From Corallococcus coralloides DSM 2259 (GTDB taxonomy: Bacteria > Myxococcota > Myxococcia > Myxococcales > Myxococcaceae): a stretch of 64,000 nt of DNA. The position numbers and the translations under genes were made by a program. Under the pieces are notes generated by a model. That model saw only the letters and a list, made by a program, of their open reading frames with translations, searched no databases and had not been told where the DNA came from. Where the stretch lies: positions 4,526,001 through 4,590,000 of the forward strand of contig NC_017030.1 in the NCBI RefSeq assembly GCF_000255295.1. Direction: 5' to 3'. This document shows, piece by piece, positions 1 to 64,000 of this stretch (positions within the stretch are counted from its first letter, which is position 1; every line of letters begins with the position of its first letter).

Positions 1-1
1 C

Positions 2-3000
2 GACGTGGGCTTCTACCCGCGCGAGGCCAACGTCATGGCGCAGGCCTTCGAGCCGGGGTCGCACAAGCTGACGGCCAACGTGGGCCCCGGAGGCCTGACG
101 TCCCGGGCGGTCTATGGCCCCACGCGGCGCATGGTGGGCCAGGTGCGCGCCAATGGGGCGCTGAAGGGCGTGCAGCTGGAGTTCAGCTCCCGCCAGCGCA
201 ACGCCGCCTTCAATCCGGGGGACCCGAACGCCCAGTGGGTCGTCCAGGCCACGCGCGACGGCAGCCTGCAGACGTTCCGCGACGGCGAGGCGTGGCGTGA
301 TGCATGGGCGCCCTCGGCGGAGGGAGCCTGGCGCGCGGACTCGGGCCTGCTGCTGCACGAGGGCACCACCGACGCGTCGCTCACCGCCACCGCGCCGGAG
401 ACGGAGGCGTGGGCCCTCTACGTGGAGCCCACCGCGGTGGACGGGGGGCCGGTGCGGCTGTCTCCGGGATTCGGCTTCACGGTGGGCACCGCCGCGAAGC
501 TCTCGTGGGACGGCGGTGGCTGGTGCCTGGACGTGGGCGGGCAGGGTGTCTCGCCCGTGGGCCCGGGCACCTCCAGCCCGGCCTCGCTGCTGCTGGTGGT
601 GACGGGAGGCCGGCTGCTGTTCTGGACGGACGGCGGTCTGGTGTTCTCCGTGGCGGCGGGCGTGCGCGGAGGCGCGGCGCTCACCTCGGGCACCGGAGAG
701 CTCGGCCTGCGCAACCTGGCGTGGATGGAGGGCCCGGTGATTCAAGCGCGCCTGCAGGACTCCACCGGAGCGGACCGGCAGCTCCAGGCGCTCGGGGGGG
801 ACACGTACCTCGTCAACCAGCTCATCGAGGACGCGCTGGGGCGCACCATCGTGAAGACGAAGTCCGTGCCCGGTGACTTCGGCTCGGGCGCGGCGCTGGC
901 TCCGCTCCTCTATCGCACGGGGCTGGTGGACCTGCCGGCCTTCCAGGCCTCGCTCGCGGGCAACGGCGTCATGGCTGGCGACGCGACGGACTACTGGAAT
1001 GGCGAGGCGGGGCGCTCCGCGGACGGAGGCTACCCGTACTCACGGCGCCTGCTGGAGGCCTCCCCGTTGGGGCGCACCGTGGAGGTAGGCCTGCCCGGTG
1101 CCGCATGGGCCATCGTCGACCCGTACACCACGCCCGCGGACTCACGGCCCACGTCGAAGGTGCGCTACGCGCCGGACGCGGCGGTGCTGCCGGGGCTGGA
1201 CCTGCCGGCCACCGACTTCCGCGTCACCACGTTCACCTCGCCCGTGGGCGAGCGGCGCCTGAAGGTGCGTGACGCGAAGGACGCCGCGCTCGCCGTGCTC
1301 GTGCCGCTGCCGGACGACTCCACGTATGTCTCCGCCATGGACCTGGGCATGCAGCCCACGGGCACGCGTACGCGCGTCATCCTCCCCGACGGCTGGCGCA
1401 ACGGCACGGACGCGGCCATCGTCCGCGACTACGACTGCCTGGGCCGGCTGCTGCGCGAGTCCACTCCCGACGCAGGGGAGACGCGCTACGTCCATGACCG
1501 GGGCGGGCGCGCGCGCTTCGCCCAGACCGCGGCGGACGCCGCCGAGGGCCGCATCAGCTGGACGACCTACGATGCGATGAGCCGGATGACGGCGCGCGGC
1601 CACGTGACGGCCGAATGGAACGAGCCCCAGCTGCTCGAGCGGGCGGAGCTTCCGGGCTGGCCGCTGACGGATCCGGGCGCGGGCGCGGTGACGACGGGCG
1701 TGTGGCGCTACGACGGCGACGGCTGGGACGCGCTGGCGCTGGGACAGCTGGTGGGCTCCCGCTCCCAGGACACGGGCGCGCCCGCGACGGTGGACTCCAC
1801 GTACCGCTGGACGGCGCTGGGACAGCCCGAGGCCCGCACCCTGCGCGTGACGTGGGACGACGGCGAGGAGGCCACGCCGCTGGAGGTGACGTTCGGCTAC
1901 GACAACACCAACGCGCTGGTGCGGCTGGGCCTGCCGCGTGAGCTGTTCCCCCAGCCCGGGCCGCTGCGGTACGGCCGCGACGTCCAGGGCAACGTCACCT
2001 CCATCCAGGACGAGGCGGGCACGGAGCTGGCCTCGTTTGGATGGGATTCGATGGCGCGGGTCCGGGCGGGCCGCTCCGGCCCCGTGAGCTGGGAGATGGC
2101 CTACGACTCGCCGGGCCACCTGCTGCAATCCGCCGCCTCCGCCGGGACCATCGCCACGCAGGCGTACACCTTCACGCCCGACAGCAACGTGCGCGGCACC
2201 AGCGCGGTGCTCGGCACGCACCGGGAGCAGCTCGCGTATGGCTATGACGGGCTGGGCCGCATCACCACCTCCGAGACGGTGGAGGGCACCGACGCCCCCG
2301 AGCGCTTCCAGTACGCGGAGGACCTCAACGGCAACATCCACGAACTCTCCGGCGCGAGGCTGTCGTACGTGCCGGGCCGCAACCAACTGGACACGGTCGC
2401 GTGGCCGGACGGCAGCGAGACGGCGTTCACCTGGCGGGCCGACGGCACGGTGTCGTCGCGCCGCACCCGGGGCACCGGACCGGTGGACCTGGACTTCACC
2501 TACGCGCCCGGCATGGCGCTGCCACGCGGTATCCAGATCCGCCCCGGCGCCAGCGACGCGAGCACCGTCGAGTACGCCTACGACGCCGACGGCGTCCGCG
2601 TGGCCACCCGCGTGCGCGGCCCCGGTGGCGAGGAGCGCGAGGTGCGCTTCCCGGGTGAGAACCAGCCGCTGTTCGTGACGGGCGGGAAGAGCGGCACCGT
2701 GCTGTACGTGCCGGGCCCCACGGGCTGCCCGCTGGTGTACCGCGACGGCGTCCGCTACCACGCCTCGAGCGACCGGCTGCGCTCCACGCGCGCGCTGTTC
2801 GACGCAGAGGGCACGTTGGTGGAGGGCTTCGGCTACACCGCCTTCGGCGCGGCGCGGGAGTCGACGGGCGCGGCGCCGTGGATGCGCCTGCGCTTCTCCG
2901 GCGCCGAGTACGACACGGAGACGGGCCTCTACAACCTCAACGCCCGCCTCATGGATCCGGTGCTGGGCCGCTTCTACGCACCGGACCCGGCCGACGAGTT

Positions 3001-3886
3001 CCCCAGCCCGTACACCTACGCGGGCAACCACCCGACCACGCGGGTGGACCGCACGGGCGCCATCTCGGACGGCGTCCGCACGATGGTCGTCGTGTTCTCT
3101 GGCGCCGTCTCCGCCGCGGGGACCGTGGCGGGGCTGGTCCTGGATGTGACGACGATGGGGCGGACGGCGGGGCTGTCCGCGCTCGCGAGCATGGTCTCCG
3201 CGGCCGGCTGGAGCGGCATGACCTACGCCCTGACCGCTGACGACTTCAGCTGGGGGGAGTTCACCGGCACGGTGATCGTGGGCGGAGTGAGCGGCTTCAT
3301 CCGCGGGGGCATCTCCGGCGGCATCCAGGGACGCGCCAGGGCGGGCCGCGAGGAGAAGGTGCGGGGCTTCCCGCAGCAGGCCGCCAAACTGGCCGAGGAC
3401 GCGGCAATGCCAGACGCCTCGCGCGCGACGAAGGCGAAGAAGTGGATGTCCGAGGCCACCTACTGGGATCAGCTGCAGAAGAAGCTCAACCCCGCCGAGG
3501 ACGCGTGGCAGCAGTTCATGGTGGCCCTGCCGCACAGCGCGCTGGGCAACACCATCGGCTACACCGTCGCCGGACTGGTTTCCATCCCGCTGACCAACCT
3601 GGTGACGCTCGTCGTCTACGGCGAGAACGAGTTCGGGGCGGGTTGGAAGGACGCCCTCAACGTCATCCTGGACGGAGCCTGGGGGCTGACCGTGGGCGTG
3701 GGCGGGACGTCGTTCGGCTACGCCGCGAACCGCTACCAGCTCAAGGAGCGGGTGACTCGCAAGCTCGAATCCGCGGCCAGAGGGATTCAGGGCGGACTGA
3801 CCGGCCCGAGCGTGATGGGCAGCTCGGGCAGCAGGGACTTCGGTCCGTCCGGCCAGCTCATCGTCGGCATGTTTGGAGTTTCCTGA
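2..3886 (+). CDS. RHS-repeat protein, 5' end outside window
   Basis: The reading frame is open at the left edge, so the N-terminus is missing; about 1294 residues are visible. Many YD-type repeats of the form YDxxGR are seen (for example YDCLGR, YDGLGR), and an RHS core motif, GLYNLNARLMDPVLGRFYAPDP-like, lies near residue 975. A Gly-rich jelly-roll or lectin-like stretch sits near residues 110-240. RHS proteins form a beta-shell that encloses a variable C-terminal effector. Here the roughly 280 residues after the core carry no nuclease motif I recognise and are rich in Gly and hydrophobic segments, which would fit a membrane-active or structural tail. The two following genes start within 20 bp and overlap, so they may be partners. 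Family call is firm; effector function is unknown. Confidence 0.9.
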   Translation, partial: DVGFYPREANVMAQAFEPGSHKLTANVGPGGLTSRAVYGPTRRMVGQVRANGALKGVQLEFSSRQRNAAFNPGDPNAQWVVQATRDGSLQTFRDGEAWRDAWAPSAEGAWRADSGLLLHEGTTDASLTATAPETEAWALYVEPTAVDGGPVRLSPGFGFTVGTAAKLSWDGGGWCLDVGGQGVSPVGPGTSSPASLLLVVTGGRLLFWTDGGLVFSVAAGVRGGAALTSGTGELGLRNLAWMEGPVIQARLQDSTGADRQLQALGGDTYLVNQLIEDALGRTIVKTKSVPGDFGSGAALAPLLYRTGLVDLPAFQASLAGNGVMAGDATDYWNGEAGRSADGGYPYSRRLLEASPLGRTVEVGLPGAAWAIVDPYTTPADSRPTSKVRYAPDAAVLPGLDLPATDFRVTTFTSPVGERRLKVRDAKDAALAVLVPLPDDSTYVSAMDLGMQPTGTRTRVILPDGWRNGTDAAIVRDYDCLGRLLRESTPDAGETRYVHDRGGRARFAQTAADAAEGRISWTTYDAMSRMTARGHVTAEWNEPQLLERAELPGWPLTDPGAGAVTTGVWRYDGDGWDALALGQLVGSRSQDTGAPATVDSTYRWTALGQPEARTLRVTWDDGEEATPLEVTFGYDNTNALVRLGLPRELFPQPGPLRYGRDVQGNVTSIQDEAGTELASFGWDSMARVRAGRSGPVSWEMAYDSPGHLLQSAASAGTIATQAYTFTPDSNVRGTSAVLGTHREQLAYGYDGLGRITTSETVEGTDAPERFQYAEDLNGNIHELSGARLSYVPGRNQLDTVAWPDGSETAFTWRADGTVSSRRTRGTGPVDLDFTYAPGMALPRGIQIRPGASDASTVEYAYDADGVRVATRVRGPGGEEREVRFPGENQPLFVTGGKSGTVLYVPGPTGCPLVYRDGVRYHASSDRLRSTRALFDAEGTLVEGFGYTAFGAARESTGAAPWMRLRFSGAEYDTETGLYNLNARLMDPVLGRFYAPDPADEFPSPYTYAGNHPTTRVDRTGAISDGVRTMVVVFSGAVSAAGTVAGLVLDVTTMGRTAGLSALASMVSAAGWSGMTYALTADDFSWGEFTGTVIVGGVSGFIRGGISGGIQGRARAGREEKVRGFPQQAAKLAEDAAMPDASRATKAKKWMSEATYWDQLQKKLNPAEDAWQQFMVALPHSALGNTIGYTVAGLVSIPLTNLVTLVVYGENEFGAGWKDALNVILDGAWGLTVGVGGTSFGYAANRYQLKERVTRKLESAARGIQGGLTGPSVMGSSGSRDFGPSGQLIVGMFGVS

Positions 3887-3902
3887 GAAGAGGGGAGAGG
3901 CG

Positions 3903-4907
3903 ATGCGAATCTGCGTGAAGACCGCGGTGATGCCCAAGAACAAGACCTGGGCGTCACCCATGAAGGTGGACTTCAGTGATGACCTGCTGCCGGGTGAGCG
4001 CGTGCTCGGGGCGATGGCGGGGCTGAGCTACTTCCGGCTGTACTACGCCGACAACGGCTCCACCTCCGAGTCGGTGGGGCAGGCCAGCGTGACGCTGGTG
4101 CCGAACCTCACCGAGGACGCCGTCCACGTGACGGCGTCACTGGTGATGACCAACTACAATGGCGCGGAGGCGGCCTGCTCCACGGACGGCAGCGGGCACG
4201 ACAGCTTCGTGCGCATCACCGTGGTCGCCGTGCTCGGGCTGATGAACCCCGCGTACCAGGCGGTGGCGGGCAACCTCTACGGACTCTCCGGGCAGTGGGG
4301 AGAGGCCATCCCCATCGCCTCCGCGTCGGCGGAGGCCCGCGCGTTCCTCGCCGGCTTCTACATCGCGGGCAGCAGCGCGAAGGAGGTGAGCAGCCTGTCC
4401 TTCACCTCCTCCGTGGAGAAGCCCGGCGGCGCCCAGGCGAAGGTGAGCGGGAAGGCGACCCAGAGCGGTGACGAGGAGCGGACGGGGACGGCGGACGTGG
4501 CCTTCCTGTCCACCGACGGGGTGTCCTATTACAAGGTCCTCTCCATCGACACGTCGTCCAGCAAGTGGACGGAGGTCGACGACGAGCGCGACGGCGTGAC
4601 GTGCGCCTTCAGCGTGACGCCCACCCTGGACCCGGGCGAGACGGTGCGCCGGGCCGGCGTGCTCCTGCAGAACGTGAACATCAACTTCGAGCGGGACAAG
4701 ACGAGCGACCTGGAGCTGTTCGAGGCGGGCGTCACGAGCGACACGCTGAGCATCTCGAATGGGAAGACCATCTCCGGGACGCTCATCCTGAACATCTTCA
4801 ACTCGCGCGCGGGAGACGACTACGGCATCGCGCCGCCCCCCACGAGCAACCTGACGGCGTTCGTCATCGCCGAAATCGCAAGGCCGCTGCCTGGAGGTGA
4901 GTCATGA
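3903..4907 (+). CDS. Unknown protein A of RHS-linked paralogous pair
   Basis: 334 residues, no signal peptide, rich in Ser, Thr, Gly and Val with alternating hydrophobic strands, so probably all-beta. The ATG at 3903 has a good GAGGGGAGAGG ribosome-binding site; an in-frame upstream ATG at 3873 lies inside the RHS gene and is less likely. The protein appears to have two halves. The first ends in a VRITVVAVLG-like strand and the second contains AFLAGFYI and AGVLLQNVNI. Both landmarks recur at matching places in the next gene (VWITVIAWVG, AVLSGFKL, AAVLLQSFF), so the two are paralogues. It lies 16 bp after the RHS gene and overlaps the next gene by 4 bp (ATGA). I recognise no family. Confidence 0.75.
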   Translation: MRICVKTAVMPKNKTWASPMKVDFSDDLLPGERVLGAMAGLSYFRLYYADNGSTSESVGQASVTLVPNLTEDAVHVTASLVMTNYNGAEAACSTDGSGHDSFVRITVVAVLGLMNPAYQAVAGNLYGLSGQWGEAIPIASASAEARAFLAGFYIAGSSAKEVSSLSFTSSVEKPGGAQAKVSGKATQSGDEERTGTADVAFLSTDGVSYYKVLSIDTSSSKWTEVDDERDGVTCAFSVTPTLDPGETVRRAGVLLQNVNINFERDKTSDLELFEAGVTSDTLSISNGKTISGTLILNIFNSRAGDDYGIAPPPTSNLTAFVIAEIARPLPGGES

Positions 4908-5845
4908 GCTGGGAATTCAGCCGCAAGGAAGTGGTCTCCGGGGACACGGCGACGTTCGACTTCTCGGGCGACGTGGGGCTCGCGCTGTATGGCATTTCGC
5001 GCTTCGACATCAACTTCGCCACCAGCGCTTCGGGCGGAAACCTGGGGGGCTCCTCCATCTCCGGGTTCGGCGTGAAGCTGACGCGGGAGAACGCGGGGGA
5101 GGACAGCAAGCGGCAGGTCAAGGTGAAGGCGGAGGTGACGGGCACGCCGCTGTCGTCCGCCAGGGTGTGGATCACCGTCATCGCCTGGGTCGGAGGCGAG
5201 TCCAGCACGCTCTATGTCGTGAGCGGTGAGGAGCTGGCGACGGGACAGATGTCCAGGCCCGAGGCCGTGGTGTCCCTGCCGGAGTTCTCCGCCGCCGTGC
5301 TGTCGGGCTTCAAGCTCGACTTCGCCTCGGGCAGCCACAACGTCAGCGGCGTGGGCGCGTCGGCGGGCATCTCCGCGTCCATCACCGCCCCGGGCAGCGC
5401 CTACGTCACGGGCGCCGGGACGCTGACGGGCAAGGGCGCCTCCAACTGCACGGTGAGCCCGTCGGGCCTCGTGCTGGGTGAAGCCCAGGAGAAGGCGTGG
5501 TTCGGGATGGTCGCCGACGAGTCGACCTACACCGTCAATGACATCAACTGGGGGAAGACGAAGCTGCGGGTGGAGACGGGCGCGTCGGTGGAGTTGAAGC
5601 ATGCCGCGGTGCTGCTCCAGTCGTTCTTCGGCCGCTTCAGCGCGACGAACATGGGCCCCACGCCGCTCAGCTCGGTGACCTTTGGTGCGAGCGAACCGGT
5701 GGTGGTGGCGGGCCCGGCCGGCGTCTTCGAGTTCGATTCCACCCGGTGGCTGGCCGACTGCACCACCATCGTGAACACGGGCAAGGCGATCTGGACGGAG
5801 GCGCAGACGTACTCGGCCGTCTACGTCTGGGCCGCGCTTGGCTGA
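4904..5845 (+). CDS. Unknown protein B of RHS-linked paralogous pair
   Basis: 313 residues, no signal peptide or transmembrane segment, predicted all-beta. It is translationally coupled to the preceding gene through an ATGA overlap. Strand landmarks VWITVIAWVG, AVLSGFKL and AAVLLQSFF align with equivalents in protein A, which indicates tandem duplication and divergence. The C-terminus ends in aromatic-rich YSAVYVWAALG, typical of an edge strand of a beta-sandwich or lectin-like fold. The last 25 bp overlap the convergent glutaminase gene. It may be an accessory, chaperone or surface partner of the RHS protein; that is inferred only from gene order. Confidence 0.75.
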   Translation: MSWEFSRKEVVSGDTATFDFSGDVGLALYGISRFDINFATSASGGNLGGSSISGFGVKLTRENAGEDSKRQVKVKAEVTGTPLSSARVWITVIAWVGGESSTLYVVSGEELATGQMSRPEAVVSLPEFSAAVLSGFKLDFASGSHNVSGVGASAGISASITAPGSAYVTGAGTLTGKGASNCTVSPSGLVLGEAQEKAWFGMVADESTYTVNDINWGKTKLRVETGASVELKHAAVLLQSFFGRFSATNMGPTPLSSVTFGASEPVVVAGPAGVFEFDSTRWLADCTTIVNTGKAIWTEAQTYSAVYVWAALG

Positions 5846-6843
5846 GGCCGTGACATGAACAGGCTCAAGCCGAGCCGTGGGGCCAGAAACCGCGCGACGA
5901 GCTGCCCCTTGACGCTGTTGCCCGCCGCGTCGAGCAGCGGGGCGAAGGTGCCCAGCCCGCCCTTTCCCGGTGCGACGGCGACGATGCCGCCGCCAATGCC
6001 ACTCTTGCCCGGGACCCCCACGTCGTAGAGCCAGTCACCAGAGGTCTCATACATCCCCGCCGTGGCCATCACCGCGAGCGTGTGATGACAGACCTCCTCG
6101 TCGACGACCCGCGTGCCGGTGAGTGGGTTGACGCCGCCGTCCGCCAGGGTTGCTCCCATCACGGCGAGCTCCCTGGCGGTCACCGCCAATGAACACTGGC
6201 GGGTGTAGAGCTCCGTCGTCAGGAGCGGCTCCGCCTCCAGGCGGCCCAGCGCGTGGAGCAGGAAGGCGAGCCCCTGGTTGCGCTGGTGGGTCTGCCTCGC
6301 GGACGCATACACCTCTTCGTCGAGCGCGAGCGGACGCCCGGCGAAGCGCGACAGCCCCTCATGGATGAACCGCCACCGGGCCTCGGGGCTGCTGCCTGGA
6401 ACGAGGCCCGTGGTCGCCAGCGCTCCCGGGTTCACCATGGGGTTGGTCCGTCCGTCCGGGCTCAGGTCGATGGCCATGGCCGAATTGAACGGCAGGCCCG
6501 TGCCATTGACCCCCAGCTTGCGCCGGGCCACTTCAGGCCCCAAAGCCTGACAGACGAGGGCGAAGAGGAACGGCTTGGAGACGCTCATGATGGAGAAGGG
6601 ATGGTCCACGTCCCCGGCCCCATGGCTGCTGCCGTTGATGCCCACCACGCACGCGCCGAAGAGCCGGGGATCCACCCGAGCCAGCGCCGGGTAGACCTGC
6701 GAGCACTGGCCCTCGGTGTTCCCCTGGTGGCGTTGGTAGGCCTCGTCCACCCACGCCCGGACCCGCTCCGCGGAGGGGAGCTGTCCGGTGGAGATGAAGG
6801 GGGGCTCGCCTGTCGTGTCCATGCGTGAAGGTTCGTTGCGCAT
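5821..6843 (-). CDS. glsA: Glutaminase A
   Basis: 340 residues, close to the usual 305-330 of the beta-lactamase-fold glutaminase family, which hydrolyses L-glutamine to glutamate and ammonia in the cytoplasm. Visible signatures are the catalytic S-x-x-K region (SVSKPF), NGTGLPFNS, NPMVNPGALATTG, the ARQTHQRNQGLAF segment and the C-terminal KSGIGGGIVAV loop. The start at 6843 is the longest option; an in-frame ATG at 6822 is equally possible, since neither has a clear ribosome-binding site. It is convergent with the RHS-linked gene and overlaps its end by 25 bp. Family call is confident. Confidence 0.93.
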   Translation of the reverse strand: MRNEPSRMDTTGEPPFISTGQLPSAERVRAWVDEAYQRHQGNTEGQCSQVYPALARVDPRLFGACVVGINGSSHGAGDVDHPFSIMSVSKPFLFALVCQALGPEVARRKLGVNGTGLPFNSAMAIDLSPDGRTNPMVNPGALATTGLVPGSSPEARWRFIHEGLSRFAGRPLALDEEVYASARQTHQRNQGLAFLLHALGRLEAEPLLTTELYTRQCSLAVTARELAVMGATLADGGVNPLTGTRVVDEEVCHHTLAVMATAGMYETSGDWLYDVGVPGKSGIGGGIVAVAPGKGGLGTFAPLLDAAGNSVKGQLVARFLAPRLGLSLFMSRPQPSAAQT

Positions 6844-6964
6844 GGATGTCTGTCAATGCCACACGACCCCACGGCCGTGGAGCAGCTGGCATGGCAGGAC
6901 TTGCTGGAGGCCGGGGGAGGGTGCTGGCATAGTGGTCGGCCAGGCTGAGAACGAGGAGTCGTCA

Positions 6965-7996
6965 ATGTCGCCGGTGCAGGTGAAGTCTCGTCAGGATCGA
7001 CTGCTGGGGGCCATCCAGCTCTCGACGATGGAGGGGGTGGAGATCGGGCCGCTCGCCAGTCCGATCGTCAGGCGTGACGCCGGGCGGATCCTCTATGCCG
7101 ACCATGCGAGCACCGAGGCGCTCCGGCGCAAGTACGAGGGGCACGGCTGGGATACCGCGACCATCGTGGACGTGGACCTGGTCCTCTCGTCGCAGACGCT
7201 GTCCGGTGCGCTGGGCGACCGGCGGGTGGACTTCGTGCTCGCGAGCCACGTCATCGAGCACGTGCCGGACCCCGTAAGCTGGCTGGGGGATTTGCGCCAG
7301 GCCCTGCGTCCCGGCGGCATCATCTCGCTCGCCATCCCGGACAAGCGCTTCTGCTTCGATGCCAAGCGCCCGGTGAGCACCCCCGGGGAGCTGGTGGACG
7401 CCTTCCTGTCGCGCCGCACCACCCCCACCGTGAAGCAGGTCTTCGACTTCTGGGCCTACTACTGCCAGGTGGACACGCAGGCCATGTGGAACTGCGACAT
7501 CGACGCGGAGCGCCTCCCGTGCTCCGGCACGCTCCAGAACGCGCTGCAGAAGTCCCGGGAGGCGGTGGCGTCCACCAGCTACACGGACGTGCACTGCTGG
7601 GTCTTCACCCCGCGCTCCTTCCTGGAGGCCGCGGCCACCCTGGCGGAGCTGGGGATGTTCCCGTTCCAGCTCGCGGACTTCTCATCGACCCCTCGAGGGG
7701 ATCTGGAGTTCTTCGTCAGCCTGAGGTGCGTCGAGGACGGGGAGAGCGAGCAGGAACGGGCCCTCCGCGCGCAGTCGCTGCGCGCCGCGGCGCTCGAAGC
7801 GGCGTCAGCGCCTGGCCCCTCACGGCCTCCGCCCCCTGCGCCCCCTGAACCCGTAACGCCCCCGGAGCCCCCGGCTCCCACGCCCCCGGAATGGGCGGAG
7901 GCCACGCTCCGGCTCGGCCGGCCGCTCTACCGCACGCTGGCGCAGGCGTTGCCTGGCGTGCGCACGCTGCGGGAGCGGCTGAGGCCCTGGCTCTAG
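6965..7996 (+). CDS. Class I SAM-dependent methyltransferase (EIGPL type)
   Basis: 343 residues. Motif I is the variant EIGPL near residue 22, followed by YADHAS and a VDVDLV acidic strand. Motif IV/post-I is VDFVLASHVIEHVPDP and the motif after it is LRPGGIISLAIPDKR. This EIGPL-type methyltransferase is often found near glycan genes, but no glycosyltransferase is present here, so the substrate is unknown. The C-terminal ~90 residues are a Pro-rich linker and a basic amphipathic end. The ATG at 6965 follows GAGGAG; upstream in-frame ATGs overlap the divergent glutaminase. The gene stops immediately before a series of palindromes. Confidence 0.82.
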   Translation: MSPVQVKSRQDRLLGAIQLSTMEGVEIGPLASPIVRRDAGRILYADHASTEALRRKYEGHGWDTATIVDVDLVLSSQTLSGALGDRRVDFVLASHVIEHVPDPVSWLGDLRQALRPGGIISLAIPDKRFCFDAKRPVSTPGELVDAFLSRRTTPTVKQVFDFWAYYCQVDTQAMWNCDIDAERLPCSGTLQNALQKSREAVASTSYTDVHCWVFTPRSFLEAAATLAELGMFPFQLADFSSTPRGDLEFFVSLRCVEDGESEQERALRAQSLRAAALEAASAPGPSRPPPPAPPEPVTPPEPPAPTPPEWAEATLRLGRPLYRTLAQALPGVRTLRERLRPWL

Positions 7997-8077
7997 GCAA
8001 GCCTGTCACAGGCTTGCTGAAACAGCCTGTTTGTTTCAGGGTATGTTTCAACCGAAGCCGCCGGTTGAGACATACCC
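7997..8077. repeat. Three abutting palindromes (terminator-like hairpins)
   Basis: Directly after the TAG of the methyltransferase are three back-to-back inverted repeats. 7997-8017: arms GCAAGCCTGT/ACAGGCTTGC around one centre base. 8018-8038: arms TGAAACA/TGTTTCA, with an alternative inner AAACAG/CTGTTT pairing. 8039-8077: arms GGGTATGTTTCAACCG and CGGTTGAGACATACCC, 16 pairs with one G-U, loop of 7. The third ends 3 bp before the next ATG at 8081. They may act as terminators, as a translation-blocking structure, or be a small mobile palindromic repeat. Confidence 0.75.
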
Positions 8078-8080
8078 TCT

Positions 8081-8506
8081 ATGTACACCTTCGATGAATC
8101 ACTCTGGCCCCTGGCCATCGTCCAGCGTAGCGACACCACGACGGACAGCGAGATGGAAAGCATCCTCCGGAGCCTTTCCAAGCTCATCCACCGGCGCGAG
8201 CCCTATGTCCTGATCATCGACTTTTCGCGGTCCCGTCCGCTGACGCATTCACAGCGGATGCTGCTGGCGGAGCATCAGGCCCAGACCGCCGACCTGGCTC
8301 GCGAGTACTGCAAGGGGTTCTTCGTGGTGATCAATTCGACCACGGCGAGGCTGGCAAGGGCTGTCACCAGCTTCGTCCGTCCCGAAGCGGATCAACATGA
8401 AGAGGTCGCGTCGTTGACCGAGGCGCTCGAGCGCGCGGCGGTCCGCTTCGAGCAGGCCGGTGTGACGCGGGGGGCCATCATCGCCCGCGCCCAGGCGCGC
8501 CGGTAG
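8081..8506 (+). CDS. Small soluble protein, possibly STAS-like
   Basis: 141 residues, no signal peptide. The pattern of hydrophobic strand (PYVLIIDFSRS), helix (THSQRMLLAEHQAQ), strand (CKGFFVVINS) and helix (ARLARAVTSF) resembles a STAS/SpoIIAA-like or similar alpha/beta fold. I do not recognise a specific family. There is no Shine-Dalgarno sequence: the ATG at 8081 lies 3 bp after a 16-bp hairpin, so translation may be leaderless, structure-controlled, or begin at the in-frame ATG near 8153. It stands alone, between the methyltransferase and a convergent VOC gene 17 bp away. Confidence 0.7.
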   Translation: MYTFDESLWPLAIVQRSDTTTDSEMESILRSLSKLIHRREPYVLIIDFSRSRPLTHSQRMLLAEHQAQTADLAREYCKGFFVVINSTTARLARAVTSFVRPEADQHEEVASLTEALERAAVRFEQAGVTRGAIIARAQARR

Positions 8507-8523
8507 GGGGCGTCGGGCCTGCC

Positions 8524-9012
8524 TCAGCCCCTGCGCGCCGCATTGATCTTCGAGATGTCGATCTTCCGCATCTCCATCATCGCGGCGAACACCCGCTTGC
8601 GCGCGGCCGGATCCGGATCGCTCATTCCTTCCGTCAGGGCAGCAGGGGTGATCTGCCAGGAGATTCCCCACTTGTCCTTGCACCACCCGCACTGACTTTC
8701 CTGACCGCCGTTGCCGACGATGGCGTTCCAGTAGCGGTCCGTCTCTTCCTGATCCTTCGTGCTGATCTGGAACGAGAAGGCTTCGCTGTGCTTGAACGTG
8801 GGACCGCCATTGAGGCCGATGCAGGGGAAGCCCAGCACGGTGAACTCCACCGTGAGGACATCGCCCTCCTTGCCGTCCGGGTAATCACCCGGTGCGCGGT
8901 GCCTGGCGCCAACGGAGCTGCCGGGGAAGGTGCGGGCGTAGAACTCCGCCGCCTCTTCAGCGCTGCGTTCGTACCAGAGACAGAGGACGGTCTTGTTCAC
9001 CGGGGTCGTCAT
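8524..9012 (-). CDS. VOC/PhnB-like protein
   Basis: 162 residues of the vicinal-oxygen-chelate fold, PhnB/3-demethylubiquinone methyltransferase-like subgroup. The beginning NKTVLCLWYERSAEEAAEFY and the pairs TVEFTVLGFPCIGLNGG and FSFQIS match the repeated beta-alpha-beta-beta-beta pattern; WGISWQITP is the usual C-terminal strand of the group. These proteins are often annotated as glyoxalase-like or methyltransferases, but their substrates are mostly unknown. It is transcribed alone; the promoter region is shared with the divergent EEP nuclease gene. Confidence 0.85.
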   Translation of the reverse strand: MTTPVNKTVLCLWYERSAEEAAEFYARTFPGSSVGARHRAPGDYPDGKEGDVLTVEFTVLGFPCIGLNGGPTFKHSEAFSFQISTKDQEETDRYWNAIVGNGGQESQCGWCKDKWGISWQITPAALTEGMSDPDPAARKRVFAAMMEMRKIDISKINAARRG

Positions 9013-9119
9013 GATTGCGCTCCTGGGTTCAGCTCGCCGTGATGCGGTGCGGCAAGCCTGGCCGCGTCAATGCGAACCGAAGAAACATTATCTCTCGATG
9101 GGCGAGAATCGAGAAAATC

Positions 9120-10049
9120 ATGCGAACCACTCCCCACCCCCGTTCTCATCTTCACGTCGGCTCCACTGGCAACCGCGTTCAGAAGGCCGAGGAGCGCATG
9201 AAGTCGCCCGGCCACCACAAGGTTGCCGCGGACGACCGCTTCGACGCCAGGATCGCCAGCGCCAGCACCACGACGGCCCAGGCCAGCCAGACGGGCGCCA
9301 GCGACAGCAAGGGCAAGACCCCGTCGCAGCTCAAGGGCGCGACCTACAACGTCGAGCGCGACCGCAATCCCCAGGACGTGAAGAAGTGGCTGGGCGACTT
9401 CGCCAAGAAGAACAAGCTCGACTTCATCCAGCTCCAGGAGATCAACGGCTATCACAAGGCCCTGGAGAACATCCCCGGCTATCACCTGGTGACCTTCCCC
9501 GGAGCGAAGGACCATGGCGAGACAGGCGTCCTCGTGAAGGACAGCCTGCTCCAGGGGCAGAAGACGTCCATCCAGGGCGAGGGTGGCGGATGGACCACCG
9601 TGCGGGGTGGCCATGCTCCGCCGCGCGCGGCCACCGCGGTCAAGCTCGCGGGCTGGCTGCAGGTGGTCTCGGCCCATCAGCCGCCCTCGGTCGACTGGAA
9701 GGGCGGGGAGCCCGTCGGGCCGAAGAACCGCGTGAGTACCTACAAGTCGCTCTCCGAGAAGCTGCTCGGCTTCGCGCAGCGGAAGATCGCGAAGAACCCT
9801 GACGAGGGCCTGCTCATCGGCGGTGACTGGAACGAGCCGGCGTCGACGAAGGGGAAGTGGTCACCCAACTGGATCGCGCAGCAGGCGGGCATGAAGACCC
9901 ATGGCGGCGTGGAGAGCCACGGCCACGGCAAGATCGACTATGCGATGTCCTACGGGTGCAAGGTCTCGAATGTGAGGGCCGGCCCGACCGGCGGCTCGGA
10001 CCACAACATCGTCATGTACACGGTGAGCCGCCCGAAAGGTAAGGGCTGA
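9120..10049 (+). CDS. Endonuclease/exonuclease/phosphatase (EEP) family protein
   Basis: 309 residues. The EEP catalytic signature is readable: ATYNVE near residue 82, the metal-binding Glu in IQLQEI, GETGVLV, the GGDWNEP loop, a KIDYAM strand and the terminal GGSDHNIVM containing the catalytic His. The fold hydrolyses phosphodiesters in DNA, RNA, lipids or small molecules; the substrate here is unknown. The first ~75 residues are Ala, Ser and Thr-rich and look disordered, with no clear signal peptide, although secretion cannot be excluded. The ATG at 9120 was chosen because the upstream in-frame start at 9015 lacks a ribosome-binding site and would overlap the divergent promoter. Confidence 0.85.
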   Translation: MRTTPHPRSHLHVGSTGNRVQKAEERMKSPGHHKVAADDRFDARIASASTTTAQASQTGASDSKGKTPSQLKGATYNVERDRNPQDVKKWLGDFAKKNKLDFIQLQEINGYHKALENIPGYHLVTFPGAKDHGETGVLVKDSLLQGQKTSIQGEGGGWTTVRGGHAPPRAATAVKLAGWLQVVSAHQPPSVDWKGGEPVGPKNRVSTYKSLSEKLLGFAQRKIAKNPDEGLLIGGDWNEPASTKGKWSPNWIAQQAGMKTHGGVESHGHGKIDYAMSYGCKVSNVRAGPTGGSDHNIVMYTVSRPKGKG

Positions 10050-10230
10050 GGCGCGGCCTGGTGCCCCCGATGGCGTTATCGGGGGATTGGTGAACCTGGA
10101 CTGTTTCGATGCACATTGACTGAAAGAGACAGTCCGGGTGTCCACGCGCGCAATGACACACAGTGCGGGGTCACTCGACAGAACGCGTTTGTTGAGGACG
10201 TTGATACAGGTGGAGATCTACGCTTGCCGG

Positions 10231-10677
10231 ATGAACCGACTCCTGGCTGCGCTGATCCTGCTCCCTTCGATGGCCTTCGGGCAGGTGCGTGTCGACCTCA
10301 ACGTGAAGCTGCCTGACATCGTCTTCTCGACGCCACCGCCGCTCGTCGTCGTGCAGCCCGGCGTGCAGGTGGTGGAGGACTACGACGAGGACCTCTACAT
10401 CGTGGACGATGCGTACTGGGTGCGTCGCGATGGGCGGTGGTACCGGGCGCGCGACTACCGCGGCGGCTGGGAGGTCGTGGAAGAGCGGCGGGTCCCCGTC
10501 ACCGTCGTGAAGCTGCCCCCCGGGCGTTACAAGAAGTGGAAGCACTCGAGGAAGGGAGTCGTCGTGCCCGCGTCGCACCGTGAACGTGGCCATGACCATG
10601 GGCACGATCGGGGCCACGACCGGGATCACGACGACGACCACCACAAGGGCGGCAAGGGCAAGGGGAAGAAGAAGTAG
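10231..10677 (+). CDS. Secreted YXWV-type protein with His/Asp/Lys-rich tail
   Basis: 148 residues. The start MNRLLAALILLPSMAFGQ is a clean signal peptide, so ATG 10231 is preferred over the in-frame 10138 start. The mature part contains EDLYIVDDAYWVRRDGRWYR and GGWEVVEERRVP, a YxWV...G.WY motif seen in a widespread group of periplasmic proteins of unknown role. The tail is a charged, low-complexity run of His, Asp, Gly and Lys with repeated HDHGHD/HDRDHD units ending in poly-Lys. That tail could bind metal ions or the envelope, which is an inference from composition. Confidence 0.8.
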   Translation: MNRLLAALILLPSMAFGQVRVDLNVKLPDIVFSTPPPLVVVQPGVQVVEDYDEDLYIVDDAYWVRRDGRWYRARDYRGGWEVVEERRVPVTVVKLPPGRYKKWKHSRKGVVVPASHRERGHDHGHDRGHDRDHDDDHHKGGKGKGKKK

Positions 10678-10695
10678 TAGCCCGGCCGGGCCCGC

Positions 10696-11115
10696 TCAGC
10701 CCCGGAAGAGGGGACGGAACAGCGCGGACTCGCGCAGGGAGGCGGCCAGCGCGGCGATGTCGTCCGACTGGCTGTCCACCTCCTCGGCGTCGAAGGTTTC
10801 CTTCAGACGGGCCATCACCTCCGCGTGGCCTCGGGAATGGAGCAGCTCGCGGAAGCTGACGCACGAGCTGCTGGATGTGCTCGCCACGCTCCACGTTCAC
10901 GTGCCGTAGAGCCACTCCACGGGCTCCAGCGCCTTGAACGCCTGATGCGGGGCCAGCTCCCGCAGGACCTCGGCCGCGATGTCGGGAAAGGCCTCCTCGC
11001 GGTGCTGGACCTTCAGCCCCCGCTCCTGAAGGAGCCTCCCCATGTCCTGGAAGCTGCGCATGCGCTTTCCCTGCTCACCGGCGTGTCCGCGGCCCATACG
11101 GATCGAGGTGGCCAT
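10696..11115 (-). pseudogene. Hypothetical gene broken by two compensating frameshifts
   Basis: The ATG at 11115 begins a plausible protein (MATSIRMGRG, then MRSFQDMGRLLQERGLKVQH) that reads to LEPVEWLYGT and hits TGA at 10897-10899. Shifting frame just before the stop yields HVNVERGEHIQQLVRQ, which looks coding. A second shift back gives FRELLHSRGHAEVMARLKETFDAEEVD and ends at 10696. The three segments in series would make a single ~138-residue acidic helical protein. Either this is a decayed gene with a -1 and a +1 indel about 50 bp apart, or the assembly has errors here. No family recognised. Confidence 0.6.
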
Positions 11116-11188
11116 TCTGGCTCGATTTCCCTTCAAAAAAGGCCTTGTCGCTCTTGGATGGCCAAGCCGTGTATAGGCTGCCGAGCGC

Positions 11189-12673
11189 ATGACAACCCTC
11201 ATGACGAAGCTGTGTGTCATTGGCGGAGGCCCCACCGCGGTGGCCGCTCTCTTCGAGGCCCGGGCGCGTGGCATTCCCGCCCTGGCCCTGGAGGCCGGCG
11301 CCACCCCACTGGCCTCGCTGCATGCCCATATCGAGGGCCTCGTCTATCTGTCGCCCGCCTCGCACTGGGAGGTGGGTGGCCTGCCGCTGGACTGCCGCGA
11401 CGCGCTGGAGTGCGAGCGCGAGGACGTGCTGCGCTATTACGCCCGCGTCATCCAGATGGGGCGTCTGGACATCCGCTGCCGCCACCGCTGCGTGGGCCTG
11501 CGCCCCGACGCGGACGGGGTGACGGTGGAGGTGGAGACTCCCGAGGGCCGCCGCGAGGTGCGCGCCGAAGAGGTGCTCGTCACCTCCTGGTATGAGCGGC
11601 GGCCCCTGCCTCCGGACGCGGTGGAGCCGGGCTCGCGCGTGGAGGTTCGGGAGGGGCTGCGCTCCGCGGCGGAGGTGGCCGGCCAGCGCGTGGCGGTGCT
11701 GGGCGGCGGCATCTCCGGCTTCGAGCAGGCCGGGGCGCTGATGATGGCGGGCCAGCCGGTGACGCTGCTGATGCGCGGCGAGGCGCGGGGCCTCCACCGG
11801 TTGCCGCACTTCGCGCGCCTGGTGGAGGCGACGGGCTCGCGGCTGGTGCCAAACGCCAGCGCGGTGCGCGTCACCCGCGAAGGCGTCACGTACCACGAGG
11901 ACGGCGAGACGCGTCACCTGCCGTGCGATGTGCTGGTGGCCGCTTGCGGCGCGCGTCTGTCTCCACGGGTGCTGGAGTTGCTCACGCGCGCGGGCGTGCT
12001 GACGGAGGACGAAGCTCGCCGACTGCGGGAGTCCGTCAGCCTGGAGGAGGCGAAGCAGGCGCACCCGGACTGGACCGGAGCGGCTCTGGAGCGCCTGGCG
12101 GTGGAGTCCCGGCCGGACCTGTGGCCGCTCGTCTTCGAGGGCCGCCGCCGCGTGAGGCTCGCTGGAGGGCCCCTGCACGTGGGGGCCTCCAATGCGGGCG
12201 TGATGGTGTCCATCGCCACCGCTGTGTTCGCGGTGCGCGCGATGGCGGGCGCGCCGGTACCCGCGGGCATGGCACCGCCGCTGGCGCGGGCCCTGCTCAA
12301 CCTGGAGTCCCTCCTCCAGGTGCTGCGCGAGGACGTTCCGCCCGAACGCGTGGAGTCATTGCGTCCGCTGGCGGTGGGCTCCTGGAGCCGCGCGTGGGTG
12401 CACCCGCACCTGTTGGAGCGACCCACGGCGCAGAGCGTGGAGCGCACCACCGGCCTGGATCCGACCCGCTTCCTGCTGCCGCCCGGGCGAGGCGTCCGCG
12501 ACATGGAGCGGGAGCTGCTGGGGCTCGCGGATGGCACCACCAGCATCGGGGAGATCGCCGACGCCAACGAGCTGATGGATCCCGCGGAGCGCGCGAAGCT
12601 CGTCGCCACCTTCCGCGATCTATGGACGCGCAACGTGCTCACGTGGCTGCCTCCGCTGGACGCGGACCGCTGA
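11189..12673 (+). CDS. Lanthipeptide-cluster FAD/NAD(P) oxidoreductase with PqqD-like tail
   Basis: 494 residues. Two dinucleotide-binding motifs are visible: CVIGGGPTAVAA (residues 9-20, FAD) and VAVLGGGISGFEQAG (~169-183, NAD(P)H). The body resembles the YpdA/thioredoxin-reductase-like flavoproteins, but I see no redox CxxC. The last ~70 residues (LDPTRFLLPPG ... ELLGLADGTTSIGEIAD ... ATFRDLWTRNVLTWLPP) match the pattern of a PqqD-like peptide-recognition domain. It lies 94 bp upstream of the lanthipeptide precursor and points the same way. The inferred role is redox tailoring of the peptide, for example reduction of dehydro-residues or thiol oxidation. The PqqD-like assignment is by pattern only. 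Confidence 0.75.
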   Translation: MTTLMTKLCVIGGGPTAVAALFEARARGIPALALEAGATPLASLHAHIEGLVYLSPASHWEVGGLPLDCRDALECEREDVLRYYARVIQMGRLDIRCRHRCVGLRPDADGVTVEVETPEGRREVRAEEVLVTSWYERRPLPPDAVEPGSRVEVREGLRSAAEVAGQRVAVLGGGISGFEQAGALMMAGQPVTLLMRGEARGLHRLPHFARLVEATGSRLVPNASAVRVTREGVTYHEDGETRHLPCDVLVAACGARLSPRVLELLTRAGVLTEDEARRLRESVSLEEAKQAHPDWTGAALERLAVESRPDLWPLVFEGRRRVRLAGGPLHVGASNAGVMVSIATAVFAVRAMAGAPVPAGMAPPLARALLNLESLLQVLREDVPPERVESLRPLAVGSWSRAWVHPHLLERPTAQSVERTTGLDPTRFLLPPGRGVRDMERELLGLADGTTSIGEIADANELMDPAERAKLVATFRDLWTRNVLTWLPPLDADR

Positions 12674-12767
12674 TAAGTGATTGGGGCAACGACCAGAAAT
12701 TCCAGGTGGCTTCGTAATTCGTTCCGACCGCGCAATTCCGTGCGGCCTTACATCGAGGAACGAAACC
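12674..12767. promoter_or_regulatory. Intergenic leader of lanA
   Basis: This 94-bp, comparatively AT-rich gap separates the flavoprotein gene from lanA. It has a short imperfect hairpin (CCGCGC/GTGCGG, loop AATTCC, about 12729-12746) and a GAGGAA ribosome-binding site 8 bp before the lanA ATG. I see no convincing -35/-10 pair, although the size would allow a dedicated lanA promoter. Confidence 0.4.
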
Positions 12768-12962
12768 ATGAAGAAGCCCACCAAGAAGCTGACGCTGTCG
12801 AAGGACACCCTGCGCTCGCTGAACGAGACCGAGCTGAAGCAGGTTGCCGGTGGCGCCCCGACCTCCGTCGTCGCCTGCACTGGCACGGATCCGACCGAGG
12901 CCACCGTCTGCTACACGAACGCGCTCTGCTCGACGGGCGAAGCCTTCGGCTGCTGCTTCTGA
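12768..12962 (+). CDS. Class I lanthipeptide precursor (LanA)
   Basis: 64 residues. The leader (1-29) carries LTLSKDTLRSLNETELKQV and ends in AGG, the pattern of Gram-negative class I leaders with a double-glycine cleavage site. The 35-residue core is APTSVVACTGTDPTEATVCY then TNALCSTGEAFGCCF. It has five Cys (core 8, 19, 25, 33, 34) and nine Ser/Thr, so up to five lanthionine-type rings are possible, and it ends in CCF. The ATG at 12768 has GAGGAA eight bases upstream. It is followed by a strong hairpin and then lanB. The adjacent LanT has an intact C39 domain that would cut after GG. Ring pattern and activity cannot be read from sequence. Confidence 0.88.
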   Translation: MKKPTKKLTLSKDTLRSLNETELKQVAGGAPTSVVACTGTDPTEATVCYTNALCSTGEAFGCCF

Positions 12963-13021
12963 TGAGGTCTTTGCCATGTGCTCGGAGGTGAGGTCCGCCT
13001 CCGAGGCATGGTGAGAGGCTT

Positions 13022-13057
13022 TGCCCCGGGCCGGTGCTCGCCGGCCCGGGGCGTTTT
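13022..13057 (+). terminator. Terminator/attenuator between lanA and lanB
   Basis: A perfect 12-bp stem (GCCCCGGGCCGG at 13023-13034 with CCGGCCCGGGGC at 13041-13052), six-base loop TGCTCG, followed by GTTTT. It lies 60 bp after the lanA stop and 33 bp before the lanB start. In lantibiotic operons such a partial terminator commonly lets the precursor mRNA exceed the enzyme mRNA; that role is inferred here. Confidence 0.85.
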
Positions 13058-13089
13058 CCGCACCCGCCCCGGTTCCGAGGTCCGTCGCG

Positions 13090-16000
13090 ATGTCCCAGCT
13101 CCGCCCCCGCGCTCCCGCCGAATCCCTGATGGAACCGGCGGACTTCTTCGTCCTGCGCACTCCGCTCCTGCCCTTCGACGCAGTGGAGCACTGGAGTTCG
13201 CGGCTCACCGCGCCGCAGGCCCCGGAGTCGCTCGCGAAGGCGCTGGACGCGGATCGCGCGCTGTTGCGCACGCGGCTGCGCGCGTATGTGGAGCGGCCGG
13301 AGGTGCGCGAGGCCCTCTTCGTCGCGTCGCCCTCATTGGAAGAGGGGCTGCCGCTCTGGTTCCAGGCGCCGGACAGCGAGTATGGCCTCAAGGTGGAGCG
13401 GGCCCTGGTGCGCTACTTCCTGCGCATGGCGGGGCGCTGCACGCCCTTTGGCCTCTTCGCGTCGTGCTCCGTTGGGAAGCTGGGAGCGCGCACGCACCTG
13501 CCGGTGGCGGACGCGCGTGAATGCCAGCGCGACACGCGTCTGGACATGGACTACCTCACGCGGCTGGTGGAAGCGCTGGTGCGTCACCCGGCCCTGCGCG
13601 ACGTGCTCCGCTACCGCCCCAATGGTAGCCTGTACCGCGCGGCCGGGCGGCTTCGCTATGTGGAGACGCGGCACGCGGGCGCGGTGCGCCAGCACCACCT
13701 GTCCTCGGTGCGGCCGGATGCGTACCTGGAAGCGGTGCTGGAGTGCGCGCGCCCAGGGGCCCGGCCGGAGCAGCTGGTGCGGACGCTGGTGGCACTGGAC
13801 GCGGAGGTGGATGCCCAGGAGGCCGCCGGGTACGTGCGCACGCTCGTGGACAACGACCTGCTGGTGCCGGAGCTGGCCGTGCCCGTCACCGGGCCCGAGC
13901 CGCTCCCATACCTGGTGGCGCGGCTGCGCGCGCTGGCGCAGGAGTCAGGCCCCGGTGAGGCCGCCCAGGTCGCGCTGGAGGCGGCCACCTGCCTGGAGGA
14001 CGTCGGAGGTCAGCTGTCCATGCTGGATGCGGGGGGCCCCGGCCGGTCGAAGGAGGCCTACCTCGCCATCGCCACGCGGCTCGAGGCGCTTCCCGTGAAG
14101 GTGGAGCTCCCGCGCCTCTTCCAGGTGGATCTCTACCGTCCGGCGCCCGGGGCCACGCTGGGGCCAGAGGTGCTGGCGGAGGCGACGCGCGCGGTGGAGC
14201 TCGTCCGGCGCATGGGGCCCCAGCTGCACACCGGCAACTCGCTGCTGAGCGCGTTCTGCGAGGCCTTCACCCGCCGCTACGAGGGCCGCGAGGTGCCGCT
14301 GCTGGAGGCGTTGGACGAGGAGTCTGGCGTGGGCTTCCAGGTGTCCCACGCGCCCGCCGCGGATGGAGCGCCGCTGTTGCGCGGGCTGGCCTTTCCCGCG
14401 GCGACGGAGACCGGAGGGACGCTGGGCGCACGCGAGCTGCACCTGATGCGCCGGCTGACCGCCAGCCCGGGCGCGCGCGTGCTGACGCTGGGCGAGGAGG
14501 ACCTGAAGGCGCTGTCCTCGGAGAAGGCCGCGCCGGCGCCGGACGCCCTCTCCGTGGGCTTCAGCGTCCAGGCCGCTTCGGACGAGGCCTTCACACGCGG
14601 GGACTTCTCGCTGGTGCTGCGCGGCGCGGGGGGGCCCTCCGGCGCCAACACCCTGGGCCGCTTCTGCCATGGGGACGAGGCGCTGCGCGACGCGGTGGAG
14701 CGGCACCTGCGCGCCGAGGAGGCGCTGCGCCCGGACGCCGTCTTCGCGGAGGTGGTGCACCTGCCGGAGGGACGCATCGGCAACGTGCTGCTGCGGCCCC
14801 AGTTGCGCGGGCACGAGATTCCCTTCCTGGGGGCCTCCGGCGCGCCCGAGGCTCAGCAGCTTCCGGTGGAAGACCTGCGCGTGTCGGTGGTGGATGGGCG
14901 CGTGGTGCTGCGCTCGAAGCGGCTGGGCCGCGAGGTGCTGCCGCGGCTCACCACCGCGCACAACTTCTCCCGGGGGCTGGGCGTCTACCGCTTCCTGTGC
15001 ATGCTCCAGCACGACGGGCGCGCGGTGGGCCTGTCGTGGAACTGGGGCGCGCTGGAGGGCCTGGACTTCCTGCCGCGCGTGGTGTCCGGCCGGGTGGTGC
15101 TCTCGCTGGCGAGGTGGCGGCTGGGGCCGGACGTGCTGAAGCCGCTGGGCGCGGCGCGCGGCGAGGAGTGCTTCCGCGCCGTGCAACAGCTTCGCGAGCG
15201 GCTGGGCCTTCCGCGCCACGTGGCGCTGGTGAGTGGCGACAACGTGCTGCCGTTGGATCTGGACAACGTCCTGTGCGTGGAGACGCTCGCCTCCCTGGTG
15301 AAGGACAGCCCCCGCGCCGTGCTGCGCGAGCAGCTCGTCGGGCCGGACGCGCTGTGCGCCCACGGTCCGGAGGGGAGGTTCGTCCATGAGCTGTTCCTCC
15401 CCATGGTTCGGCGCCAGGAGCCCACGCCCTCCGTGCCGGCCCCGCGCACTGTTTCCACCGCCGGTGCCCTCCGGCACTTCGCGCCCGGCTCGGAGTGGCT
15501 CTACGCGAAGCTGTACGCGGGCACCGCTGGCGCGGATGACGTGCTGTGCGACGCGGTGGCGCCGCTGGTGGAGCGGCTCGTCCGCGAGGGCGTGGTGGAC
15601 CGCTGGTTCTTCATCCGCTTCGAGGATCCGGACCGGCACGTGCGCCTGCGGCTGCACGGGGATCCGGCCCGCCTGAACCGCGACGCGCTGCCCGCGCTGT
15701 CCGCCGCGGTGGCGCCGCTGATGAGGGACGGCGTGGTGTGGAAGGTGCAGCTCGACACGTACGAGCGGGAGCTGGAGCGCTACGGCGGTCCGGAGGGCAT
15801 GGCCCTGGCCGAGGAGCTGTTCCACGCGGACAGCGACGCGGTGCTGAAGCTGATGGCGCTGCTGGACGGCGACGCGGGCGCGGAGGCCCGATGGCAGCTC
15901 ACGCTGCGGGGCATGGACCTGCTGCTGGACGACCTGGGGCTGGACCTTCGCATGAAGCTGAATGTGGCCGAGCGCTCCCGCGACTACTTCGGGCGGGAGT

Positions 16001-16359
16001 TCCGCATGGACCCGGCCTTCACGCACCAGCTCGGTGCCCGCTACCGGCAGTCCCGCGCCGCCCTGGAGGCCGCGTGGGCTCCAGACGCGCAAGAAAGCCC
16101 GCTGCTCATCGAGGGGCTCGCCGTCCTGCGCGAGCGCTCGGAGCGGCTGGTCTCCGTGCGGCGGCGCCTGGAGGCGGCTTCCCGCGAGGGCCGGCTTGGC
16201 GTGGCCCTGCTTGCGACGGCCAGCCTCCACCTGCACATGCACGCCAACCGGATGCTGCGCTCGGCGGCGCGTGCGCAGGAGCTGGTGCTCCACGACTTCC
16301 TTGCCCGGACGTACCAGTCCCAGCTCGCGCGTGCCCGCGCGAAGGAGCCTCGCCCATGA
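13090..16359 (+). CDS. lanB: Lanthipeptide dehydratase LanB
   Basis: 1089 residues, a full-length class I (tRNA-Glu-dependent) dehydratase. The N-terminal glutamylation domain starts ADFFVLRTPLLPFD and includes RCTPFGLFASCSVG, the conserved R-x-TPFGLF segment of the family. The C-terminal elimination (SpaB_C/TbtC-like) domain starts near residue 790 with EWLYAKLY and has WFFIRFEDPDRHVRLRLHG and VQLDTYERELERYGG. It glutamylates core Ser/Thr and eliminates glutamate to give dehydroalanine and dehydrobutyrine. The ATG at 13090 lies just after the terminator; the track upstream to 13021 would start inside that hairpin. It overlaps lanC by 4 bp. Confidence 0.95.
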   Translation: MSQLRPRAPAESLMEPADFFVLRTPLLPFDAVEHWSSRLTAPQAPESLAKALDADRALLRTRLRAYVERPEVREALFVASPSLEEGLPLWFQAPDSEYGLKVERALVRYFLRMAGRCTPFGLFASCSVGKLGARTHLPVADARECQRDTRLDMDYLTRLVEALVRHPALRDVLRYRPNGSLYRAAGRLRYVETRHAGAVRQHHLSSVRPDAYLEAVLECARPGARPEQLVRTLVALDAEVDAQEAAGYVRTLVDNDLLVPELAVPVTGPEPLPYLVARLRALAQESGPGEAAQVALEAATCLEDVGGQLSMLDAGGPGRSKEAYLAIATRLEALPVKVELPRLFQVDLYRPAPGATLGPEVLAEATRAVELVRRMGPQLHTGNSLLSAFCEAFTRRYEGREVPLLEALDEESGVGFQVSHAPAADGAPLLRGLAFPAATETGGTLGARELHLMRRLTASPGARVLTLGEEDLKALSSEKAAPAPDALSVGFSVQAASDEAFTRGDFSLVLRGAGGPSGANTLGRFCHGDEALRDAVERHLRAEEALRPDAVFAEVVHLPEGRIGNVLLRPQLRGHEIPFLGASGAPEAQQLPVEDLRVSVVDGRVVLRSKRLGREVLPRLTTAHNFSRGLGVYRFLCMLQHDGRAVGLSWNWGALEGLDFLPRVVSGRVVLSLARWRLGPDVLKPLGAARGEECFRAVQQLRERLGLPRHVALVSGDNVLPLDLDNVLCVETLASLVKDSPRAVLREQLVGPDALCAHGPEGRFVHELFLPMVRRQEPTPSVPAPRTVSTAGALRHFAPGSEWLYAKLYAGTAGADDVLCDAVAPLVERLVREGVVDRWFFIRFEDPDRHVRLRLHGDPARLNRDALPALSAAVAPLMRDGVVWKVQLDTYERELERYGGPEGMALAEELFHADSDAVLKLMALLDGDAGAEARWQLTLRGMDLLLDDLGLDLRMKLNVAERSRDYFGREFRMDPAFTHQLGARYRQSRAALEAAWAPDAQESPLLIEGLAVLRERSERLVSVRRRLEAASREGRLGVALLATASLHLHMHANRMLRSAARAQELVLHDFLARTYQSQLARARAKEPRP

Positions 16360-17669
16360 TGGCCCATTCCATCCGTCCCACCCAGGAGTCCCCCCGGTGG
16401 TGGCCGCTGCTCACCGGAGCGCTGGCGGACCAGGCCGCGGAGGCGGTGCGCGCCATCACCACCGAGCTGCACAAGCCCTTCACCCACACGGGCGCGCGCA
16501 TCGCGGAGCGTTTGTCGAGCCAGGCGCTGCTGCACGGCTACCTGGCGCGCGTGTGGCCCGGGGGAGAGGATCCGGAGCACGCGGCGCGCTACCTGGACGG
16601 GGCGCTGGATGAGGTCGGGAGCCGGTGGATGCGCCCGGCGCTGCATGGCGGCTTCGTCCAGGTGGCGTGGGTGATGCACCACCTGGGCGCGCACCTGCTG
16701 CCGGATCAGCTGGGCGCGGAAGAAGACCCGCTGGAGGACGTGGAGGCGGCGCTGGAGGAGGCCCTGGGCGTCGAGCATTGGGTGCAGCACTACGATCTCA
16801 TCGCCGGGCTGGTGGGGCTGGGCGTCTTCGCGCTGGAGCGGCTGCCAGGGGCCCGGGCGCGCCGGTGCCTGGAGCGCATCGTCCACCACCTGCTGGACGT
16901 GTCGGAGCTGGGGCCTCAGGGACGGGCGTGGCGGACTCGTCCGGAGCTCATCCCCACGACCACGCGCAAGACGCGGCATGACGGCGGCTACAACCTGGGC
17001 GTGGCGCACGGCAACCCGGGTGCGGTGGGCCTGCTCGCGGCCGCGTGGGCGCATGGCATCGACCGGGCGCGGGTGGGCCCCGCGCTGGAGGAGGCGGTGC
17101 GGTGGTTGCTCGCGCAGCAGCAACCGGCGGGCTCGCTGTCCGCCTTCGCCTACTACGGGGATGACGAGGTGCGGCGCTCCCAGGTGGCGCGGGGGGCGTG
17201 GTGCTATGGGGATCCGGGCGTGGCCGCGACGCTGTTGATGGCCGCGCGGGCGGTGGGCAACGCGGAGTGGGAGCGGGTGGCCGTGGAGACGGGCCTGCGC
17301 GCGGTGCGCCGGCCCGAGGAGACGCGCGAGGTGATGGACGGCGGCCTGTGCCACGGCGAGGCGGGGCTGGCGCACCTGTTCCATCGCATGTACCGGCTGA
17401 CGGGGGAGGAGGCCTTCGGCCGCGAGGCGCGCGAGTGCTTCGCGCGGCTGCTGGCGCGGCGCGTGCCCGGCGAGGGCGTCGGTGGCTACGCGGCGTGGTT
17501 CCCCCGCGAGATCTACCCGGACCGGGTGGAGGACAACGCCAGCTTCCTGACGGGCTCGGTGGGCATCGCGCTCGCGCTGCTTGCGGCCATCAGCGACGAG
17601 GAGCCGGCGTGGGACCGGATGCTGCTCGCGTCCTTCCGCCCGCCGCTGGAGTCGGGACATGGCCGCTGA
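16356..17669 (+). CDS. lanC: Lanthionine cyclase LanC
   Basis: 437 residues with the alpha/alpha-toroid cyclase signatures: GVAHGNPG with the catalytic His at 218, WCYGDPG with zinc ligand Cys283, and GLCHGEAG with zinc ligands Cys332 and His333. All key residues are present, so the enzyme should be active. It activates Cys thiols through zinc and adds them to dehydro-residues to form (methyl)lanthionine rings. It is coupled to lanB by an ATGA overlap and to the next gene by an 11-bp overlap, so the four biosynthetic/export genes form one operon. Confidence 0.95.
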   Translation: MMAHSIRPTQESPRWWPLLTGALADQAAEAVRAITTELHKPFTHTGARIAERLSSQALLHGYLARVWPGGEDPEHAARYLDGALDEVGSRWMRPALHGGFVQVAWVMHHLGAHLLPDQLGAEEDPLEDVEAALEEALGVEHWVQHYDLIAGLVGLGVFALERLPGARARRCLERIVHHLLDVSELGPQGRAWRTRPELIPTTTRKTRHDGGYNLGVAHGNPGAVGLLAAAWAHGIDRARVGPALEEAVRWLLAQQQPAGSLSAFAYYGDDEVRRSQVARGAWCYGDPGVAATLLMAARAVGNAEWERVAVETGLRAVRRPEETREVMDGGLCHGEAGLAHLFHRMYRLTGEEAFGREARECFARLLARRVPGEGVGGYAAWFPREIYPDRVEDNASFLTGSVGIALALLAAISDEEPAWDRMLLASFRPPLESGHGR

Positions 17670-18234
17670 GGAAGGGAGCACGCCCTTCCGGCGCGAGGCC
17701 CTGGAGCGCCATGCGCGCGGAGGCGCCGCGGAGCCGGTGAGGCTTGCGCACCCGCGCTGGGTGCGCTGGCTGCCGCTTCCATTGGGGGTCGCGCTCGCGG
17801 GCCTGGGGCTCTTCGCGACGCGCGTGCCGGTGGCCCGCGTGGTGAGCGTCCCGGGGGTGGTGGAGGCGCTGTCCCAGGGCCTGCCCATGGACCCGTCGGT
17901 GGACTTGCGGCCCGAGGGCGGAGCGCCGACGCGACTGTTCTTCTCCGTGCCCGCCCGGCACCAGGGCGCGCTGCGTCCGGGGCTGCGCGTGCGCTCACGG
18001 ACGGCGCAGGGCCCGCGCGACTACGAGGTGGAGTGGGTGGACACGGAGCCACGAAGACCGGAGACGTTCAGCCGGGGACTCGGGAGCCTGGCGTCGGGCG
18101 TGCTCGTCCGGGCGCACGAGGTCTCGTCAGCGGGCGGCGACGCGCCGGGCACGCCGGGCACCGTCGAAGTGCAGGTGGGCACGGAGTCGCTGCTGGCCGC
18201 GCTGTGGGCGCAGGCTCGTGGCGGGCGGAGGTGA
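17659..18234 (+). CDS. Short membrane-fusion-like protein of the lan operon
   Basis: 191 residues. The N-terminus FRREALERHARGGAAEPVRL followed by HPRWVRWLPLPLGVALAGLG and VARVVSVPGVVE closely resembles the start of HlyD/membrane-fusion proteins that pair with C39 ABC exporters: a cytoplasmic start, one membrane helix at ~36-56 and the first strand of the barrel. The family is normally ~400 residues with a long coiled coil and lipoyl hairpin. Here these are absent and the remainder is a short beta-rich domain. The gene is intact and lies 3 bp before lanT, so it is likely a reduced adaptor for the transporter, not a remnant. Function is inferred. Confidence 0.75.
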   Translation: MAAEEGSTPFRREALERHARGGAAEPVRLAHPRWVRWLPLPLGVALAGLGLFATRVPVARVVSVPGVVEALSQGLPMDPSVDLRPEGGAPTRLFFSVPARHQGALRPGLRVRSRTAQGPRDYEVEWVDTEPRRPETFSRGLGSLASGVLVRAHEVSSAGGDAPGTPGTVEVQVGTESLLAALWAQARGGRR

Positions 18235-18237
18235 GCC

Positions 18238-20442
18238 ATGGGGGCGTTGCGTGAGCTGAGGCGTCGGTGGCGCCGGGTGCCGTTCCGTCAGCAGTTCACC
18301 TCGGCGGACTGTGGCCCCACGTGCCTGGCCATGGTGCTCGCGTACCATGGCGCCCCGGCGCGGCCGGCGGAGGTGCGCGGGGTGGTGGGGGCAGGGCGCG
18401 GTGGCGCGCACGCGCTGGCGCTGGTGGAGGCGGCGCGGCGCTTCGGCCTGGACGCGCGCGGGGTGAGCCTGGGCATGGACGACCTGCCCGTGCTGGAGCG
18501 CGGCTCCATCCTCCACTGGGAGTTCAACCACTACGTCGTCTTCGACGGGCTGTGGCGGGGTGGGGTGGCCGTGGTGGACCCGGCGCTGGGGCGGCGGCGG
18601 CTGTCCTGGGATGAGTTCCGCGACGCCTTCACCGGCGTGGCGCTGCTGTTCGAGCCCACGTCCGCGCTCCAGAAAGGCCACACGCGGCCGGCCCTGCTGC
18701 GCCGCCTGCCAGCGCTGCTGCGCGGGCACACGGGCAACTGGGCGCGCATCTTCGCGGTGTCACTGGTGCTGCAGGTGCTGTCCCTGGTGCTGCCCTTCCT
18801 CACGGGCATGGCGGTGGACCGGGTGGTGCCATGGCAGGACACGGGCCTGCTGGCGGCGCTGGGGGTGGGCGTGGGGCTGGTGCTGGTGTGCCACGTCCTG
18901 GCCACGTCGCTGCGCTCGGCCCTGCTGGTGCGGCTGCGCATGGAGCTGGACGTGGGCATGGCGGGCCAACTGGTGCGGCACCTGTTGTCGCTGCCGTATG
19001 CCTTCCTCCAGCAGCGCTCGTCGGGCGACCTGATGATGCGCATCAACAGCCTGGCCATCATCCGCGAGGCGCTGGGCGCGGCCACGCTGGCGGTGATGCT
19101 GGACGGGCTGCTCATCCTCTCCTCGGTGGGGATGCTGGCGGGCCTGAGCCGGCCGCTGCTCCTGGCGGTGGGGGCCGTGGCGGCGGCGCAGGTGCTGGTG
19201 CTGCTCTTGACGCGGCGGAGGCGCGAGGAGCTGCTGGCCAGCGAGATGCACGCGCAGGCGAAGTCCCAGGATTTCACGGTGGAGATGCTGTCCGGCCTGG
19301 AGGTGCTGAAGTCCTCCGGCTCGCAGGGACAGTCGGTGGGGCACTGGGAGGAGCTCTACACGCGGCAGCTCAATGCCTCCTCGCGCAAGCGCTACTACCA
19401 GGGCGTGGTGGACGCGCTGGCGGCGGGGCTCCAGGTGGGCGCGCCCTCGGTGTTGCTGGGCACGGGGTTGTGGCAGGTGCTGCGCGGCGAGCTGACGCTG
19501 GGGACGATGCTGACGGCGCACGCGCTGGCGCTGGGCGCGCTGGCCCCGCTGGCTTCCCTGGTCGCGGTGGGTGGGCAGTTGCAGCTCGCTGGCGGCTACA
19601 TGGAGCGCATCGACGACCTGCTGGAGACGCCGCCGGAGCAGGACGCGCGAAAGGTGCGGCCCGCGCCGAAGCTGGCGGGTGGCATCACGGTGGAGGGCGT
19701 CCGCTTCCGCTACGACGCGCTGGAGTCACCGTCCCTGCAGGACGTGTCGCTGAGAATCGCCCCGGGGCAGTGGGCGGCCATCGTCGGTCCCTCTGGAGGT
19801 GGCAAGTCCACGCTGGCGCGCGTGCTGCTGGGGCTGTACCGGCCGGAGGCGGGGCGGGTGCTCTTCGACGGGATGGACCTGACGGAGCTGGAGAGCGACT
19901 CGGTGCGCCAGCAGCTGGGCATCGTGGTGCAGGAGACGCGGCTGTTCAACGCGTCGGTGCGCAGCAACATCGCCTTCGCGGATCCATCCATCCCGCTGGC
20001 GGCCGTGGTGGACGCGGCGACGCGCGCGGGCATCCACGAGGACATCCTCGCGCTGCCGCTGGGCTATGACACGCCCCTGGGAGACCAGGGGGCCAGTCTG
20101 TCCGGAGGGCAGCGGCAGCGGTTGGCCCTGGCGCGAGCGCTGGTGCGTCGGCCCTCGGTGCTGCTCCTGGACGAGGCGACGAGCGCGCTGGACGCCGTCA
20201 CCGAGCGTCGCGTGCAGCAGGCGCTGCAATCCCTCTCCTGCACCCGCGTCACCATCGCCCACCGGCTGAGCACCGTGGTTGGCGCGGACATCCTCTTCGT
20301 CATGGAGAAGGGCCGCATCGTGGAGCAGGGCACGCACGCGGAGCTGCTCGCGCGAGGCGGGGCCTACGCGCGGCTCGTGCAGGCCCAGCTCGAAATGCCC
20401 TCACGCCCCGAGCTGACGAGGGTGCGCGCTCAAGGCGCGTAG
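18238..20442 (+). CDS. lanT: Lanthipeptide exporter/leader peptidase LanT (C39 ABC)
   Basis: 734 residues, the usual length for peptidase-containing ABC transporters. The N-terminal C39 domain has the catalytic SADCGPTC (Cys25), HWEFNHYVVF (His98) and VDPALG (Asp ~114). Transmembrane helices occupy ~160-440. The ATPase has Walker A GPSGGGKST (~517), LSGGQRQRLALARAL signature, VLLLDEATSALD Walker B and the AHRLST switch. It should cleave the leader after the double glycine and export the modified core. It starts 3 bp after the fusion-like gene. Its last 13 bp overlap the convergent kelch gene. Confidence 0.95.
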   Translation: MGALRELRRRWRRVPFRQQFTSADCGPTCLAMVLAYHGAPARPAEVRGVVGAGRGGAHALALVEAARRFGLDARGVSLGMDDLPVLERGSILHWEFNHYVVFDGLWRGGVAVVDPALGRRRLSWDEFRDAFTGVALLFEPTSALQKGHTRPALLRRLPALLRGHTGNWARIFAVSLVLQVLSLVLPFLTGMAVDRVVPWQDTGLLAALGVGVGLVLVCHVLATSLRSALLVRLRMELDVGMAGQLVRHLLSLPYAFLQQRSSGDLMMRINSLAIIREALGAATLAVMLDGLLILSSVGMLAGLSRPLLLAVGAVAAAQVLVLLLTRRRREELLASEMHAQAKSQDFTVEMLSGLEVLKSSGSQGQSVGHWEELYTRQLNASSRKRYYQGVVDALAAGLQVGAPSVLLGTGLWQVLRGELTLGTMLTAHALALGALAPLASLVAVGGQLQLAGGYMERIDDLLETPPEQDARKVRPAPKLAGGITVEGVRFRYDALESPSLQDVSLRIAPGQWAAIVGPSGGGKSTLARVLLGLYRPEAGRVLFDGMDLTELESDSVRQQLGIVVQETRLFNASVRSNIAFADPSIPLAAVVDAATRAGIHEDILALPLGYDTPLGDQGASLSGGQRQRLALARALVRRPSVLLLDEATSALDAVTERRVQQALQSLSCTRVTIAHRLSTVVGADILFVMEKGRIVEQGTHAELLARGGAYARLVQAQLEMPSRPELTRVRAQGA

Positions 20443-22700
20443 GTCTCCGTGTGGGAGAGGGCGCCGCCATTGAACCCGCCTACGACGAGCACCTTGCCAG
20501 AGGAGAGCAGGGTGGCGGTGTGTTGGTTGCGGGCCGTGGCCATGGCGCCCGCGGAGGACCAGTCATGGGTCGCCGGGTCATACAGCTCCGTGGAGTCCAG
20601 AAAGCTGTTGAATCCCCCTGTCACGAACACCTGGCCAGTGGTGAGCAAGGTGGCGGTGTGGAGGGCGCGGCCTGTGACCATGGTCCCGGCGGAGGACCAG
20701 GCGTTGGTGGCCGGGTCGTACACCTCCGAGGCGGCGAAGTAGCCCGTGTATCCCCCGGCGACCAGCACCTTGCCGGAGGCGAGCAGGGTGGCGGTGTGCT
20801 GGTAGCGGGCCGTGGTCATGGCTCTCGCGGAGGTCCAGGCATGGGTGGCCGGGTCATACAGCTCCGCGGAGGCCAGTGAGCTGCCATTGAGGCCTCCCAT
20901 GACAAGCACCTTGCCGGAGGGAAGCAGGACGGCGGTGTGCTGGCTGCGGGCCATGTCCATGAGGCCCGCGGAGGACCAGGAGTCGGTGTCCGGGTCATAC
21001 AGCTCCGCGGAGGCCAGTGAGCTGCCATTGATGCCCCCCGTGACGAGCACCTTGCCGGAGGGGAGCAGGACGGCGGTGTGCTGGTAGCGGGCCGTGGCCA
21101 TGGGTTCCACGGAGGTCCAGGCGTCAGTGGCCGGGTCATACAGCTCCACGGAGCGCAGGGCGCTGCCATTGCCGTAGCCCCCCGTGACGAGCACCTTGCC
21201 AGAGGCGAGCAGGGTGGCGGTGTGGTGGAAGCGGCCCATGGCCATGGGGCCCGCGGAGGACCAGCCGTTGGTGTCCGGGTCGTACACCTCCGAGGAGGTG
21301 TCGCCATTGTAGCCCGCGGCGACGAGCACCTTGCCGGAGGCGAGCAGGGTGGCGGTGTGATTGTAGCGACCCGTGGCCAAGAGGCCCGCGAAGGACCATC
21401 CGGTCACGCACGTCTGCAGGCCGGTGAGGGAGAAGGACCTGGAGGCCACGAGGCCGTAGTCATTGGTGACGACCACCGTGATGGACGGGGGCGGGCCCGT
21501 CACCGCGCAGGAGGGCGCTGTCCATGCGACCTGGCTGGTATTGGCCGTGCTTTGCACCGAGGACAGCGAGCCCATGTTGGCGGTCCAGGCAAACGTCATG
21601 GGGCGGGTCTGCGGGTCCATGGCCGTGACGTCAAAGGTCACTGTCTGGCCCGGAGAGGCGGAGGTGGCGGACTGGTAGAAGTGGGTGAAGAGCGGGGCGA
21701 AGCGCTCGGTGGATGAGGCCGCGACGCAGAGGTTGAGCGAGCCCGTGGTCTGCCCACCCCGGTTGTCTTGCACCGTGACGGTGAGCCGGCAGTTATTGCA
21801 TGCGCTGGCTGGAATGGAGGAAGGGACGAAGGACGCGGTGCTGGAAGTCGCATCCGTCCAGGTCCCGGGGCAGGTCGCGGCCCACTGGTAGGAGAGGGCA
21901 TCGCCATCCGCATCCGAGGCATTCGCGGAGACGACGGTGGACTGCCCCGCATCGAGCCGGCTGAGCGACGCCGAGATCCTGGAGACCACCGGCCAGAGGT
22001 TGAAGGAGACGTCGATGGCCGCGTCGCCGGTGGTGGTGCTGGAGACGACGTTGACGGCGAGGGAAACGGAGGCGGCGGCGCCCTGTGAGTCCTTCACGGT
22101 GAAGACGAGGGTTTGGATTCCAGGGGAGGAAGGCGCCGTCCAAGAGGAGGTGCCGTCCGTGGGGGCGGAGAAGGTGCCGCTGGAGGCCGTCCACGCAAAC
22201 GTGAGGGCGTCCCCGGTGTTGGGATCATGAGCCGTCGCGATCAGCGAGAGCGAGCCGCCAGCCTGGACCGTGGTGGTGGAGGCGACGACGGAGTCAATGA
22301 GGGGGGCTTCATTGGCATACGGAGCGGGTGGGGCAAGCTCCTGGAGGGTGATGACCACGGTGGTGGTCTGGTTGGCGGCAATGGTGACGCCGGAGGTCTG
22401 GCCCTGGAACCGCCGGGTGCCGGAGGCGTCGAAGGCCTCGGCAAGGAAGGAGTGATTGGCGCCAGCGGGGATGTCACCGATGAGTCCGCCCCAGGAGCCG
22501 TTGGAGCGGCCCAGGTCGACGACGCGGGGCGGCATCTCCGCCGTGGAGAGGGTCACCTTGACGCGAGTGACCTCCTGAGATGAGAGGGCTTGCTGGACGG
22601 AGGCCGCGAACTGGACGGAGCCGGAGGGCCGAGCGGTGCAGGCGGCCAGGGAGAGCAGGAGGACGGTGACCCAAAGGGCAATGCGACTAAAGGGGGGCAT
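20430..22700 (-). CDS. Kelch-repeat lipoprotein with Ig-like domains
   Basis: 756 residues. MPPFSRIALW...LLLSLAAC is a lipoprotein signal, which favours ATG 22700 over an in-frame ATG at 22721. Residues ~30-130 look like a beta-sandwich; next come three PKD/cadherin-like repeats with GDALTFAWTA, GDALSYQWAA and RPMTFAWTAN. The C-terminal ~330 residues hold seven kelch motifs built on HTATLLxSGKVLVxGG and ELYDPATxxWSSAG, forming a beta-propeller. The protein is likely surface-exposed and involved in binding; the ligand is unknown. Repeats are nearly identical at DNA level (unit about 141 bp), suggesting recent duplication or conversion. Confidence 0.9.
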   Translation of the reverse strand: MPPFSRIALWVTVLLLSLAACTARPSGSVQFAASVQQALSSQEVTRVKVTLSTAEMPPRVVDLGRSNGSWGGLIGDIPAGANHSFLAEAFDASGTRRFQGQTSGVTIAANQTTTVVITLQELAPPAPYANEAPLIDSVVASTTTVQAGGSLSLIATAHDPNTGDALTFAWTASSGTFSAPTDGTSSWTAPSSPGIQTLVFTVKDSQGAAASVSLAVNVVSSTTTGDAAIDVSFNLWPVVSRISASLSRLDAGQSTVVSANASDADGDALSYQWAATCPGTWTDATSSTASFVPSSIPASACNNCRLTVTVQDNRGGQTTGSLNLCVAASSTERFAPLFTHFYQSATSASPGQTVTFDVTAMDPQTRPMTFAWTANMGSLSSVQSTANTSQVAWTAPSCAVTGPPPSITVVVTNDYGLVASRSFSLTGLQTCVTGWSFAGLLATGRYNHTATLLASGKVLVAAGYNGDTSSEVYDPDTNGWSSAGPMAMGRFHHTATLLASGKVLVTGGYGNGSALRSVELYDPATDAWTSVEPMATARYQHTAVLLPSGKVLVTGGINGSSLASAELYDPDTDSWSSAGLMDMARSQHTAVLLPSGKVLVMGGLNGSSLASAELYDPATHAWTSARAMTTARYQHTATLLASGKVLVAGGYTGYFAASEVYDPATNAWSSAGTMVTGRALHTATLLTTGQVFVTGGFNSFLDSTELYDPATHDWSSAGAMATARNQHTATLLSSGKVLVVGGFNGGALSHTETYAP

Positions 22701-22772
22701 GCCTTGAAGAATCCAATACATGGAAGATGATGCAAGAAAACCCAAGGGCAACCGATGAAAGGTGAGGCCGTC

Positions 22773-23909
22773 ATGAATGCAAAGACTTCCTTCCGACGCT
22801 ATCGAGCGCTGTCCCTGCTGATGGGAGGGTTGCTGCTGACATCCTGCGAAAAGGACCCGGCGAAGCCTGATCCAGTTCCGGACGCCGGGTCGGTCGTGAT
22901 GAATCCCGGAGCGCACGGCGCAGGCGAGCTGACGGAGGCGGGGCAGCAGGTCCGCTACGAACTGGCCACGAAGGCCGGACACTATTACCGGTTCAGCTGC
23001 CAGGGAGACACCCTGACTGAATGCCAGGTGCGGAGGCTCGATCCGGGCACGCTGGAGCCCCTCCCGCCCGCCGCGACTTCCGACCGCACCTACGTGACCT
23101 GGCGGGCGGAGGTGGACGAAACCGCCATCGTGGACGTGGGTGCGTCCCTCCCGTCGCAGGTCCAGGTCGGCCGGTATACCTTTGACTTCTCCGAGACCGA
23201 GGACGCCGAGCCCAACACGGTGGAGGACGCCATTTCCAAGGCAGTCCCGTCGGAGTTCACCGGCGTCTTGAACGCCGCGGATGACGTGGATGTCTTCCGG
23301 TTCTCCATTCCAAAGGGGCACATCCTGGCGGTGCGCTGCTACCCCATGTCGGGCGTCTCAGGCCCTGACACGGAGATCGTGAGGGCGGATGGCACCGTGC
23401 TCAACAAGCGTCGGTATTTGTACAGGCGCGGGGAGGCAGCGGTGTCCGCAGAGAACGACACCGGAGAGGACCTCTTCCTGCGTGTCTCCTCCCAGGTGGG
23501 AGGTGTGGATGTGGGGGACTATGGCTGCAAGGCGACGGACGACGGACTGGACGATCATCCGGATGCGCTGCCAGAGGCCACGGTGGTGGCGGTGCCCTCG
23601 ACGACCCCGGTGAAGTTCTGGCCCGAGGGTGATGTGGACGTGCTCGCGGTGGACCTCGTGGGAGGTCACACGTACCAGGTGAACTCGAACGGATTCTCCT
23701 TCTATCCCTCCACGACGGTGCTGGATGCCCAGGGCACCGTCCTCGCGAAGGACATCGAGGACCCCGATTCCTTGAGTCTGGTGGCCGAGTTCACGGCGCC
23801 TTCCACCGCGCGCTACTTCCTCTCGCTTCGTCGCCTCCAGGGGTTCGGTGTCTACGTCACCTACTACGACACGGAATTCACATACAGCATCTCCGACATC
23901 ACGCCGTAG
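22773..23909 (+). CDS. Lipoprotein with PPC-like domain
   Basis: 378 residues. The signal MNAKTSFRRYRALSLLMGGL ends in the lipobox LLTSC. ATG 22773 has GGTGAGG upstream and is preferred over in-frame ATG 22755. The segment EDAEPNTVEDA...LNAADDVDVFRFSIPKGHIL follows the EPN...D.D.F.F....G pattern of bacterial pre-peptidase C-terminal (PPC) beta domains; a second similar unit, GDVDVLAVDLVGGHTYQV, lies downstream. No catalytic motif is visible. It is divergent from the kelch lipoprotein with 72 bp between, so the two share a promoter region. Role unknown. Confidence 0.8.
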   Translation: MNAKTSFRRYRALSLLMGGLLLTSCEKDPAKPDPVPDAGSVVMNPGAHGAGELTEAGQQVRYELATKAGHYYRFSCQGDTLTECQVRRLDPGTLEPLPPAATSDRTYVTWRAEVDETAIVDVGASLPSQVQVGRYTFDFSETEDAEPNTVEDAISKAVPSEFTGVLNAADDVDVFRFSIPKGHILAVRCYPMSGVSGPDTEIVRADGTVLNKRRYLYRRGEAAVSAENDTGEDLFLRVSSQVGGVDVGDYGCKATDDGLDDHPDALPEATVVAVPSTTPVKFWPEGDVDVLAVDLVGGHTYQVNSNGFSFYPSTTVLDAQGTVLAKDIEDPDSLSLVAEFTAPSTARYFLSLRRLQGFGVYVTYYDTEFTYSISDITP

Positions 23910-23939
23910 CCCTTGAGCGGGTCTTCGGGCGTCAGTGGC

Positions 23940-25241
23940 TCACAGCGCCTCGCGCAGGTTCCGCTCCACGATGCGCACGAGCTGGGTGACGCGCTTGTGG
24001 AGCCACAGGCCAAAGGGCTGCACGCGCTCGCGCTTCATGGGCCTGGGGAGCTTCTCCATGCCCTCGTCGAACGGGATGATGGCCAGCTCGCCCGTGGCGG
24101 ACCCCACGCGGGGGTCGAACGCGAAGGACCTGGAGGTGTGCCACCCTCCGTGGAACACGAGGAGGTCCTCCAGGTCCGTGTTGCCGGTGGCTTCGACGAG
24201 GTCCTCCATCGCGTAGAGGTCCTCCGCCACCTCCAGGCAGCTCCAGCCACCGCCGGTGACGTTGCCGCACAGGAACATGGGCAGGTCCTGGTCGGCACCG
24301 CTGCCGACAATCCAGGTGATGGAGCCATACACGCGCAGGAAGTAGTCCCAGCTGGACTCGCGCTTCTTCGGCCTGCCCGGCTTCGCCGTCCTCCAACGAC
24401 CGATGCGCGCCTTGTGCATGCGCTTGAAGAAGGACACATGCTCCTCGGCCGTGGCGATGCGCTTCTTCTCCTTCTGGGCATCGAGCTGCTCCGCGACGAA
24501 GTGACCCGTGGGGAAACGCTCGTGCAGGTCCTTCAGCATCGAGATGGCCACGTCGACGGCCTCGAAGGCGTCCTGGGGCTTCGGGAAGGAGGGGCCCTTG
24601 GGCAGGGGCGCACGCCTGGGCGCGCTGGGGGCGGGCTTGGGCTCCGGATTGGAGAACCTGGCTTCGGTGAGCTCGATGTTCCGGAGCACGAAGCCCGCCT
24701 TCTCCTTGGCCCGAACGCGCTGCTCGGCCCGGGCAAGGGCGGCTTCACGGCTCGCGAGGGTCGTCTGCTCCGAGTAGTCCTCGAAGACATGCTCGCCGTC
24801 CACGCGGACCTCCCAGTCCTTGTCCGGAGCCCGGTGATACTGGCGGCGCGTCACGAGCTTCTTCGTCGCGTTCCACGGCGCGCCGTCCTTGAAGCCCAGC
24901 TTGCGGTAGCGCGCCAGCAGGGCTTCGACGCGGGAGGTCTCGATGCGGGAGACGAGGTGCGCGCCGTTCAGCGTCCCGCGGCAGACGAGCGACTGCGCGC
25001 CACGCACCTCGACATCGACGTGGAGCAGGGTGCTGAGCCGGTACAGGGTGTGCCGGCGCTCAACAGGCGCAAGCCCCTTGAAGACGTTCGGGTCCTCCCG
25101 GGTGAGCGTGCCCTCGCTCCAGACGCGCAGGGCACCCCCCTGGTTGTAGAACCAGACCTCGTCCTTCGTGTCGAGCTGGGGATCCGAGTACCAGATGGGA
25201 TCCCCGCCGTTGAGCTTCTGCAACCGCTTCCAGTCGGGCAT
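23940..25241 (-). CDS. Hypothetical protein with WGR-like region
   Basis: 433 residues, charged and soluble. The segment near residues 95-170, which contains ATKKLVTRRQYH, KDWEVRVDGEHVFEDYSEQT and ASREAALARAEQRVRAKEK, resembles a WGR-type domain, a small fold found with nucleic-acid or ADP-ribosylation proteins. A Pro-rich linker precedes a C-terminal region with WDYFLRVYGSITWIVGS, EDLVEATGNTDLEDLLVFHG and ELAIIPFDEGMEKLP. This half may be a SUKH/SMI1-like module, but I cannot confirm that. The ATG at 25241 was chosen because residues upstream are Arg/Ser/Pro-rich shadow sequence. It is 52 bp downstream of the metalloprotease-like gene on the same strand. Confidence 0.65.
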   Translation of the reverse strand: MPDWKRLQKLNGGDPIWYSDPQLDTKDEVWFYNQGGALRVWSEGTLTREDPNVFKGLAPVERRHTLYRLSTLLHVDVEVRGAQSLVCRGTLNGAHLVSRIETSRVEALLARYRKLGFKDGAPWNATKKLVTRRQYHRAPDKDWEVRVDGEHVFEDYSEQTTLASREAALARAEQRVRAKEKAGFVLRNIELTEARFSNPEPKPAPSAPRRAPLPKGPSFPKPQDAFEAVDVAISMLKDLHERFPTGHFVAEQLDAQKEKKRIATAEEHVSFFKRMHKARIGRWRTAKPGRPKKRESSWDYFLRVYGSITWIVGSGADQDLPMFLCGNVTGGGWSCLEVAEDLYAMEDLVEATGNTDLEDLLVFHGGWHTSRSFAFDPRVGSATGELAIIPFDEGMEKLPRPMKRERVQPFGLWLHKRVTQLVRIVERNLREAL

Positions 25242-25293
25242 GGGGCCTTGTCTCACGCGCGCTCGGGACGCGTAAACCCGAAGGACACCCGCC

Positions 25294-27741
25294 TCAGGGT
25301 TCGAGCTGCGGCTGCAGCGTCCAGGTGTAGGTGGTGTCCGAGTAGAGGAACGTCCCGGACAGCTCGCCATTGGGCTTCGCGAGCGGCGGTGAGCCCGAGT
25401 CCGTGAAGAGGATGTTCCCGGGGGCATCCTTCTCCGGCCCCCGGCAGTCCGGGCTGCCGCTGACGGCGATGTCCACGATGCGTCCATCACCAATCGCCGA
25501 CGTGTACGAGCGCGAGGCGTGCGACAGCCAGTCCTGGGTGTCGGGATCCGGCGACTTCAACTCGTTGAAGGGGTTCATCAACATCACCCCTCCAGACGCG
25601 ACCAGCGCGTACTTCGTGGGCCCGTGCGTGTACCGGCAGCCTCCGAAGTTGTAGTCGACGTCGAGCGTGAAGTCGCCGCTGACCGGCATGATCATGAAGG
25701 CTCCCAGCCGCTTCGTGTGCGGGAGGCTTGGATGTTCGTAGTCCGAGGCCGCGAAGGCTCCCAGCACCTGGTACTCCAGGTTCGCGTCGAGGACTTTTCC
25801 CCGGCCTGACCAGCCCGCCCCCATCAGGATCGCCTTCGAGGTGCCCTTGTACTTCCAGCAGCCCAGGTTGCTGCGCTTGAGGTAGGGCGTCTTCGCCGCC
25901 TTCAGGCTCCCGCCGCCGTTGGGCTCGAACTTCGCGTTGCTGGTGATGATGATCAGGTCCTGTACTCGCTGCGACTTCAGGTCACGGCAGAGGCCCACGT
26001 ACTCGTAGTCGCTCCAGTCCTCCTCGTGCCACGTCCCGCTCGCGTCGTTCCAGAGCGCGAGCACCTTCACCGGATCCTTCGACTCGGTGATGTTCTTGAA
26101 CCACCCGTTGTGGAAGAGCAGGGAGCGCGTGTTCGGGTCGCTGAACGTGAAGTGCTCGTAGTGGTTGGACAGGTTCTTCAGCTCGTCGTGGAGCTCTTCC
26201 TTGTGCTCGGGCGCGCCGGCCAGGTCGCCCTTGAGCGCGTGGAATTTCACCTTCTCCTTGAGCTGGTCCCACTTCGCGAAGGACTCCGCCTTGGCGTCGA
26301 TGGGCGCCTGGTTCCAGAGCACCTTCGCGAACTCCGGCCACGTCTTCTCCAGCTTGCCGGGGACGACGGAGTCCACCGCGGTGAGGCTGGAGGTCTCCGT
26401 GGTCAGCTTCTCCAGCGCCGCCACCACGACGTTCGGGCCGTGCTTCTTCGCCAGGTATTGGAAGAACAGGTAGGCGCCGTAGTCACGTCCCGCCAGCTTG
26501 CCCGCGGCCGCCGAGGTGCAGTGGCCCGGGGAGCGGTCCTCCAGGGGCAGGTCCGGGGTGCTCATGAAGCAGTCGGCGTAGTCGTGCTCGAGCTGCGGCG
26601 CTTGTCCAAACACCTGGTCGATGGCCCAGTTCGCGGTCGCATCGCGGATCCATCCGTAACGGGGCTGTGGGCCCTTTGTCTTGTAGGACCACTGGATGGC
26701 GTGCATCAGCTCGTGTGTCACCGCACTCTTGAGCTCGTCATTGGTAAGCCCATCCGACACCAGGATGAAGGTGGCGGCCTGCGTGTTGTCCAAGCCTTCC
26801 GGGACGGTCGAACCCCGCTGGCCGGTCATGTTGCGGGACAGGTAGATGTCGAGGTGGGGGCTTCCTCCGTTGCAGCCGACGTAGGCCTCGTCGGTGAGTG
26901 GCTCCTTGAGCCCCAGCGCCATCAGCTTCGGCCAGATCTCATTCTCTATCGCCCTGTCGAGGAAGATGGCCTGCTCGCGCTGACTCGGGAAGGCGAGCTC
27001 GAACCAGACCTTCACCTTCGCGTAGGACGGCGAAGGGGAGTACCACCTGTCAGAGCTGGCCCTGCAGGCGGGCCGCTTCATGCTGCTCAGCCGGGCGTCG
27101 GGCAGGGGCGTGTTGAGCCAGCTCCCCGGGTCATCCGGGCGCAGCAGGTACATCCCGAGCGCGTCCTGCATCGGCGCGGAGAGGTCGTCGAAGCGCTCGC
27201 GAAGCTCTTCGAGCGGGGTGACGTCGAAGCCCGGCTCGACGCGGGCCTTGTACTGGAGGGGCAGCCGGGGATCGCTGAACGCGGCGTACACCCGGTAGGT
27301 CAGCAGCTCCTCGTCGTTGATGAGGCCTGCCTCATGGGCGGACGCCAGGACCTCGTCGCTCGACGGCCGGGATGGGTCGTCCGGCATCACGACCACCGTC
27401 AGCGTCGTGCTCACCGCCCCCACCCTGGCGGTGATGACGGAGCCGCCGGGGGCCACGCCTGTGACCCGGCCGTCGGTCACCGTGGCGTACGTGGGCAGCT
27501 GGGAGGACCAGGTCACCTGGACGTTGTTGAGGACGTGGCCGCTGTCGTCGAGCGCATGAGCGGCCAGGTTCAGCGTTTCTCCCACCAGGAGCGTCGCCCC
27601 GTTCGGCGAGAGGGTGAGCGCCGCGACCTTGTCGCTGTCGTCATCCTCCCCAGGCGTCGGATCGGGTTCGGTGGAACCGCAGGCGAGAACGAACGTAAGC
27701 AGGCACAACGCGAGCCAGCGGGCTCCATGAAACACAGGCAT
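25294..27741 (-). CDS. Secreted HExxH metalloprotease-like lipoprotein
   Basis: 815 residues. MPVFHGARWLALCLLTFVLAC is a lipoprotein signal with Cys21 as the modified residue. A BIG2-like Ig domain follows (AALTLSPNGATLLVGETL ... VTDGRVTGVAPGGSVITARV, ~45-130). The zinc motif HELMH is at 343-347 in TNDELKSAVTHELMHAIQWS, a typical metzincin/gluzincin-like helix, preceded by CNGGSPHLDIYLS. The C-terminal half is beta-rich and unassigned. The protein should be anchored outside the inner membrane, with proteolytic activity inferred from the motif. The upstream in-frame start at 27786 would put extra residues before the signal, so 27741 is preferred. Confidence 0.82.
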   Translation of the reverse strand: MPVFHGARWLALCLLTFVLACGSTEPDPTPGEDDDSDKVAALTLSPNGATLLVGETLNLAAHALDDSGHVLNNVQVTWSSQLPTYATVTDGRVTGVAPGGSVITARVGAVSTTLTVVVMPDDPSRPSSDEVLASAHEAGLINDEELLTYRVYAAFSDPRLPLQYKARVEPGFDVTPLEELRERFDDLSAPMQDALGMYLLRPDDPGSWLNTPLPDARLSSMKRPACRASSDRWYSPSPSYAKVKVWFELAFPSQREQAIFLDRAIENEIWPKLMALGLKEPLTDEAYVGCNGGSPHLDIYLSRNMTGQRGSTVPEGLDNTQAATFILVSDGLTNDELKSAVTHELMHAIQWSYKTKGPQPRYGWIRDATANWAIDQVFGQAPQLEHDYADCFMSTPDLPLEDRSPGHCTSAAAGKLAGRDYGAYLFFQYLAKKHGPNVVVAALEKLTTETSSLTAVDSVVPGKLEKTWPEFAKVLWNQAPIDAKAESFAKWDQLKEKVKFHALKGDLAGAPEHKEELHDELKNLSNHYEHFTFSDPNTRSLLFHNGWFKNITESKDPVKVLALWNDASGTWHEEDWSDYEYVGLCRDLKSQRVQDLIIITSNAKFEPNGGGSLKAAKTPYLKRSNLGCWKYKGTSKAILMGAGWSGRGKVLDANLEYQVLGAFAASDYEHPSLPHTKRLGAFMIMPVSGDFTLDVDYNFGGCRYTHGPTKYALVASGGVMLMNPFNELKSPDPDTQDWLSHASRSYTSAIGDGRIVDIAVSGSPDCRGPEKDAPGNILFTDSGSPPLAKPNGELSGTFLYSDTTYTWTLQPQLEP

Positions 27742-27910
27742 TTCCAGGCCTCGAAGTGTCGAGCCGCGGGGCGCGGGCTGCGACAAATCTTTATCGCCAC
27801 GACTCCAGGTGAAGTTTCTTCAGGCTGGTGGATGTCTGTCGTTGCCTGGGAGGCCACAGTTGCTCGTCAGGCAACAACAGGCCGGGAGTCGCAAAGTACG
27901 ATGCTCGTCG

Positions 27911-27939
27911 TTGACAACATACGATTTGGATCGTAGTAT
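27911..27939 (+). promoter_or_regulatory. Sigma70-type promoter with embedded BlaI-like operator
   Basis: TTGACA (27911-27916), 17-bp spacer, TAGTAT (27934-27939). The spacer and -10 contain the perfect inverted repeat TACGAT-TTGG-ATCGTA (27920-27935), which fits the TAC...GTA core of BlaI/MecI operators. A second imperfect copy, TACGATGCTCGTCG, lies just upstream (27897-27910). The predicted start site falls at or next to the ATG at 27946, so the mRNA would be leaderless. The repressor encoded immediately downstream is the obvious ligand. Confidence 0.75.
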
Positions 27940-27945
27940 GGCGCC

Positions 27946-28344
27946 ATGACGACGGAAGCCATTCCCACGGAAGCGGAGCTGGCCATCCTGGCGGTGCTCT
28001 GGAAGCGAGGTCCCAGCACGGTGCGCGACGTGCACGAGGCGCTCGGGCGCGAGGACGGCAAGAGCGCGGGCTACACCACCACGCTCAAGCAGCTCCAGGT
28101 GATGACGGCCAAGGAGCTGGTGACCCGTGACGAGAGCTCGCGCAGCCACGTCTACGCCGCGAACGTCGCGGAGGCTCGCACCAAGCGCCAGCTGGTGAAG
28201 GACCTGCTGGAGCGCGTTTTCGGGGGCTCGTCCGCGGCGCTCGCGCTGCAGGCACTGTCACTCAAGCCCGCGTCCAAGGACGAACTCGAGGAGCTGCGCA
28301 AGCTGCTGGATGGAGACAAGCCGCGGAAGGAAGACAAGCGATGA
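27946..28344 (+). CDS. BlaI/MecI/CopY-family repressor
   Basis: 132 residues with the family's winged helix: PTEAELAILAVLWKRGPSTVRDVHEAL followed by GYTTTLKQLQVMTAKELVTRDE, then a dimerisation helix ERVFGGSSAALALQALS. Members dimerise on TAC...GTA operators and are cleaved or released when the partner M56 membrane protease senses a signal. A matching palindrome sits in its own promoter. It overlaps the M56 gene by 4 bp (ATGA), the standard repressor-sensor arrangement. The inducer is unknown. Confidence 0.93.
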   Translation: MTTEAIPTEAELAILAVLWKRGPSTVRDVHEALGREDGKSAGYTTTLKQLQVMTAKELVTRDESSRSHVYAANVAEARTKRQLVKDLLERVFGGSSAALALQALSLKPASKDELEELRKLLDGDKPRKEDKR

Positions 28345-29912
28345 GCATGGATGCGCTGGTGGAAGCAGTGGGTCGCGGCACGACTTCGTGGCTCATGCAC
28401 GGGGTATGGCAGACCACCGCCGTGGCGCTTGTCGCGGCGGGTGTGCTGGCATTGATGCGCCACCGCTCGGCCCGGAGCCGGTATGCCGTGGGATGTCTGG
28501 CATTGACCCTGCTCGTGGCCGGTCCATCCGCCAGCGTGCTGCTGGCATCGTGGACGCCCGCCGTGGCGGGGCCGGGGGGCATCCCGGCCATGGCGGAGGC
28601 ACCGGGCCGTCACGTCCAGGCGGAGGCATCCGCGATGACTGTCTTCGCGCCGCCCCTGGAGTCCTCCTCATCCGAGTACACGGCCTTTACGATACGGCTG
28701 TCGTCCGCCCTGGTGATGCTCTGGCTCGCGGGGGCCGTCGCCGGACTGGTCTGGCGGATGGTGGCCTCACGGCGCGCCGCGCGGCAGTGGCTGGATGCGG
28801 CGACGCCCGCGCCCGTGGAGCTTCATCTGATGGCCTGCCGGGTCGCGGAGCGGCTGGGCCTTCGCCGTCCGGTGGAGGTCCTGGAGTCCTCCCGCGTCCC
28901 TTCGCCGCTGGTGCTGGGCGCGGTGCGGCCGGTGCTTGTTCTGCCGCGTGGCGCGAGCGAGCGGCTCACCCCGGCGCAACTGGAGGCGGTGCTGGCGCAT
29001 GAGCTCGCGCACGTCCAGCGGCGCGATCCGGTCGCGAATCTTGCGCAGCACCTGGTGGAGGCGCTGTTCTTCTTCCACCCCGCCGCGCGCTGGCTGTCCC
29101 AGCGGGTCCGGCTGGAGCGCGAGCACTGCTGCGACGACGCGGCGGTCCACCTCTGCGGCGATGCGCGCATGTACTCCAGCGCGCTGCTGGGATTGGAAGA
29201 ATTGCGGCAGCAGGGGTTCGCGTTGGGCGCGGGCACGCATCCGCTCGCGGCGCGGGTGCAGCGGCTGCTGGGCCACGGACCGGTGGGGGAGGGCGCGAGC
29301 GGAATGCGGCGGGCCGTGAGCGTGGGGGGGGCGCTCGCGGTGCTGGCTGTGTCAGGTGTGGCCTGGGACTGGGAAGCCCCGGAGGACGAAGGCTTTGGCA
29401 CGGCCGCCTGCACCCAGGCGGTGTACCCGAAGGACTTCAGCGCCATCGCCACCTGGCGCAACGACGGCCGTGCCATCCGCAGCCGCATCTTCGTCTCTCG
29501 CTGTGGCCGCATCCGCCTGGAGTCGGCGGACGGAGCGAAGGTACCGGTGCTGCTCTACGACGCCACCACCCTGGAGCGCGTGGCGCTGGACGACACGGCG
29601 CGCACCCACGCCGCGGCGCCCCGGATGGACGAGCTGGGGCTGCCGCTGCACCTGCCCGGGGGCTGCACGGAGAACAAGGCCCGCTGTGAGAGCCAGGGGC
29701 AGAAGACCGTGGCGGGCCGGTCCACGCGGCGCTGGCATCGGCGCCACACTCCGAACGACACGGTGACCCAGTGGTTCGACGACGAGCTGGGGTACCCCGT
29801 CCGCGAGGAGTCCGACCTCTTCGGCACGCTCACCCTGACGGACATCCAGGTGGGTGCGCAGCGGGCGGATCGCTTCTTCATTCCCAGCGGTTACCAAGCG
29901 GGTCCCCACTGA
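28341..29912 (+). CDS. M56-family membrane metalloprotease (BlaR1-type sensor)
   Basis: 523 residues. N-terminal membrane helices (VALVAAGVLALM, CLALTLLVAGPSASVLLAS, LVMLWLAGAVAGLVWRMV) precede the zinc site HELAH at 220-224, with EREHCCDDAAV as the downstream conserved acidic motif. A further hydrophobic helix lies near 330. The C-terminal ~170 residues are extracytoplasmic, have no SxxK/penicillin-binding motif, and contain TFGTAACTQAVYPKD-like and CGRIRLES segments, so it is not a beta-lactam sensor of the BlaR1 class. It likely cleaves or inactivates the upstream repressor on sensing an envelope cue. Confidence 0.9.
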   Translation: MSMDALVEAVGRGTTSWLMHGVWQTTAVALVAAGVLALMRHRSARSRYAVGCLALTLLVAGPSASVLLASWTPAVAGPGGIPAMAEAPGRHVQAEASAMTVFAPPLESSSSEYTAFTIRLSSALVMLWLAGAVAGLVWRMVASRRAARQWLDAATPAPVELHLMACRVAERLGLRRPVEVLESSRVPSPLVLGAVRPVLVLPRGASERLTPAQLEAVLAHELAHVQRRDPVANLAQHLVEALFFFHPAARWLSQRVRLEREHCCDDAAVHLCGDARMYSSALLGLEELRQQGFALGAGTHPLAARVQRLLGHGPVGEGASGMRRAVSVGGALAVLAVSGVAWDWEAPEDEGFGTAACTQAVYPKDFSAIATWRNDGRAIRSRIFVSRCGRIRLESADGAKVPVLLYDATTLERVALDDTARTHAAAPRMDELGLPLHLPGGCTENKARCESQGQKTVAGRSTRRWHRRHTPNDTVTQWFDDELGYPVREESDLFGTLTLTDIQVGAQRADRFFIPSGYQAGPH

Positions 29913-29942
29913 AGCCAGTCACTGTCCACCGGTGACTGGCTT
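29912..29942. terminator. Bidirectional stem-loop between convergent genes
   Basis: Arms AAGCCAGTCAC (29912-29922) and GTGACTGGCTT (29932-29942) pair perfectly over 11 bp with a 9-base loop. It starts at the last base of the M56 stop codon and lies 16 bp from the convergent end of the DUF2357 gene, so it can serve both. There is no clear U-tract. Confidence 0.65.
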
Positions 29943-29958
29943 GCCAACTGGGTGTAGC

Positions 29959-31572
29959 TCACAGCCCGGGTGTGCCCATCAACCTGCCCAGGACCATGGA
30001 GAGCAGTTCCTCTGTGTCCCCCGGGCGCATTGGGATGGCGCCAATGCCTTCTGCGTCGGGCCCCAGTTCGTGGGGCAGCTCGATGAGAACCCCATCCGCA
30101 CGGTAGCAGATGAACTCGTCCCCAGGATAAAGGCTCCACGCGGTACGGACCTGCGCGATGGCGTCCCGGTAGGTGTGCATCTTGTGGAGGTCCTCGTTCT
30201 GGAAGCTACTGGCCCGCTCGATGTCGTCGTCCTTCTTCGGCGCCTTCCATTTCAGCCTGAACTTCGCGTCGAACAGGTGCAACCTCGGTTCGGTGTCGTC
30301 AGGAAGCCACAGGCTGATGTCAGGCCTGAGCATGAGGGAATAGGAGCGGCGGCCGTTCTTGCTGGAGCGTGAGTACGTCGTGTTGAAAGACGCTTCCACG
30401 CCGTTCGGCCAGCGAACCAACAGACCCCGCCGGGCGTTGGACTCCAGGGGCTCTGACTGGACGGAGCGGGCTTCGATGGGAGGTCCCAGCCGTCTGCGTA
30501 TCTGCTCGACCAGCGTGAAGTACGTCCACAACTCATACATCAGCGTGATGTCCTTCACCTCCAGGAGTTGTGTGATTTCAGCAGCCGAAAGTGGCAGACA
30601 GGTGCTCGCCATCCGCAGCTTGGAGAAGTGCCCGAAGATGGCCTTGTAACCCAGCCGTTTCGGCAGCACCGTCGACAGGACGGGAAGCTGGTGCAGGCGC
30701 CCGACCTGCTTCCAGAGCGTATGGGTCCGGATGGGTTGCAGGGCCTGCTCCATCCAGTCGCAGTCCTTCAGGATGCGAGGGACGAACGTGCGGGAAGGCA
30801 GGCCCGCGACAGCCTTCCGGATGCCCTGGATGACGCTTGCCGCCAGGTCGAGGAACGCCTTGACGAAGCGGTTCTCGGCGGTGTCGTGAGTCGCGAGCGT
30901 GGCTCGCTCCTCGATCTGCCTGGGCAGGTGTTGCTTCAAAGCGGAGGCGAGAGCCGAGCGCTCCGCCAGGGCCCAGGGAACCGCGGACCAGTGATGCGGC
31001 TGTTCCATGATCCGCACGAGTCCACGGGCATCCAGACCCCGCGCCTGCTCGCTAGGTATCGAACGGTGTTCGCTTTCCAGGATGCGATGGGGCTCCGCGA
31101 GCACCAGCCGCAGGGCTGGGAGAAGCTGGGCGTCCCGGGGGGCGCTGTCGGAGAGGACGTGCCGGAGGTAGACGAACGCGTGGTACAGCACTTCACCCTG
31201 CTGGACGACGGAGTGGTCGAAGGGCATCAGTGCCCGGTCGCCGATGGAGAAGGGCAGAGATGCGGCCACGCGCATGAGGTCCGCGAGCATCCGGTCGAAG
31301 TGTTCCTCCCCCCATTTCCCCGACACGACGGAGAGCGGCCCCAGTCCGGGCGCTTCGAAGCGGCCCACGGCGTTGCCAAAAGCGAGGATGGCGCTGTCGC
31401 TCCCCGTCGCTTTGTAGAACCCGCCCAAGCCTTGGGCCGCCTGTTGGAGCAGGACCGCGGGCCCCTTCAGGAGCCATTCGCCTTCTCCCTGCAAGGTCAG
31501 GGGTTCGTGGGTCCAGACATGCTGGGGCGCCTCCTGGCCGGAGGCGCGAAGCCTGTGCAACTGGAGGGACAT
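29959..31572 (-). CDS. DUF2357/McrC-like PD-(D/E)xK nuclease subunit
   Basis: 537 residues. The N-terminal half fits the DUF2357 region found beside McrB-type GTPases (for example EEHFDRMLADLMRVAASLPF and NRFVKAFLDLAASVIQGIR). The C-terminal part has the nuclease core RPDISLWLPD...LHLFDAKFRLKW, i.e. PD-x-DAK, then a helix with MHTYRDAI. The role is to cut DNA when recruited by the McrB-like partner encoded 6 bp upstream, as in type IV or LlaJI-like restriction. The pair forms one transcription unit. Confidence 0.88.
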   Translation of the reverse strand: MSLQLHRLRASGQEAPQHVWTHEPLTLQGEGEWLLKGPAVLLQQAAQGLGGFYKATGSDSAILAFGNAVGRFEAPGLGPLSVVSGKWGEEHFDRMLADLMRVAASLPFSIGDRALMPFDHSVVQQGEVLYHAFVYLRHVLSDSAPRDAQLLPALRLVLAEPHRILESEHRSIPSEQARGLDARGLVRIMEQPHHWSAVPWALAERSALASALKQHLPRQIEERATLATHDTAENRFVKAFLDLAASVIQGIRKAVAGLPSRTFVPRILKDCDWMEQALQPIRTHTLWKQVGRLHQLPVLSTVLPKRLGYKAIFGHFSKLRMASTCLPLSAAEITQLLEVKDITLMYELWTYFTLVEQIRRRLGPPIEARSVQSEPLESNARRGLLVRWPNGVEASFNTTYSRSSKNGRRSYSLMLRPDISLWLPDDTEPRLHLFDAKFRLKWKAPKKDDDIERASSFQNEDLHKMHTYRDAIAQVRTAWSLYPGDEFICYRADGVLIELPHELGPDAEGIGAIPMRPGDTEELLSMVLGRLMGTPGL

Positions 31573-31578
31573 GGCCGC

Positions 31579-34089
31579 CTACTGGATGAACGAGGTGAAG
31601 CCATGGTGTTGCAGTCGGTGCAACATGCGGAGGACCTTGGCCCCGCTCCTGGGCATTCGGGGCACCACGGGATGGGCCACGGGCGGAATCAGGGTTCCTG
31701 CTTCCAACCGCCATGCGGTGGGGTTGGCCGGTTCACCCTTTCCCTCCAGGTCTCGCGTCAGGAAATCGAAAAGGGTGAGCAGGGTGTGCTCCAGGTCCGC
31801 CTGGGTGCCGGCGAGCTTCGGAAGCACCTTGCCTAGCAGGGCCAGGTCCAGCGCGGTCCAGAGTGCTTCGGAGGACCCTTCGGTCTGCATGGAGACGAGC
31901 CTGAGGTAGCGGGCAATCTCATTGGCGACCCGGTAGCCGAACGGACGGTGTTCGTTGGCGAGCAGCCGATGGAGGTCCACCAGGAACCGGCGGAGTCTTC
32001 CGGACTCGGGTTCGGCCAGCCAGCTCCAATCCTCGGGGCCCGGGCTGGACTCCATCTCGAGTTCTTCCATGAGGCCACTCAAGGACATGGGAGATGCAGC
32101 GAGTTCCAGTTCGGAGGACTGCCCATAATGCTCCAGGTTCACGTCGTTGAATTCGAGTACGAACGCACGGTCCAGCACCTTCGGGCTGAACATGTATGTC
32201 GTCTCGTCGATGTTGACGGTCCCGGTGAAGAAGAAGTTGGGCGGGATGCGAAGCCGCTGGGGAACGGGAAGCAGGGGGCGCTCCACGTCTTCCTCATCCG
32301 GCTCCTCCTGTCCCTCCGCGAGCTCAGGATGATCATGCAGGTGGAGGGGTTCTCCGGCCTCAATGCAGGACAGGAAGTCGGAGAAGTAGTGCTCCACCCG
32401 TGCGAGGTTCATCTCATCGAGCACCGCGAAGAATGGATGCGGGCTCCGTCCTTCCGCGGTGGCCTGCTCGTGCTCGGCGGACGCGGCGAGCAACAGGTTG
32501 AGGAACGGGGTTCGTACGTAATGCTGGGTCAGGGGATTGAAGTACCCGAGCAGTCCCCTGTTGTCGTTCCAGTCCGGGCGAACCGCGATGACCTCCAGAT
32601 TGTTCAGAGGCCGCGCATGGATCTCCGGCCTGACCAGGGAGACGCGCAGGCGTGTCGGGAAGCCATCGTCGTCCGAGGTGACGGAGAGCATGAACTCGTC
32701 ATCGGCCTTCAGGCTGGATTCGAACCAGGTTGCGAACTCTCCCCGAAACAACAGCTGGAACAGGTTCTTCCGCTTGGGGTCCTCCCAGACAGAAAGGCTG
32801 GTGACGCCGCGTGGGTAGTGGACTTCAATTTGAAGTTTCTCGGCGGGAGCGCTTCGGAACTCCAGTTGGGCCACGAGTTGTGTGGGAATGATGGTCCGCC
32901 GGTACTTGAGCATGTACGGCTTGACCCGGATGCAGACCGCGGAAGCTGGCGTCTGGGCAGGCCGGGCGACCTGGATGGTGGGCCGGAAGGCGTCGGCCAT
33001 GGCAAGGGCCAGCTGGGTCTTTCCCGTTCCGGAGATGCCCGTGAGAATGACGAAGCGTTTCGTCTGGAGTGCCAGCAGGTAATGGCTCACCAGCTCCCGG
33101 GTGAAGAAGAGCCCCCGGTCGCTCAGGGCCTTCTCGATGCGTTCCAGGGGATGGAGCACCGGGGTGGGGGAGGGGGCTTCTCCGAGGACCAGCGCGCGGA
33201 TCGTGGGCGTGGCTTCCGTCACGGTGGTCCATGCCCACCACCCCTGCTTCGGAATGGTCCGAGCTTTCGTCTTGTCCCACTTCACGCGGACGGTGTGGCG
33301 ATACGCAGCGCGCTCCTGATTCCATTCGTATCCAGGCTCGACGACTTCGCCCACAGCCAGGATCTCGGAGGTGCCCTTGTTGGCGGCGATGAGGTCACCG
33401 AGTTTGAGCGTTCGCATGGCCCAGAGCTCGTTGGCCTTGCGGGAGATGTGATTGGCCGCCTTGCCCCGCTCCTCGGTCTTCTCCGCGAAGGCCGTACGGA
33501 AGTCCTCGAAAGACTCATACTGCCGGAGGTCGCCCACCTCGTCCCAGCCGACGCAGATGTAGCCGCCGGCGAAACACTCCTCCCAGAACCGGGCGTTCTC
33601 ACCCGGGGCAATCTTGAACAGCCGGGGTGCGGATTCCCGGCAGACGGCTTCCGCCCAGGCGGGCCAGGTCCCCTTGTTCGCGCTTCGCAGGGTCGCCAGG
33701 CCCTGGGCGCTGAACTCCCAGAGGTAACCCATCTTGGGGGTGCCGCGATGGTCCAGCGGCCCCGCAGCGGGCTGTAGCTGGCGCAGCTTCTCCGAGAGCG
33801 CGTCGATGGCGATGGGCTCGGGAAGTTCGAAGTACTCGACCGAGGCCCTCAGGATTTCACCGCTCTTGTCGGTTACGGTGAAGGGCTGGGACGTCACCCG
33901 GCCCAGCGCGAGCACCCGCACCTTGTAGCTCACGATGATGTCGCCGGGCGCGACCGTGCCCACGCGGGTGCGGTGCGCGAGTTCATAGCCTCGGACGTCC
34001 CGCTTATGCGCGGAGATGTAGCCTGCGTCCCGCTCATGCTCGTAGCTGTGGCCCTGGTTGACCCAGAAGACGCGGGGCTGCTTCTTCAC
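31579..34089 (-). CDS. EVE-EVE-McrB-like AAA+ GTPase of a type IV restriction system
   Basis: 836 residues from GTG 34089, which has AAGGGG five bases upstream; a longer ATG start at 34233 is possible but encodes a low-complexity extension. Two PUA/EVE-like modules come first: PRVFWVNQGHSYEHE...VAPGDIIVSYKV, and RLFKIAPGENARFWEECFAG...LKLGDLIAANKGTSEILAVG. Such modules read modified bases. The McrB core has GISGTGKTQLALAMA (~350), FFAVLDEMNLARVEHYFSD (~555) and the McrB signature GTVNIDETTYMFSPKVLDRA (~628). About 205 residues separate Walker A and B, far more than usual, so an extra beta-rich domain is inserted there. The partner nuclease follows 6 bp downstream. Confidence 0.88.
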   Translation of the reverse strand: MKKQPRVFWVNQGHSYEHERDAGYISAHKRDVRGYELAHRTRVGTVAPGDIIVSYKVRVLALGRVTSQPFTVTDKSGEILRASVEYFELPEPIAIDALSEKLRQLQPAAGPLDHRGTPKMGYLWEFSAQGLATLRSANKGTWPAWAEAVCRESAPRLFKIAPGENARFWEECFAGGYICVGWDEVGDLRQYESFEDFRTAFAEKTEERGKAANHISRKANELWAMRTLKLGDLIAANKGTSEILAVGEVVEPGYEWNQERAAYRHTVRVKWDKTKARTIPKQGWWAWTTVTEATPTIRALVLGEAPSPTPVLHPLERIEKALSDRGLFFTRELVSHYLLALQTKRFVILTGISGTGKTQLALAMADAFRPTIQVARPAQTPASAVCIRVKPYMLKYRRTIIPTQLVAQLEFRSAPAEKLQIEVHYPRGVTSLSVWEDPKRKNLFQLLFRGEFATWFESSLKADDEFMLSVTSDDDGFPTRLRVSLVRPEIHARPLNNLEVIAVRPDWNDNRGLLGYFNPLTQHYVRTPFLNLLLAASAEHEQATAEGRSPHPFFAVLDEMNLARVEHYFSDFLSCIEAGEPLHLHDHPELAEGQEEPDEEDVERPLLPVPQRLRIPPNFFFTGTVNIDETTYMFSPKVLDRAFVLEFNDVNLEHYGQSSELELAASPMSLSGLMEELEMESSPGPEDWSWLAEPESGRLRRFLVDLHRLLANEHRPFGYRVANEIARYLRLVSMQTEGSSEALWTALDLALLGKVLPKLAGTQADLEHTLLTLFDFLTRDLEGKGEPANPTAWRLEAGTLIPPVAHPVVPRMPRSGAKVLRMLHRLQHHGFTSFIQ

Positions 34090-34322
34090 AGGAGCCCCTT
34101 TTGGTTCACGGCTCTCAGGATCTTCGGCAACGACGTCTCCTTGGCGCGGGTGCGGGCGGAGGGAGTCTAGCGCTGAGTCTTCAGGTAGGGGGGGCTGTCC
34201 TGCCCCTGCTCCGGCAAGTGAAGGTGACAACACGCCCGGCCGGCGATTCTTGACAGCATCGCCTGCACGCGGAGAGGGTGCTCCCTTTTCATTCTTGGCG
34301 CCCCCCGCCTGAAAGGTCCCGC

Positions 34323-35612
34323 GTGTCCGCCTTCTCCGCCGCCCACCTCGCCACCCTGGGGCTGTTGCTCGCTGCGCCCCAGGCCCGCGCCCAGGCGACC
34401 GAGCCCGAAAAGTCTCCGGAGCCCCCCAGCGTCCAGGTCTCCGAGGAGGGCTACATCCTCTCCTCCGCCGACAAGGCCTTCGTGCTGAAGATCCGCGGCC
34501 AGCTCCAGGGGGACGGCCGCTTCTACGTGGCGGACTCGGACCGGAGCGCCAACAACACGTTCCTCATCCGCCGCCTGCGCCCCTTCCTGGACGGGACGCT
34601 GTTCGGCTTCGTGGACTTCCGGCTCATGCCGGACTTCGGCGTCAATCAGCCGCTCATCCAGGACGCGTACATCGACCTGCGCCCCGTCGAGTGGCTCCGC
34701 CTGCGCGCCGGCCGCTTCAAGACGCCCTTCGGGCTGGAGTTGCTCCAGGCCAACACGGACGTCCCCTTCATTGAACGCTCGCTCACCTTCGGCCTGGTCC
34801 CCATCCGCGACGCGGGCCTGCAACTGCACGGCGACATCGCCGGGGGGCGCCTCAGCTATGCGTTCGCGGTGGTCAACGGCGATCCCGACGGCGCCAGCCT
34901 CGACGTCAACACGGATGACAGCTTCGACCTGGTGGCCCGCGTCTTCGCCCAGCCCTTCAAGGGCGATACGAACTCCGCGCTCCAGGGCCTGGGCCTGGGC
35001 TTCGCCGTCACCCGGGGCCTCCAGTTCGGCACGCCGTCCACCAACACCTCCACGACCGCCCTGGGGCCGCAGCGCAGCACCGGCCAGGAGATCATCTTCA
35101 GCTTCCTGAACAACGGGACCACCGGACCGACCGCCGTCGCGGACGGCGAGCACGTGCGCCTGTCGCCCCAGGGCTACTTCTACTGGGGCCCGGTGGGGCT
35201 CCTCGCGGAGTACGTCCTGTCGTCACAAGAGGTGAGCATCGGTGACCAGCGCGCGCGCCTGCGCAACCACGCGTGGCAGGCGTACGCGTCGTATGTGCTG
35301 GGCGGGGACGCGTCCTTCACGGGCCCCAAGCCCCACCGTCCCTTCGACCCCAAGACGGGCAAGGGCGGCGCGCTGGAGCTCTCCGTGCGCTACCACGGCC
35401 TGGACATGGACGACGACGCATTCCCCGTGTTCGCGGACCCCACGCGCTCCGTGAGCCAGGCCCAGGGCTTCGGCGTCGCGACCCTCTTCGCCTTCAACCG
35501 GCGCGTGCGCGTCGCGCTGAACTACCACCACACCAAGTACGTGGGCGGAGCACTGGAAGGCGACCGGGAAGCGGAGAACGTCGTGATGTCCCGGTTTCAA
35601 GTCGCGTTCTGA
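34323..35612 (+). CDS. Porin O/P-type outer-membrane channel
   Basis: 429 residues from GTG 34323, with GAAAGG six bases upstream; the alternative GTG at 34278 adds residues before the signal peptide. The signal SAFSAAHLATLGLLLAAPQARA ends at ARAQ-A. The mature chain shows KIRGQLQGDGRFYVAD, RRLRPFLDGTLFGFVDFRLMPDFG, DAYIDLRPVEWLRLRAGRFKTPFGLE and a C-terminal RFQVAF ending in Phe. These features match phosphate-selective OprO/OprP-type beta-barrels. The selectivity is not readable; other anions are possible. It stands alone between the divergent restriction genes and a monooxygenase. Confidence 0.88.
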   Translation: MSAFSAAHLATLGLLLAAPQARAQATEPEKSPEPPSVQVSEEGYILSSADKAFVLKIRGQLQGDGRFYVADSDRSANNTFLIRRLRPFLDGTLFGFVDFRLMPDFGVNQPLIQDAYIDLRPVEWLRLRAGRFKTPFGLELLQANTDVPFIERSLTFGLVPIRDAGLQLHGDIAGGRLSYAFAVVNGDPDGASLDVNTDDSFDLVARVFAQPFKGDTNSALQGLGLGFAVTRGLQFGTPSTNTSTTALGPQRSTGQEIIFSFLNNGTTGPTAVADGEHVRLSPQGYFYWGPVGLLAEYVLSSQEVSIGDQRARLRNHAWQAYASYVLGGDASFTGPKPHRPFDPKTGKGGALELSVRYHGLDMDDDAFPVFADPTRSVSQAQGFGVATLFAFNRRVRVALNYHHTKYVGGALEGDREAENVVMSRFQVAF

Positions 35613-35672
35613 GGTCCTCTTGGATTCCAGGACAGCGCCATCGGAGAGGGGAGTCCGCTAGAAGCGGCCCCC

Positions 35673-36863
35673 ATGAAGCCTCCTCGTATCGTCATCGTGG
35701 GCGGTGGCCCCGCCGGCATGGTCCTCGCGTATCAGCTCGTCACGAACGGCGTTCCGGTCCGCGTCCTGGAGCGCCACCCGGACTTCGAGCGTGAGTTCCG
35801 TGGGGAGCTCCTGCAAGCGCCGGTCGTCGAAGCGTTGGAGCGGGCAGGGCTCTTCGCCGCGCTGCTGGAGCGGGGACAGGCCCTGCCGGACATCGAGCGG
35901 GTCATGTACGTGGGCAAGCGCCGCACGGTCCGTGTGCCGGGTCCCCGGGAGAAGGGGGCCGTGGTGTCGCAGCCCGGGATGCTCGCGCTGCTCCATGAGC
36001 AGTGCCTGCGCCATCCCCACTACCGCCTGGACTTCGGCGCCACGGTGCTCGACGCCGTGCAGGAAGAGGGGCGCGTGGTCGCGCTGAGGACCCGCCGCGA
36101 CGGCGTGGAGGAACGCGTCGACGGAGACCTCTTCATCGTGTGCAACGGGCGCAACAGCCACCTGCGCAAGTCCTGCGGTCTGGAGACCGAGCAGTTCGAG
36201 ACGACGGCCGACGCGCTCTGGCTGCGCTTCGATCTCTCCGACGCGCCGGAGACCCTGCCCACGTCGCTCCAGGTCCACATGTTCGGCAAGGGGCGGGTGG
36301 TCGTCTTCCAGCCCTCCACGCGTCACCGGCTGCACGTCGCCTACAGCGAGCCGGGGGACCTCAACCGGCTGCGCAAGGACCTCCCGGAGCTGCGCCGGAG
36401 GCTGCTACCCACGGTGCCAGAGGCGCTCCAGCCCCACGTGGCGCGCAAGCTCGACGAGGAGACAGAGTGGCAGGTGTTGCGAATCCTCGTGGACCGCGTG
36501 ACGCGCTGGCATGCACCCGGGGTCCTCTTCCTGGGCGACGCGGCGCACACCATGTCACCGTCGGGAGGGCAGGGCTTGAACCTGGCAATCAAAGACACGT
36601 TCGTGGCAGCCAACCACCTGCTGGACGCCCTTCGCGAGGACCGGCCGCTGGACGCCGCGGTCTTCCAGCGGATCCAGGACGAGCGCCAGCCCGAGGTGGA
36701 CCGGGTGCAGGCAGGACAGACGCGAGCAGGGCAGATGGTGCTCAAGCCACTGGGCGTGCTGCACCTGATGTTCACCCTCCTGGGCGCGGTGATGGCCCTC
36801 GCGGGAAAGAAGATGCAGGGAGCAGCGGAGCCTGCCATCGAGCCGCGCTACTTCATTGCGTAG
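35673..36863 (+). CDS. FAD-dependent aromatic/ubiquinone-type monooxygenase
   Basis: 396 residues of the PHBH/UbiH group A flavoprotein fold. The N-terminal Rossmann motif is IVIVGGGPAGMVLAYQLV, the second FAD motif is GDAAHTMSPSGGQGLNLAIKD, and DGDLFIVCNGRNS is the conserved DG-type strand. Members hydroxylate aromatic or polyprenylated substrates using NAD(P)H and O2. The C-terminus has a hydrophobic stretch (LGVLHLMFTLLGAVMALAG) that could associate with the membrane. No pathway partners are nearby, so the substrate is unknown. Confidence 0.85.
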   Translation: MKPPRIVIVGGGPAGMVLAYQLVTNGVPVRVLERHPDFEREFRGELLQAPVVEALERAGLFAALLERGQALPDIERVMYVGKRRTVRVPGPREKGAVVSQPGMLALLHEQCLRHPHYRLDFGATVLDAVQEEGRVVALRTRRDGVEERVDGDLFIVCNGRNSHLRKSCGLETEQFETTADALWLRFDLSDAPETLPTSLQVHMFGKGRVVVFQPSTRHRLHVAYSEPGDLNRLRKDLPELRRRLLPTVPEALQPHVARKLDEETEWQVLRILVDRVTRWHAPGVLFLGDAAHTMSPSGGQGLNLAIKDTFVAANHLLDALREDRPLDAAVFQRIQDERQPEVDRVQAGQTRAGQMVLKPLGVLHLMFTLLGAVMALAGKKMQGAAEPAIEPRYFIA

Positions 36864-36918
36864 TAGGCTTTCAGCGTTTCAAGAAGCAATGCCACTCCAT
36901 GAAGAGGAGCGTGACGCC

Positions 36919-37215
36919 ATGCGGTCTCAACTGAAGAAGTCCGCGCTGTGGTCCTTGCTGTCCTCCGCTCTGCTGTTGGCTGCCTGTGGTGGGGCTCCCG
37001 AATCAGGCCCTGCGACGGCGGAGACGCCCGTGGGCACCTCCGAAGCGGCGGTGTGCTCCGACGGGAGCTGTACGTGCATCGCGCCGGATTGCGACGCCCT
37101 GAACTGGACGAACTGCGGGAATGGTGGCGGCACGACGACGTGCTCCTGGTCCGACGGCAGCACCTGCCGGACCGCCACGTGCAGCTGCTCGAACAGGAGA
37201 TGGATCTGCCCTTGA
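36919..37215 (+). CDS. Small Cys-rich lipoprotein
   Basis: 98 residues. MRSQLKKSALWSLLSSALLLAAC is a lipoprotein signal, with Cys23 as the modified residue. GAGGAG lies ten bases before ATG 36919; an in-frame ATG at 36889 would lengthen the N-terminus without benefit. The mature ~75 residues contain about ten Cys, in patterns such as CSDGSCTC, CRTATCSC, CGNGGG and WICP, consistent with a disulfide-rich surface domain. Family unknown to me. Confidence 0.75.
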   Translation: MRSQLKKSALWSLLSSALLLAACGGAPESGPATAETPVGTSEAAVCSDGSCTCIAPDCDALNWTNCGNGGGTTTCSWSDGSTCRTATCSCSNRRWICP

Positions 37216-37225
37216 GGGGAGTGAT

Positions 37226-37257
37226 TGCACTTCGCGTCTGGTAGGACGCGAAGTGCA
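37226..37257. terminator. Bidirectional terminator hairpin
   Basis: Perfect 13-bp arms TGCACTTCGCGTC/GACGCGAAGTGCA around the six-base loop TGGTAG, between the convergent ends of the Cys-rich lipoprotein (37215) and the hydrolase (37274). The symmetric position fits termination in both directions. Confidence 0.8.
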
Positions 37258-37273
37258 CGCCGCTTTCGTGTGC

Positions 37274-38392
37274 TCAGCGGCAGAAGACGAGCTCGGGGTA
37301 CCACGGCGAGGGTGTGGCCAGCAGTGGCTGCGGCCAGCCGCGCAGGTGCTGGTCGAAGAACGCGTTGACGTAGGCCCGGGTGATGGCCTGGGTGCGCTCC
37401 GCGGTGGTGCTCGCGCCGATGTCGAGGCCGAGCTGTTCCGCGAACAGCCCGATGTCGGTGAACGACGCGTGCACCGTGCCCGCCACCTCGAGCCAGCGCT
37501 TCCACCCGGTCATCTGCTGCCAGTCCCGTTCCCAGGTCGTGTTCACGCCAGGCTGGCACGGAATGGGCGTGAGCTGGTGGCTCAGGAACATGAACGGCCG
37601 GGACAGCCCGGGGGCGAGGAGCGGGATGTCCGTGTCGCCGTCGAGGTCCATTCCGGCCCGGAGGCGGGTGTCGTTGACCATGGAGGGAAGGGTGCTCGCG
37701 CCACCCACGGAGTGGCCGGCCATCCCGATGCGGGACGGGTCGATCAGGGATGCGCCGAGCCACTTCGCGTGAGGCCAGGTCAGCGCGTCCAGCACGAACG
37801 ACACGTCGGCGGCCCGGCCCTGCTCCAGCTTCTGCCAGAACGCCAGGTCGTGCGGGATGTCACACGAGGCACACCCGGTGACGCGCCCGTCGGGGAAACT
37901 GGTGCCGACGCTCTCATGGGTGTGGTCGACCACCGCCACGACGTAGCCGTGGCTCGCCAGGTCTTCGGCCAGTGAGCTGAGCGTGGCACGGGGCTTTCTG
38001 TAGCCCGGCGAAAGCACGACCAGTGGCAGGCTGCGCGGGCGACCCGCTGGCCACGCGTTGCGGACGGAGTGGGTCCGCGTCGTGCTCAGCAGGTCGGGTG
38101 GCACGTCGGGGATGCCGCTATCCGCAAGGAGTGCCGCCGACTCGGCCGGGGTCATGTACTGAGCCTTCGGACCGTGCGCCCAGATCGCCGGGTAGAAGAG
38201 GGAGACCATCAACTCCCGGGAGTTCACAGACGGCACCCATGGGTCGGGGCGCGAGGTGTCCTTCAGATACAGGGAGGTGGTGCCGACCGGCTGGCGGCCG
38301 GTGGGTTCGGGGAGGGAGGGCACCGTGTCCGCTGTGGCGGGCGATGCGGACAGGGCCAGGGTCAGTGCGAGTGCGACGGTGAGGCCACGCAT
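37274..38392 (-). CDS. Secreted PAF-acetylhydrolase-like alpha/beta hydrolase
   Basis: 372 residues. MRGLTVALALTLALSASPATA is a signal peptide; AAGGAG precedes ATG 38392, so the longer upstream frame is not coding. The nucleophile elbow is GMAGHSVGGAST and the catalytic His is likely in EVAGTVHASFTDIGLF, a spacing typical of plasma-type platelet-activating-factor acetylhydrolases. LPLVVLSPGYRKPRATLSSLAEDLASHGYVV is the early oxyanion-strand region. It would cleave short-chain ester or acetyl groups of phospholipids or polyesters outside the cytoplasm. Substrate is inferred from family. Confidence 0.87.
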   Translation of the reverse strand: MRGLTVALALTLALSASPATADTVPSLPEPTGRQPVGTTSLYLKDTSRPDPWVPSVNSRELMVSLFYPAIWAHGPKAQYMTPAESAALLADSGIPDVPPDLLSTTRTHSVRNAWPAGRPRSLPLVVLSPGYRKPRATLSSLAEDLASHGYVVAVVDHTHESVGTSFPDGRVTGCASCDIPHDLAFWQKLEQGRAADVSFVLDALTWPHAKWLGASLIDPSRIGMAGHSVGGASTLPSMVNDTRLRAGMDLDGDTDIPLLAPGLSRPFMFLSHQLTPIPCQPGVNTTWERDWQQMTGWKRWLEVAGTVHASFTDIGLFAEQLGLDIGASTTAERTQAITRAYVNAFFDQHLRGWPQPLLATPSPWYPELVFCR

Positions 38393-38530
38393 GGGTGTCA
38401 GCTCCTTCAGGAGGATGTGACACCTACCGGCCCAGGTGCTGGTGCGACAAAGACAGGCATCCGTGCGTGGAACACGGCTCGTGCCTCGAACTGTCACCCG
38501 TTTTTGGCGATGAAGGGGCACCGCTTCCGG

Positions 38531-39001
38531 TCAGGCTTCCTCGTCGGGGAGGAGCGTCCGGAGCAGTTCGTCGTCAGGACCGAGCGGACGCCAGCCAGCA
38601 GGGGGCGGATTGGCGAGGAGCGACGTCCTGCATTGGCGTGCGCGCTCTTTATGAGTGTCTGGGGTATAGGCAATCCAGGGGCCAAGTGCCTTGGCAACCT
38701 TGAAGCGGTTGTCGTCATCCAACACGGCCGGCCAACCCTCAGGGATGCTTCCCCACAACTCGCGCACAAGTTGGCCACGCACCAATCGGGTCACTTGCTT
38801 GCTTCGCACCGCTTCAACTACCAATCCATCGTACACCTGAATTCCGGCAACGTCGTCAGGACCCAGCTCCTCGGCCAGTGCCACCAATGATGCGGTGGGT
38901 CGGGCCTCGGCAAAAGCCGTGAGTGAATCGTAGCCCCGCTCGCGGACGCGCTCATACAAGCGGGCCTTCCAGTTCTCCCGCCATGAACGTCCGTCGATCA
39001 T
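38531..39001 (-). CDS. Putative immunity protein (SitI-like)
   Basis: 156 residues, no signal peptide, acidic and helical. It starts by ATGA overlap with the toxin gene and is the last gene of the cassette. Segments such as RENWKARLYERVRERGYDSLTAFAEARP, LVALAEELGPDDVAGIQVY and ELWGSIPEGWPAVLDDDNRFKVAKALG are not from a family I know. The position directly after a lipoprotein toxin, size and cytoplasmic location all fit a cognate immunity protein. This is inference from context only. Confidence 0.65.
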   Translation of the reverse strand: MIDGRSWRENWKARLYERVRERGYDSLTAFAEARPTASLVALAEELGPDDVAGIQVYDGLVVEAVRSKQVTRLVRGQLVRELWGSIPEGWPAVLDDDNRFKVAKALGPWIAYTPDTHKERARQCRTSLLANPPPAGWRPLGPDDELLRTLLPDEEA

Positions 39002-40518
39002 CGGCTCCTCCCTTTCGTGAACGTGATTGGGACTCTGTAGACCTTCATACGCTCCACGACGATGTCCAGGACCTGATTCCGCGTCAACCTCCGACCTGTC
39101 GTGATCTCAGCTTCGTGCAGAGCCTCCATGATCAGCCGATTCCACTCGCCGGGCCATGTACGCCCCAGCTTCCAGTTCCCCCCACCGTGAATGGCCTCGT
39201 GGTGGGCCTGCTCCAATCGGACGCAGAAGTTGTCGATGTCCATGTCGCCCTTGAAGCCTCGCTGCTCGAACCACTCGCGGTGTTCCTGCGGCATCACGTG
39301 GTGTTTCGGAGCGTCCGACATGCCCGCTCCCGCTCTGCCCGTCACCTGCATGCTGCGCACCTCGGGGCTGTCCCCCAGCGCTTCGCGCACGCCCTTGGGC
39401 AAGTCCTGGTGAGCCTGGGCCATCGTGACCTGTCCGCCCTGAATGAGGACGGCCGCGCCGACGGCAGGAACGGAGATGACGCCCGCCTGCACGAGCCTTC
39501 GCATCATCTCCACCCACTCGGCTGAGACGACAATCTGCGAGCCCGCCATCACTCCACCCGAACTCATTACGATGCCCATGCCGAGCGCCGCAGGGGCCGA
39601 AGGCGGCACGCGTGGCAGGGCCAGCTTCATCGTGGAGATCATCGTGACCATCTCCACCGCCTGCATCGCCGCGATGACCTGCCCGCCAAGCTTCAGGGTC
39701 TCGCGGGTCTCCCGCTGGAGCGTGTCGAATTCACGCGTCAGCTTCCCCATCAGCTCGGGCATCGCGGTGGTTGCTGCCTCCACCCGCTCCGGGTCCAGTG
39801 AGGCGAGGTCCGTCAGCGTGGGCTCCATCAACCCCTGCACGCGATGAAGGTCCACGAAGAGCTTCTCAGCGCTGCACATGGGGCAGTGACGAAGCACGGC
39901 GTCCGCGAGGTGCAGGAAGTCCACCCAGGTGGCCAAGAGGAGCGTCCCGAACTGCGCCGCTTGGAGCTTCGGCCCCGTCATGCGCAGCAGGCCCAGCTCC
40001 ATGTCCGTGTCGCCAACTTCCGAGGCCACTTCCGTCAACGCGGTGGCGCTCCCAAGCGCGCCATGAAGCCACGTCACCTGCTTGGAGCCCTGGTCGAGGT
40101 AGCGCGTGAAGACGCCAGTGAGACTCCAGCCCCAGGGGTCCGGAGGACGGGCCGCCAGCTTGCTGAACGCGGCCTCGACGCGGGTCAGGGAGCCCTTCAC
40201 GTCTTTCGTCGCGTCGAGGACTGCCTGCCGCGTCAATGCATTGCTCCGGCCCCCGCCCCCGACAGCGCCGCCTCCCACGGCGGTCACGTCGTCACGCGGC
40301 TGCTGGCGGCGCAGGAGCCGTTGCTCGGGCCCAGCAAGAGCGCGCGGGAGGAAGTTCTGGGCGCGCGGGGGCTCGTCGTTCGGAGCCTCCACCCAAGCGG
40401 GCGAGGAGGCTTCACGCGGTGCGTAGCTCAAGCTTCGGCCACGCCCAGGCGCTTGCGACACGGAGGCGCATCCCGTGGCCATCAGCACCAGGGCCAGCAC
40501 CAGGGCATCAGCGCGCAT
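38998..40518 (-). CDS. SitA-like lipoprotein toxin (DUF2380-type C-terminus)
   Basis: 506 residues. MRADALVLALVLMATGC is a lipoprotein signal (Cys17). A long Ala- and Met-rich helical middle with hydrophobic segments (APAALGMGIVMSSGGVMAG, AGVISVPAVGAAVLIQGG) is followed by a C-terminal ~100 residues with PKHHVMPQEHREWFEQRG, RLEQAHHEAIHGGGNWKLG and PGEWNRLIMEALHEAE. The HH...H...H spacing is that of the DUF2380 (Myxococcus paralogous lipoprotein) group, predicted HNH-like nuclease toxins. Sit cassettes deliver such lipoproteins by outer-membrane exchange; this assignment rests on architecture and gene order. It overlaps neighbours at both ends. Confidence 0.78.
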   Translation of the reverse strand: MRADALVLALVLMATGCASVSQAPGRGRSLSYAPREASSPAWVEAPNDEPPRAQNFLPRALAGPEQRLLRRQQPRDDVTAVGGGAVGGGGRSNALTRQAVLDATKDVKGSLTRVEAAFSKLAARPPDPWGWSLTGVFTRYLDQGSKQVTWLHGALGSATALTEVASEVGDTDMELGLLRMTGPKLQAAQFGTLLLATWVDFLHLADAVLRHCPMCSAEKLFVDLHRVQGLMEPTLTDLASLDPERVEAATTAMPELMGKLTREFDTLQRETRETLKLGGQVIAAMQAVEMVTMISTMKLALPRVPPSAPAALGMGIVMSSGGVMAGSQIVVSAEWVEMMRRLVQAGVISVPAVGAAVLIQGGQVTMAQAHQDLPKGVREALGDSPEVRSMQVTGRAGAGMSDAPKHHVMPQEHREWFEQRGFKGDMDIDNFCVRLEQAHHEAIHGGGNWKLGRTWPGEWNRLIMEALHEAEITTGRRLTRNQVLDIVVERMKVYRVPITFTKGRSR

Positions 40519-41848
40519 TGTCCATCCCCAAGCCCACCGAGGCGAAGGCCCCCGGCCGTAGCGTCGCCTCCGGCGTAGGGAAGAGCAGCGTGCCTCCCGT
40601 CCCCATCGCGTAGAGCTTCCCGCCCAGCAATCGCCAGCGCGCTTCCGCCGCGCCCAGGTAGCGCGCTCCAGGTTGGCCCAAGCCCACGCCCAGGCCCTTC
40701 AAGGTGACTTCCAAGAAGCGGTCAAAGAGCTGCACCGCCACGCGCCCGTCCACGTCGAAGCGGCCCCAGTTGAAGGCCTCCACCCCCAGCGACAGCTTCA
40801 GGTGCTTGGAGAGGCCGCCGTAGCGGACCGCGTCCCAGCCCACCTCCGCCTCCCCATGGACCGAGTACCCATCCGGGAAGGGGGCCTCCGCCAGTGGTAC
40901 TCCCTCCGGCCCCGCCGCTTTGAAGCGCGCCAACTCGTAGTCCGGGCCGAAGTATCCCTGTCGGAAGCCGCCATGCTGCCTGCGCACCTCCAGTCGCAGC
41001 CGCATGTCCAGCGTGGGTGTCACCGCATCCGCGCCCGCGCCCACCACCGCCCCCCATGCGCCGCCCGAGCCGGGCCGTCCGCCCCAACCGGCAAGCAGGT
41101 GGGCCTCGAAGCCCGGCCGCACCACCACCACGGCGGTTCCGTCCAGGTGCGCCAGCGTCACGGGAGGCGCGCGACCTCCGGCCTTCCCCCAGTCATGCAC
41201 AGCAGAGAAGGCCAGCGTGTAGCGGCCCTGCGCGCGGGGCTGGCCGAAGAGGACGTGCTCCAGGTCCAGCGCGACTTCCGCCCCCATGAGGCGCGCGCCC
41301 AGGACGTCCGAGGCGAACGCCTGCGTATAGAGGGGCCCCAGCGTGCCCGTGAGGAAGCCGCCCGCCGGGTGGTAGTCGGGATTGCTTCGGTTGGAGTAGC
41401 GCCGCACGAGGTGCGCGGACAGCAGGCTGTAGGACTCCAGCGCGCCGAACCAGACACCCACGGGCGCCGCGTCCGAGCCCAGCTTGAGGCCGCGCACCAC
41501 CTGCCCGAAGTCCGAGAGGCTGTCCCAGTCCTCGCGTCGCACGAAGCCCTCGGTCCCTCCACCACCCCAGAGACGCAACCGCACGGGCGTGCCCAGGTTG
41601 AGGCCGAACTCCGCGCCTCCGTCGAGAATGAGGGTCGGCTCCACCTGGAGGAAGCCCTCGTCCGTGCCCATCCCTGCGCGCGGCAGGAAGGACAACGTCG
41701 TCGCCTCCACGCGCAGCAGGTTGCGCCAGGCCTCGTCCAGGGGGCGCCGTTCCTCCTCCTCGGGCGGCACCTCCGGGACGTCCTCGGCCCATGCGGCCAC
41801 CGGAAACAGCAGCCACAGCCAGACAGCCCCACTGCGCGTCATTCGCAT
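40508..41848 (-). CDS. Outer-membrane beta-barrel-like protein upstream of toxin
   Basis: 446 residues. MRMTRSGAVWLWLLFPVAAWAED is a cleavable signal peptide. The mature chain has alternating amphipathic strands with many Gly, Leu and aromatic residues (VRLRLWGGGGTEGF, YTLAFSAVHDWG, DMRLRLEVRRQHGGFRQGYF, LKLSLGVEAFNWGRFD), typical of a large beta-barrel. It overlaps the toxin gene by 11 bp, so it is co-translated. In Sit cassettes the first gene (sitB) aids delivery, but those are lipoproteins as far as I recall, so this barrel is only a positional analogue. Confidence 0.7.
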   Translation of the reverse strand: MRMTRSGAVWLWLLFPVAAWAEDVPEVPPEEEERRPLDEAWRNLLRVEATTLSFLPRAGMGTDEGFLQVEPTLILDGGAEFGLNLGTPVRLRLWGGGGTEGFVRREDWDSLSDFGQVVRGLKLGSDAAPVGVWFGALESYSLLSAHLVRRYSNRSNPDYHPAGGFLTGTLGPLYTQAFASDVLGARLMGAEVALDLEHVLFGQPRAQGRYTLAFSAVHDWGKAGGRAPPVTLAHLDGTAVVVVRPGFEAHLLAGWGGRPGSGGAWGAVVGAGADAVTPTLDMRLRLEVRRQHGGFRQGYFGPDYELARFKAAGPEGVPLAEAPFPDGYSVHGEAEVGWDAVRYGGLSKHLKLSLGVEAFNWGRFDVDGRVAVQLFDRFLEVTLKGLGVGLGQPGARYLGAAEARWRLLGGKLYAMGTGGTLLFPTPEATLRPGAFASVGLGMDNAR

Positions 41849-41965
41849 CCACGCCCCCTGGGAGTGACACCTCCGAGGAGAGCAAAGGACACACGTCTGA
41901 CATTCAGCCCGGCACCCGCAGGCCCCGCGCTGCTACCCAGGGGGGAAGGTCGGCTGCGTCGAGCC

Positions 41966-41993
41966 GGCGGAGGAGTACGGGACTTGAACCCAT
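41966..41993 (-). tRNA. 3'-end fragment of a tRNA (possible attachment-site scar)
   Basis: On the minus strand the sequence reads ATGGG-TTCAAGT-CCCGT-ACTCCTCC-G-CC: a complete T-arm (stem ATGGG/CCCGT, canonical TTCAAGT loop), an eight-base acceptor 3' strand, discriminator G and CC. The eight-base acceptor with G73 is the geometry of tRNA-Sec. With a seven-base acceptor (ACTCCTC) the discriminator would be C, which is rare. The 5' half is absent: upstream on that strand is the NtrC coding end. Such isolated 3' ends are typical of tRNA-targeted integrations. Confidence 0.5.
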
Positions 41994-42011
41994 ACCCCTC
42001 GCGCACTGCCG

Positions 42012-43355
42012 TCATCCCCCCTTGTGCTGCCAGCCCTTGATCTTCGCGTAGAGCGAGCTGCGGGAGATGCCCAGCTTCGTCGCCGCGCGCTCCACGTGGC
42101 CGCCCTCGCGCGCCAGCACGCGCTCGATGTGGCGGTGCTCCAGCTCCTCCAGCGTGAGGTCCTCGCCCAGCGGCTCCTCCGCGGGCAGCAGGGACTCGAA
42201 GCGCAGGGCGCCGCGGGACAGGCGCGACGTGCCGGACAAGAGCACCGCGCGCTCCAGCACGTTGCGCAGCTCGCGGATGTTGCCCGGCCAGCGGTAGGCC
42301 ATCAGGGCCCGCTCCGCGTCGGGCTCCAGCTCCACCTGACCGCGGCCCCGGTGCGCACCCATCTCCGCCAGGAAGTGGCTCGCGAGCACCGGCACGTCCT
42401 CCGCGCGCTCGCGCAGGGGCGGCACGTGGAGGAGGAGCGTGCTGATGCGGAAGTACAGATCGCTTCGGAAGCGCTTCTCTCGCGCGGCCCCCTGCAGATC
42501 CTGGTGCGTGGCGGCCACGAGCCTCACGTCCACGCGCCGGTCCTTCACGTCACCCAGGCGCCGGAAGCGCTGCTCCTCCAGCACCTTGAGCAGCTTGGGC
42601 TGGACGGCCACGTCCATGTCGCCAATCTCATCCAGGAACAGCGTGCCTCGGTCCGCCACCTCCAAGAGGCCCTGCTTCGCGGCCACCGCGCTGGTGAAGG
42701 CGCCCTTCTCGTGGCCGAACAACTCCGAGTCCAGCAGGTCCTTGGACAGCGCCGCGCAGTTCAGGTCCACGAAGGGGGCCTCCTTGCGCGGTCCACCTTC
42801 ATGCAGCCAGCGCGCGAGCACGCTCTTGCCGCTGCCCGTCTCGCCCGTGACGAGCACCGGGCTGTCGCTGTCGCGTACGCGCTCCGCCTGGTCGCGCAGC
42901 GCGCGGATGGCGGGGCTGTTCCCCAGGAAGGGATCCACCTGCGTGCGCACCGCGCGCGAGCGGTCCGCCAGGAGCCGCTGCCGCTCGCGCCGCTGGGCCA
43001 CGAGCCGCTCCAGCACCACCTTGAGCACCGCCAGCTCCAGCGGCTTGGTGAGGAATTGCTCGGCGCCTTCCTTCACGGCCTGCACCGCCAGCTCGATGGA
43101 GCCGTGCCCCGTCAGCACCACCAGGGGCACCGCCGCGTCCAGCTCCTTGAGCCGGGGCAACAGCTCCAGCGCCGTACCGTCCGGCAGGCGGTAATCGATG
43201 ACGGCCACATCGGGCCGGTGCGTGCGGAAGCCCTCCTGGGCCTCGGCGACGCTGGTGGCTTCATCCACGTCGAAGCCGTGCTGGGTGAGGTAGCCCTTCA
43301 TACCCAGACGGACGCCGGGCTCGTCGTCCACGAGCAGGATGCGGGTGCGGGTCAT
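42012..43355 (-). CDS. NtrC-family sigma54 response regulator
   Basis: 447 residues: REC domain (ILLVDDEPGVRLGMKGYL, VIDYRLPDGTALELL, phospho-Asp ~54), AAA+ sigma54-activation domain with Walker A GETGSGKSVLA, loop GHEKGAFTSAVAAKQG (~217), Walker B LFLDEIGDM, and RYPGNIREL-type YRWPGNIRELRN. It ends in a Fis-like helix (HIERVLAREGGHVERAATKLGISRSSLYAKIKG). The sigma54-contact loop is GAFTSA instead of GAFTGA. It overlaps the kinase gene by 4 bp, so the two form a two-component pair. ATG 43355 was chosen because sequence upstream is shadow of the kinase. Confidence 0.93.
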   Translation of the reverse strand: MTRTRILLVDDEPGVRLGMKGYLTQHGFDVDEATSVAEAQEGFRTHRPDVAVIDYRLPDGTALELLPRLKELDAAVPLVVLTGHGSIELAVQAVKEGAEQFLTKPLELAVLKVVLERLVAQRRERQRLLADRSRAVRTQVDPFLGNSPAIRALRDQAERVRDSDSPVLVTGETGSGKSVLARWLHEGGPRKEAPFVDLNCAALSKDLLDSELFGHEKGAFTSAVAAKQGLLEVADRGTLFLDEIGDMDVAVQPKLLKVLEEQRFRRLGDVKDRRVDVRLVAATHQDLQGAAREKRFRSDLYFRISTLLLHVPPLRERAEDVPVLASHFLAEMGAHRGRGQVELEPDAERALMAYRWPGNIRELRNVLERAVLLSGTSRLSRGALRFESLLPAEEPLGEDLTLEELEHRHIERVLAREGGHVERAATKLGISRSSLYAKIKGWQHKGG

Positions 43356-45487
43356 GACACCTGTGACTGCGGCGTTCGGCCGGTGTTGCCGGCGGGGGAA
43401 AGGGCGGGCAGGAGGATGGTCACCTCCGCGCCTCCCTGCGGGTGATTGGACAAACGGATGCGCCCCTGGTGCTCCTCCAGGATGCGCTGGACGATGGACA
43501 GCCCCAAGCCGGTCCCTCCTCGACGCTTGCTGAAGAAGGGCTCGAAGACGTGGGGCAGGTCCTCGCTCTTGAAGCCGGGCCCTCCGTCGTGGACGGTGCA
43601 GCGCACCCAGGGGCGCCCCGCCTCCTCCACGGCCTCCGCCGTCACGTGAACGGTAGTGCCCTGGGGGGAGTGCTGCACGGCGTTCTCCACCACGTTGCGG
43701 AAGACATGGAACAGGCGGCGCGCGTCCATGCGCACCGGGGGCAGCGCGTCGGACACCTCGCGCTCGAGCTTCACGGCCGCCTTGTCGCTCGTGAGCGTGC
43801 AGGCGGACAGGGCTTCGCAGACCACCGGGCCCACGGCGCCGTCCGTCCACTCGCCCCGCGTGGGCCGGCCGTACTCGAACAGCTCCTGGGTGAGGTGCGT
43901 GAGGCGGCGCACCTCGCCACGCAACACGTCCAGATAGGGCTTCAACTCCGGCCGGGCGCCGTAGGTGGCCTCCACCGCGTCCACGACCGCGGAGATGGAG
44001 AAGAGGGGGTTGCGCACCTCGTGGGCCACGCCCGCGACGATGGCGCCCATGGCGGCCATTGTTTCACTGCGGCGCACGTGGGCTTGCAGCTCCAGCAGCC
44101 GGGTGACCTCGGTGGCCACCAGGATGATGCGAGGGTCCTCGCTGGCCTTCTCGTCCACCCAGGCGGCCGACACCTCCCAGGTGCGCCCGGACTCCGCGTC
44201 GTGCACCTCGCGGCTGGTGCTGCCGTGGGTCGCGCGCAGCTCCTCCACCAGCGGACCCGCGCTGGACCAGGGCGGCGCCCCGGCGGTCGCGGAGAGCGGC
44301 TGTCCGGAGGGATCCGCCTCCCGGAAGAGCCCGCGGGCCGCGTCGTTGAGCCGGTGGATGATGCCCTCCGCGCTCAGCACCAGCAGCGGCGAGGACACCG
44401 CGTCGAAGGTACGGCGCCACTCCGTCGCGGAGCGGCGGAAGCTGTCGTTCAACCGCTGGCGCAGGTCGTCCGCGAGCCGCCGGTCGGTGACGTCCGTGAC
44501 GACGCAGCCCAGGTGCACGCCGCCCCGGTCGTCCAGGCCGGAGGCCGCGGCGCGGCTGCGCACCCAGCGCACGCGCCCGTCCGCGCAGATGATGCGGTGC
44601 TCGATCTCCACCTCCGTGCTCGGAGCCAGGGCCAGCGACTCGATGCACTCGCGATAGCGTGGCCGGTCCTCCGGGTGGATCATCTCCGCCCACAGCGGCG
44701 AGGGCGTCCCCTCCGGCCCGCCGCCCGTGGTGAAGGCGCTGGCCGGATAGCCGGTGGTGCGCTCCACGACGGGCGTACAGTAGAAGTCACGCAGCACGCC
44801 GTCCCGCAGCTTCCCACCCCACAGGTAGTCCGGCAGCGACCGGGTGAGCACGTCCAGGCGCCCCTCGTGCTCCTGGAGGGACGCCTCCGCGCGCATCCGC
44901 TCGGTGACCTCCGACAGGGATGCGATGACGCCCAGCACCGCGCCGCCCGAGCCGCGCACGCGCGAGTAGCTCCCGAACCAGAAGCGCGTCTCGCCGGGCG
45001 CGGCGGGGGTCTCCACCTGGAGGCTGAGGTCCTGCAGGGGCGCGTCCGACTCCAGCGCCCGGGCGAGCCGGGGCGCGAGCGCCGTGCCCAGCGCGGGCAG
45101 CACCTCCGAGACATGGCGGCCCAGGTGCGCCCCCGCCGGCAGGCCGTTCATCGCGGCGAGCGCTGCATTGACGTGCACGTAGCGCAGGTCGCGGTCGTAG
45201 AACGCGAAGCCCACCGGCGTGATGTCCATCACCGCGTCGCGCAGCGCCCGCGCGTCGTCCGCCTGGTCGCGCAGCCGGGCACACTCGCGCTCGCTCCGGG
45301 CCACCGTGCGAAGCGCGGCCCCCGCGCCCACCGCCGCCAGCACGAACGCGCTCACCCCCAGCAGGGCGATGCGGACGCCCGGTGACTGGCTTTTGCTCCA
45401 GGCCGCGATCAGGCCCAGGAGCACCGCGCACCCGGCGGAGATGGCGAGGATCCGGAGGAGGTGAGGGGACGAGGAGGACGGGAGCAT
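43352..45487 (-). CDS. Membrane PAS-domain sensor histidine kinase
   Basis: 711 residues from ATG 45487 (a GTG at 45505 is possible). Two short membrane helices (LRILAISAGCAVLLGLIAAW, IALLGVSAFVLAAVGAGAALR) come first. Three PAS-type modules follow: ITPVGFAFYDRDLRYVHVNA; DGVLRDFYCTPVVERTTGYP with the PAC YRECIESLAL region; and VSSPLLVLSAEGIIHRLND. The phosphoacceptor box is GVAHEVRNPLFSIS and the HATPase shows NVVENAVQHS, DGGPGF and GGTGLGLSIVQRI. It should phosphorylate the overlapping NtrC regulator. PAS-2 looks like a possible small-ligand sensor, but no cofactor motif is clear. Confidence 0.92.
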   Translation of the reverse strand: MLPSSSSPHLLRILAISAGCAVLLGLIAAWSKSQSPGVRIALLGVSAFVLAAVGAGAALRTVARSERECARLRDQADDARALRDAVMDITPVGFAFYDRDLRYVHVNAALAAMNGLPAGAHLGRHVSEVLPALGTALAPRLARALESDAPLQDLSLQVETPAAPGETRFWFGSYSRVRGSGGAVLGVIASLSEVTERMRAEASLQEHEGRLDVLTRSLPDYLWGGKLRDGVLRDFYCTPVVERTTGYPASAFTTGGGPEGTPSPLWAEMIHPEDRPRYRECIESLALAPSTEVEIEHRIICADGRVRWVRSRAAASGLDDRGGVHLGCVVTDVTDRRLADDLRQRLNDSFRRSATEWRRTFDAVSSPLLVLSAEGIIHRLNDAARGLFREADPSGQPLSATAGAPPWSSAGPLVEELRATHGSTSREVHDAESGRTWEVSAAWVDEKASEDPRIILVATEVTRLLELQAHVRRSETMAAMGAIVAGVAHEVRNPLFSISAVVDAVEATYGARPELKPYLDVLRGEVRRLTHLTQELFEYGRPTRGEWTDGAVGPVVCEALSACTLTSDKAAVKLEREVSDALPPVRMDARRLFHVFRNVVENAVQHSPQGTTVHVTAEAVEEAGRPWVRCTVHDGGPGFKSEDLPHVFEPFFSKRRGGTGLGLSIVQRILEEHQGRIRLSNHPQGGAEVTILLPALSPAGNTGRTPQSQVS

Positions 45488-45697
45488 GGCGCGCGATGAG
45501 CGCACCTCACTCTAGGATTCCTGGCATCGACTTGCATCGCGGCGTGAAGGCAGCAAACGCTGTCATTGGACGAAGGTCCAGGGAGGTCCGCAGGTCATCT
45601 CCCGTCGGTGAATGCGCTCGGACACCTGGTGTGTCAGAGCCATGGGGACCCACGGCGCCGCGCGGGCGGGCGCTCTCCCGCCGCGCGCGTGGAGCGG

Positions 45698-45934
45698 TCA
45701 CGCGATGATCTTCGGCGGCCCCGGATGGTTGGGGTCATGCGCGGGTGGGTCCTGGATGCCCGGCTCCACTTCCGGATCCTGCTGGGGCGGCGGAGGTTCC
45801 CGGCGCTGGGGCTCGCCCGGTGGTGGATCCTTCTCCGGCGCGGGCGGCCGGGGTGGATCAATCTCAGGCGTGGGCTTCGGTTCCGGCTCCTTCACCGGCT
45901 TCGTGGGCGGATTCGTCTGTGGATTCGTCGGCAT
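45698..45934 (-). CDS. Pro-rich low-complexity small protein (doubtful)
   Basis: 78 residues, about 40 per cent proline, with PEPKPTPEIDPPRP-type repeats. GGAAGGAC lies just before ATG 45934. It overlaps the end of the OsmC-like gene by 71 bp in another frame. The composition could fit a small spacer-like or secreted peptide, but GC-rich codons alone can produce Pro-rich frames, so it may not be real. Confidence 0.4.
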   Translation of the reverse strand: MPTNPQTNPPTKPVKEPEPKPTPEIDPPRPPAPEKDPPPGEPQRREPPPPQQDPEVEPGIQDPPAHDPNHPGPPKIIA

Positions 45935-46496
45935 GTCCTTCCACACTGCGCATGCCGCTCCTCCAGGGAACCGCTGCGTCCGCCTCGCCGGGAGCAGGTG
46001 CGTGGTTTTGGACAGGTGGGGTGGCGTCCTCGCGACGGGCGTGGGCCCAGACCTCCACCACCGGCTCGATGCGCGGGGTGAGCTGGAGCATGGAGCTGGG
46101 AAAACAACGCTCCGGCAGCCGGGCGAAGAGCTGGCGCGCGTCCTCCGCTTCCCGCGGACTGCCCACGGCGACGTGCGGCCGGACGATGAGGTCGGTGAAA
46201 TGGGCGGCCTCTTCAGGGCCCCCGCTCACCAGCCGGGCCGTGGCGGAGCTCTGGTAGAAGAGCACGCCCACGCCCGCCTCCCGGGCCCCATCCAGGAACG
46301 CGTGCAGCGTGCGCCCCTCCACCGCGCCCACCAGCAGCGCCTCGGGGGCCCAGCGCCCGTCCTCGGGCCCGCATTGCTGGCCGCACAGCGGGCGGCCAAT
46401 CGGAACGGGGGGCGCACGGTCGCTCGTCAGCACCGCGCCCCGGTCTCCCTGCCAGTAGAGGCGTGTTTCGTACTCGGTGATGGAAGCGGAGGTCAT
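45864..46496 (-). CDS. OsmC/Ohr-family protein lacking first Cys
   Basis: 210 residues; ATG 46496 has GAGGAG upstream. The OsmC pattern is readable: WAPEALLVGAVEGRTLHAFLDGAREAGVGVLFYQSSA, FTDLIVRPHVAVG and LPERCFPSSMLQLTPRIEPVVEV. The second reactive Cys is present (ERC), but the first position, normally Cys in AGC, is Glu in GAVEGRT. This predicts loss of peroxidase activity or a different role. The usual family end is near residue 145; a further ~65 residues rich in Ala, Glu and Gly form an unusual tail. It overlaps the Pro-rich frame. Confidence 0.8.
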   Translation of the reverse strand: MTSASITEYETRLYWQGDRGAVLTSDRAPPVPIGRPLCGQQCGPEDGRWAPEALLVGAVEGRTLHAFLDGAREAGVGVLFYQSSATARLVSGGPEEAAHFTDLIVRPHVAVGSPREAEDARQLFARLPERCFPSSMLQLTPRIEPVVEVWAHARREDATPPVQNHAPAPGEADAAVPWRSGMRSVEGHADESTDESAHEAGEGAGTEAHA

Positions 46497-46871
46497 CGGG
46501 CATCTCCTCGGCAAGGGGGCATGCACCATGCGCCTTCAACAGCCATGCCCGGACAATGCTTCACATCCCGCCAGTCCATGCCCCGCGGGGCGAGTCTCCC
46601 CAGGTGGGCCGGTGATCGCGGGGCCACACGCAGACTGACCCGGGATGCGGAGCGCTTACAACAGCCCTTTTGGACGATTCCGACTCCGCTGCCCTTGCTC
46701 CACATCACGCGCCTCAATGCCTGACATGGGGGGCGGCATGAATGCGATGCGATGCGGTGGGGGACCCGGTCCGTTGACTGTATGGCTTTACGAGGGCTTC
46801 CAGGGCCGTACCGCCTGAGGGGCTGGAGCCCCTTCTTGAGCATGTCCATGCACGAACGACGTGAGGCACTG
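46497..46871. other. 375-bp intergenic region
   Basis: Separates the divergent OsmC-like and SRPBCC genes. It holds a CCCCGCGGGG palindrome near 46593 and a run of overlapping GCGAT units near 46743-46755. No confident gene or promoter pair is seen; TTGACT at 46773 lacks a matching -10. Confidence 0.4.
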
Positions 46872-47351
46872 ATGGCCGAGGCCTATGCGAGTCAGCTCAT
46901 CCAGGCACCCGCGGACGTGGTCTGGGACCGCGTGGGAGGCTTTGACAGCCTTCCGCGCTGGCACCCGGGCGTCGTCTCCAGCGAGCGGGTGACGCGTCCC
47001 GACTCCGGCCTCCTGCGCCGGCTCACCACGCGCGATGGCGAGGTGTACCTGGAGGCGCGGTTGGCGTACGACTCGAATGCGCGCAGCTACGCGTACGAGA
47101 TGGTGGAGGGCCCGCTGCCCGTGCGCGACTACGTGGCGAAGCTGCGGGTGACGCCGGTGACGGCGACCGGGCAGACCTTCGTGGAGTGGCACGCGACCTT
47201 CCGGCTGGCGCCGGGGCACGAGGGCGAGGCGGCGGCGCTGAGCCAGTGGATCCGCGAGGAGTTCTTCGCGCGGGGCCTGCGGGGGCTGGCGCACACCTTC
47301 CTGCCGCCACCGCCCCGGGTGCCGGCGCCGGAGCTGGAGTGGCGGCGTTGA
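46872..47351 (+). CDS. SRPBCC/START-like lipid-binding fold protein
   Basis: 159 residues of the Bet v1-like fold. The start AEAYASQLIQAPADVVWDRVGGFDSLPRWHPGV is the diagnostic helix and Trp-His entrance, followed by antiparallel strands (ERVTRP..., VYLEARLAYD, RSYAYEMVEGPLPVRDYVAKLRVTPV, FVEWHATFRLAPG) and the long C-terminal helix. Such proteins bind hydrophobic ligands or cyclise polyketides; the ligand is not predictable. ATG 46872 has GAGG upstream and is favoured over the in-frame ATG near 46842. Confidence 0.85.
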   Translation: MAEAYASQLIQAPADVVWDRVGGFDSLPRWHPGVVSSERVTRPDSGLLRRLTTRDGEVYLEARLAYDSNARSYAYEMVEGPLPVRDYVAKLRVTPVTATGQTFVEWHATFRLAPGHEGEAAALSQWIREEFFARGLRGLAHTFLPPPPRVPAPELEWRR

Positions 47352-47358
47352 AGGGCGC

Positions 47359-48798
47359 CTACAGCCGCTGGAGGAAGCGCAGCAGGTCGCGCTTCTGCGC
47401 GGGGCTGAGGGACTCCGGCGGCCCGCCCGGGAACTCGGGCGGGTGCACCGGCAGGGCGCCCACGGTGGGGATGCCCGGGAGGATGAAGCGGCTGTAGGTG
47501 TCCACCGTCTCCGCGAGCGTGGCGTGGCTGTTGTCGTGGAAGTACGGCGCGGTGCGGGCAATGCCTCGCAGGGACGGCACGTCGAAGGCCTCGAACTCCG
47601 CGGGGTCGCCGCTGATCAACGCGCGGCCGGGGTCGGTGGAGTACCACTGCGCCGCGAGCGCGGGGCCCACGATGGGCGCGCCGTGCTCATCCAGGGCGGG
47701 GTTGATGTCATCCGGGTCGCCGCTCGCGGTGACGGGGATGGGAGGCAGGTCCGTGACGGCGTGCTGGCGCGTGCCGTCCGTGTAGAAGCGGAAGCGGTAC
47801 TGGGGGAAGTCGACGGACGTGTTGAAGAGGGGCACGACGCCGCGCTGGCCCAGGTAGGTCATGTACGCGTAGCCGGCGTTGAGGAACTCGCTGTGGGGGC
47901 GGGGCACGCGTACGGGCTCGGGCGGGGCGCCGGGCGTGACGGTGTACTGGATGTTGCCGTCGGGCTTGAGCGCGTAGAAGAGCGCGTCGTGCGTGGCGCG
48001 GTTCTCGATGCGGTTGCGCGTGCGGTCGCCATGGCAGGCCTCGCAGGCCAGGTTGTAGACGTCGCGACCGCGCCGCTCGGATGCGTCGAGCAGGAGCAGG
48101 GCGTCCGGATCCGGGATGGCGCTCAGCGGCCAGCCGCGCTCCATCAACTCCGACACGAAGCGGGCGCGCGGGGAGCTGAACACGCTGCGCTCGAACGCGG
48201 CGATGCGCTGGAGCACGGCCGGCGCCACCGTGCCGCCCTCGCTGTGGCTGGTGACGGCGCTCTGGGCCTGGGTGACGAGGTCGGTTTCGCGGCCGTCGAA
48301 CTGGAAGGGGCCGGAGAAGCCGGTGTCGGCGATGCTCGGCACGGCGCGCCAGACGGACACCTTGCGGTCCGGGGCGGTGATGACGTTCCCCTGCACGTCG
48401 ATGACGTCCATGTTCGCGGGCAGGGGGAGCACCACGCGCACCAGGCCCTTCTTCAGGTGCTCGTAGGTGGGCACGGCGGCGGCCGGGTCATCCGCGTCGA
48501 TGCGGTTGAACAGCGGATCCGCGGGGTTGCGGGCCCAGAGCGCCTCCACGTGCGCGGGCGTGAGCGCGGTGTCGTCCGCGAAGACGTGGCACGTCGCGCA
48601 GGAGCGCCCGTTGGTGCCGGGCAGGGCCTCCTGGAAGTGCTTCCTGCCGGCGGCCGCCTGGGCCACGGACGTCAGCTCCGCCTCGGACGTCGCGAGCGCG
48701 GCGGTGGCCTCCACGGAGCCCGCGGTGTCGGTGCAGCCCACGAGCGTGGTGAGCGCGAACGCGCCCAGGGTGCTCGCGATGAATCGATGCCCTGCCAT
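47359..48798 (-). CDS. Di-haem cytochrome c (peroxidase-like) lipoprotein
   Basis: 479 residues. GGGAGGGG precedes ATG 48798; MAGHRFIASTLGAFALTTLVGC is a lipoprotein signal. Two haem c attachment sites are visible: SCATCHVF (~66) and ACEACHGD (~240), as in di-haem cytochrome c peroxidase/MauG-like proteins. The C-terminal part contains FDVPSLRGIARTAPYFHDNS, a motif typical of the second haem domain of that family. Likely an envelope electron carrier or peroxidase. The convergent SRPBCC gene ends 7 bp away. Confidence 0.88.
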   Translation of the reverse strand: MAGHRFIASTLGAFALTTLVGCTDTAGSVEATAALATSEAELTSVAQAAAGRKHFQEALPGTNGRSCATCHVFADDTALTPAHVEALWARNPADPLFNRIDADDPAAAVPTYEHLKKGLVRVVLPLPANMDVIDVQGNVITAPDRKVSVWRAVPSIADTGFSGPFQFDGRETDLVTQAQSAVTSHSEGGTVAPAVLQRIAAFERSVFSSPRARFVSELMERGWPLSAIPDPDALLLLDASERRGRDVYNLACEACHGDRTRNRIENRATHDALFYALKPDGNIQYTVTPGAPPEPVRVPRPHSEFLNAGYAYMTYLGQRGVVPLFNTSVDFPQYRFRFYTDGTRQHAVTDLPPIPVTASGDPDDINPALDEHGAPIVGPALAAQWYSTDPGRALISGDPAEFEAFDVPSLRGIARTAPYFHDNSHATLAETVDTYSRFILPGIPTVGALPVHPPEFPGGPPESLSPAQKRDLLRFLQRL

Positions 48799-48967
48799 GT
48801 GTTCCCCTCCCGGTTGCTGCGGTGGGAAGGGAACACCGCGCGCCCCGCTTCGTGTCACCGCCTCGAAAGGTTCGACCCGGACGTTCCGCCGACGTCCTGG
48901 CCCCGGAACGGTGTGAATCCGCCTTCGCTCCAGGCACGCTGGCGCCACATCAGGAGCGAAGAGGACC

Positions 48968-49795
48968 ATGGACATCATCCGCAATGACAAGCAGGGCGCG
49001 AAGGTGAAGCTGGAGCGCATTCCCACGACGCCTCCGAAGAAGGAGGACAAGGAGGCCGCCAAGGAGGAGTTCGCCGCGCTGGGCGCGGAGTTGTTCGATC
49101 TGCAGGACCTGCTGTGGGGCGCGAAGATGAACTCCGTCCTCATCGTCCTGCAGGGGCGCGACACCGCCGGCAAGGACGGCACCATCAAGCACGTGGTGGG
49201 CAGCCTCAATCCGCGCGGGGTGAGCGTCACCTCCTTCGGCGTGCCCAGCACGGAGGAGCGGGAACACGACTTCCTCTGGCGCGTACACCTCAAGACCCCT
49301 CGCCAGGGCGAGTTCTCCATCTTCAACCGCTCCCACTATGAGGACGTGCTCGTGGCGCGGGTGCACAACCTGGTCCCCGAAGCGCTCTGGAAGCTGCGCT
49401 ACCAGCACATCCGCGACTTCGAGTCCCTGCTCTCGGAGCACGGCACCATCGTCCTCAAGTTCTTCCTCCACATCAGCCAGGAGGAGCAGGAGCAGCGGCT
49501 GCTGTCTCGCGAGGAGGAGCCCCGCAAGGCGTGGAAGATCGCCGCGGGTGACTGGGAGGACCGCAAGCACTGGGCGGACTACACGCGCGCCTATGAGGAC
49601 GTCTTCGCTCGCACGTCCACCCGGCAGGCGCCCTGGCACCTGGTGCCCTCGGACGCCAAGTGGTACCGCAACCTCGTGGTGGCCCGCGCCGTGGCGGCGG
49701 CCCTGCGCCCCTACCGTGAGACCTGGCAGGCCCGGCTGGATGAGGTGGGCAAGCACAAGAAGGCGGAGCTTCGCGCCTGGCGCAGGAAGCGCTGA
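48968..49795 (+). CDS. ppk2: Polyphosphate kinase 2 family protein
   Basis: 275 residues, the single-domain PPK2 length. Walker A GRDTAGKDGTIKHVVG, NPRGVSVTSFGVPSTEE, Walker B FNRSHYEDVLV, lid EEEPRKAWKIAAGDWEDRKHW and PWHLVPSDAKWYRNLVV match the family. It transfers phosphate between polyphosphate and nucleotides; the direction and nucleotide preference are not readable. GAGCGAAGAGG precedes the ATG. It is divergent from the cytochrome gene across 169 bp. Confidence 0.92.
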   Translation: MDIIRNDKQGAKVKLERIPTTPPKKEDKEAAKEEFAALGAELFDLQDLLWGAKMNSVLIVLQGRDTAGKDGTIKHVVGSLNPRGVSVTSFGVPSTEEREHDFLWRVHLKTPRQGEFSIFNRSHYEDVLVARVHNLVPEALWKLRYQHIRDFESLLSEHGTIVLKFFLHISQEEQEQRLLSREEEPRKAWKIAAGDWEDRKHWADYTRAYEDVFARTSTRQAPWHLVPSDAKWYRNLVVARAVAAALRPYRETWQARLDEVGKHKKAELRAWRRKR

Positions 49796-49944
49796 CGCAC
49801 GGCCTTGCGCGTCATCCATGACGCGAAGGGCCCACTGCGTGCGTGTGGGAAGCGCTGACCCGGCCATGACATGGGGATGGGACAACGCTCGCGGTCATCC
49901 GTCCCGGTGTGTCGCCGGGCGGTCACCGCTGGAGCCCTGTCCCC

Positions 49945-50952
49945 ATGGAACGAACCGCGTCGACATCGAGCAAGGACCTCATTGCCCGCACGCGTCCCTT
50001 CGCGGCCCAGGACACCGCGCGCTCCCTCTGGGCGCTCGGCTCCACCTATGCCGCGCTCGTGGGCGCGGTGGTGCTGGCGGTGGCCGCGCCCTGGTGGCCC
50101 CTGCGCATCGTGGGTGGCCTCATTGAAGCGCTGGTGCTCATCCGCTGCTTCATCCTCTTCCACGACGCGATGCACGGGGCGCTCCTGCCGAAGTCCCGGT
50201 GGGCCAAGGCGCTCTTCCAGGTGCAGGGGCTGCTCACGCTCACCCCGGCGCGCATCTGGAATGACACGCACAACCATCACCACGCCAACACCGCGCGCAT
50301 CGCGGCGGACTCGGCGGGCACCTTCGTCACCTGGACCACGGACCAGTGGCGCAAGGCCACCGGCGCCGAGCGCCTGGGCTACGTGGTGGAGCGCCACCCG
50401 GTGACGCAGCTGTTCGGCTATTTCACCGCGTTCCTCTACAGCCTGTGCCTCCAGCCGTTCGTGAAGAACCCGAAGCGCTACTGGACGTCCGGGCTCGCGT
50501 TCGGTGTGCACGTGGCCCTGTCCGCGGCCGTCTGGCATTTCTTCGGCCTGGGCGTCTACCTCACCGCCTTCGTGGGGCCGCTGTTCGCCGCGTACGCGCT
50601 GGGCACGTACCTGTTCTACGCGCAGCACAACTTCGACGAGGTGGCCATCCTGCCGGAGGCGTCCTGGAACCACGCGGACGCGGCGCTGGAGGCCAGCAGC
50701 TACATGCGCTTCGGGCCGGTGATGGAGTGGTTCACGGGCAACATCGGCTACCACCACGTGCACCACCTCAACCCGCGCATCCCGTTCTACCGGCTGCCGG
50801 AGGCAATGGCGTCCATCCCGGAGCTTCAGGGGCCGCACATCACCACGCTCACGCTGAAGGACATCGTGGGGTGCCTGCGGCTGAACCTGTGGGATCCGGC
50901 GCTGAAGCGGATGGTGCGCTACCGCGACGTGCAGGTGGCGCCGGGGACCTGA
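49945..50952 (+). CDS. Membrane fatty acid desaturase
   Basis: 335 residues with the three di-iron His boxes of membrane desaturases: HDAMHG (~72), HNHHHANT (~111) and GYHHVHHLNP (~268), plus hydrophobic helices between them. It inserts double bonds into acyl chains of membrane lipids using O2 and an electron donor. ATG 49945 is preferred; GTG 49909 would add 12 residues. A terminator hairpin follows. Confidence 0.9.
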   Translation: MERTASTSSKDLIARTRPFAAQDTARSLWALGSTYAALVGAVVLAVAAPWWPLRIVGGLIEALVLIRCFILFHDAMHGALLPKSRWAKALFQVQGLLTLTPARIWNDTHNHHHANTARIAADSAGTFVTWTTDQWRKATGAERLGYVVERHPVTQLFGYFTAFLYSLCLQPFVKNPKRYWTSGLAFGVHVALSAAVWHFFGLGVYLTAFVGPLFAAYALGTYLFYAQHNFDEVAILPEASWNHADAALEASSYMRFGPVMEWFTGNIGYHHVHHLNPRIPFYRLPEAMASIPELQGPHITTLTLKDIVGCLRLNLWDPALKRMVRYRDVQVAPGT

Positions 50953-50956
50953 GGAA

Positions 50957-50993
50957 CCTCGGCCCGGCGGGTCCGTTCGGGACCCGCCCGAGG
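50957..50993. terminator. Bidirectional terminator between convergent genes
   Basis: GGCGGGTCC/GGACCCGCC arms (50966-50974 and 50980-50988) with a five-base loop, extended by outer CCTCGG/CCGAGG pairing. It sits between the desaturase stop (50952) and the convergent ferritin-like gene end (51013). Confidence 0.75.
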
Positions 50994-51012
50994 AACCCAC
51001 CGGGCCGGGGTC

Positions 51013-51489
51013 TCAAGGCTTCAGCAGCGTGTGCAGGGCGTTGGCGTGTGCCTCCTCCTCGTCGAGGAGCTCCTCCAGGAGCCGCCGCGTGGTGGGGTCC
51101 CGGTCCGCGAAGTAGGGGATCAGATCGCGGTACGACGCGATGGCGATGCGCTCCGCCTCCAGGTTCTCGCGCAGCAGCTCCACCAGCGTCCGCCCTTCGT
51201 CGTCCTGGGTGTCACCGCTGGACATGAGCCCTCCAAGGTTGAAGTCCGGCCTGCCGCCCAACTGCTGGATGCGCTCGGCGAGCCTGAGCGCGTGGTCCTG
51301 CTCATCGCGGGCGTGCAGGCCGAACACGGCCCTCATCGCCTCATGGCAGGCGCCTCCGGCCAGCAGGGCATGGCGCGTGTAGCGCCGCACGCAGACGACC
51401 TTGGTCGCCAGCGCGGCGTTGAGCAGCGTGAGGCGGACCCCCAGGTCCCCCGGGTCGGTGACGGACGGCTGCGAATGCGTGTCGGCCAT
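51013..51489 (-). CDS. Ferritin-like (bacterioferritin-type) protein
   Basis: 158 residues, four long helices. Metal-ligand patterns fit the ferritin-like fold: ALATKVVCVRRYTRHALLA, AVFGLHARDEQDHALRLAERIQQLGG (E..H), LVELLRENLEAERIAIASYRDLI (E) and LLEELLDEEEAHANALHTLL (EE..H). Likely stores or handles iron or acts as a mini-ferritin; the exact subfamily is uncertain. ATG 51489 chosen because upstream frame is low-complexity shadow. Confidence 0.85.
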   Translation of the reverse strand: MADTHSQPSVTDPGDLGVRLTLLNAALATKVVCVRRYTRHALLAGGACHEAMRAVFGLHARDEQDHALRLAERIQQLGGRPDFNLGGLMSSGDTQDDEGRTLVELLRENLEAERIAIASYRDLIPYFADRDPTTRRLLEELLDEEEAHANALHTLLKP

Positions 51490-51699
51490 GGCATTGCCCC
51501 CAGGCGGCTGCGTGTCCGGAAGCTGGGAGGCCCGGGCAGCGCCGTCCATCCCACCTGCCCCCGCGTGCCGGAAGCGCCGCGCCTGTCCGTCCCGCCCCCG
51601 ACGCCTGCTTCCACACCGGGCGGCGGGCGGGGACGTTGTTCGCGAACATCCCTTGCGGCCTCCAGGGCGGAGGAGGGGGTTCGGGGTTAGTCTTCGCCA
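51490..51699. other. 210-bp divergent intergenic region
   Basis: Carries the promoters of the ferritin-like gene and the Suv3-like helicase. Near the helicase end it contains GGTTCGGGGTTAG and a GGAGGAGGGGG run, but no clear -35/-10 box stands out. Confidence 0.3.
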
Positions 51700-54117
51700 A
51701 TGAGCTCGAGCCCATCCAGCCGGCCGTCCGTCGTCGTGGCGGAGCTGGGGCCCACGAACACCGGGAAGACCTTCCGCGCCATCGAACGGATGCTCGAGCA
51801 CGACTCCGGCATCATCGGGTTGCCGCTCCGCCTGCTCGCCCGTGAGGTCTACGACCGGGTGACCGCGAAGGTGGGCGAGGGCCGGGTCGCGCTGATGACG
51901 GGCGAGGAGAAGCGCGTGCCGCCCCGGCCCGACTACTGGATCTGCACCGTGGAGGCGATGCCGACCGACCGGGAGGTGGACTTCCTCGCGGTGGATGAAA
52001 TCCAGCTCGCCGCGCACCGGGAGCGTGGGCACGTCTTCACGGACCGGCTGCTGCACGCGCGCGGGCGCAAGGAGACCTGGTTCCTGGGCGCGGACACCAT
52101 GCGGCCCATGGTGCAGGCGCTGATTCCGCATGCGTCCATGAAGCGCGCCATGCGCCTGTCGCAGCTGCGCTATGCCGGGCGCCGCTCGCTGAAGAGCCTG
52201 CCGCCGCGCTCGGCGGTGGTCGCGTTCTCCGCGGACCGCGTCTACGAGCTGGCCGAATCACTGCGCCGGCTGCGGGGCGGGGTGGCGGTGGTGCTGGGAG
52301 CGCTGTCGCCCCGGACGCGCAACGCGCAGGTGGCCATGTATCAGTCCGGCGAGGTCCAGTACCTCGTGGCCACGGATGCCATTGGCATGGGGTTGAACCT
52401 GGACCTCAACCACGTGGCCTTCGCGACGCTCTCCAAGTACGACGGCGCCGAACAGCGCGACCTGTATCCGGACGAGCTGGCGCAGATTGCCGGCCGCGCG
52501 GGGCGCCACCTCAACGACGGGAGCTTCGGCGCGCTGAACACGCTGCCGGAGCTGCCGCCGCGCATCGTCTCCGCCATCGAAACCCACCGCTTCCCGGCGG
52601 TGCGCAGCCTCATCTGGCGCAACTCCTCGCTCGACTTCGCAAGCCCGGAGGCGCTGCTGGACTCGCTGTCGCGGGCGCCGCGCGACAGCGCCTTCGTCCG
52701 GGTGGAGCGCGCGGATGACTTCGACGCACTCAAGGGCCTGTCGGCGGTGCCCGCCATCCGCGAGCTCACCACCGACAAGGCCTCCGTGGAGCTCTTGTGG
52801 CAGGTCTGCCAGGTCCCGGACTTCCGCAAGGGGCTCTTCGGGCAGCATGTCGCGCTCTTGCGCGAGACGTTCCTCCAGCTGACGGCAGGGGACGGGAAGC
52901 TGGACCCCACCTGGCTGGGCCGGCAGGTGTCGCCGCTGGACGATGCGTCCGGGGACATCCACACGCTGATGGACCGGCTCGCGGCCATCCGCATCTGGAC
53001 GTACATCAGCCATCGCCCGGGCTGGCTGAGCGACGCGGAGGCCTGGCAGGAGCGCACGCGCCGCATCGAGGACGCGCTGGGGGATGCCCTGCATGAGCGG
53101 CTGGTGGAGCGCTTCGTCCAGCGGGCCGCGAGGAGGAGCGCGCGTCGCTTCGTGCGGGCCAGCGCGCAGCCACAGGCCGGGGCTTCGGACAGTCCGTTCG
53201 CCAAGCTGGGGCTCTTGCTGACGGAGGTGCCGGGCGCGGAAGGCGCGGTGATGACGGAGGAGCAGTTCGTTCAGCGCGTGGTGGACGCGACGCATGACGC
53301 CTTCGAGGTGGACGCCGCGGGGCGCATCTCCTTCGAGGCGCAGCCGCTGGCCCGGCTGGTGCGGGGGCGCGACCGGCGCTCGCCGCAGCTGGCGTTGGCG
53401 GAGCCGGAGGTGTGGACGGGAGGCGCGCGGCAGCGCTTGGAACGCCGGCTGGTGGCGCTGGCGAGGGATCTGGTCACGGAGGCCATGGGAGGCTTTCCCG
53501 CGGAGTCCTTCACGGGCGCGAGCCGCTCACCGGCGACGCGCGCCGTGGCCTACCAGCTGGCGGAAGGGCTGGGCGTCATCTCGCAGGCAGAGGCGCGCGA
53601 GCAGTGGCGGCTCCTGGACGAGGAGTCGCGGGAGCGGCTGAAGGCGCAGGGCGTCCACGAGGGCCAGCGGTACCTCTACGTCACCCAGGCCCTGTCGCCG
53701 CAGGCCCTGGAGCGGCGGGCGATGTTGACGGCGCTGTTCCAGCAGGCGCCGAGTCCGCAGGGCATCCCCCAGGAGCCGGCGCTGAACGTGTCGGTGCTGG
53801 CGGGCCGGAGCGCACGGGCCTTCGGCTACGAGGTCATCGGGCCGGTGGCTCTGCGCATCGACATTGTCGAGCGGCTGGGAGAGGGATTGCGCAACCCGCA
53901 GGGCGCGAAGCAGGTGCACGCGCTCATGCAACAACTGCGATTGGATGGCGGCGTCCGCGCGCAGGTGCTGCGGGCGTTGGGCGGACAGCCCCAGGGCGCT
54001 GCTTCGAAGCGGCGGCGGCGCAGGCGGGGGCGGAAGCCCTCGGCGACGGCACCAGAGCCGAGTGGTGTTCGCGGTCGTGAACCGGCAGGCTCAAGCCGGT
54101 TCACCGACCGCCCATGA
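51700..54117 (+). CDS. Suv3-like superfamily 2 RNA helicase
   Basis: 805 residues. The helicase core matches mitochondrial Suv3/YpdF-type enzymes: VVVAELGPTNTGKTFRAIERML (motif I), LMTGEEKRVPPRPDYWICTVEA, LAVDEIQLAAHRERGHVF (motif II DEIQ), FLGADTMRP, VAFSADRVYELAESLR, LVATDAIGMGLNLDLNHVAFAT and LAQIAGRAGRHL (motif VI). A long C-terminal region with KSLPP and basic tail SKRRRRRRGRKP follows. Suv3 unwinds RNA with 3'-5' polarity, usually in mitochondria or alphaproteobacteria, so its presence here is notable. It overlaps the next gene by 4 bp. Confidence 0.9.
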   Translation: MSSSPSSRPSVVVAELGPTNTGKTFRAIERMLEHDSGIIGLPLRLLAREVYDRVTAKVGEGRVALMTGEEKRVPPRPDYWICTVEAMPTDREVDFLAVDEIQLAAHRERGHVFTDRLLHARGRKETWFLGADTMRPMVQALIPHASMKRAMRLSQLRYAGRRSLKSLPPRSAVVAFSADRVYELAESLRRLRGGVAVVLGALSPRTRNAQVAMYQSGEVQYLVATDAIGMGLNLDLNHVAFATLSKYDGAEQRDLYPDELAQIAGRAGRHLNDGSFGALNTLPELPPRIVSAIETHRFPAVRSLIWRNSSLDFASPEALLDSLSRAPRDSAFVRVERADDFDALKGLSAVPAIRELTTDKASVELLWQVCQVPDFRKGLFGQHVALLRETFLQLTAGDGKLDPTWLGRQVSPLDDASGDIHTLMDRLAAIRIWTYISHRPGWLSDAEAWQERTRRIEDALGDALHERLVERFVQRAARRSARRFVRASAQPQAGASDSPFAKLGLLLTEVPGAEGAVMTEEQFVQRVVDATHDAFEVDAAGRISFEAQPLARLVRGRDRRSPQLALAEPEVWTGGARQRLERRLVALARDLVTEAMGGFPAESFTGASRSPATRAVAYQLAEGLGVISQAEAREQWRLLDEESRERLKAQGVHEGQRYLYVTQALSPQALERRAMLTALFQQAPSPQGIPQEPALNVSVLAGRSARAFGYEVIGPVALRIDIVERLGEGLRNPQGAKQVHALMQQLRLDGGVRAQVLRALGGQPQGAASKRRRRRRGRKPSATAPEPSGVRGREPAGSSRFTDRP

Positions 54118-55097
54118 AACCGTTCCTCCTCTACGCCGGAACCATCCTCGTCCTCTACTTCGGACTGGCCGTCCTGCTGGTGGTGATGAACCCCGGTCCG
54201 GGTCGTGAGGGTGCCGTCGCGATGGGGGGCGTCTCCGTGCTCGTCATGGGCGCGATGGTGGCGGCGGGACTGAGCGTGCTGGGCGGAGCGGTGATGCTCC
54301 TCTGGGCGCACTTCATCGCCAAGAGCCCGAAGGTGTCCTGGGTGGGCGTCGCGTTCGCGGGCTTCATCCTGGCCGGGCTCGCGGCCGTGGTCGCGAAGCG
54401 GCTGCTGGAGCCTTCTCACGCGGAGAAGCAGGCGGCCCGGAGGGCCGAGGAGCTGCGCACCGCCATCGAAAAGCACGACGTGAAGCTGTTCTCCTGGGTG
54501 GTCTTTGAGCGGCTGCGGGAGGGGGCGGCGGACGGGGCGGAGGGGCTGATCACCGCGGGGCCCTTCACGGAAGAGGAGTTCATCCAGCATCAGCTGGCGA
54601 CCACCACCATTCTCACCCCCGAGCAGCGAGAGCTCCTGATGCGGCTGGGAGGGCGTCACGAGGACTTCCTCGCGAAGCTGCCGTACCGCTTGCGCGTTCG
54701 TTACCGGAGCTATGAACGCTTCTGCGTCGGTGACCTGATGGGGCTGGATGAGAGCGGAAATGCCTTCTTCTACGCGTTCCGGTCGTTCCACGAACTGGGA
54801 GCCACGCCGGAACAGCAGTCCCCGGAGAGCACCGCCCCGATGTTCAAGGCCGCGAGCGAGCTCAGCGCCGACATTCGCTCCCTCGTTTCCCCGATGTTCC
54901 TCCTGTTGACCCTCCCGTACCTGGAGGTGTTCCCGACCGCCTGGGACGTGGGGCTCGACGACGATGAGAAGGCGCTGAGGAGATCAGCCCTGGTCCTGCT
55001 CCGGCAACGGGGCATGGAGCTGAACGCCGAGGAAAAACAGGACGCGGAGATCAAGGCCGCGCTGCGCGCCGCGGGCCTCTCTGAACTCCTGGAGTGA
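54114..55097 (+). CDS. Membrane protein of unknown function
   Basis: 327 residues. Three N-terminal transmembrane helices (LLYAGTILVLYFGLAVLLVV, VSVLVMGAMVAAGLSVLGGAV, VSWVGVAFAGFILAGLAAVV) precede a soluble ~210-residue domain, presumably cytoplasmic, with helical, charged segments. It is coupled to the helicase gene by an ATGA overlap. No family recognised. Confidence 0.7.
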   Translation: MKPFLLYAGTILVLYFGLAVLLVVMNPGPGREGAVAMGGVSVLVMGAMVAAGLSVLGGAVMLLWAHFIAKSPKVSWVGVAFAGFILAGLAAVVAKRLLEPSHAEKQAARRAEELRTAIEKHDVKLFSWVVFERLREGAADGAEGLITAGPFTEEEFIQHQLATTTILTPEQRELLMRLGGRHEDFLAKLPYRLRVRYRSYERFCVGDLMGLDESGNAFFYAFRSFHELGATPEQQSPESTAPMFKAASELSADIRSLVSPMFLLLTLPYLEVFPTAWDVGLDDDEKALRRSALVLLRQRGMELNAEEKQDAEIKAALRAAGLSELLE

Positions 55098-55117
55098 CAG
55101 GCGCCGCACCCCGGCCG

Positions 55118-55489
55118 TCATGGCTCGTCAGACATGCCGGAGAGTTGTTCCAAGGCGAGCTCGCGGTAGTAGGGGACGACTTCGACAGCGAGCACGTCGC
55201 GCATCTGCTGGCGCGCACTGTCGAAGTCACCTTGCCGCTGGAAGCTCCACATCCGATGCAGCGCGTCTGTCAGGCGGTTTGACCCCTCTGCGATGCGCCG
55301 CTCGGCCTCACGCATCAAGGCAAGCGCCCCAGCGCTGGTGCTCAAGGCCGCCTCTGCATCAGCGATTGAGACTTCCTCGGCAGTGCGCAGCATGAGGGTG
55401 CGTACGTCGTCACTCAGTGTCAGTGACGCTCCCTCGCGAAGGACGCGCCGTGCAAGGGCGCGGAACGGGCTCCAGTCCGGTGTGCTCAT
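55118..55489 (-). CDS. DUSAM-domain protein
   Basis: 123 residues, fully consistent with the myxobacterial DUSAM paralogous family: FRALARRVLREGASLTLSDDVRTLMLRTAEEVSI, ALALMREAERRIAEGSNRLTDALHRMW and GDFDSARQQMRDVLAVEVVPYYRELALEQL, a regular helical-repeat-like module. Function unknown; the family is restricted to myxobacteria. ATG 55489 is preceded by GGTGAGA. It lies 7 bp after a broken lipoprotein gene. Confidence 0.88.
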   Translation of the reverse strand: MSTPDWSPFRALARRVLREGASLTLSDDVRTLMLRTAEEVSIADAEAALSTSAGALALMREAERRIAEGSNRLTDALHRMWSFQRQGDFDSARQQMRDVLAVEVVPYYRELALEQLSGMSDEP

Positions 55490-55496
55490 TCGGTTC

Positions 55497-55886
55497 TCAC
55501 CGCTTCGGTTTGGATGGGCGGCACATATCAAGGGGCCAATCGTGTTGCCCTTCGCACCTGCGCAGACAGTCAGTGCAGGGACCTGCGAATCTACCGGCCA
55601 CGCAGGCGTTCCAGTTTCGCAAGCACTTGTTCTTCCACGTGGGCAGGCGTGGATCATCCACGTATTCGTCCGCCTCGGAGTTGGCGTGCGTGCCAGTGGC
55701 GCCGACACCCGCGGCCATGATGACCGCCGCTTCGGCGGCAGTGAGTCCGCATGCTTCTGGGAGCCCTGGGTGTCACTGAAGGCAATCCGTCTCGGTGTCC
55801 ATCGCGACGGTCGCACATCCCAGGCTGAAGACCGCGAGGATGGGGGCAAGGTCACGCCACCAGCGGGCGGATTTCAGGGATGTCAT
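55497..55886 (-). pseudogene. Lipoprotein gene interrupted by in-frame TGA
   Basis: From ATG 55886 the frame gives MTSLKSARWWRDLAPILAVF then SLGCATVAMDTETDCLQ, a lipoprotein signal with Cys24 and the start of a mature domain. Codon 38 is TGA (55773-55775). The same frame continues HPGLPEACGLTAAEAAVIM... and ends at 55497 with a Cys-rich tail WKNKCLRNWNACVAG...CTDCLRRCEGQHDWP...MCRPSKPKR that resembles myxobacterial lipoprotein C-termini I have seen. There is no frame shift. A nonsense mutation (CGA or TGG to TGA) is the simplest reading; recoding cannot be excluded. Gene order with DUSAM suggests an operon. Confidence 0.7.
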
Positions 55887-56030
55887 GAGGCGCTGACCCT
55901 ACTGCGGAGAGGGGCCGGCCAGGGAGCAGGCCGGCGGCCAGGGAGGAGGGGAGTCGACGAATCCACGCGGGACCTGCCCGGATTCGCCTATACGCTGGCC
56001 CTGTCTCCCTCCCAGGCCGGTGGTCGTCCC

Positions 56031-57749
56031 ATGAGCAGTGGTCGTGCCCTTTCGCCAGTCCTCCTCGTCGGTGCCGGAACAGGCGAAGCCACGTGCGGCA
56101 TCCTCTACCTGGCGAGCTACCTGCGGCGCGGCGGGATTGAAGCCTTCGTGCGCCTGTGGGACGGGGACGAAAGCGCAGGAGAGGTGACGCAGTCCTTCGA
56201 GCGCCTCATCGCGCGCGTGCGCCCGAAGCTCATCGGCATCAGCCTGAAGTGGTTCCACCACGTGGACCGCGCGCTGCTCATCGCTCGGACCCTCCGGAAG
56301 ATCGACCCGTCCATCCGCATCGTCGTGGGCGGCAACTCCGCGTCGTACTGGTGGAAGGAGCTGAGCGGCTACGACTGCATCGACTACGTCATCCTGGGCG
56401 ATGGAGAAGCCCCCCTGCTGGCGCTCTGCAACGGAGAGGAAGCCCCGCCCAACGTCGTGACGCGGACGCCGGACGGGCGTCCCCGCAGGTTGCCGCTGGC
56501 GTACGTGCAGCGCACCACCAACACGCAGGACGTCTACTACTCGCACTTCAACGAGATCTTCCTCAGCCAGATGGACGCGCACTCCTTCTCCGGCTGGGTC
56601 GCGCCCGGCAAGGGCTGCGGCGAGAACTGCCTCTATTGCGGCGGCGCGCGAGGCAACCAGAAGGCGGACTTCGGGCGCGCGAAGCCGTTCCTGCGCGCCG
56701 AGGAGAACGTGCGCAGGGACCATCAGGAGATCGCCAGCCGGACCTGGCAGATGCGCTACGACTTCGCGGGCAGCACGGCGGAGTTCCTGGGGAGCACCTG
56801 GGCGGGCGTGGACCTGTCGCGCCACTGCTGCACGTACTTCCTCTGGGGCGTGCCGCGCGTGGAGCTGGTCTCGGCGCTGGCGGAGACCTTCCAGCGCATC
56901 TACATGGTCATCGACATCGGCTGCTTCTCCGAACAGCAGCGGCTGGAGCAGATGGCCAAGGGCCTGCTCAAGCCCTGCGCGAAGGACCGCGAGCTGCTGG
57001 AGGTCATCGAGTCCGTCCGCCGCCATCCGAACGTGGAGATCGAAATCTCCGGCATCGGCGGCCTGCCGTACACGAACCGGGAGCGGCTCGCGGAGGAGCT
57101 GCGGCTGGTGGAGCGCATCATCGGCCTGGACTGCGTGGTGGGCTACCAGCGGCTGGAGGCGCAACCCGGAGCGCTCGTCACGGAGCACCCCGCGCGCTTC
57201 GACATGGTGACGGAGGCGAAGACGTTCGCGGAGTTCCTCGGCTACTTCGAGCGCCGCGAACCCGGTGACGTGTCCGTGCCAATGATCCGCTTCAAGGACA
57301 AGGAGCTGGAGGCCGCGGTGCAGCGCAACTCGGACCGGGTGGACGAACTGGCCTGGAAGCACCGGGACGCAAGGAAGCGCGTCGACCTCCACGGCCGCAC
57401 GCGGCTCAAGAACACCGCGCCCTCGACGAAGCGCTTCACGCTGGGGGACTGGCTGGGAAGCCACCGGGCGCCCGCGAAGCTGGCGAAGGAGCCGGTGACG
57501 GTCCTGCGCTCGGTGGATGGCATCACCCTGAGCTGCGCGCCGTCCGTCAGCCCACGCAAGTTCACCGACCCCACGCTGACCCAGGGCGACGACGGCGCCA
57601 TCCTCCTCGCCGCCCTGGCCGCCTTCGATCAGCCGACCACCGTCTCCAGCGCGGTGTCTCACCTGGGCGCGAAGGAACGGCTGGATCCGCACTCCGCCCG
57701 CGAGGTCATCGACCACCTGGTCGACGGGCGCTTCCTCCAGCCTGCGTAG
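56031..57749 (+). CDS. B12-binding-type radical SAM protein
   Basis: 572 residues. Residues ~10-135 form a B12-binding-like alpha/beta domain (PVLLVGAGTGEATCGILYLASYLRRGG, LIGISLKWFHHVDRALLIARTL, IRIVVGGNSASYW, VILGDGEAPLLALC). The [4Fe-4S] cluster motif is C196-GEN-C200-LY-C203, followed by RYDFAGST and a long TIM-barrel. The C-terminal ~80 residues (DDGAILLAALAAFDQPTTVSSAVSHLG...IDHLVDGRFLQ) look like a winged-helix or PqqD-like module. It could modify a peptide or hopanoid/lipid; no precursor gene is nearby. ATG 56031 is the first sensible start after the upstream long shadow. Confidence 0.85.
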   Translation: MSSGRALSPVLLVGAGTGEATCGILYLASYLRRGGIEAFVRLWDGDESAGEVTQSFERLIARVRPKLIGISLKWFHHVDRALLIARTLRKIDPSIRIVVGGNSASYWWKELSGYDCIDYVILGDGEAPLLALCNGEEAPPNVVTRTPDGRPRRLPLAYVQRTTNTQDVYYSHFNEIFLSQMDAHSFSGWVAPGKGCGENCLYCGGARGNQKADFGRAKPFLRAEENVRRDHQEIASRTWQMRYDFAGSTAEFLGSTWAGVDLSRHCCTYFLWGVPRVELVSALAETFQRIYMVIDIGCFSEQQRLEQMAKGLLKPCAKDRELLEVIESVRRHPNVEIEISGIGGLPYTNRERLAEELRLVERIIGLDCVVGYQRLEAQPGALVTEHPARFDMVTEAKTFAEFLGYFERREPGDVSVPMIRFKDKELEAAVQRNSDRVDELAWKHRDARKRVDLHGRTRLKNTAPSTKRFTLGDWLGSHRAPAKLAKEPVTVLRSVDGITLSCAPSVSPRKFTDPTLTQGDDGAILLAALAAFDQPTTVSSAVSHLGAKERLDPHSAREVIDHLVDGRFLQPA

Positions 57750-57760
57750 GTGCAGCGCTT

Positions 57761-58582
57761 TCAGATGTCTCCACTCACGGTGCCCACGAAGCGGATGTGG
57801 CTCTTGCCTGATTCGCTGCAAGTGGCATCCACGGAGACGCTGTAGCTGGGGACATCCGAATCCCACCTGACGGTCCCGGTCCAGGAGTTGCAGTTGTTTC
57901 CGGGAGCAGAAAAGGAAAGGCTTACACGGTTGTCCGGAAGCTGAATGACTGCGCCCGGCGTGGTCAGGGGCCGTTTGATGATGATGTTCAGGTCCCTGAA
58001 TGTGCCCTGACCACATTGCTGAGACTTCACATCTGCGACAACAACGACCTGGAAGTTACTGACACCGTCACAGGACGTTGGGAGCGAGCAGTAATTCTGG
58101 CCGTCGGCGTAGGTGAAGTATGTGCCGGAGGTGACGGGGCTGGAGAAGTTCCAGCGGCAGGTGGCCTTCGCTGGACGGCAACAGGCGGAGCTTCCTGGCG
58201 CGCAGTTGTCGCTGAAGCAGCTGGTGGGATTGTTTGCTGATCCGCCGGCGCAATTGGCATAGAGCGCGGCATCCGTACCCGACCGGGTGCAGCTCCACAT
58301 CTTGTTGCCCTCGCAGAACAGCGTCGCGGGAGTGCACATCGCGGCGCCCTGTTCTCCCGGAGGCCCCATGGGACCCTGGGGGCCCTGCGGCCCCTGCGGG
58401 CCCGCCGGTCCTTGAGGACCTTGAGGACCGCCAGCGGGTCCAGGCGCGCCCTGAGGCCCGGCAGGCCCGGCAGGCCCAGCAGGCCCAGCAGGCCCGGCAG
58501 ACCCGGCCGCACCCTCCGTGCACGCTGTGAAGAGACACGCTGCCAGACAGCTCGCCAGCACCCACCGCGCTCGCATTCCCAC
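57761..58582 (-). CDS. Collagen-like lipoprotein with Cys-rich domain
   Basis: 273 residues. The signal ends in CLFTAC. Residues ~28-82 are a Gly-Pro-rich collagen-like stretch of about nineteen GXY triplets ([18 protein letters not shown]) with one extra Gly interrupting the register. The mature C-terminal part is Cys-rich ([32 protein letters not shown]) and beta-strand-like. Collagen-like stalks usually trimerise and place a head domain at the surface. GTG 58582 or ATG 58576 are both possible. Confidence 0.85.
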
Positions 58583-58717
58583 GATGCCCTCCCCGGATTG
58601 AGTTCCAGTCCGCCGGGCACACCGGTCCCGGGCGGACGCTGGACATATCTCAAACCAGGCAGGGCTGGCCGTGGAAGCCTGTCGTGGGCTTCCAATTGCT
58701 TTCGCGCGCGGATCATC

Positions 58718-59488
58718 CTACCGGCGGGGAGAAGACCCTTGCGCGGATCTGGGCTCCGAGCTCTTGGCGGACGCACGCGGCGGATGCGCCGTGGGTGGCG
58801 TCATCGGCTGCGAGAGCGGCACCTCCTGTCCGGTGACCCGGGCCACCTCCTCCGGCTCCGGCCCCCGGTTCCAGTACCCCTCGCGAGCCACCACATGCTC
58901 GCCCACGGGCTGCGTCTGGCGCATCAACTCCTGGACCCGCGACTCCGGAAGGAGATGCGACCCCACGTCGGGCTGCACGAAGTTGTCCGCGCTCATGAAC
59001 GTCCAGCTCAACCCGGTGTTCATGCCCGGCGGCGCGAGGGGCTGCCAGCCAACGAAGCCATTTCCCCACCGCCAGTCCACCCAGGCAGGGGCCCACTCAT
59101 TGTCGGGCCACCACAACCAGCCTTCCGACGGCGTGTTGAACCACCGGCCATAGTGGAACGGTGCCCAGCCCCAATCCGTATCGCTCTCGAAGGTCCATCC
59201 CCAATCGCTGGAAACCCACCGGCCGTTGGAGGAATACGGGACGAAGCCCGCGCCCACCTCGTCCGGGTTCGGCTGCCAGACCCAGCCGATGTGCGGCAGG
59301 TCCATCCACGTGCCGTAGGGCGCCAGCACGTCCCGGAACTGGGAAATGGGGTGGTCCAGGGGCGTCGAGCTGGACGTCACCTGCGGCCCGAATTCATCCG
59401 GGCCCATCACGCAGCCGCTGGCTGCCAGGATGGCAAGGACGCTGGTGCCGGTCCGAAGCCAGCGCACCCGGGGATGCCAGGAGCCCAT
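58718..59488 (-). CDS. YXWV-type (DUF6600-like) lipoprotein
   Basis: 256 residues. TSVLAILAASGC is a lipobox. The mature part repeats W-G motifs (YGTWMDLPHIGWVWQP, GRWVSSDWGWTFESDTDWGW, HYGRWFNTPSEGWLWWPDNEW, VDWRWGNGFVGWQP), a Trp/Gly-rich pattern shared with the secreted protein at 10231 and with the DUF6600-type group. Role unknown; the repeats may make a small beta-fold. AAGGAA precedes ATG 59488. Confidence 0.82.
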   Translation of the reverse strand: MGSWHPRVRWLRTGTSVLAILAASGCVMGPDEFGPQVTSSSTPLDHPISQFRDVLAPYGTWMDLPHIGWVWQPNPDEVGAGFVPYSSNGRWVSSDWGWTFESDTDWGWAPFHYGRWFNTPSEGWLWWPDNEWAPAWVDWRWGNGFVGWQPLAPPGMNTGLSWTFMSADNFVQPDVGSHLLPESRVQELMRQTQPVGEHVVAREGYWNRGPEPEEVARVTGQEVPLSQPMTPPTAHPPRASAKSSEPRSAQGSSPRR

Positions 59489-59598
59489 GTCCGGTTCCTT
59501 TCGTGGGGGTCTCTGCCCTGCAAGGTGAGGACGCCTTCACGCAACTTCACGAGCCGTGCGCGTGCAGGAGGCGTATGAACGCCTGAACGGAGGCTCCA

Positions 59599-60309
59599 AT
59601 GGCAAACGCCAAGGCCATGCTCGGAAGCATGCTGGGCCGTTTTCTCTTCACCGAAGCGAAGGTGACCCAGGTGCGCGAAGTCTCGCGCGCCTTCCGACAG
59701 ATTGACTGTGAAGGGCCCGCGCTGCGGGGGCAGGGATGGACCCCCGGCGACAAGGTGCAGGTGTTCCTGCCCGGACTGGGCATGCGCACGTACACGCCGC
59801 TGTCCTGGGACGAAGCACGCGGCGCCACGTCCTTCCTGGTGTACCTGCACGGCGACAGCCCCGGAGCGAAGTGGGGCCGCGATGTGCGCGCCGGGGACCC
59901 GGTGCAGTTCTTCGGTCCCCGGCGCTCGGTGGCGCTGGAGTCCAGTGACGCGCCGGTGGTGCTCTTCGGTGACGAAACGTCCTTCGCGGTGGCGCACGCG
60001 TTCCGCACCGGAGCGAAGCGCGACGTCACCCCCATCTTCGAGGTGACCCGCCGCGAGGACTGCGCCCCCGCGCTGCGCGAGCTGGGCTTCGAGGGCCAGG
60101 ACGTGGAGCGCACGGCAGGCGACGCGCACCTGACGCAGGTCCACGAGCGGCTGCGCGAAGCCCTGCGCGCGAAACCCGGCGCGACGCTGGTGATGACGGG
60201 CCGGGCGCAGTCCATCCAGGCCCTGCGCTCGCGGCTGCGCGGCGACGGTGAACGCGCCACGCCGAAGGTGAAGGCCTACTGGGCCGTGGGCAAGACGGGG
60301 CTCGACTGA
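59599..60309 (+). CDS. Siderophore-interacting FAD reductase (SIP type)
   Basis: 236 residues. The order of segments matches SIP/ViuB: FAD-binding barrel GWTPGDKVQVFLPG and GMRTYTPLSWD (RTYTP), then PGAKWGRDVRAGDPVQFFGPRRS, PVVLFGDETSFAVAHAF (GDETS) and a Rossmann-type C-terminus ending AYWAVGKTGLD. These flavoproteins reduce ferric siderophores in the cytoplasm with NAD(P)H. No siderophore cluster is nearby. Confidence 0.88.
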   Translation: MANAKAMLGSMLGRFLFTEAKVTQVREVSRAFRQIDCEGPALRGQGWTPGDKVQVFLPGLGMRTYTPLSWDEARGATSFLVYLHGDSPGAKWGRDVRAGDPVQFFGPRRSVALESSDAPVVLFGDETSFAVAHAFRTGAKRDVTPIFEVTRREDCAPALRELGFEGQDVERTAGDAHLTQVHERLREALRAKPGATLVMTGRAQSIQALRSRLRGDGERATPKVKAYWAVGKTGLD

Positions 60310-60310
60310 T

Positions 60311-60676
60311 TCAGGCCGGGGCGAACTGGAGGCCGCGCAGGAAGTCGTCGCGGTCCCGGGTGACGCCCGCGGGGCGGCGCTTGGACTTCTGCTTGAGGAA
60401 GCGTGAGGCGTCCTGGCGGCGGTAGCAGGTGAGGAGCCGGTCCTCGTCATTGAGGATGAGGATCCACCCGCGCGCCTGACGCGCCAGGGACGAGTCACGC
60501 AGCGCAACCGGCAGGTCGCGCTCGTGCACGGTGAGGTGGGTGGCACCACACGCCCGGGCGGGAGTGCCGAACTCGAGGATGAACGCGATGACCTCCTCGC
60601 GCAGCCTCCAGCGGGCGCACTGCTCGACGAAGAGGCGGGTGAGGGAGAACACGGACGACGCGGGGCTCTGGCGCAT
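60311..60676 (-). CDS. Small hypothetical protein
   Basis: 121 residues, basic. Segments RWRLREEVIAFILEFGTPARACGATHLTVHERDLP and RQARGWILILNDEDRLLTCYRRQDAS suggest a compact alpha/beta fold resembling ParE/RelE-like or DUF4258-type strands, but no catalytic motif is clear. It ends next to the SIP gene stop, converging with it. Function unknown. Confidence 0.6.
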   Translation of the reverse strand: MRQSPASSVFSLTRLFVEQCARWRLREEVIAFILEFGTPARACGATHLTVHERDLPVALRDSSLARQARGWILILNDEDRLLTCYRRQDASRFLKQKSKRRPAGVTRDRDDFLRGLQFAPA

Positions 60677-61025
60677 GGCGGGCTATCTCCTTGCGCGCTT
60701 CCCAATACACACCGCGTTCCAACGCCCCATTCACGCGATTCCGCGCACTTGCGCGGAGGCTCCAGGGGCCCCGAAAGACATTCCGTCAATCCCGCCCGCG
60801 GCCCGTGCCACCCAGGCACGAAGTCTTCACGCAGGCCGCCGTCCCCCACGCCGCGTGATGGCGCCGCCCACTCCCAGGGTTGGGCCCGTTCTGAAGAAAA
60901 CCTTCACAGGCCATGCGGCTTTTTGAAAGGCTTGGCGAGGGCAGGACCGGGGCAGCATCGCCCCTCCGGCCTCGCGACGCAGCGTGGGCTGGAGGACCTC
61001 TGGCCGAAGGGATGGACGGGGCACG
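60677..61025. other. 349-bp intergenic region
   Basis: Divergent region before the cytochrome/molybdoenzyme operon. I see no gene; a short imperfect repeat of AAGCC/GGCTT character lies near 60920-60940 but no confident promoter. Confidence 0.35.
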
Positions 61026-61697
61026 ATGAATCTTCGCTCGAAGGCACTGGGAGCCGTGCTGGGCGCGGGGGCGGCGGGGCTGTCGCTGTCGCTCCTGTTC
61101 AGCGCGGGATGTGGAGGCCGCGCGGCGCATCCGGGCGGGGTACCGCCGCCCGCGAATCCGCGGACGCTCCGGCCGCCGGAGGCCTTCGCGGGCATTGGCG
61201 ACAAGAAGGAGCGCTCGCGGGCGCTGTTCCTGGAGGCGAGCCGGGTGATGCTGCATCCCCGCTGCGTCAACTGCCACCCCGTGGGCGACAGCCCCCTGCA
61301 GGGGGAGAACAGCCAGGTCCATGATCCGCCGGTGACCCGCGGCCCCGAGGACCAGGGCGTGCCCGGCCTGGAGTGCACCTCCTGCCACCAGGAGCGCAAC
61401 GCGCAGCTGGCGCGGGTCCCCGGCGCGCCCAAGTGGCACCTGGCGCCCAAGGTGATGTTCTGGGAGGGGCGCACGCCTCGCTCGCTGTGCGAGCAGTTGA
61501 AGGACCCGGCACGCAACGGCGGCAAGAGCCTGGCGGAATTGATTGAGCACTCGGCGCATGACGAGCTGGTGGGCTGGGGCTGGAAGCCCGGGGCGGACCG
61601 GGTTCCGGCGCCGGGAACGCAGGCGGAGTTCGGGGCCCTGGTGGCCGCGTGGGTGAAGGACGGCGCGGAGTGCCCGCGCGAGGAGAGCCAACCGTGA
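61026..61697 (+). CDS. Multi-haem cytochrome c lipoprotein, oxidoreductase partner
   Basis: 223 residues. FSAGC is the lipobox near residue 29 and the protein has two haem c sites, CVNCHPV (~81) and CTSCHQE (~118), separated by [11 protein letters not shown]. Such small proteins are often encoded next to isoquinoline 1-oxidoreductase genes and carry electrons from them. It overlaps the 2Fe-2S gene by 4 bp (GTGA). ATG 61026 was chosen because the upstream frame is low-complexity. Confidence 0.85.
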
Positions 61698-62155
61698 GCA
61701 TCCGACTGCGAGTGAATGGGACCGAGCACGAGCTCGACGTGGATCCGGAGATGCCGCTGCTCTGGGCGCTGCGCGATGTGCTGACGCTGACGGGCACGAA
61801 GTACGGCTGCGGCCAGGCGCTCTGTGGCGCGTGCGTGGTGCACATCGACGGCGCGGCGGTGCGCTCGTGCGTGACGCCGGTGCGCCGCGCGGAGGGCCGT
61901 GAGGTGATGACCATTGAGGGCCTGTCGCCGGACGGCTCGCACCCGCTGCAGAAGGCGTGGGTGGACCTGGCGGTGCCGCAGTGTGGCTTCTGTCAGGCGG
62001 GGCAGATCATGACGGCGGCGGCGCTGCTGGCGAAGAAGCCGAAGCCCACCGACGCGGAGATTGATCAATCGCTGGCGGGCAACCTCTGCCGCTGCGGGAC
62101 GTACACGCGCATCCGCACCGCCGTGAAGAAGGCGGCGGGACTGCCGACGGAGTGA
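61694..62155 (+). CDS. 2Fe-2S subunit of xanthine-oxidase-family enzyme
   Basis: 153 residues. The N-terminal cluster motif is [22 protein letters not shown]; the second is [12 protein letters not shown]...[12 protein letters not shown], both complete. This is the small subunit that passes electrons from the molybdenum centre to haem or other acceptors. GTG 61694 is coupled to the cytochrome stop. The Mo subunit starts 11 bp downstream. Confidence 0.95.
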
Positions 62156-62166
62156 GGACCGCCACC

Positions 62167-64000
62167 ATGCAAGACACGCGCATCCGTCTGTCGCGCCGTT
62201 CCGTGCTCGAAGGAATGGGCCTCGTGGCCGCGGGCCTGGGGTTGGAGGTGTTCCTGCCCGCGAGGGCGCACGCCGCGCCCATGCCCACGGCGATGCCGGA
62301 GGTGCCCACGAATGGCCTCCGGGCCAACGTCTTCGTGCACGTGGCGCCGGACGGCGTGGTGACCATCGTCTGCCACCGCTCGGAGATGGGGCAGGGCGTG
62401 CGCAGCTCGCTGCCGGTGCTCATCGCGGACGAGCTGGGCGCGGACATGGCCCACGTGAAGGTGGTCCAGGGCGACGGCGACGAGGCCTACGGCGACCAGA
62501 ACACGGACGGCTCCAGCAGCGTTCGGAAGATCTTCGACGACCTGCGCTACGCGGGCGCGACGGCGCGCACGATGCTGGTTGCGGTGGCGGCGAAGCGCTG
62601 GAAGGTGGCGCCCACGGAGTGCGAGGCGCGCGACCACGCCGTGTTCCACAAGGGCACGCAGCGCACGCTCAAGTTCGGCGAGCTGGCCGGTGACGCGGCG
62701 AAGCTGAAGGTCCCCAAGAAGGAAGCGGTGACGCTCCGTCCGCGCAGCGAGCTCAAGCACCTGGGCAAGGAGCTGCCGCTGCTGGACGGTCCGGACATCG
62801 TGACGGGCCGGGCGGTGTTCGGCGCGGACGTCGTGTTGCCGGGGATGCGCACGGTGGTCATCGCGCGTCCGCCCGTGGCGGGAGGCAAGGTAGCCCGCTA
62901 CGACGCGACGAAGACGCTGGCGGTGCCGGGCGTGCGGCAGGTGGTGGAGCTGCCGGCGGCGACGAAGCCCTTCCTGTTCCAGCCGTTGGGAGGCCTGGCG
63001 GTGGTGGCGGACCACACCTGGGCGGCGATGAAGGGCCGCGCGGTGCTGGACGTGACGTGGGAGGGCGGGGAGAACGCCGTCTACGACTCGGAGGCGTACC
63101 GCGAGCAGCTGCTGGCGGTGATTGGCAAGCCGGGCAAGGTGGTGCGCAACGTCGGCGATGCGGAGGGCGCGCTGGCGAAGGCGGCGAAGCGGGTGCAGGC
63201 CACGTACAACACGCCGCACCTGGCGCACGCGCCCATGGAGCCGCCCGCGGCGGTGGCGAAGGTGGAGAACGGCACCTGCGAGGTGTGGGCCACGACGCAG
63301 AATCCGCAGGCCGCGCGCAGCGAGGTGGCGAAGGCGCTGGGCATCGACCCGTCGAAGGTGACCGTCCACGTGACGCTGCTGGGCGGCGGGTTCGGCCGCA
63401 AGTCGAAGCCGGACTACGTGGTGGAGGCGGCGCTCGTCGCGAAGGCGGTGGGAGCGCCGGTGCGCCTCCAGTGGACGCGCGAGGACGACGTGCGCCACGA
63501 CTACTACCACTCCACGAGCGCGCAGCGGCTGGAGGCGGGCCTGGACGCGAGCGGCAAGGTGGTGGCGTGGCACCAGCGCATCGCGTTCCCGCCCATCGGC
63601 TCCACGTTCTCCGACGCGACGTTCGCGGGGGACGGAGAGATGGGGCAGGGCATCGTGGACCTGCCGCTGGCCATCCCGGACGTGCGGATGGAGAACTGCG
63701 AGGCGCGAGCGCACACGCGCATCGGCTGGCTGCGGTCCGTGGCGAACATCTACCACGCGTTCGCGGTGCAGAGCTTCATCGACGAGCTGGCGCACGAGCG
63801 CGGCACGGATCCGCGAGACACGTTGCTGGAGGTGCTGGGGCCGTCGCGCATCGTGACGCCCAAGGACCTGGGCGTGGCGAAGATTCCGAACTACGGCCAG
63901 TCTATTGAAGAGCACCCGGTGGACACGGCGCGGCTGCGCAGGGTGATTGAGCGGGTGACGGGCCTGTCGCGCTGGGACGAGCGCAAGCGGGAGGGCAGGG
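62167..64000 (+). CDS. Molybdopterin subunit (isoquinoline/aldehyde oxidoreductase type), 3' end outside window
   Basis: ATG 62167, at least 611 residues before the edge. The N-terminus has a Tat-type signal (LSRRSVLEGMGLVAAGLGLEV) and the Mo-binding core shows GQGVRSSLPVLIADELG, GDGDEAYGDQNTDGSSS, LDGPDIVTGRAVFGADV and GGGFGRKSKPDY (substrate/Mo loop). It should be exported folded with its cofactor and oxidise an aromatic N-heterocycle or aldehyde. The C-terminal Glu-containing active site is beyond the window. Confidence 0.93.
   Translation, partial: MQDTRIRLSRRSVLEGMGLVAAGLGLEVFLPARAHAAPMPTAMPEVPTNGLRANVFVHVAPDGVVTIVCHRSEMGQGVRSSLPVLIADELGADMAHVKVVQGDGDEAYGDQNTDGSSSVRKIFDDLRYAGATARTMLVAVAAKRWKVAPTECEARDHAVFHKGTQRTLKFGELAGDAAKLKVPKKEAVTLRPRSELKHLGKELPLLDGPDIVTGRAVFGADVVLPGMRTVVIARPPVAGGKVARYDATKTLAVPGVRQVVELPAATKPFLFQPLGGLAVVADHTWAAMKGRAVLDVTWEGGENAVYDSEAYREQLLAVIGKPGKVVRNVGDAEGALAKAAKRVQATYNTPHLAHAPMEPPAAVAKVENGTCEVWATTQNPQAARSEVAKALGIDPSKVTVHVTLLGGGFGRKSKPDYVVEAALVAKAVGAPVRLQWTREDDVRHDYYHSTSAQRLEAGLDASGKVVAWHQRIAFPPIGSTFSDATFAGDGEMGQGIVDLPLAIPDVRMENCEARAHTRIGWLRSVANIYHAFAVQSFIDELAHERGTDPRDTLLEVLGPSRIVTPKDLGVAKIPNYGQSIEEHPVDTARLRRVIERVTGLSRWDERKREGR

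Follow-up and report, generated by a model that had tools for sequence, protein, structure and literature searches.

A YpdA/thioredoxin reductase-type flavoprotein with a PqqD-like tail linked to a class I lanthipeptide cluster in Corallococcus coralloides

GliT and HlmI are flavin-dependent dithiol oxidases of the thioredoxin reductase (TrxR)-like fold that act on natural-product thiols and carry a CxxC motif in the NADPH domain. In glutathione-reductase-type enzymes, a redox pair CxxxxC begins the helix that corresponds to residues 77 to 91 of the protein studied here, flavin monooxygenases (FMOs) are marked by the fingerprint FxGxxxH, and LanJC is a further type of lanthipeptide reductase besides LanJA and LanJB. 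In YpdA (Bdr), the bacillithiol disulfide reductase, the active-site residue Cys14 in the motif GGGPCG is catalytic (PMC6591457). Among the enzyme families that tailor the products of lanthipeptide clusters, PMC7268733 names flavoproteins, FMN reductases, and zinc dehydrogenases; it describes LanJA enzymes as zinc dehydrogenases and LanJB enzymes as FMN reductases, and it mentions FAD-dependent oxidoreductases without a known role in class IV clusters. The protein analyzed here belongs to a small oxidoreductase family that combines a YpdA/TrxR-type core with a PqqD-like tail and is apparently undescribed as judged from the open-licence PMC literature, in which we recognized no protein of this architecture in lanthipeptide clusters.

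We analyzed a stretch of 64,000 nucleotides, hereafter the window, which covers positions 4526001-4590000 of the 10.08 Mb one-contig genome of Corallococcus coralloides DSM 2259. A preliminary description had noticed a gene with two Rossmann motifs and a C-terminal PqqD-like module upstream of lanA, and this proved right in substance: the product carries the motifs GGGPTA and GGGISG, its tail is PqqD-like by profile-profile comparison, and lanA starts 94 bp downstream, followed by lanB, lanC, the gene of a small protein, and a C39-ABC exporter gene (Table 1). The matches to NF038153, PF04738, PF14028, PF05147, and PF03412 were all above their cut-offs, and the cluster is thus an intact class I lanthipeptide cluster. 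GC3 was 0.90 for the flavoprotein gene and 0.91 to 0.94 for four other genes of the window. Scans for promoters and terminators were negative.

Table 1. The flavoprotein gene, its parts, and the surrounding genes (positions in the window)
Feature	Position	Strand	Basis or remark
Flavoprotein gene, FAD/NADPH-type, with C-terminal PqqD-like tail, 494 aa	11189..12673	+	ATG start; cofactors inferred from motifs and fold
First dinucleotide motif GGGPTA, residues 12-17	11222..11239	+	Sequence; Thr16 at the position of YpdA catalytic Cys14 (family alignment)
Second dinucleotide motif GGGISG, residues 172-177, NAD(P)H domain	11702..11719	+	Sequence
Cys69-x5-Cys75	11393..11413	+	Two residues ahead of helix 77-91; putative redox role
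PqqD-like tail, residues 425-494	12461..12670	+	Predicted helices 438-446, 453-459, 465-480; strand 484-487
lanA, 64 aa precursor, double-glycine leader; core with 5 Cys and 9 Ser/Thr	12768..12962	+	NF038153, 38.6 bits vs cut-off 22
lanB, full-length dehydratase	13090..16359	+	PF04738, 600.7 bits; PF14028, 232 bits
lanC, cyclase	16356..17669	+	PF05147, 117 bits
191 aa protein, kept in the cluster; a single hydrophobic segment (putative membrane segment) seen by eye	17659..18234	+	No Pfam match
C39-peptidase ABC exporter, LanT type	18238..20442	+	PF03412, PF00664, PF00005; TIGR03796, 597.6 bits, under cut-off
Remnant, 3' part of 411 aa LanB-linked "cupin-like" gene	10696..10887	-	Comparison with relatives
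Remnant, 5' part of the same "cupin-like" gene	10897..11115	-	Comparison with relatives

The core of the window LanA ends in CCF and holds more Ser/Thr per Cys than the LanA cores of two Corallococcus relatives, where 5 Cys are accompanied by no more than 6 and 7 Ser/Thr, respectively. The leader is nearly constant, 3 of 29 positions varying among the three Corallococcus genomes. The window core is without two Tyr, two Asp, and two Gln that are retained in both relatives (L041:10248-10442 and L042:11113-11307), and its dN/dS against the first of these was 1.6, calculated on few sites.

A broken gene lies divergent to the flavoprotein gene. It is intact in the two relatives (L041:7307-8542, minus strand; L042:13013-14248, plus strand), where it encodes 411 residues, and compared to L041 the window copy has suffered internal losses of about 742 and 127 bp. 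The 411-residue protein had no match in Pfam or NCBIfam, "cupin-like" being a label given by eye. Besides L041 and L042, the family occurs in LanB stretches of other myxobacteria, namely L044, L050, L125, and, twice each, L053, L126, and L127 (L160 and L188 are repeats of L050 and L053). The C-terminal 90 residues are PqqD-like, with an hhalign score of 31.0; 199 of 200 shuffles reached at most 18.7, and one gave a 10-column artefact at 130. On these comparisons, the cupin-like proteins are a candidate new lanthipeptide-linked family. Since the Tyr, Asp, and Gln residues were lost from LanA in the one of three genomes with the broken gene, they may be targets of the cupin-like protein.

The same genome harbors a second class I cluster (L043), with LanB, LanA, a luciferase-like LanO, LanC, and a C39-type ABC protein. 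It is probably the cluster described for Corallococcus coralloides in PMC3951391; in the sections of that paper that concern this species, we found no mention of the window's cluster. LanO resembles the flavoprotein in being a flavin-type enzyme of a class I cluster, but this luciferase-like monooxygenase belongs to PF00296 and is unrelated.

The preliminary description had called the protein a YpdA/TrxR-like flavoprotein, and our analysis agrees. Pyr_redox_2 matched residues 7 to 272 (E 5e-13) and Pyr_redox_3 matched with an E value of 1e-12. An AF2 model calculated from an 18-sequence alignment (the 7 family members described below and 11 YpdA-like proteins) reached a pLDDT of 83.4 and a pTM of 0.84. 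Structural searches, including Foldseek, were queried with residues 1 to 372 only, so that the tail was outside the query. The nearest solved structures were those of YpdA, 7a76 and 7a7b, and residues 3 to 355 of the model aligned with Bacillus cereus YpdA (7a76_A) over 315 residues at 2.9 A with a Z score of 28.8. The model thus points to the YpdA/thioredoxin reductase fold class for residues 1 to 360, and both motifs and predicted fold suggest the use of FAD and NADPH.

The core resembles a YpdA/TrxR-type flavoprotein, yet it falls short of the criteria by which the named enzymes are defined. It shares the two-domain FAD/NADPH fold with YpdA, but the family has an insertion at about residues 290 to 320 and a C-terminal extension of about 130 residues. 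The top NCBIfam model was that of YpdA (TIGR04018), at 64 bits, far below the cut-off of 339.9, and the position of the catalytic Cys14 is occupied by Thr in all seven family members, which rules out a YpdA orthologue. Likewise, a low-Mr thioredoxin reductase is ruled out, as no CxxC is present anywhere in the flavoprotein; GliT and HlmI, which have the TrxR-like fold in common with it, differ by their CxxC in the NADPH domain. No zinc dehydrogenase or FMN reductase domain, as in LanJA and LanJB, was matched by Pfam in the flavoprotein. As the preliminary description stated, known lanthipeptide reductases belong to different families, and these are unrelated according to PMC7268733. As a likeness to LanJA, LanJB, and LanJC, the flavoprotein would also be an NAD(P)H-dependent enzyme of a lanthipeptide cluster.

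Full-length flavoproteins were found in 3 of 195 Myxococcota genomes, all of them Corallococcus (3 of the 16 within the genus); two further Myxococcota genomes were over the threshold, but there the query matched only parts of other long proteins. The three carriers are exactly the three Corallococcus genomes with a window-type LanB (more than 90% identical or the same, the next LanB being at about 53%), and the order flavoprotein-lanA-lanB-lanC-small protein-ABC is the same in all three copies. LanB (PF04738) is encoded at 81 places, spread over 53 of the 195 genomes; we examined 74 of these (73 stretches with the window, leaving out G133:C526, G134, G137, G146, G148, G149, and G150), and the flavoprotein is present at 3.

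A contig scan of genomes with the flavoprotein as query returned no homologue. The LanB-guided scan, with one genome per species, yielded 67 loci that span several phyla and include many of the same myxobacterial clusters again; phyla were taken from database records, at least one of which appears to be wrong. This is the entry "Comamonas sp. KCTC 72670" (L149), whose LanB region equals that of G138:C2 in the window's family and which is probably a mislabelled myxobacterium. One locus from the LanB query (L175), in a Gemmatimonadota metagenome bin, encodes a full-length homologue including the tail (about 40% identity, 350 bits). Its gene stands in a run with methyltransferase, HlyD, and ABC genes and adjoins LanB (PF04738, 511 bits), and nearby are LanC (162.8 bits), the gene of a C39-peptidase ABC protein, and a candidate 109-residue precursor with 13 Cys and 17 Ser/Thr, for which NCBIfam gave no match. 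A second copy in the same bin (L231/L239; G195:C278, 27.9 kb; 37% identity) has a pair of LanC-like genes and an ABC transporter gene in its vicinity, and LanB had no match on the whole contig; judged by its gene content, this cluster may do without LanB or make use of the one at L175. The Gemmatimonadota LanC-like proteins (L175:14074-16059 and L231:2603-4744) have an unannotated C-terminal extension of about 200 to 280 residues without a Pfam match, which is not clearly PqqD-like (score 19.2, probability 2.2).

Genome searches, which score few candidates per genome (e.g., 4 to 8), found the full-length family in 1 of 298 Gemmatimonadota genomes, where two more over the threshold were YpdA-like proteins without the tail, and in 2 of 346 Actinomycetota genomes, the same two being the only ones among 24 within their class. 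The family was not found in Acidobacteriota (0/297), Bacteroidota (0/238), or Bacillota (0/239), absences that are soft given the few candidates scored, and plasmid searches gave one partial match each in Rhodococcus and Persicobacter. The two actinobacterial homologues are 38% identical to the window protein and have the same tail, including the motifs ADG and LTWLPP. Both adjoin a NuoF-like gene in a shared context, and no LanB or LanC was found in the stretches fetched, a single 17-residue LanC match in L236 being taken as chance. The family therefore counts only seven members, of which three are near-identical, two come from one metagenome bin (binning as deposited), and two are actinobacterial. 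As the same architecture occurs in three phyla, a chance fusion of core and tail is ruled out. Linkage of the flavoprotein to lanthipeptide clusters is observed in two phyla: the gene was kept with the lan cluster in all three Corallococcus genomes with this LanB type and has LanB/LanC neighbors in the Gemmatimonadota bin, which bears out the expectation of the preliminary description that it belongs to the cluster.

We compared the LanB/LanC-linked proteins with the others. Cys9, Tyr53, His59, Cys75, Cys101, Arg308, and Trp312 are present in all five LanB/LanC-linked proteins and in neither actinobacterial one, and the first five of these residues occur in none of 11 YpdA-like outgroups. Cys69 is found in six of the seven members, so that the pair Cys69/Cys75 is complete in 5/5 linked proteins and in 0/2 others; this pair, Cys69-x5-Cys75, may be likened to the CxxxxC pair of glutathione-reductase-type enzymes. 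All seven proteins with the tail grouped together in the tree (100/100), and within this group the three Corallococcus proteins joined the actinobacterial pair (100/99) and not the Gemmatimonadota copies. A single clade of the five linked proteins, a group defined only once the tree was known, was rejected (p-AU 0.018), and shared ancestry alone is therefore a poor account of their common residues. These residues may either have been lost in Actinomycetota from an old lanthipeptide enzyme or have arisen twice. Among the three Corallococcus genomes, dN/dS was 0.18 to 0.29 for the flavoprotein, 0.21 to 0.28 for LanB, and 0.20 to 0.28 for LanC, indicating purifying selection.

The tail was not matched by the Pfam PqqD model PF05402 (gathering score 23.4), either in the whole flavoprotein at E<=1 or as a 70-residue segment at E<=10, and the flavoprotein was absent from the PF05402 matches listed for the source genome. 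The profile of the seven family tails aligned by hhalign with that of 17 PqqD sequences (from 30 PqqD loci returned) with a probability of 89.5 and a score of 35.1 over 48 columns, whereas 300 column shuffles averaged 9.1 and reached 16.2 at most. Ten 80-residue windows of the flavoprotein starting at residues 1 to 361 scored at most 14.7, and the tail-holding window from residue 401 scored 32.7. As single sequences, the tails reached 20.1 to 29.5, and six of the seven exceeded the best of 400 random windows of other proteins (mean, 9.8; maximum, 21.0). A three-sequence profile of the tail had no match among PDB sequences at E<=10. The AF2 model shows three helices and one strand at residues 438 to 487 (pLDDT 82 to 92); at residues 425 to 433, the site expected for the PqqD beta-hairpin, pLDDT was below 50 and no hairpin was predicted. 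The tail thus has the helices and an L-x-DG-x-x-S/T-x-x-I-like pattern in common with PqqD and PqqD-like RiPP recognition elements (DG in five of seven tails), but differs from them in the missing PF05402 match and hairpin, in being fused to a flavoprotein, and in occurring outside RiPP clusters too. As noted in the preliminary description, it is probably PqqD-like, and both the profile comparison and the model suggest a winged helix. Of the two findings that would have spoken against that description, a tail without the PqqD winged helix and a gene not kept with the lan cluster in relatives, neither was clearly seen.

Whether the tail also binds the LanA leader as a true RiPP recognition element is a separate matter from the chemistry of the core, and we regard this as possible rather than probable. 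In the same kind of test, the tail scored higher against PqqD than did the region of LanB expected to hold the recognition element (22 to 23), and the LanB-linked cupin-like protein likewise has a PqqD-like C-terminal end (31.0). However, in a PqqD-profile HMM search of 908 called proteins plus the family, split LanBs, several unrelated proteins, and some cupin-like proteins came ahead of the tails, whose rank was low (best E 0.2). Since the actinobacterial tails weakly match HTH_47 in Pfam (E about 0.015, below the cut-off), the tail could also be a generic winged helix. The hairpin is missing from the prediction, and the tail evolves faster than the core (dN/dS 0.35 to 0.50 versus 0.16 to 0.27 in the three Corallococcus genomes), although the leader hardly changes. 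Moreover, because the actinobacterial homologues without LanB/LanC carry the same tail, the tail is a constitutive part of the family as it is known from these sequences and not a mark of lanthipeptide work. Leader recognition is therefore unproven, and the claim that the enzyme has its own leader-recognition domain found no support in this form.

We infer that the flavoprotein most likely acts on the LanA peptide in Corallococcus, and it probably represents a new enzyme for peptide modification or thiol handling. The new tailoring route suggested in the preliminary description is a proposal at this stage. As to the chemistry, we tentatively favor a reading that falls somewhat short of probable, namely, that it is an FAD/NADPH oxidoreductase whose flavin-coupled dithiol acts on the Cys-rich LanA, with the tail as a docking module. 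NADPH, the cofactor suggested by the motifs, would reduce FAD, and in the LanB/LanC-linked proteins the flavin would exchange electrons with Cys69/Cys75 ahead of the FAD-domain helix 77-91. This dithiol would then reduce, or in the reverse direction form, disulfides in the precursor, so that its cysteines would be free for cyclization by LanC or paired at the C-terminal CC, and the tail would offer the peptide or LanB/LanC a surface to dock on. Such a role would suit the Cys-rich precursors, with 5 Cys in the window and 13 in the L175 candidate, although the latter is a protein without an NCBIfam match. The second Gemmatimonadota contig has two LanC-like genes and no LanB and therefore fits thiol chemistry better than the reduction of dehydro residues; however, that cluster could use the LanB of L175. 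Two homologues stand outside lanthipeptide clusters as far as their surroundings were seen, which also argues against the dithiol mechanism.

The main rival is that the flavoprotein would do the work of a LanJ with a new fold, its flavin delivering hydride to LanB-made dehydroalanine or dehydrobutyrine to give D-Ala or D-Abu. We consider this unlikely, even if it explains the linkage in the window just as well as the dithiol mechanism does: an NAD(P)H-flavin-type enzyme is encoded in one gene run with LanB, the Ser/Thr surplus (9 for 5 Cys in the window core, 17 for 13 in the L175 candidate) could leave dehydro residues unreacted, and the reductases treated in the passages of PMC7268733 cited above already come from unrelated families. 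Against it speak the smaller Ser/Thr numbers in the two Corallococcus relatives, the L231 contig without a LanB match, and the actinobacterial members without LanB in the stretches seen. Alternatively, the flavoprotein could be a redox enzyme that does not act on LanA at all, a reductase of low-molecular-weight disulfides or of an electron carrier that has been carried along, with a merely structural tail. The NuoF-like neighbor in Actinomycetota, the presence of the tail throughout the family, and the rarity of the flavoprotein at Myxococcota LanB places would agree with this, but its repeated linkage to LanB/LanC in two phyla, with residues tied to that linkage, makes it improbable. Finally, a flavin monooxygenase that S-oxidizes the thioethers or hydroxylates the peptide is very improbable, since the weak NCBIfam score of an ArsO FMO model and the rank of Stenotrophomonas FMOs as the next structural neighbors after YpdA (Z 24.2 and 23.9) are set against the absence of FxGxxxH from the sequence, NCBIfam FMO scores far under the cut-off, and Z scores 4 to 5 lower than that of YpdA.

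In its widest form, the dithiol reading would describe a new enzyme type: a YpdA-fold flavoprotein that would use the Cys69/Cys75 dithiol and a PqqD-like leader holder to set the redox state of precursor cysteines, or of dehydro residues, in step with LanB/LanC, and that would have been recruited at least twice or be an old lanthipeptide enzyme re-used in Actinomycetota. As a whole, we find this picture rather unlikely to hold.

What stereochemistry a lanthipeptide has and how stable it is depend on secondary redox enzymes, and the reductases found so far come from unrelated families. A PqqD-like tail alone is no proof of leader recognition, since homologues outside lanthipeptide clusters have it as well. 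If the proposal is true, a flavoprotein that has its own PqqD-like domain would provide peptide engineering with a self-targeting redox tool. Its recurrence in another phylum gives a sequence handle, made up of the core, the tail, and the LanB/LanC-linked residues, with which more members of the family can be found.
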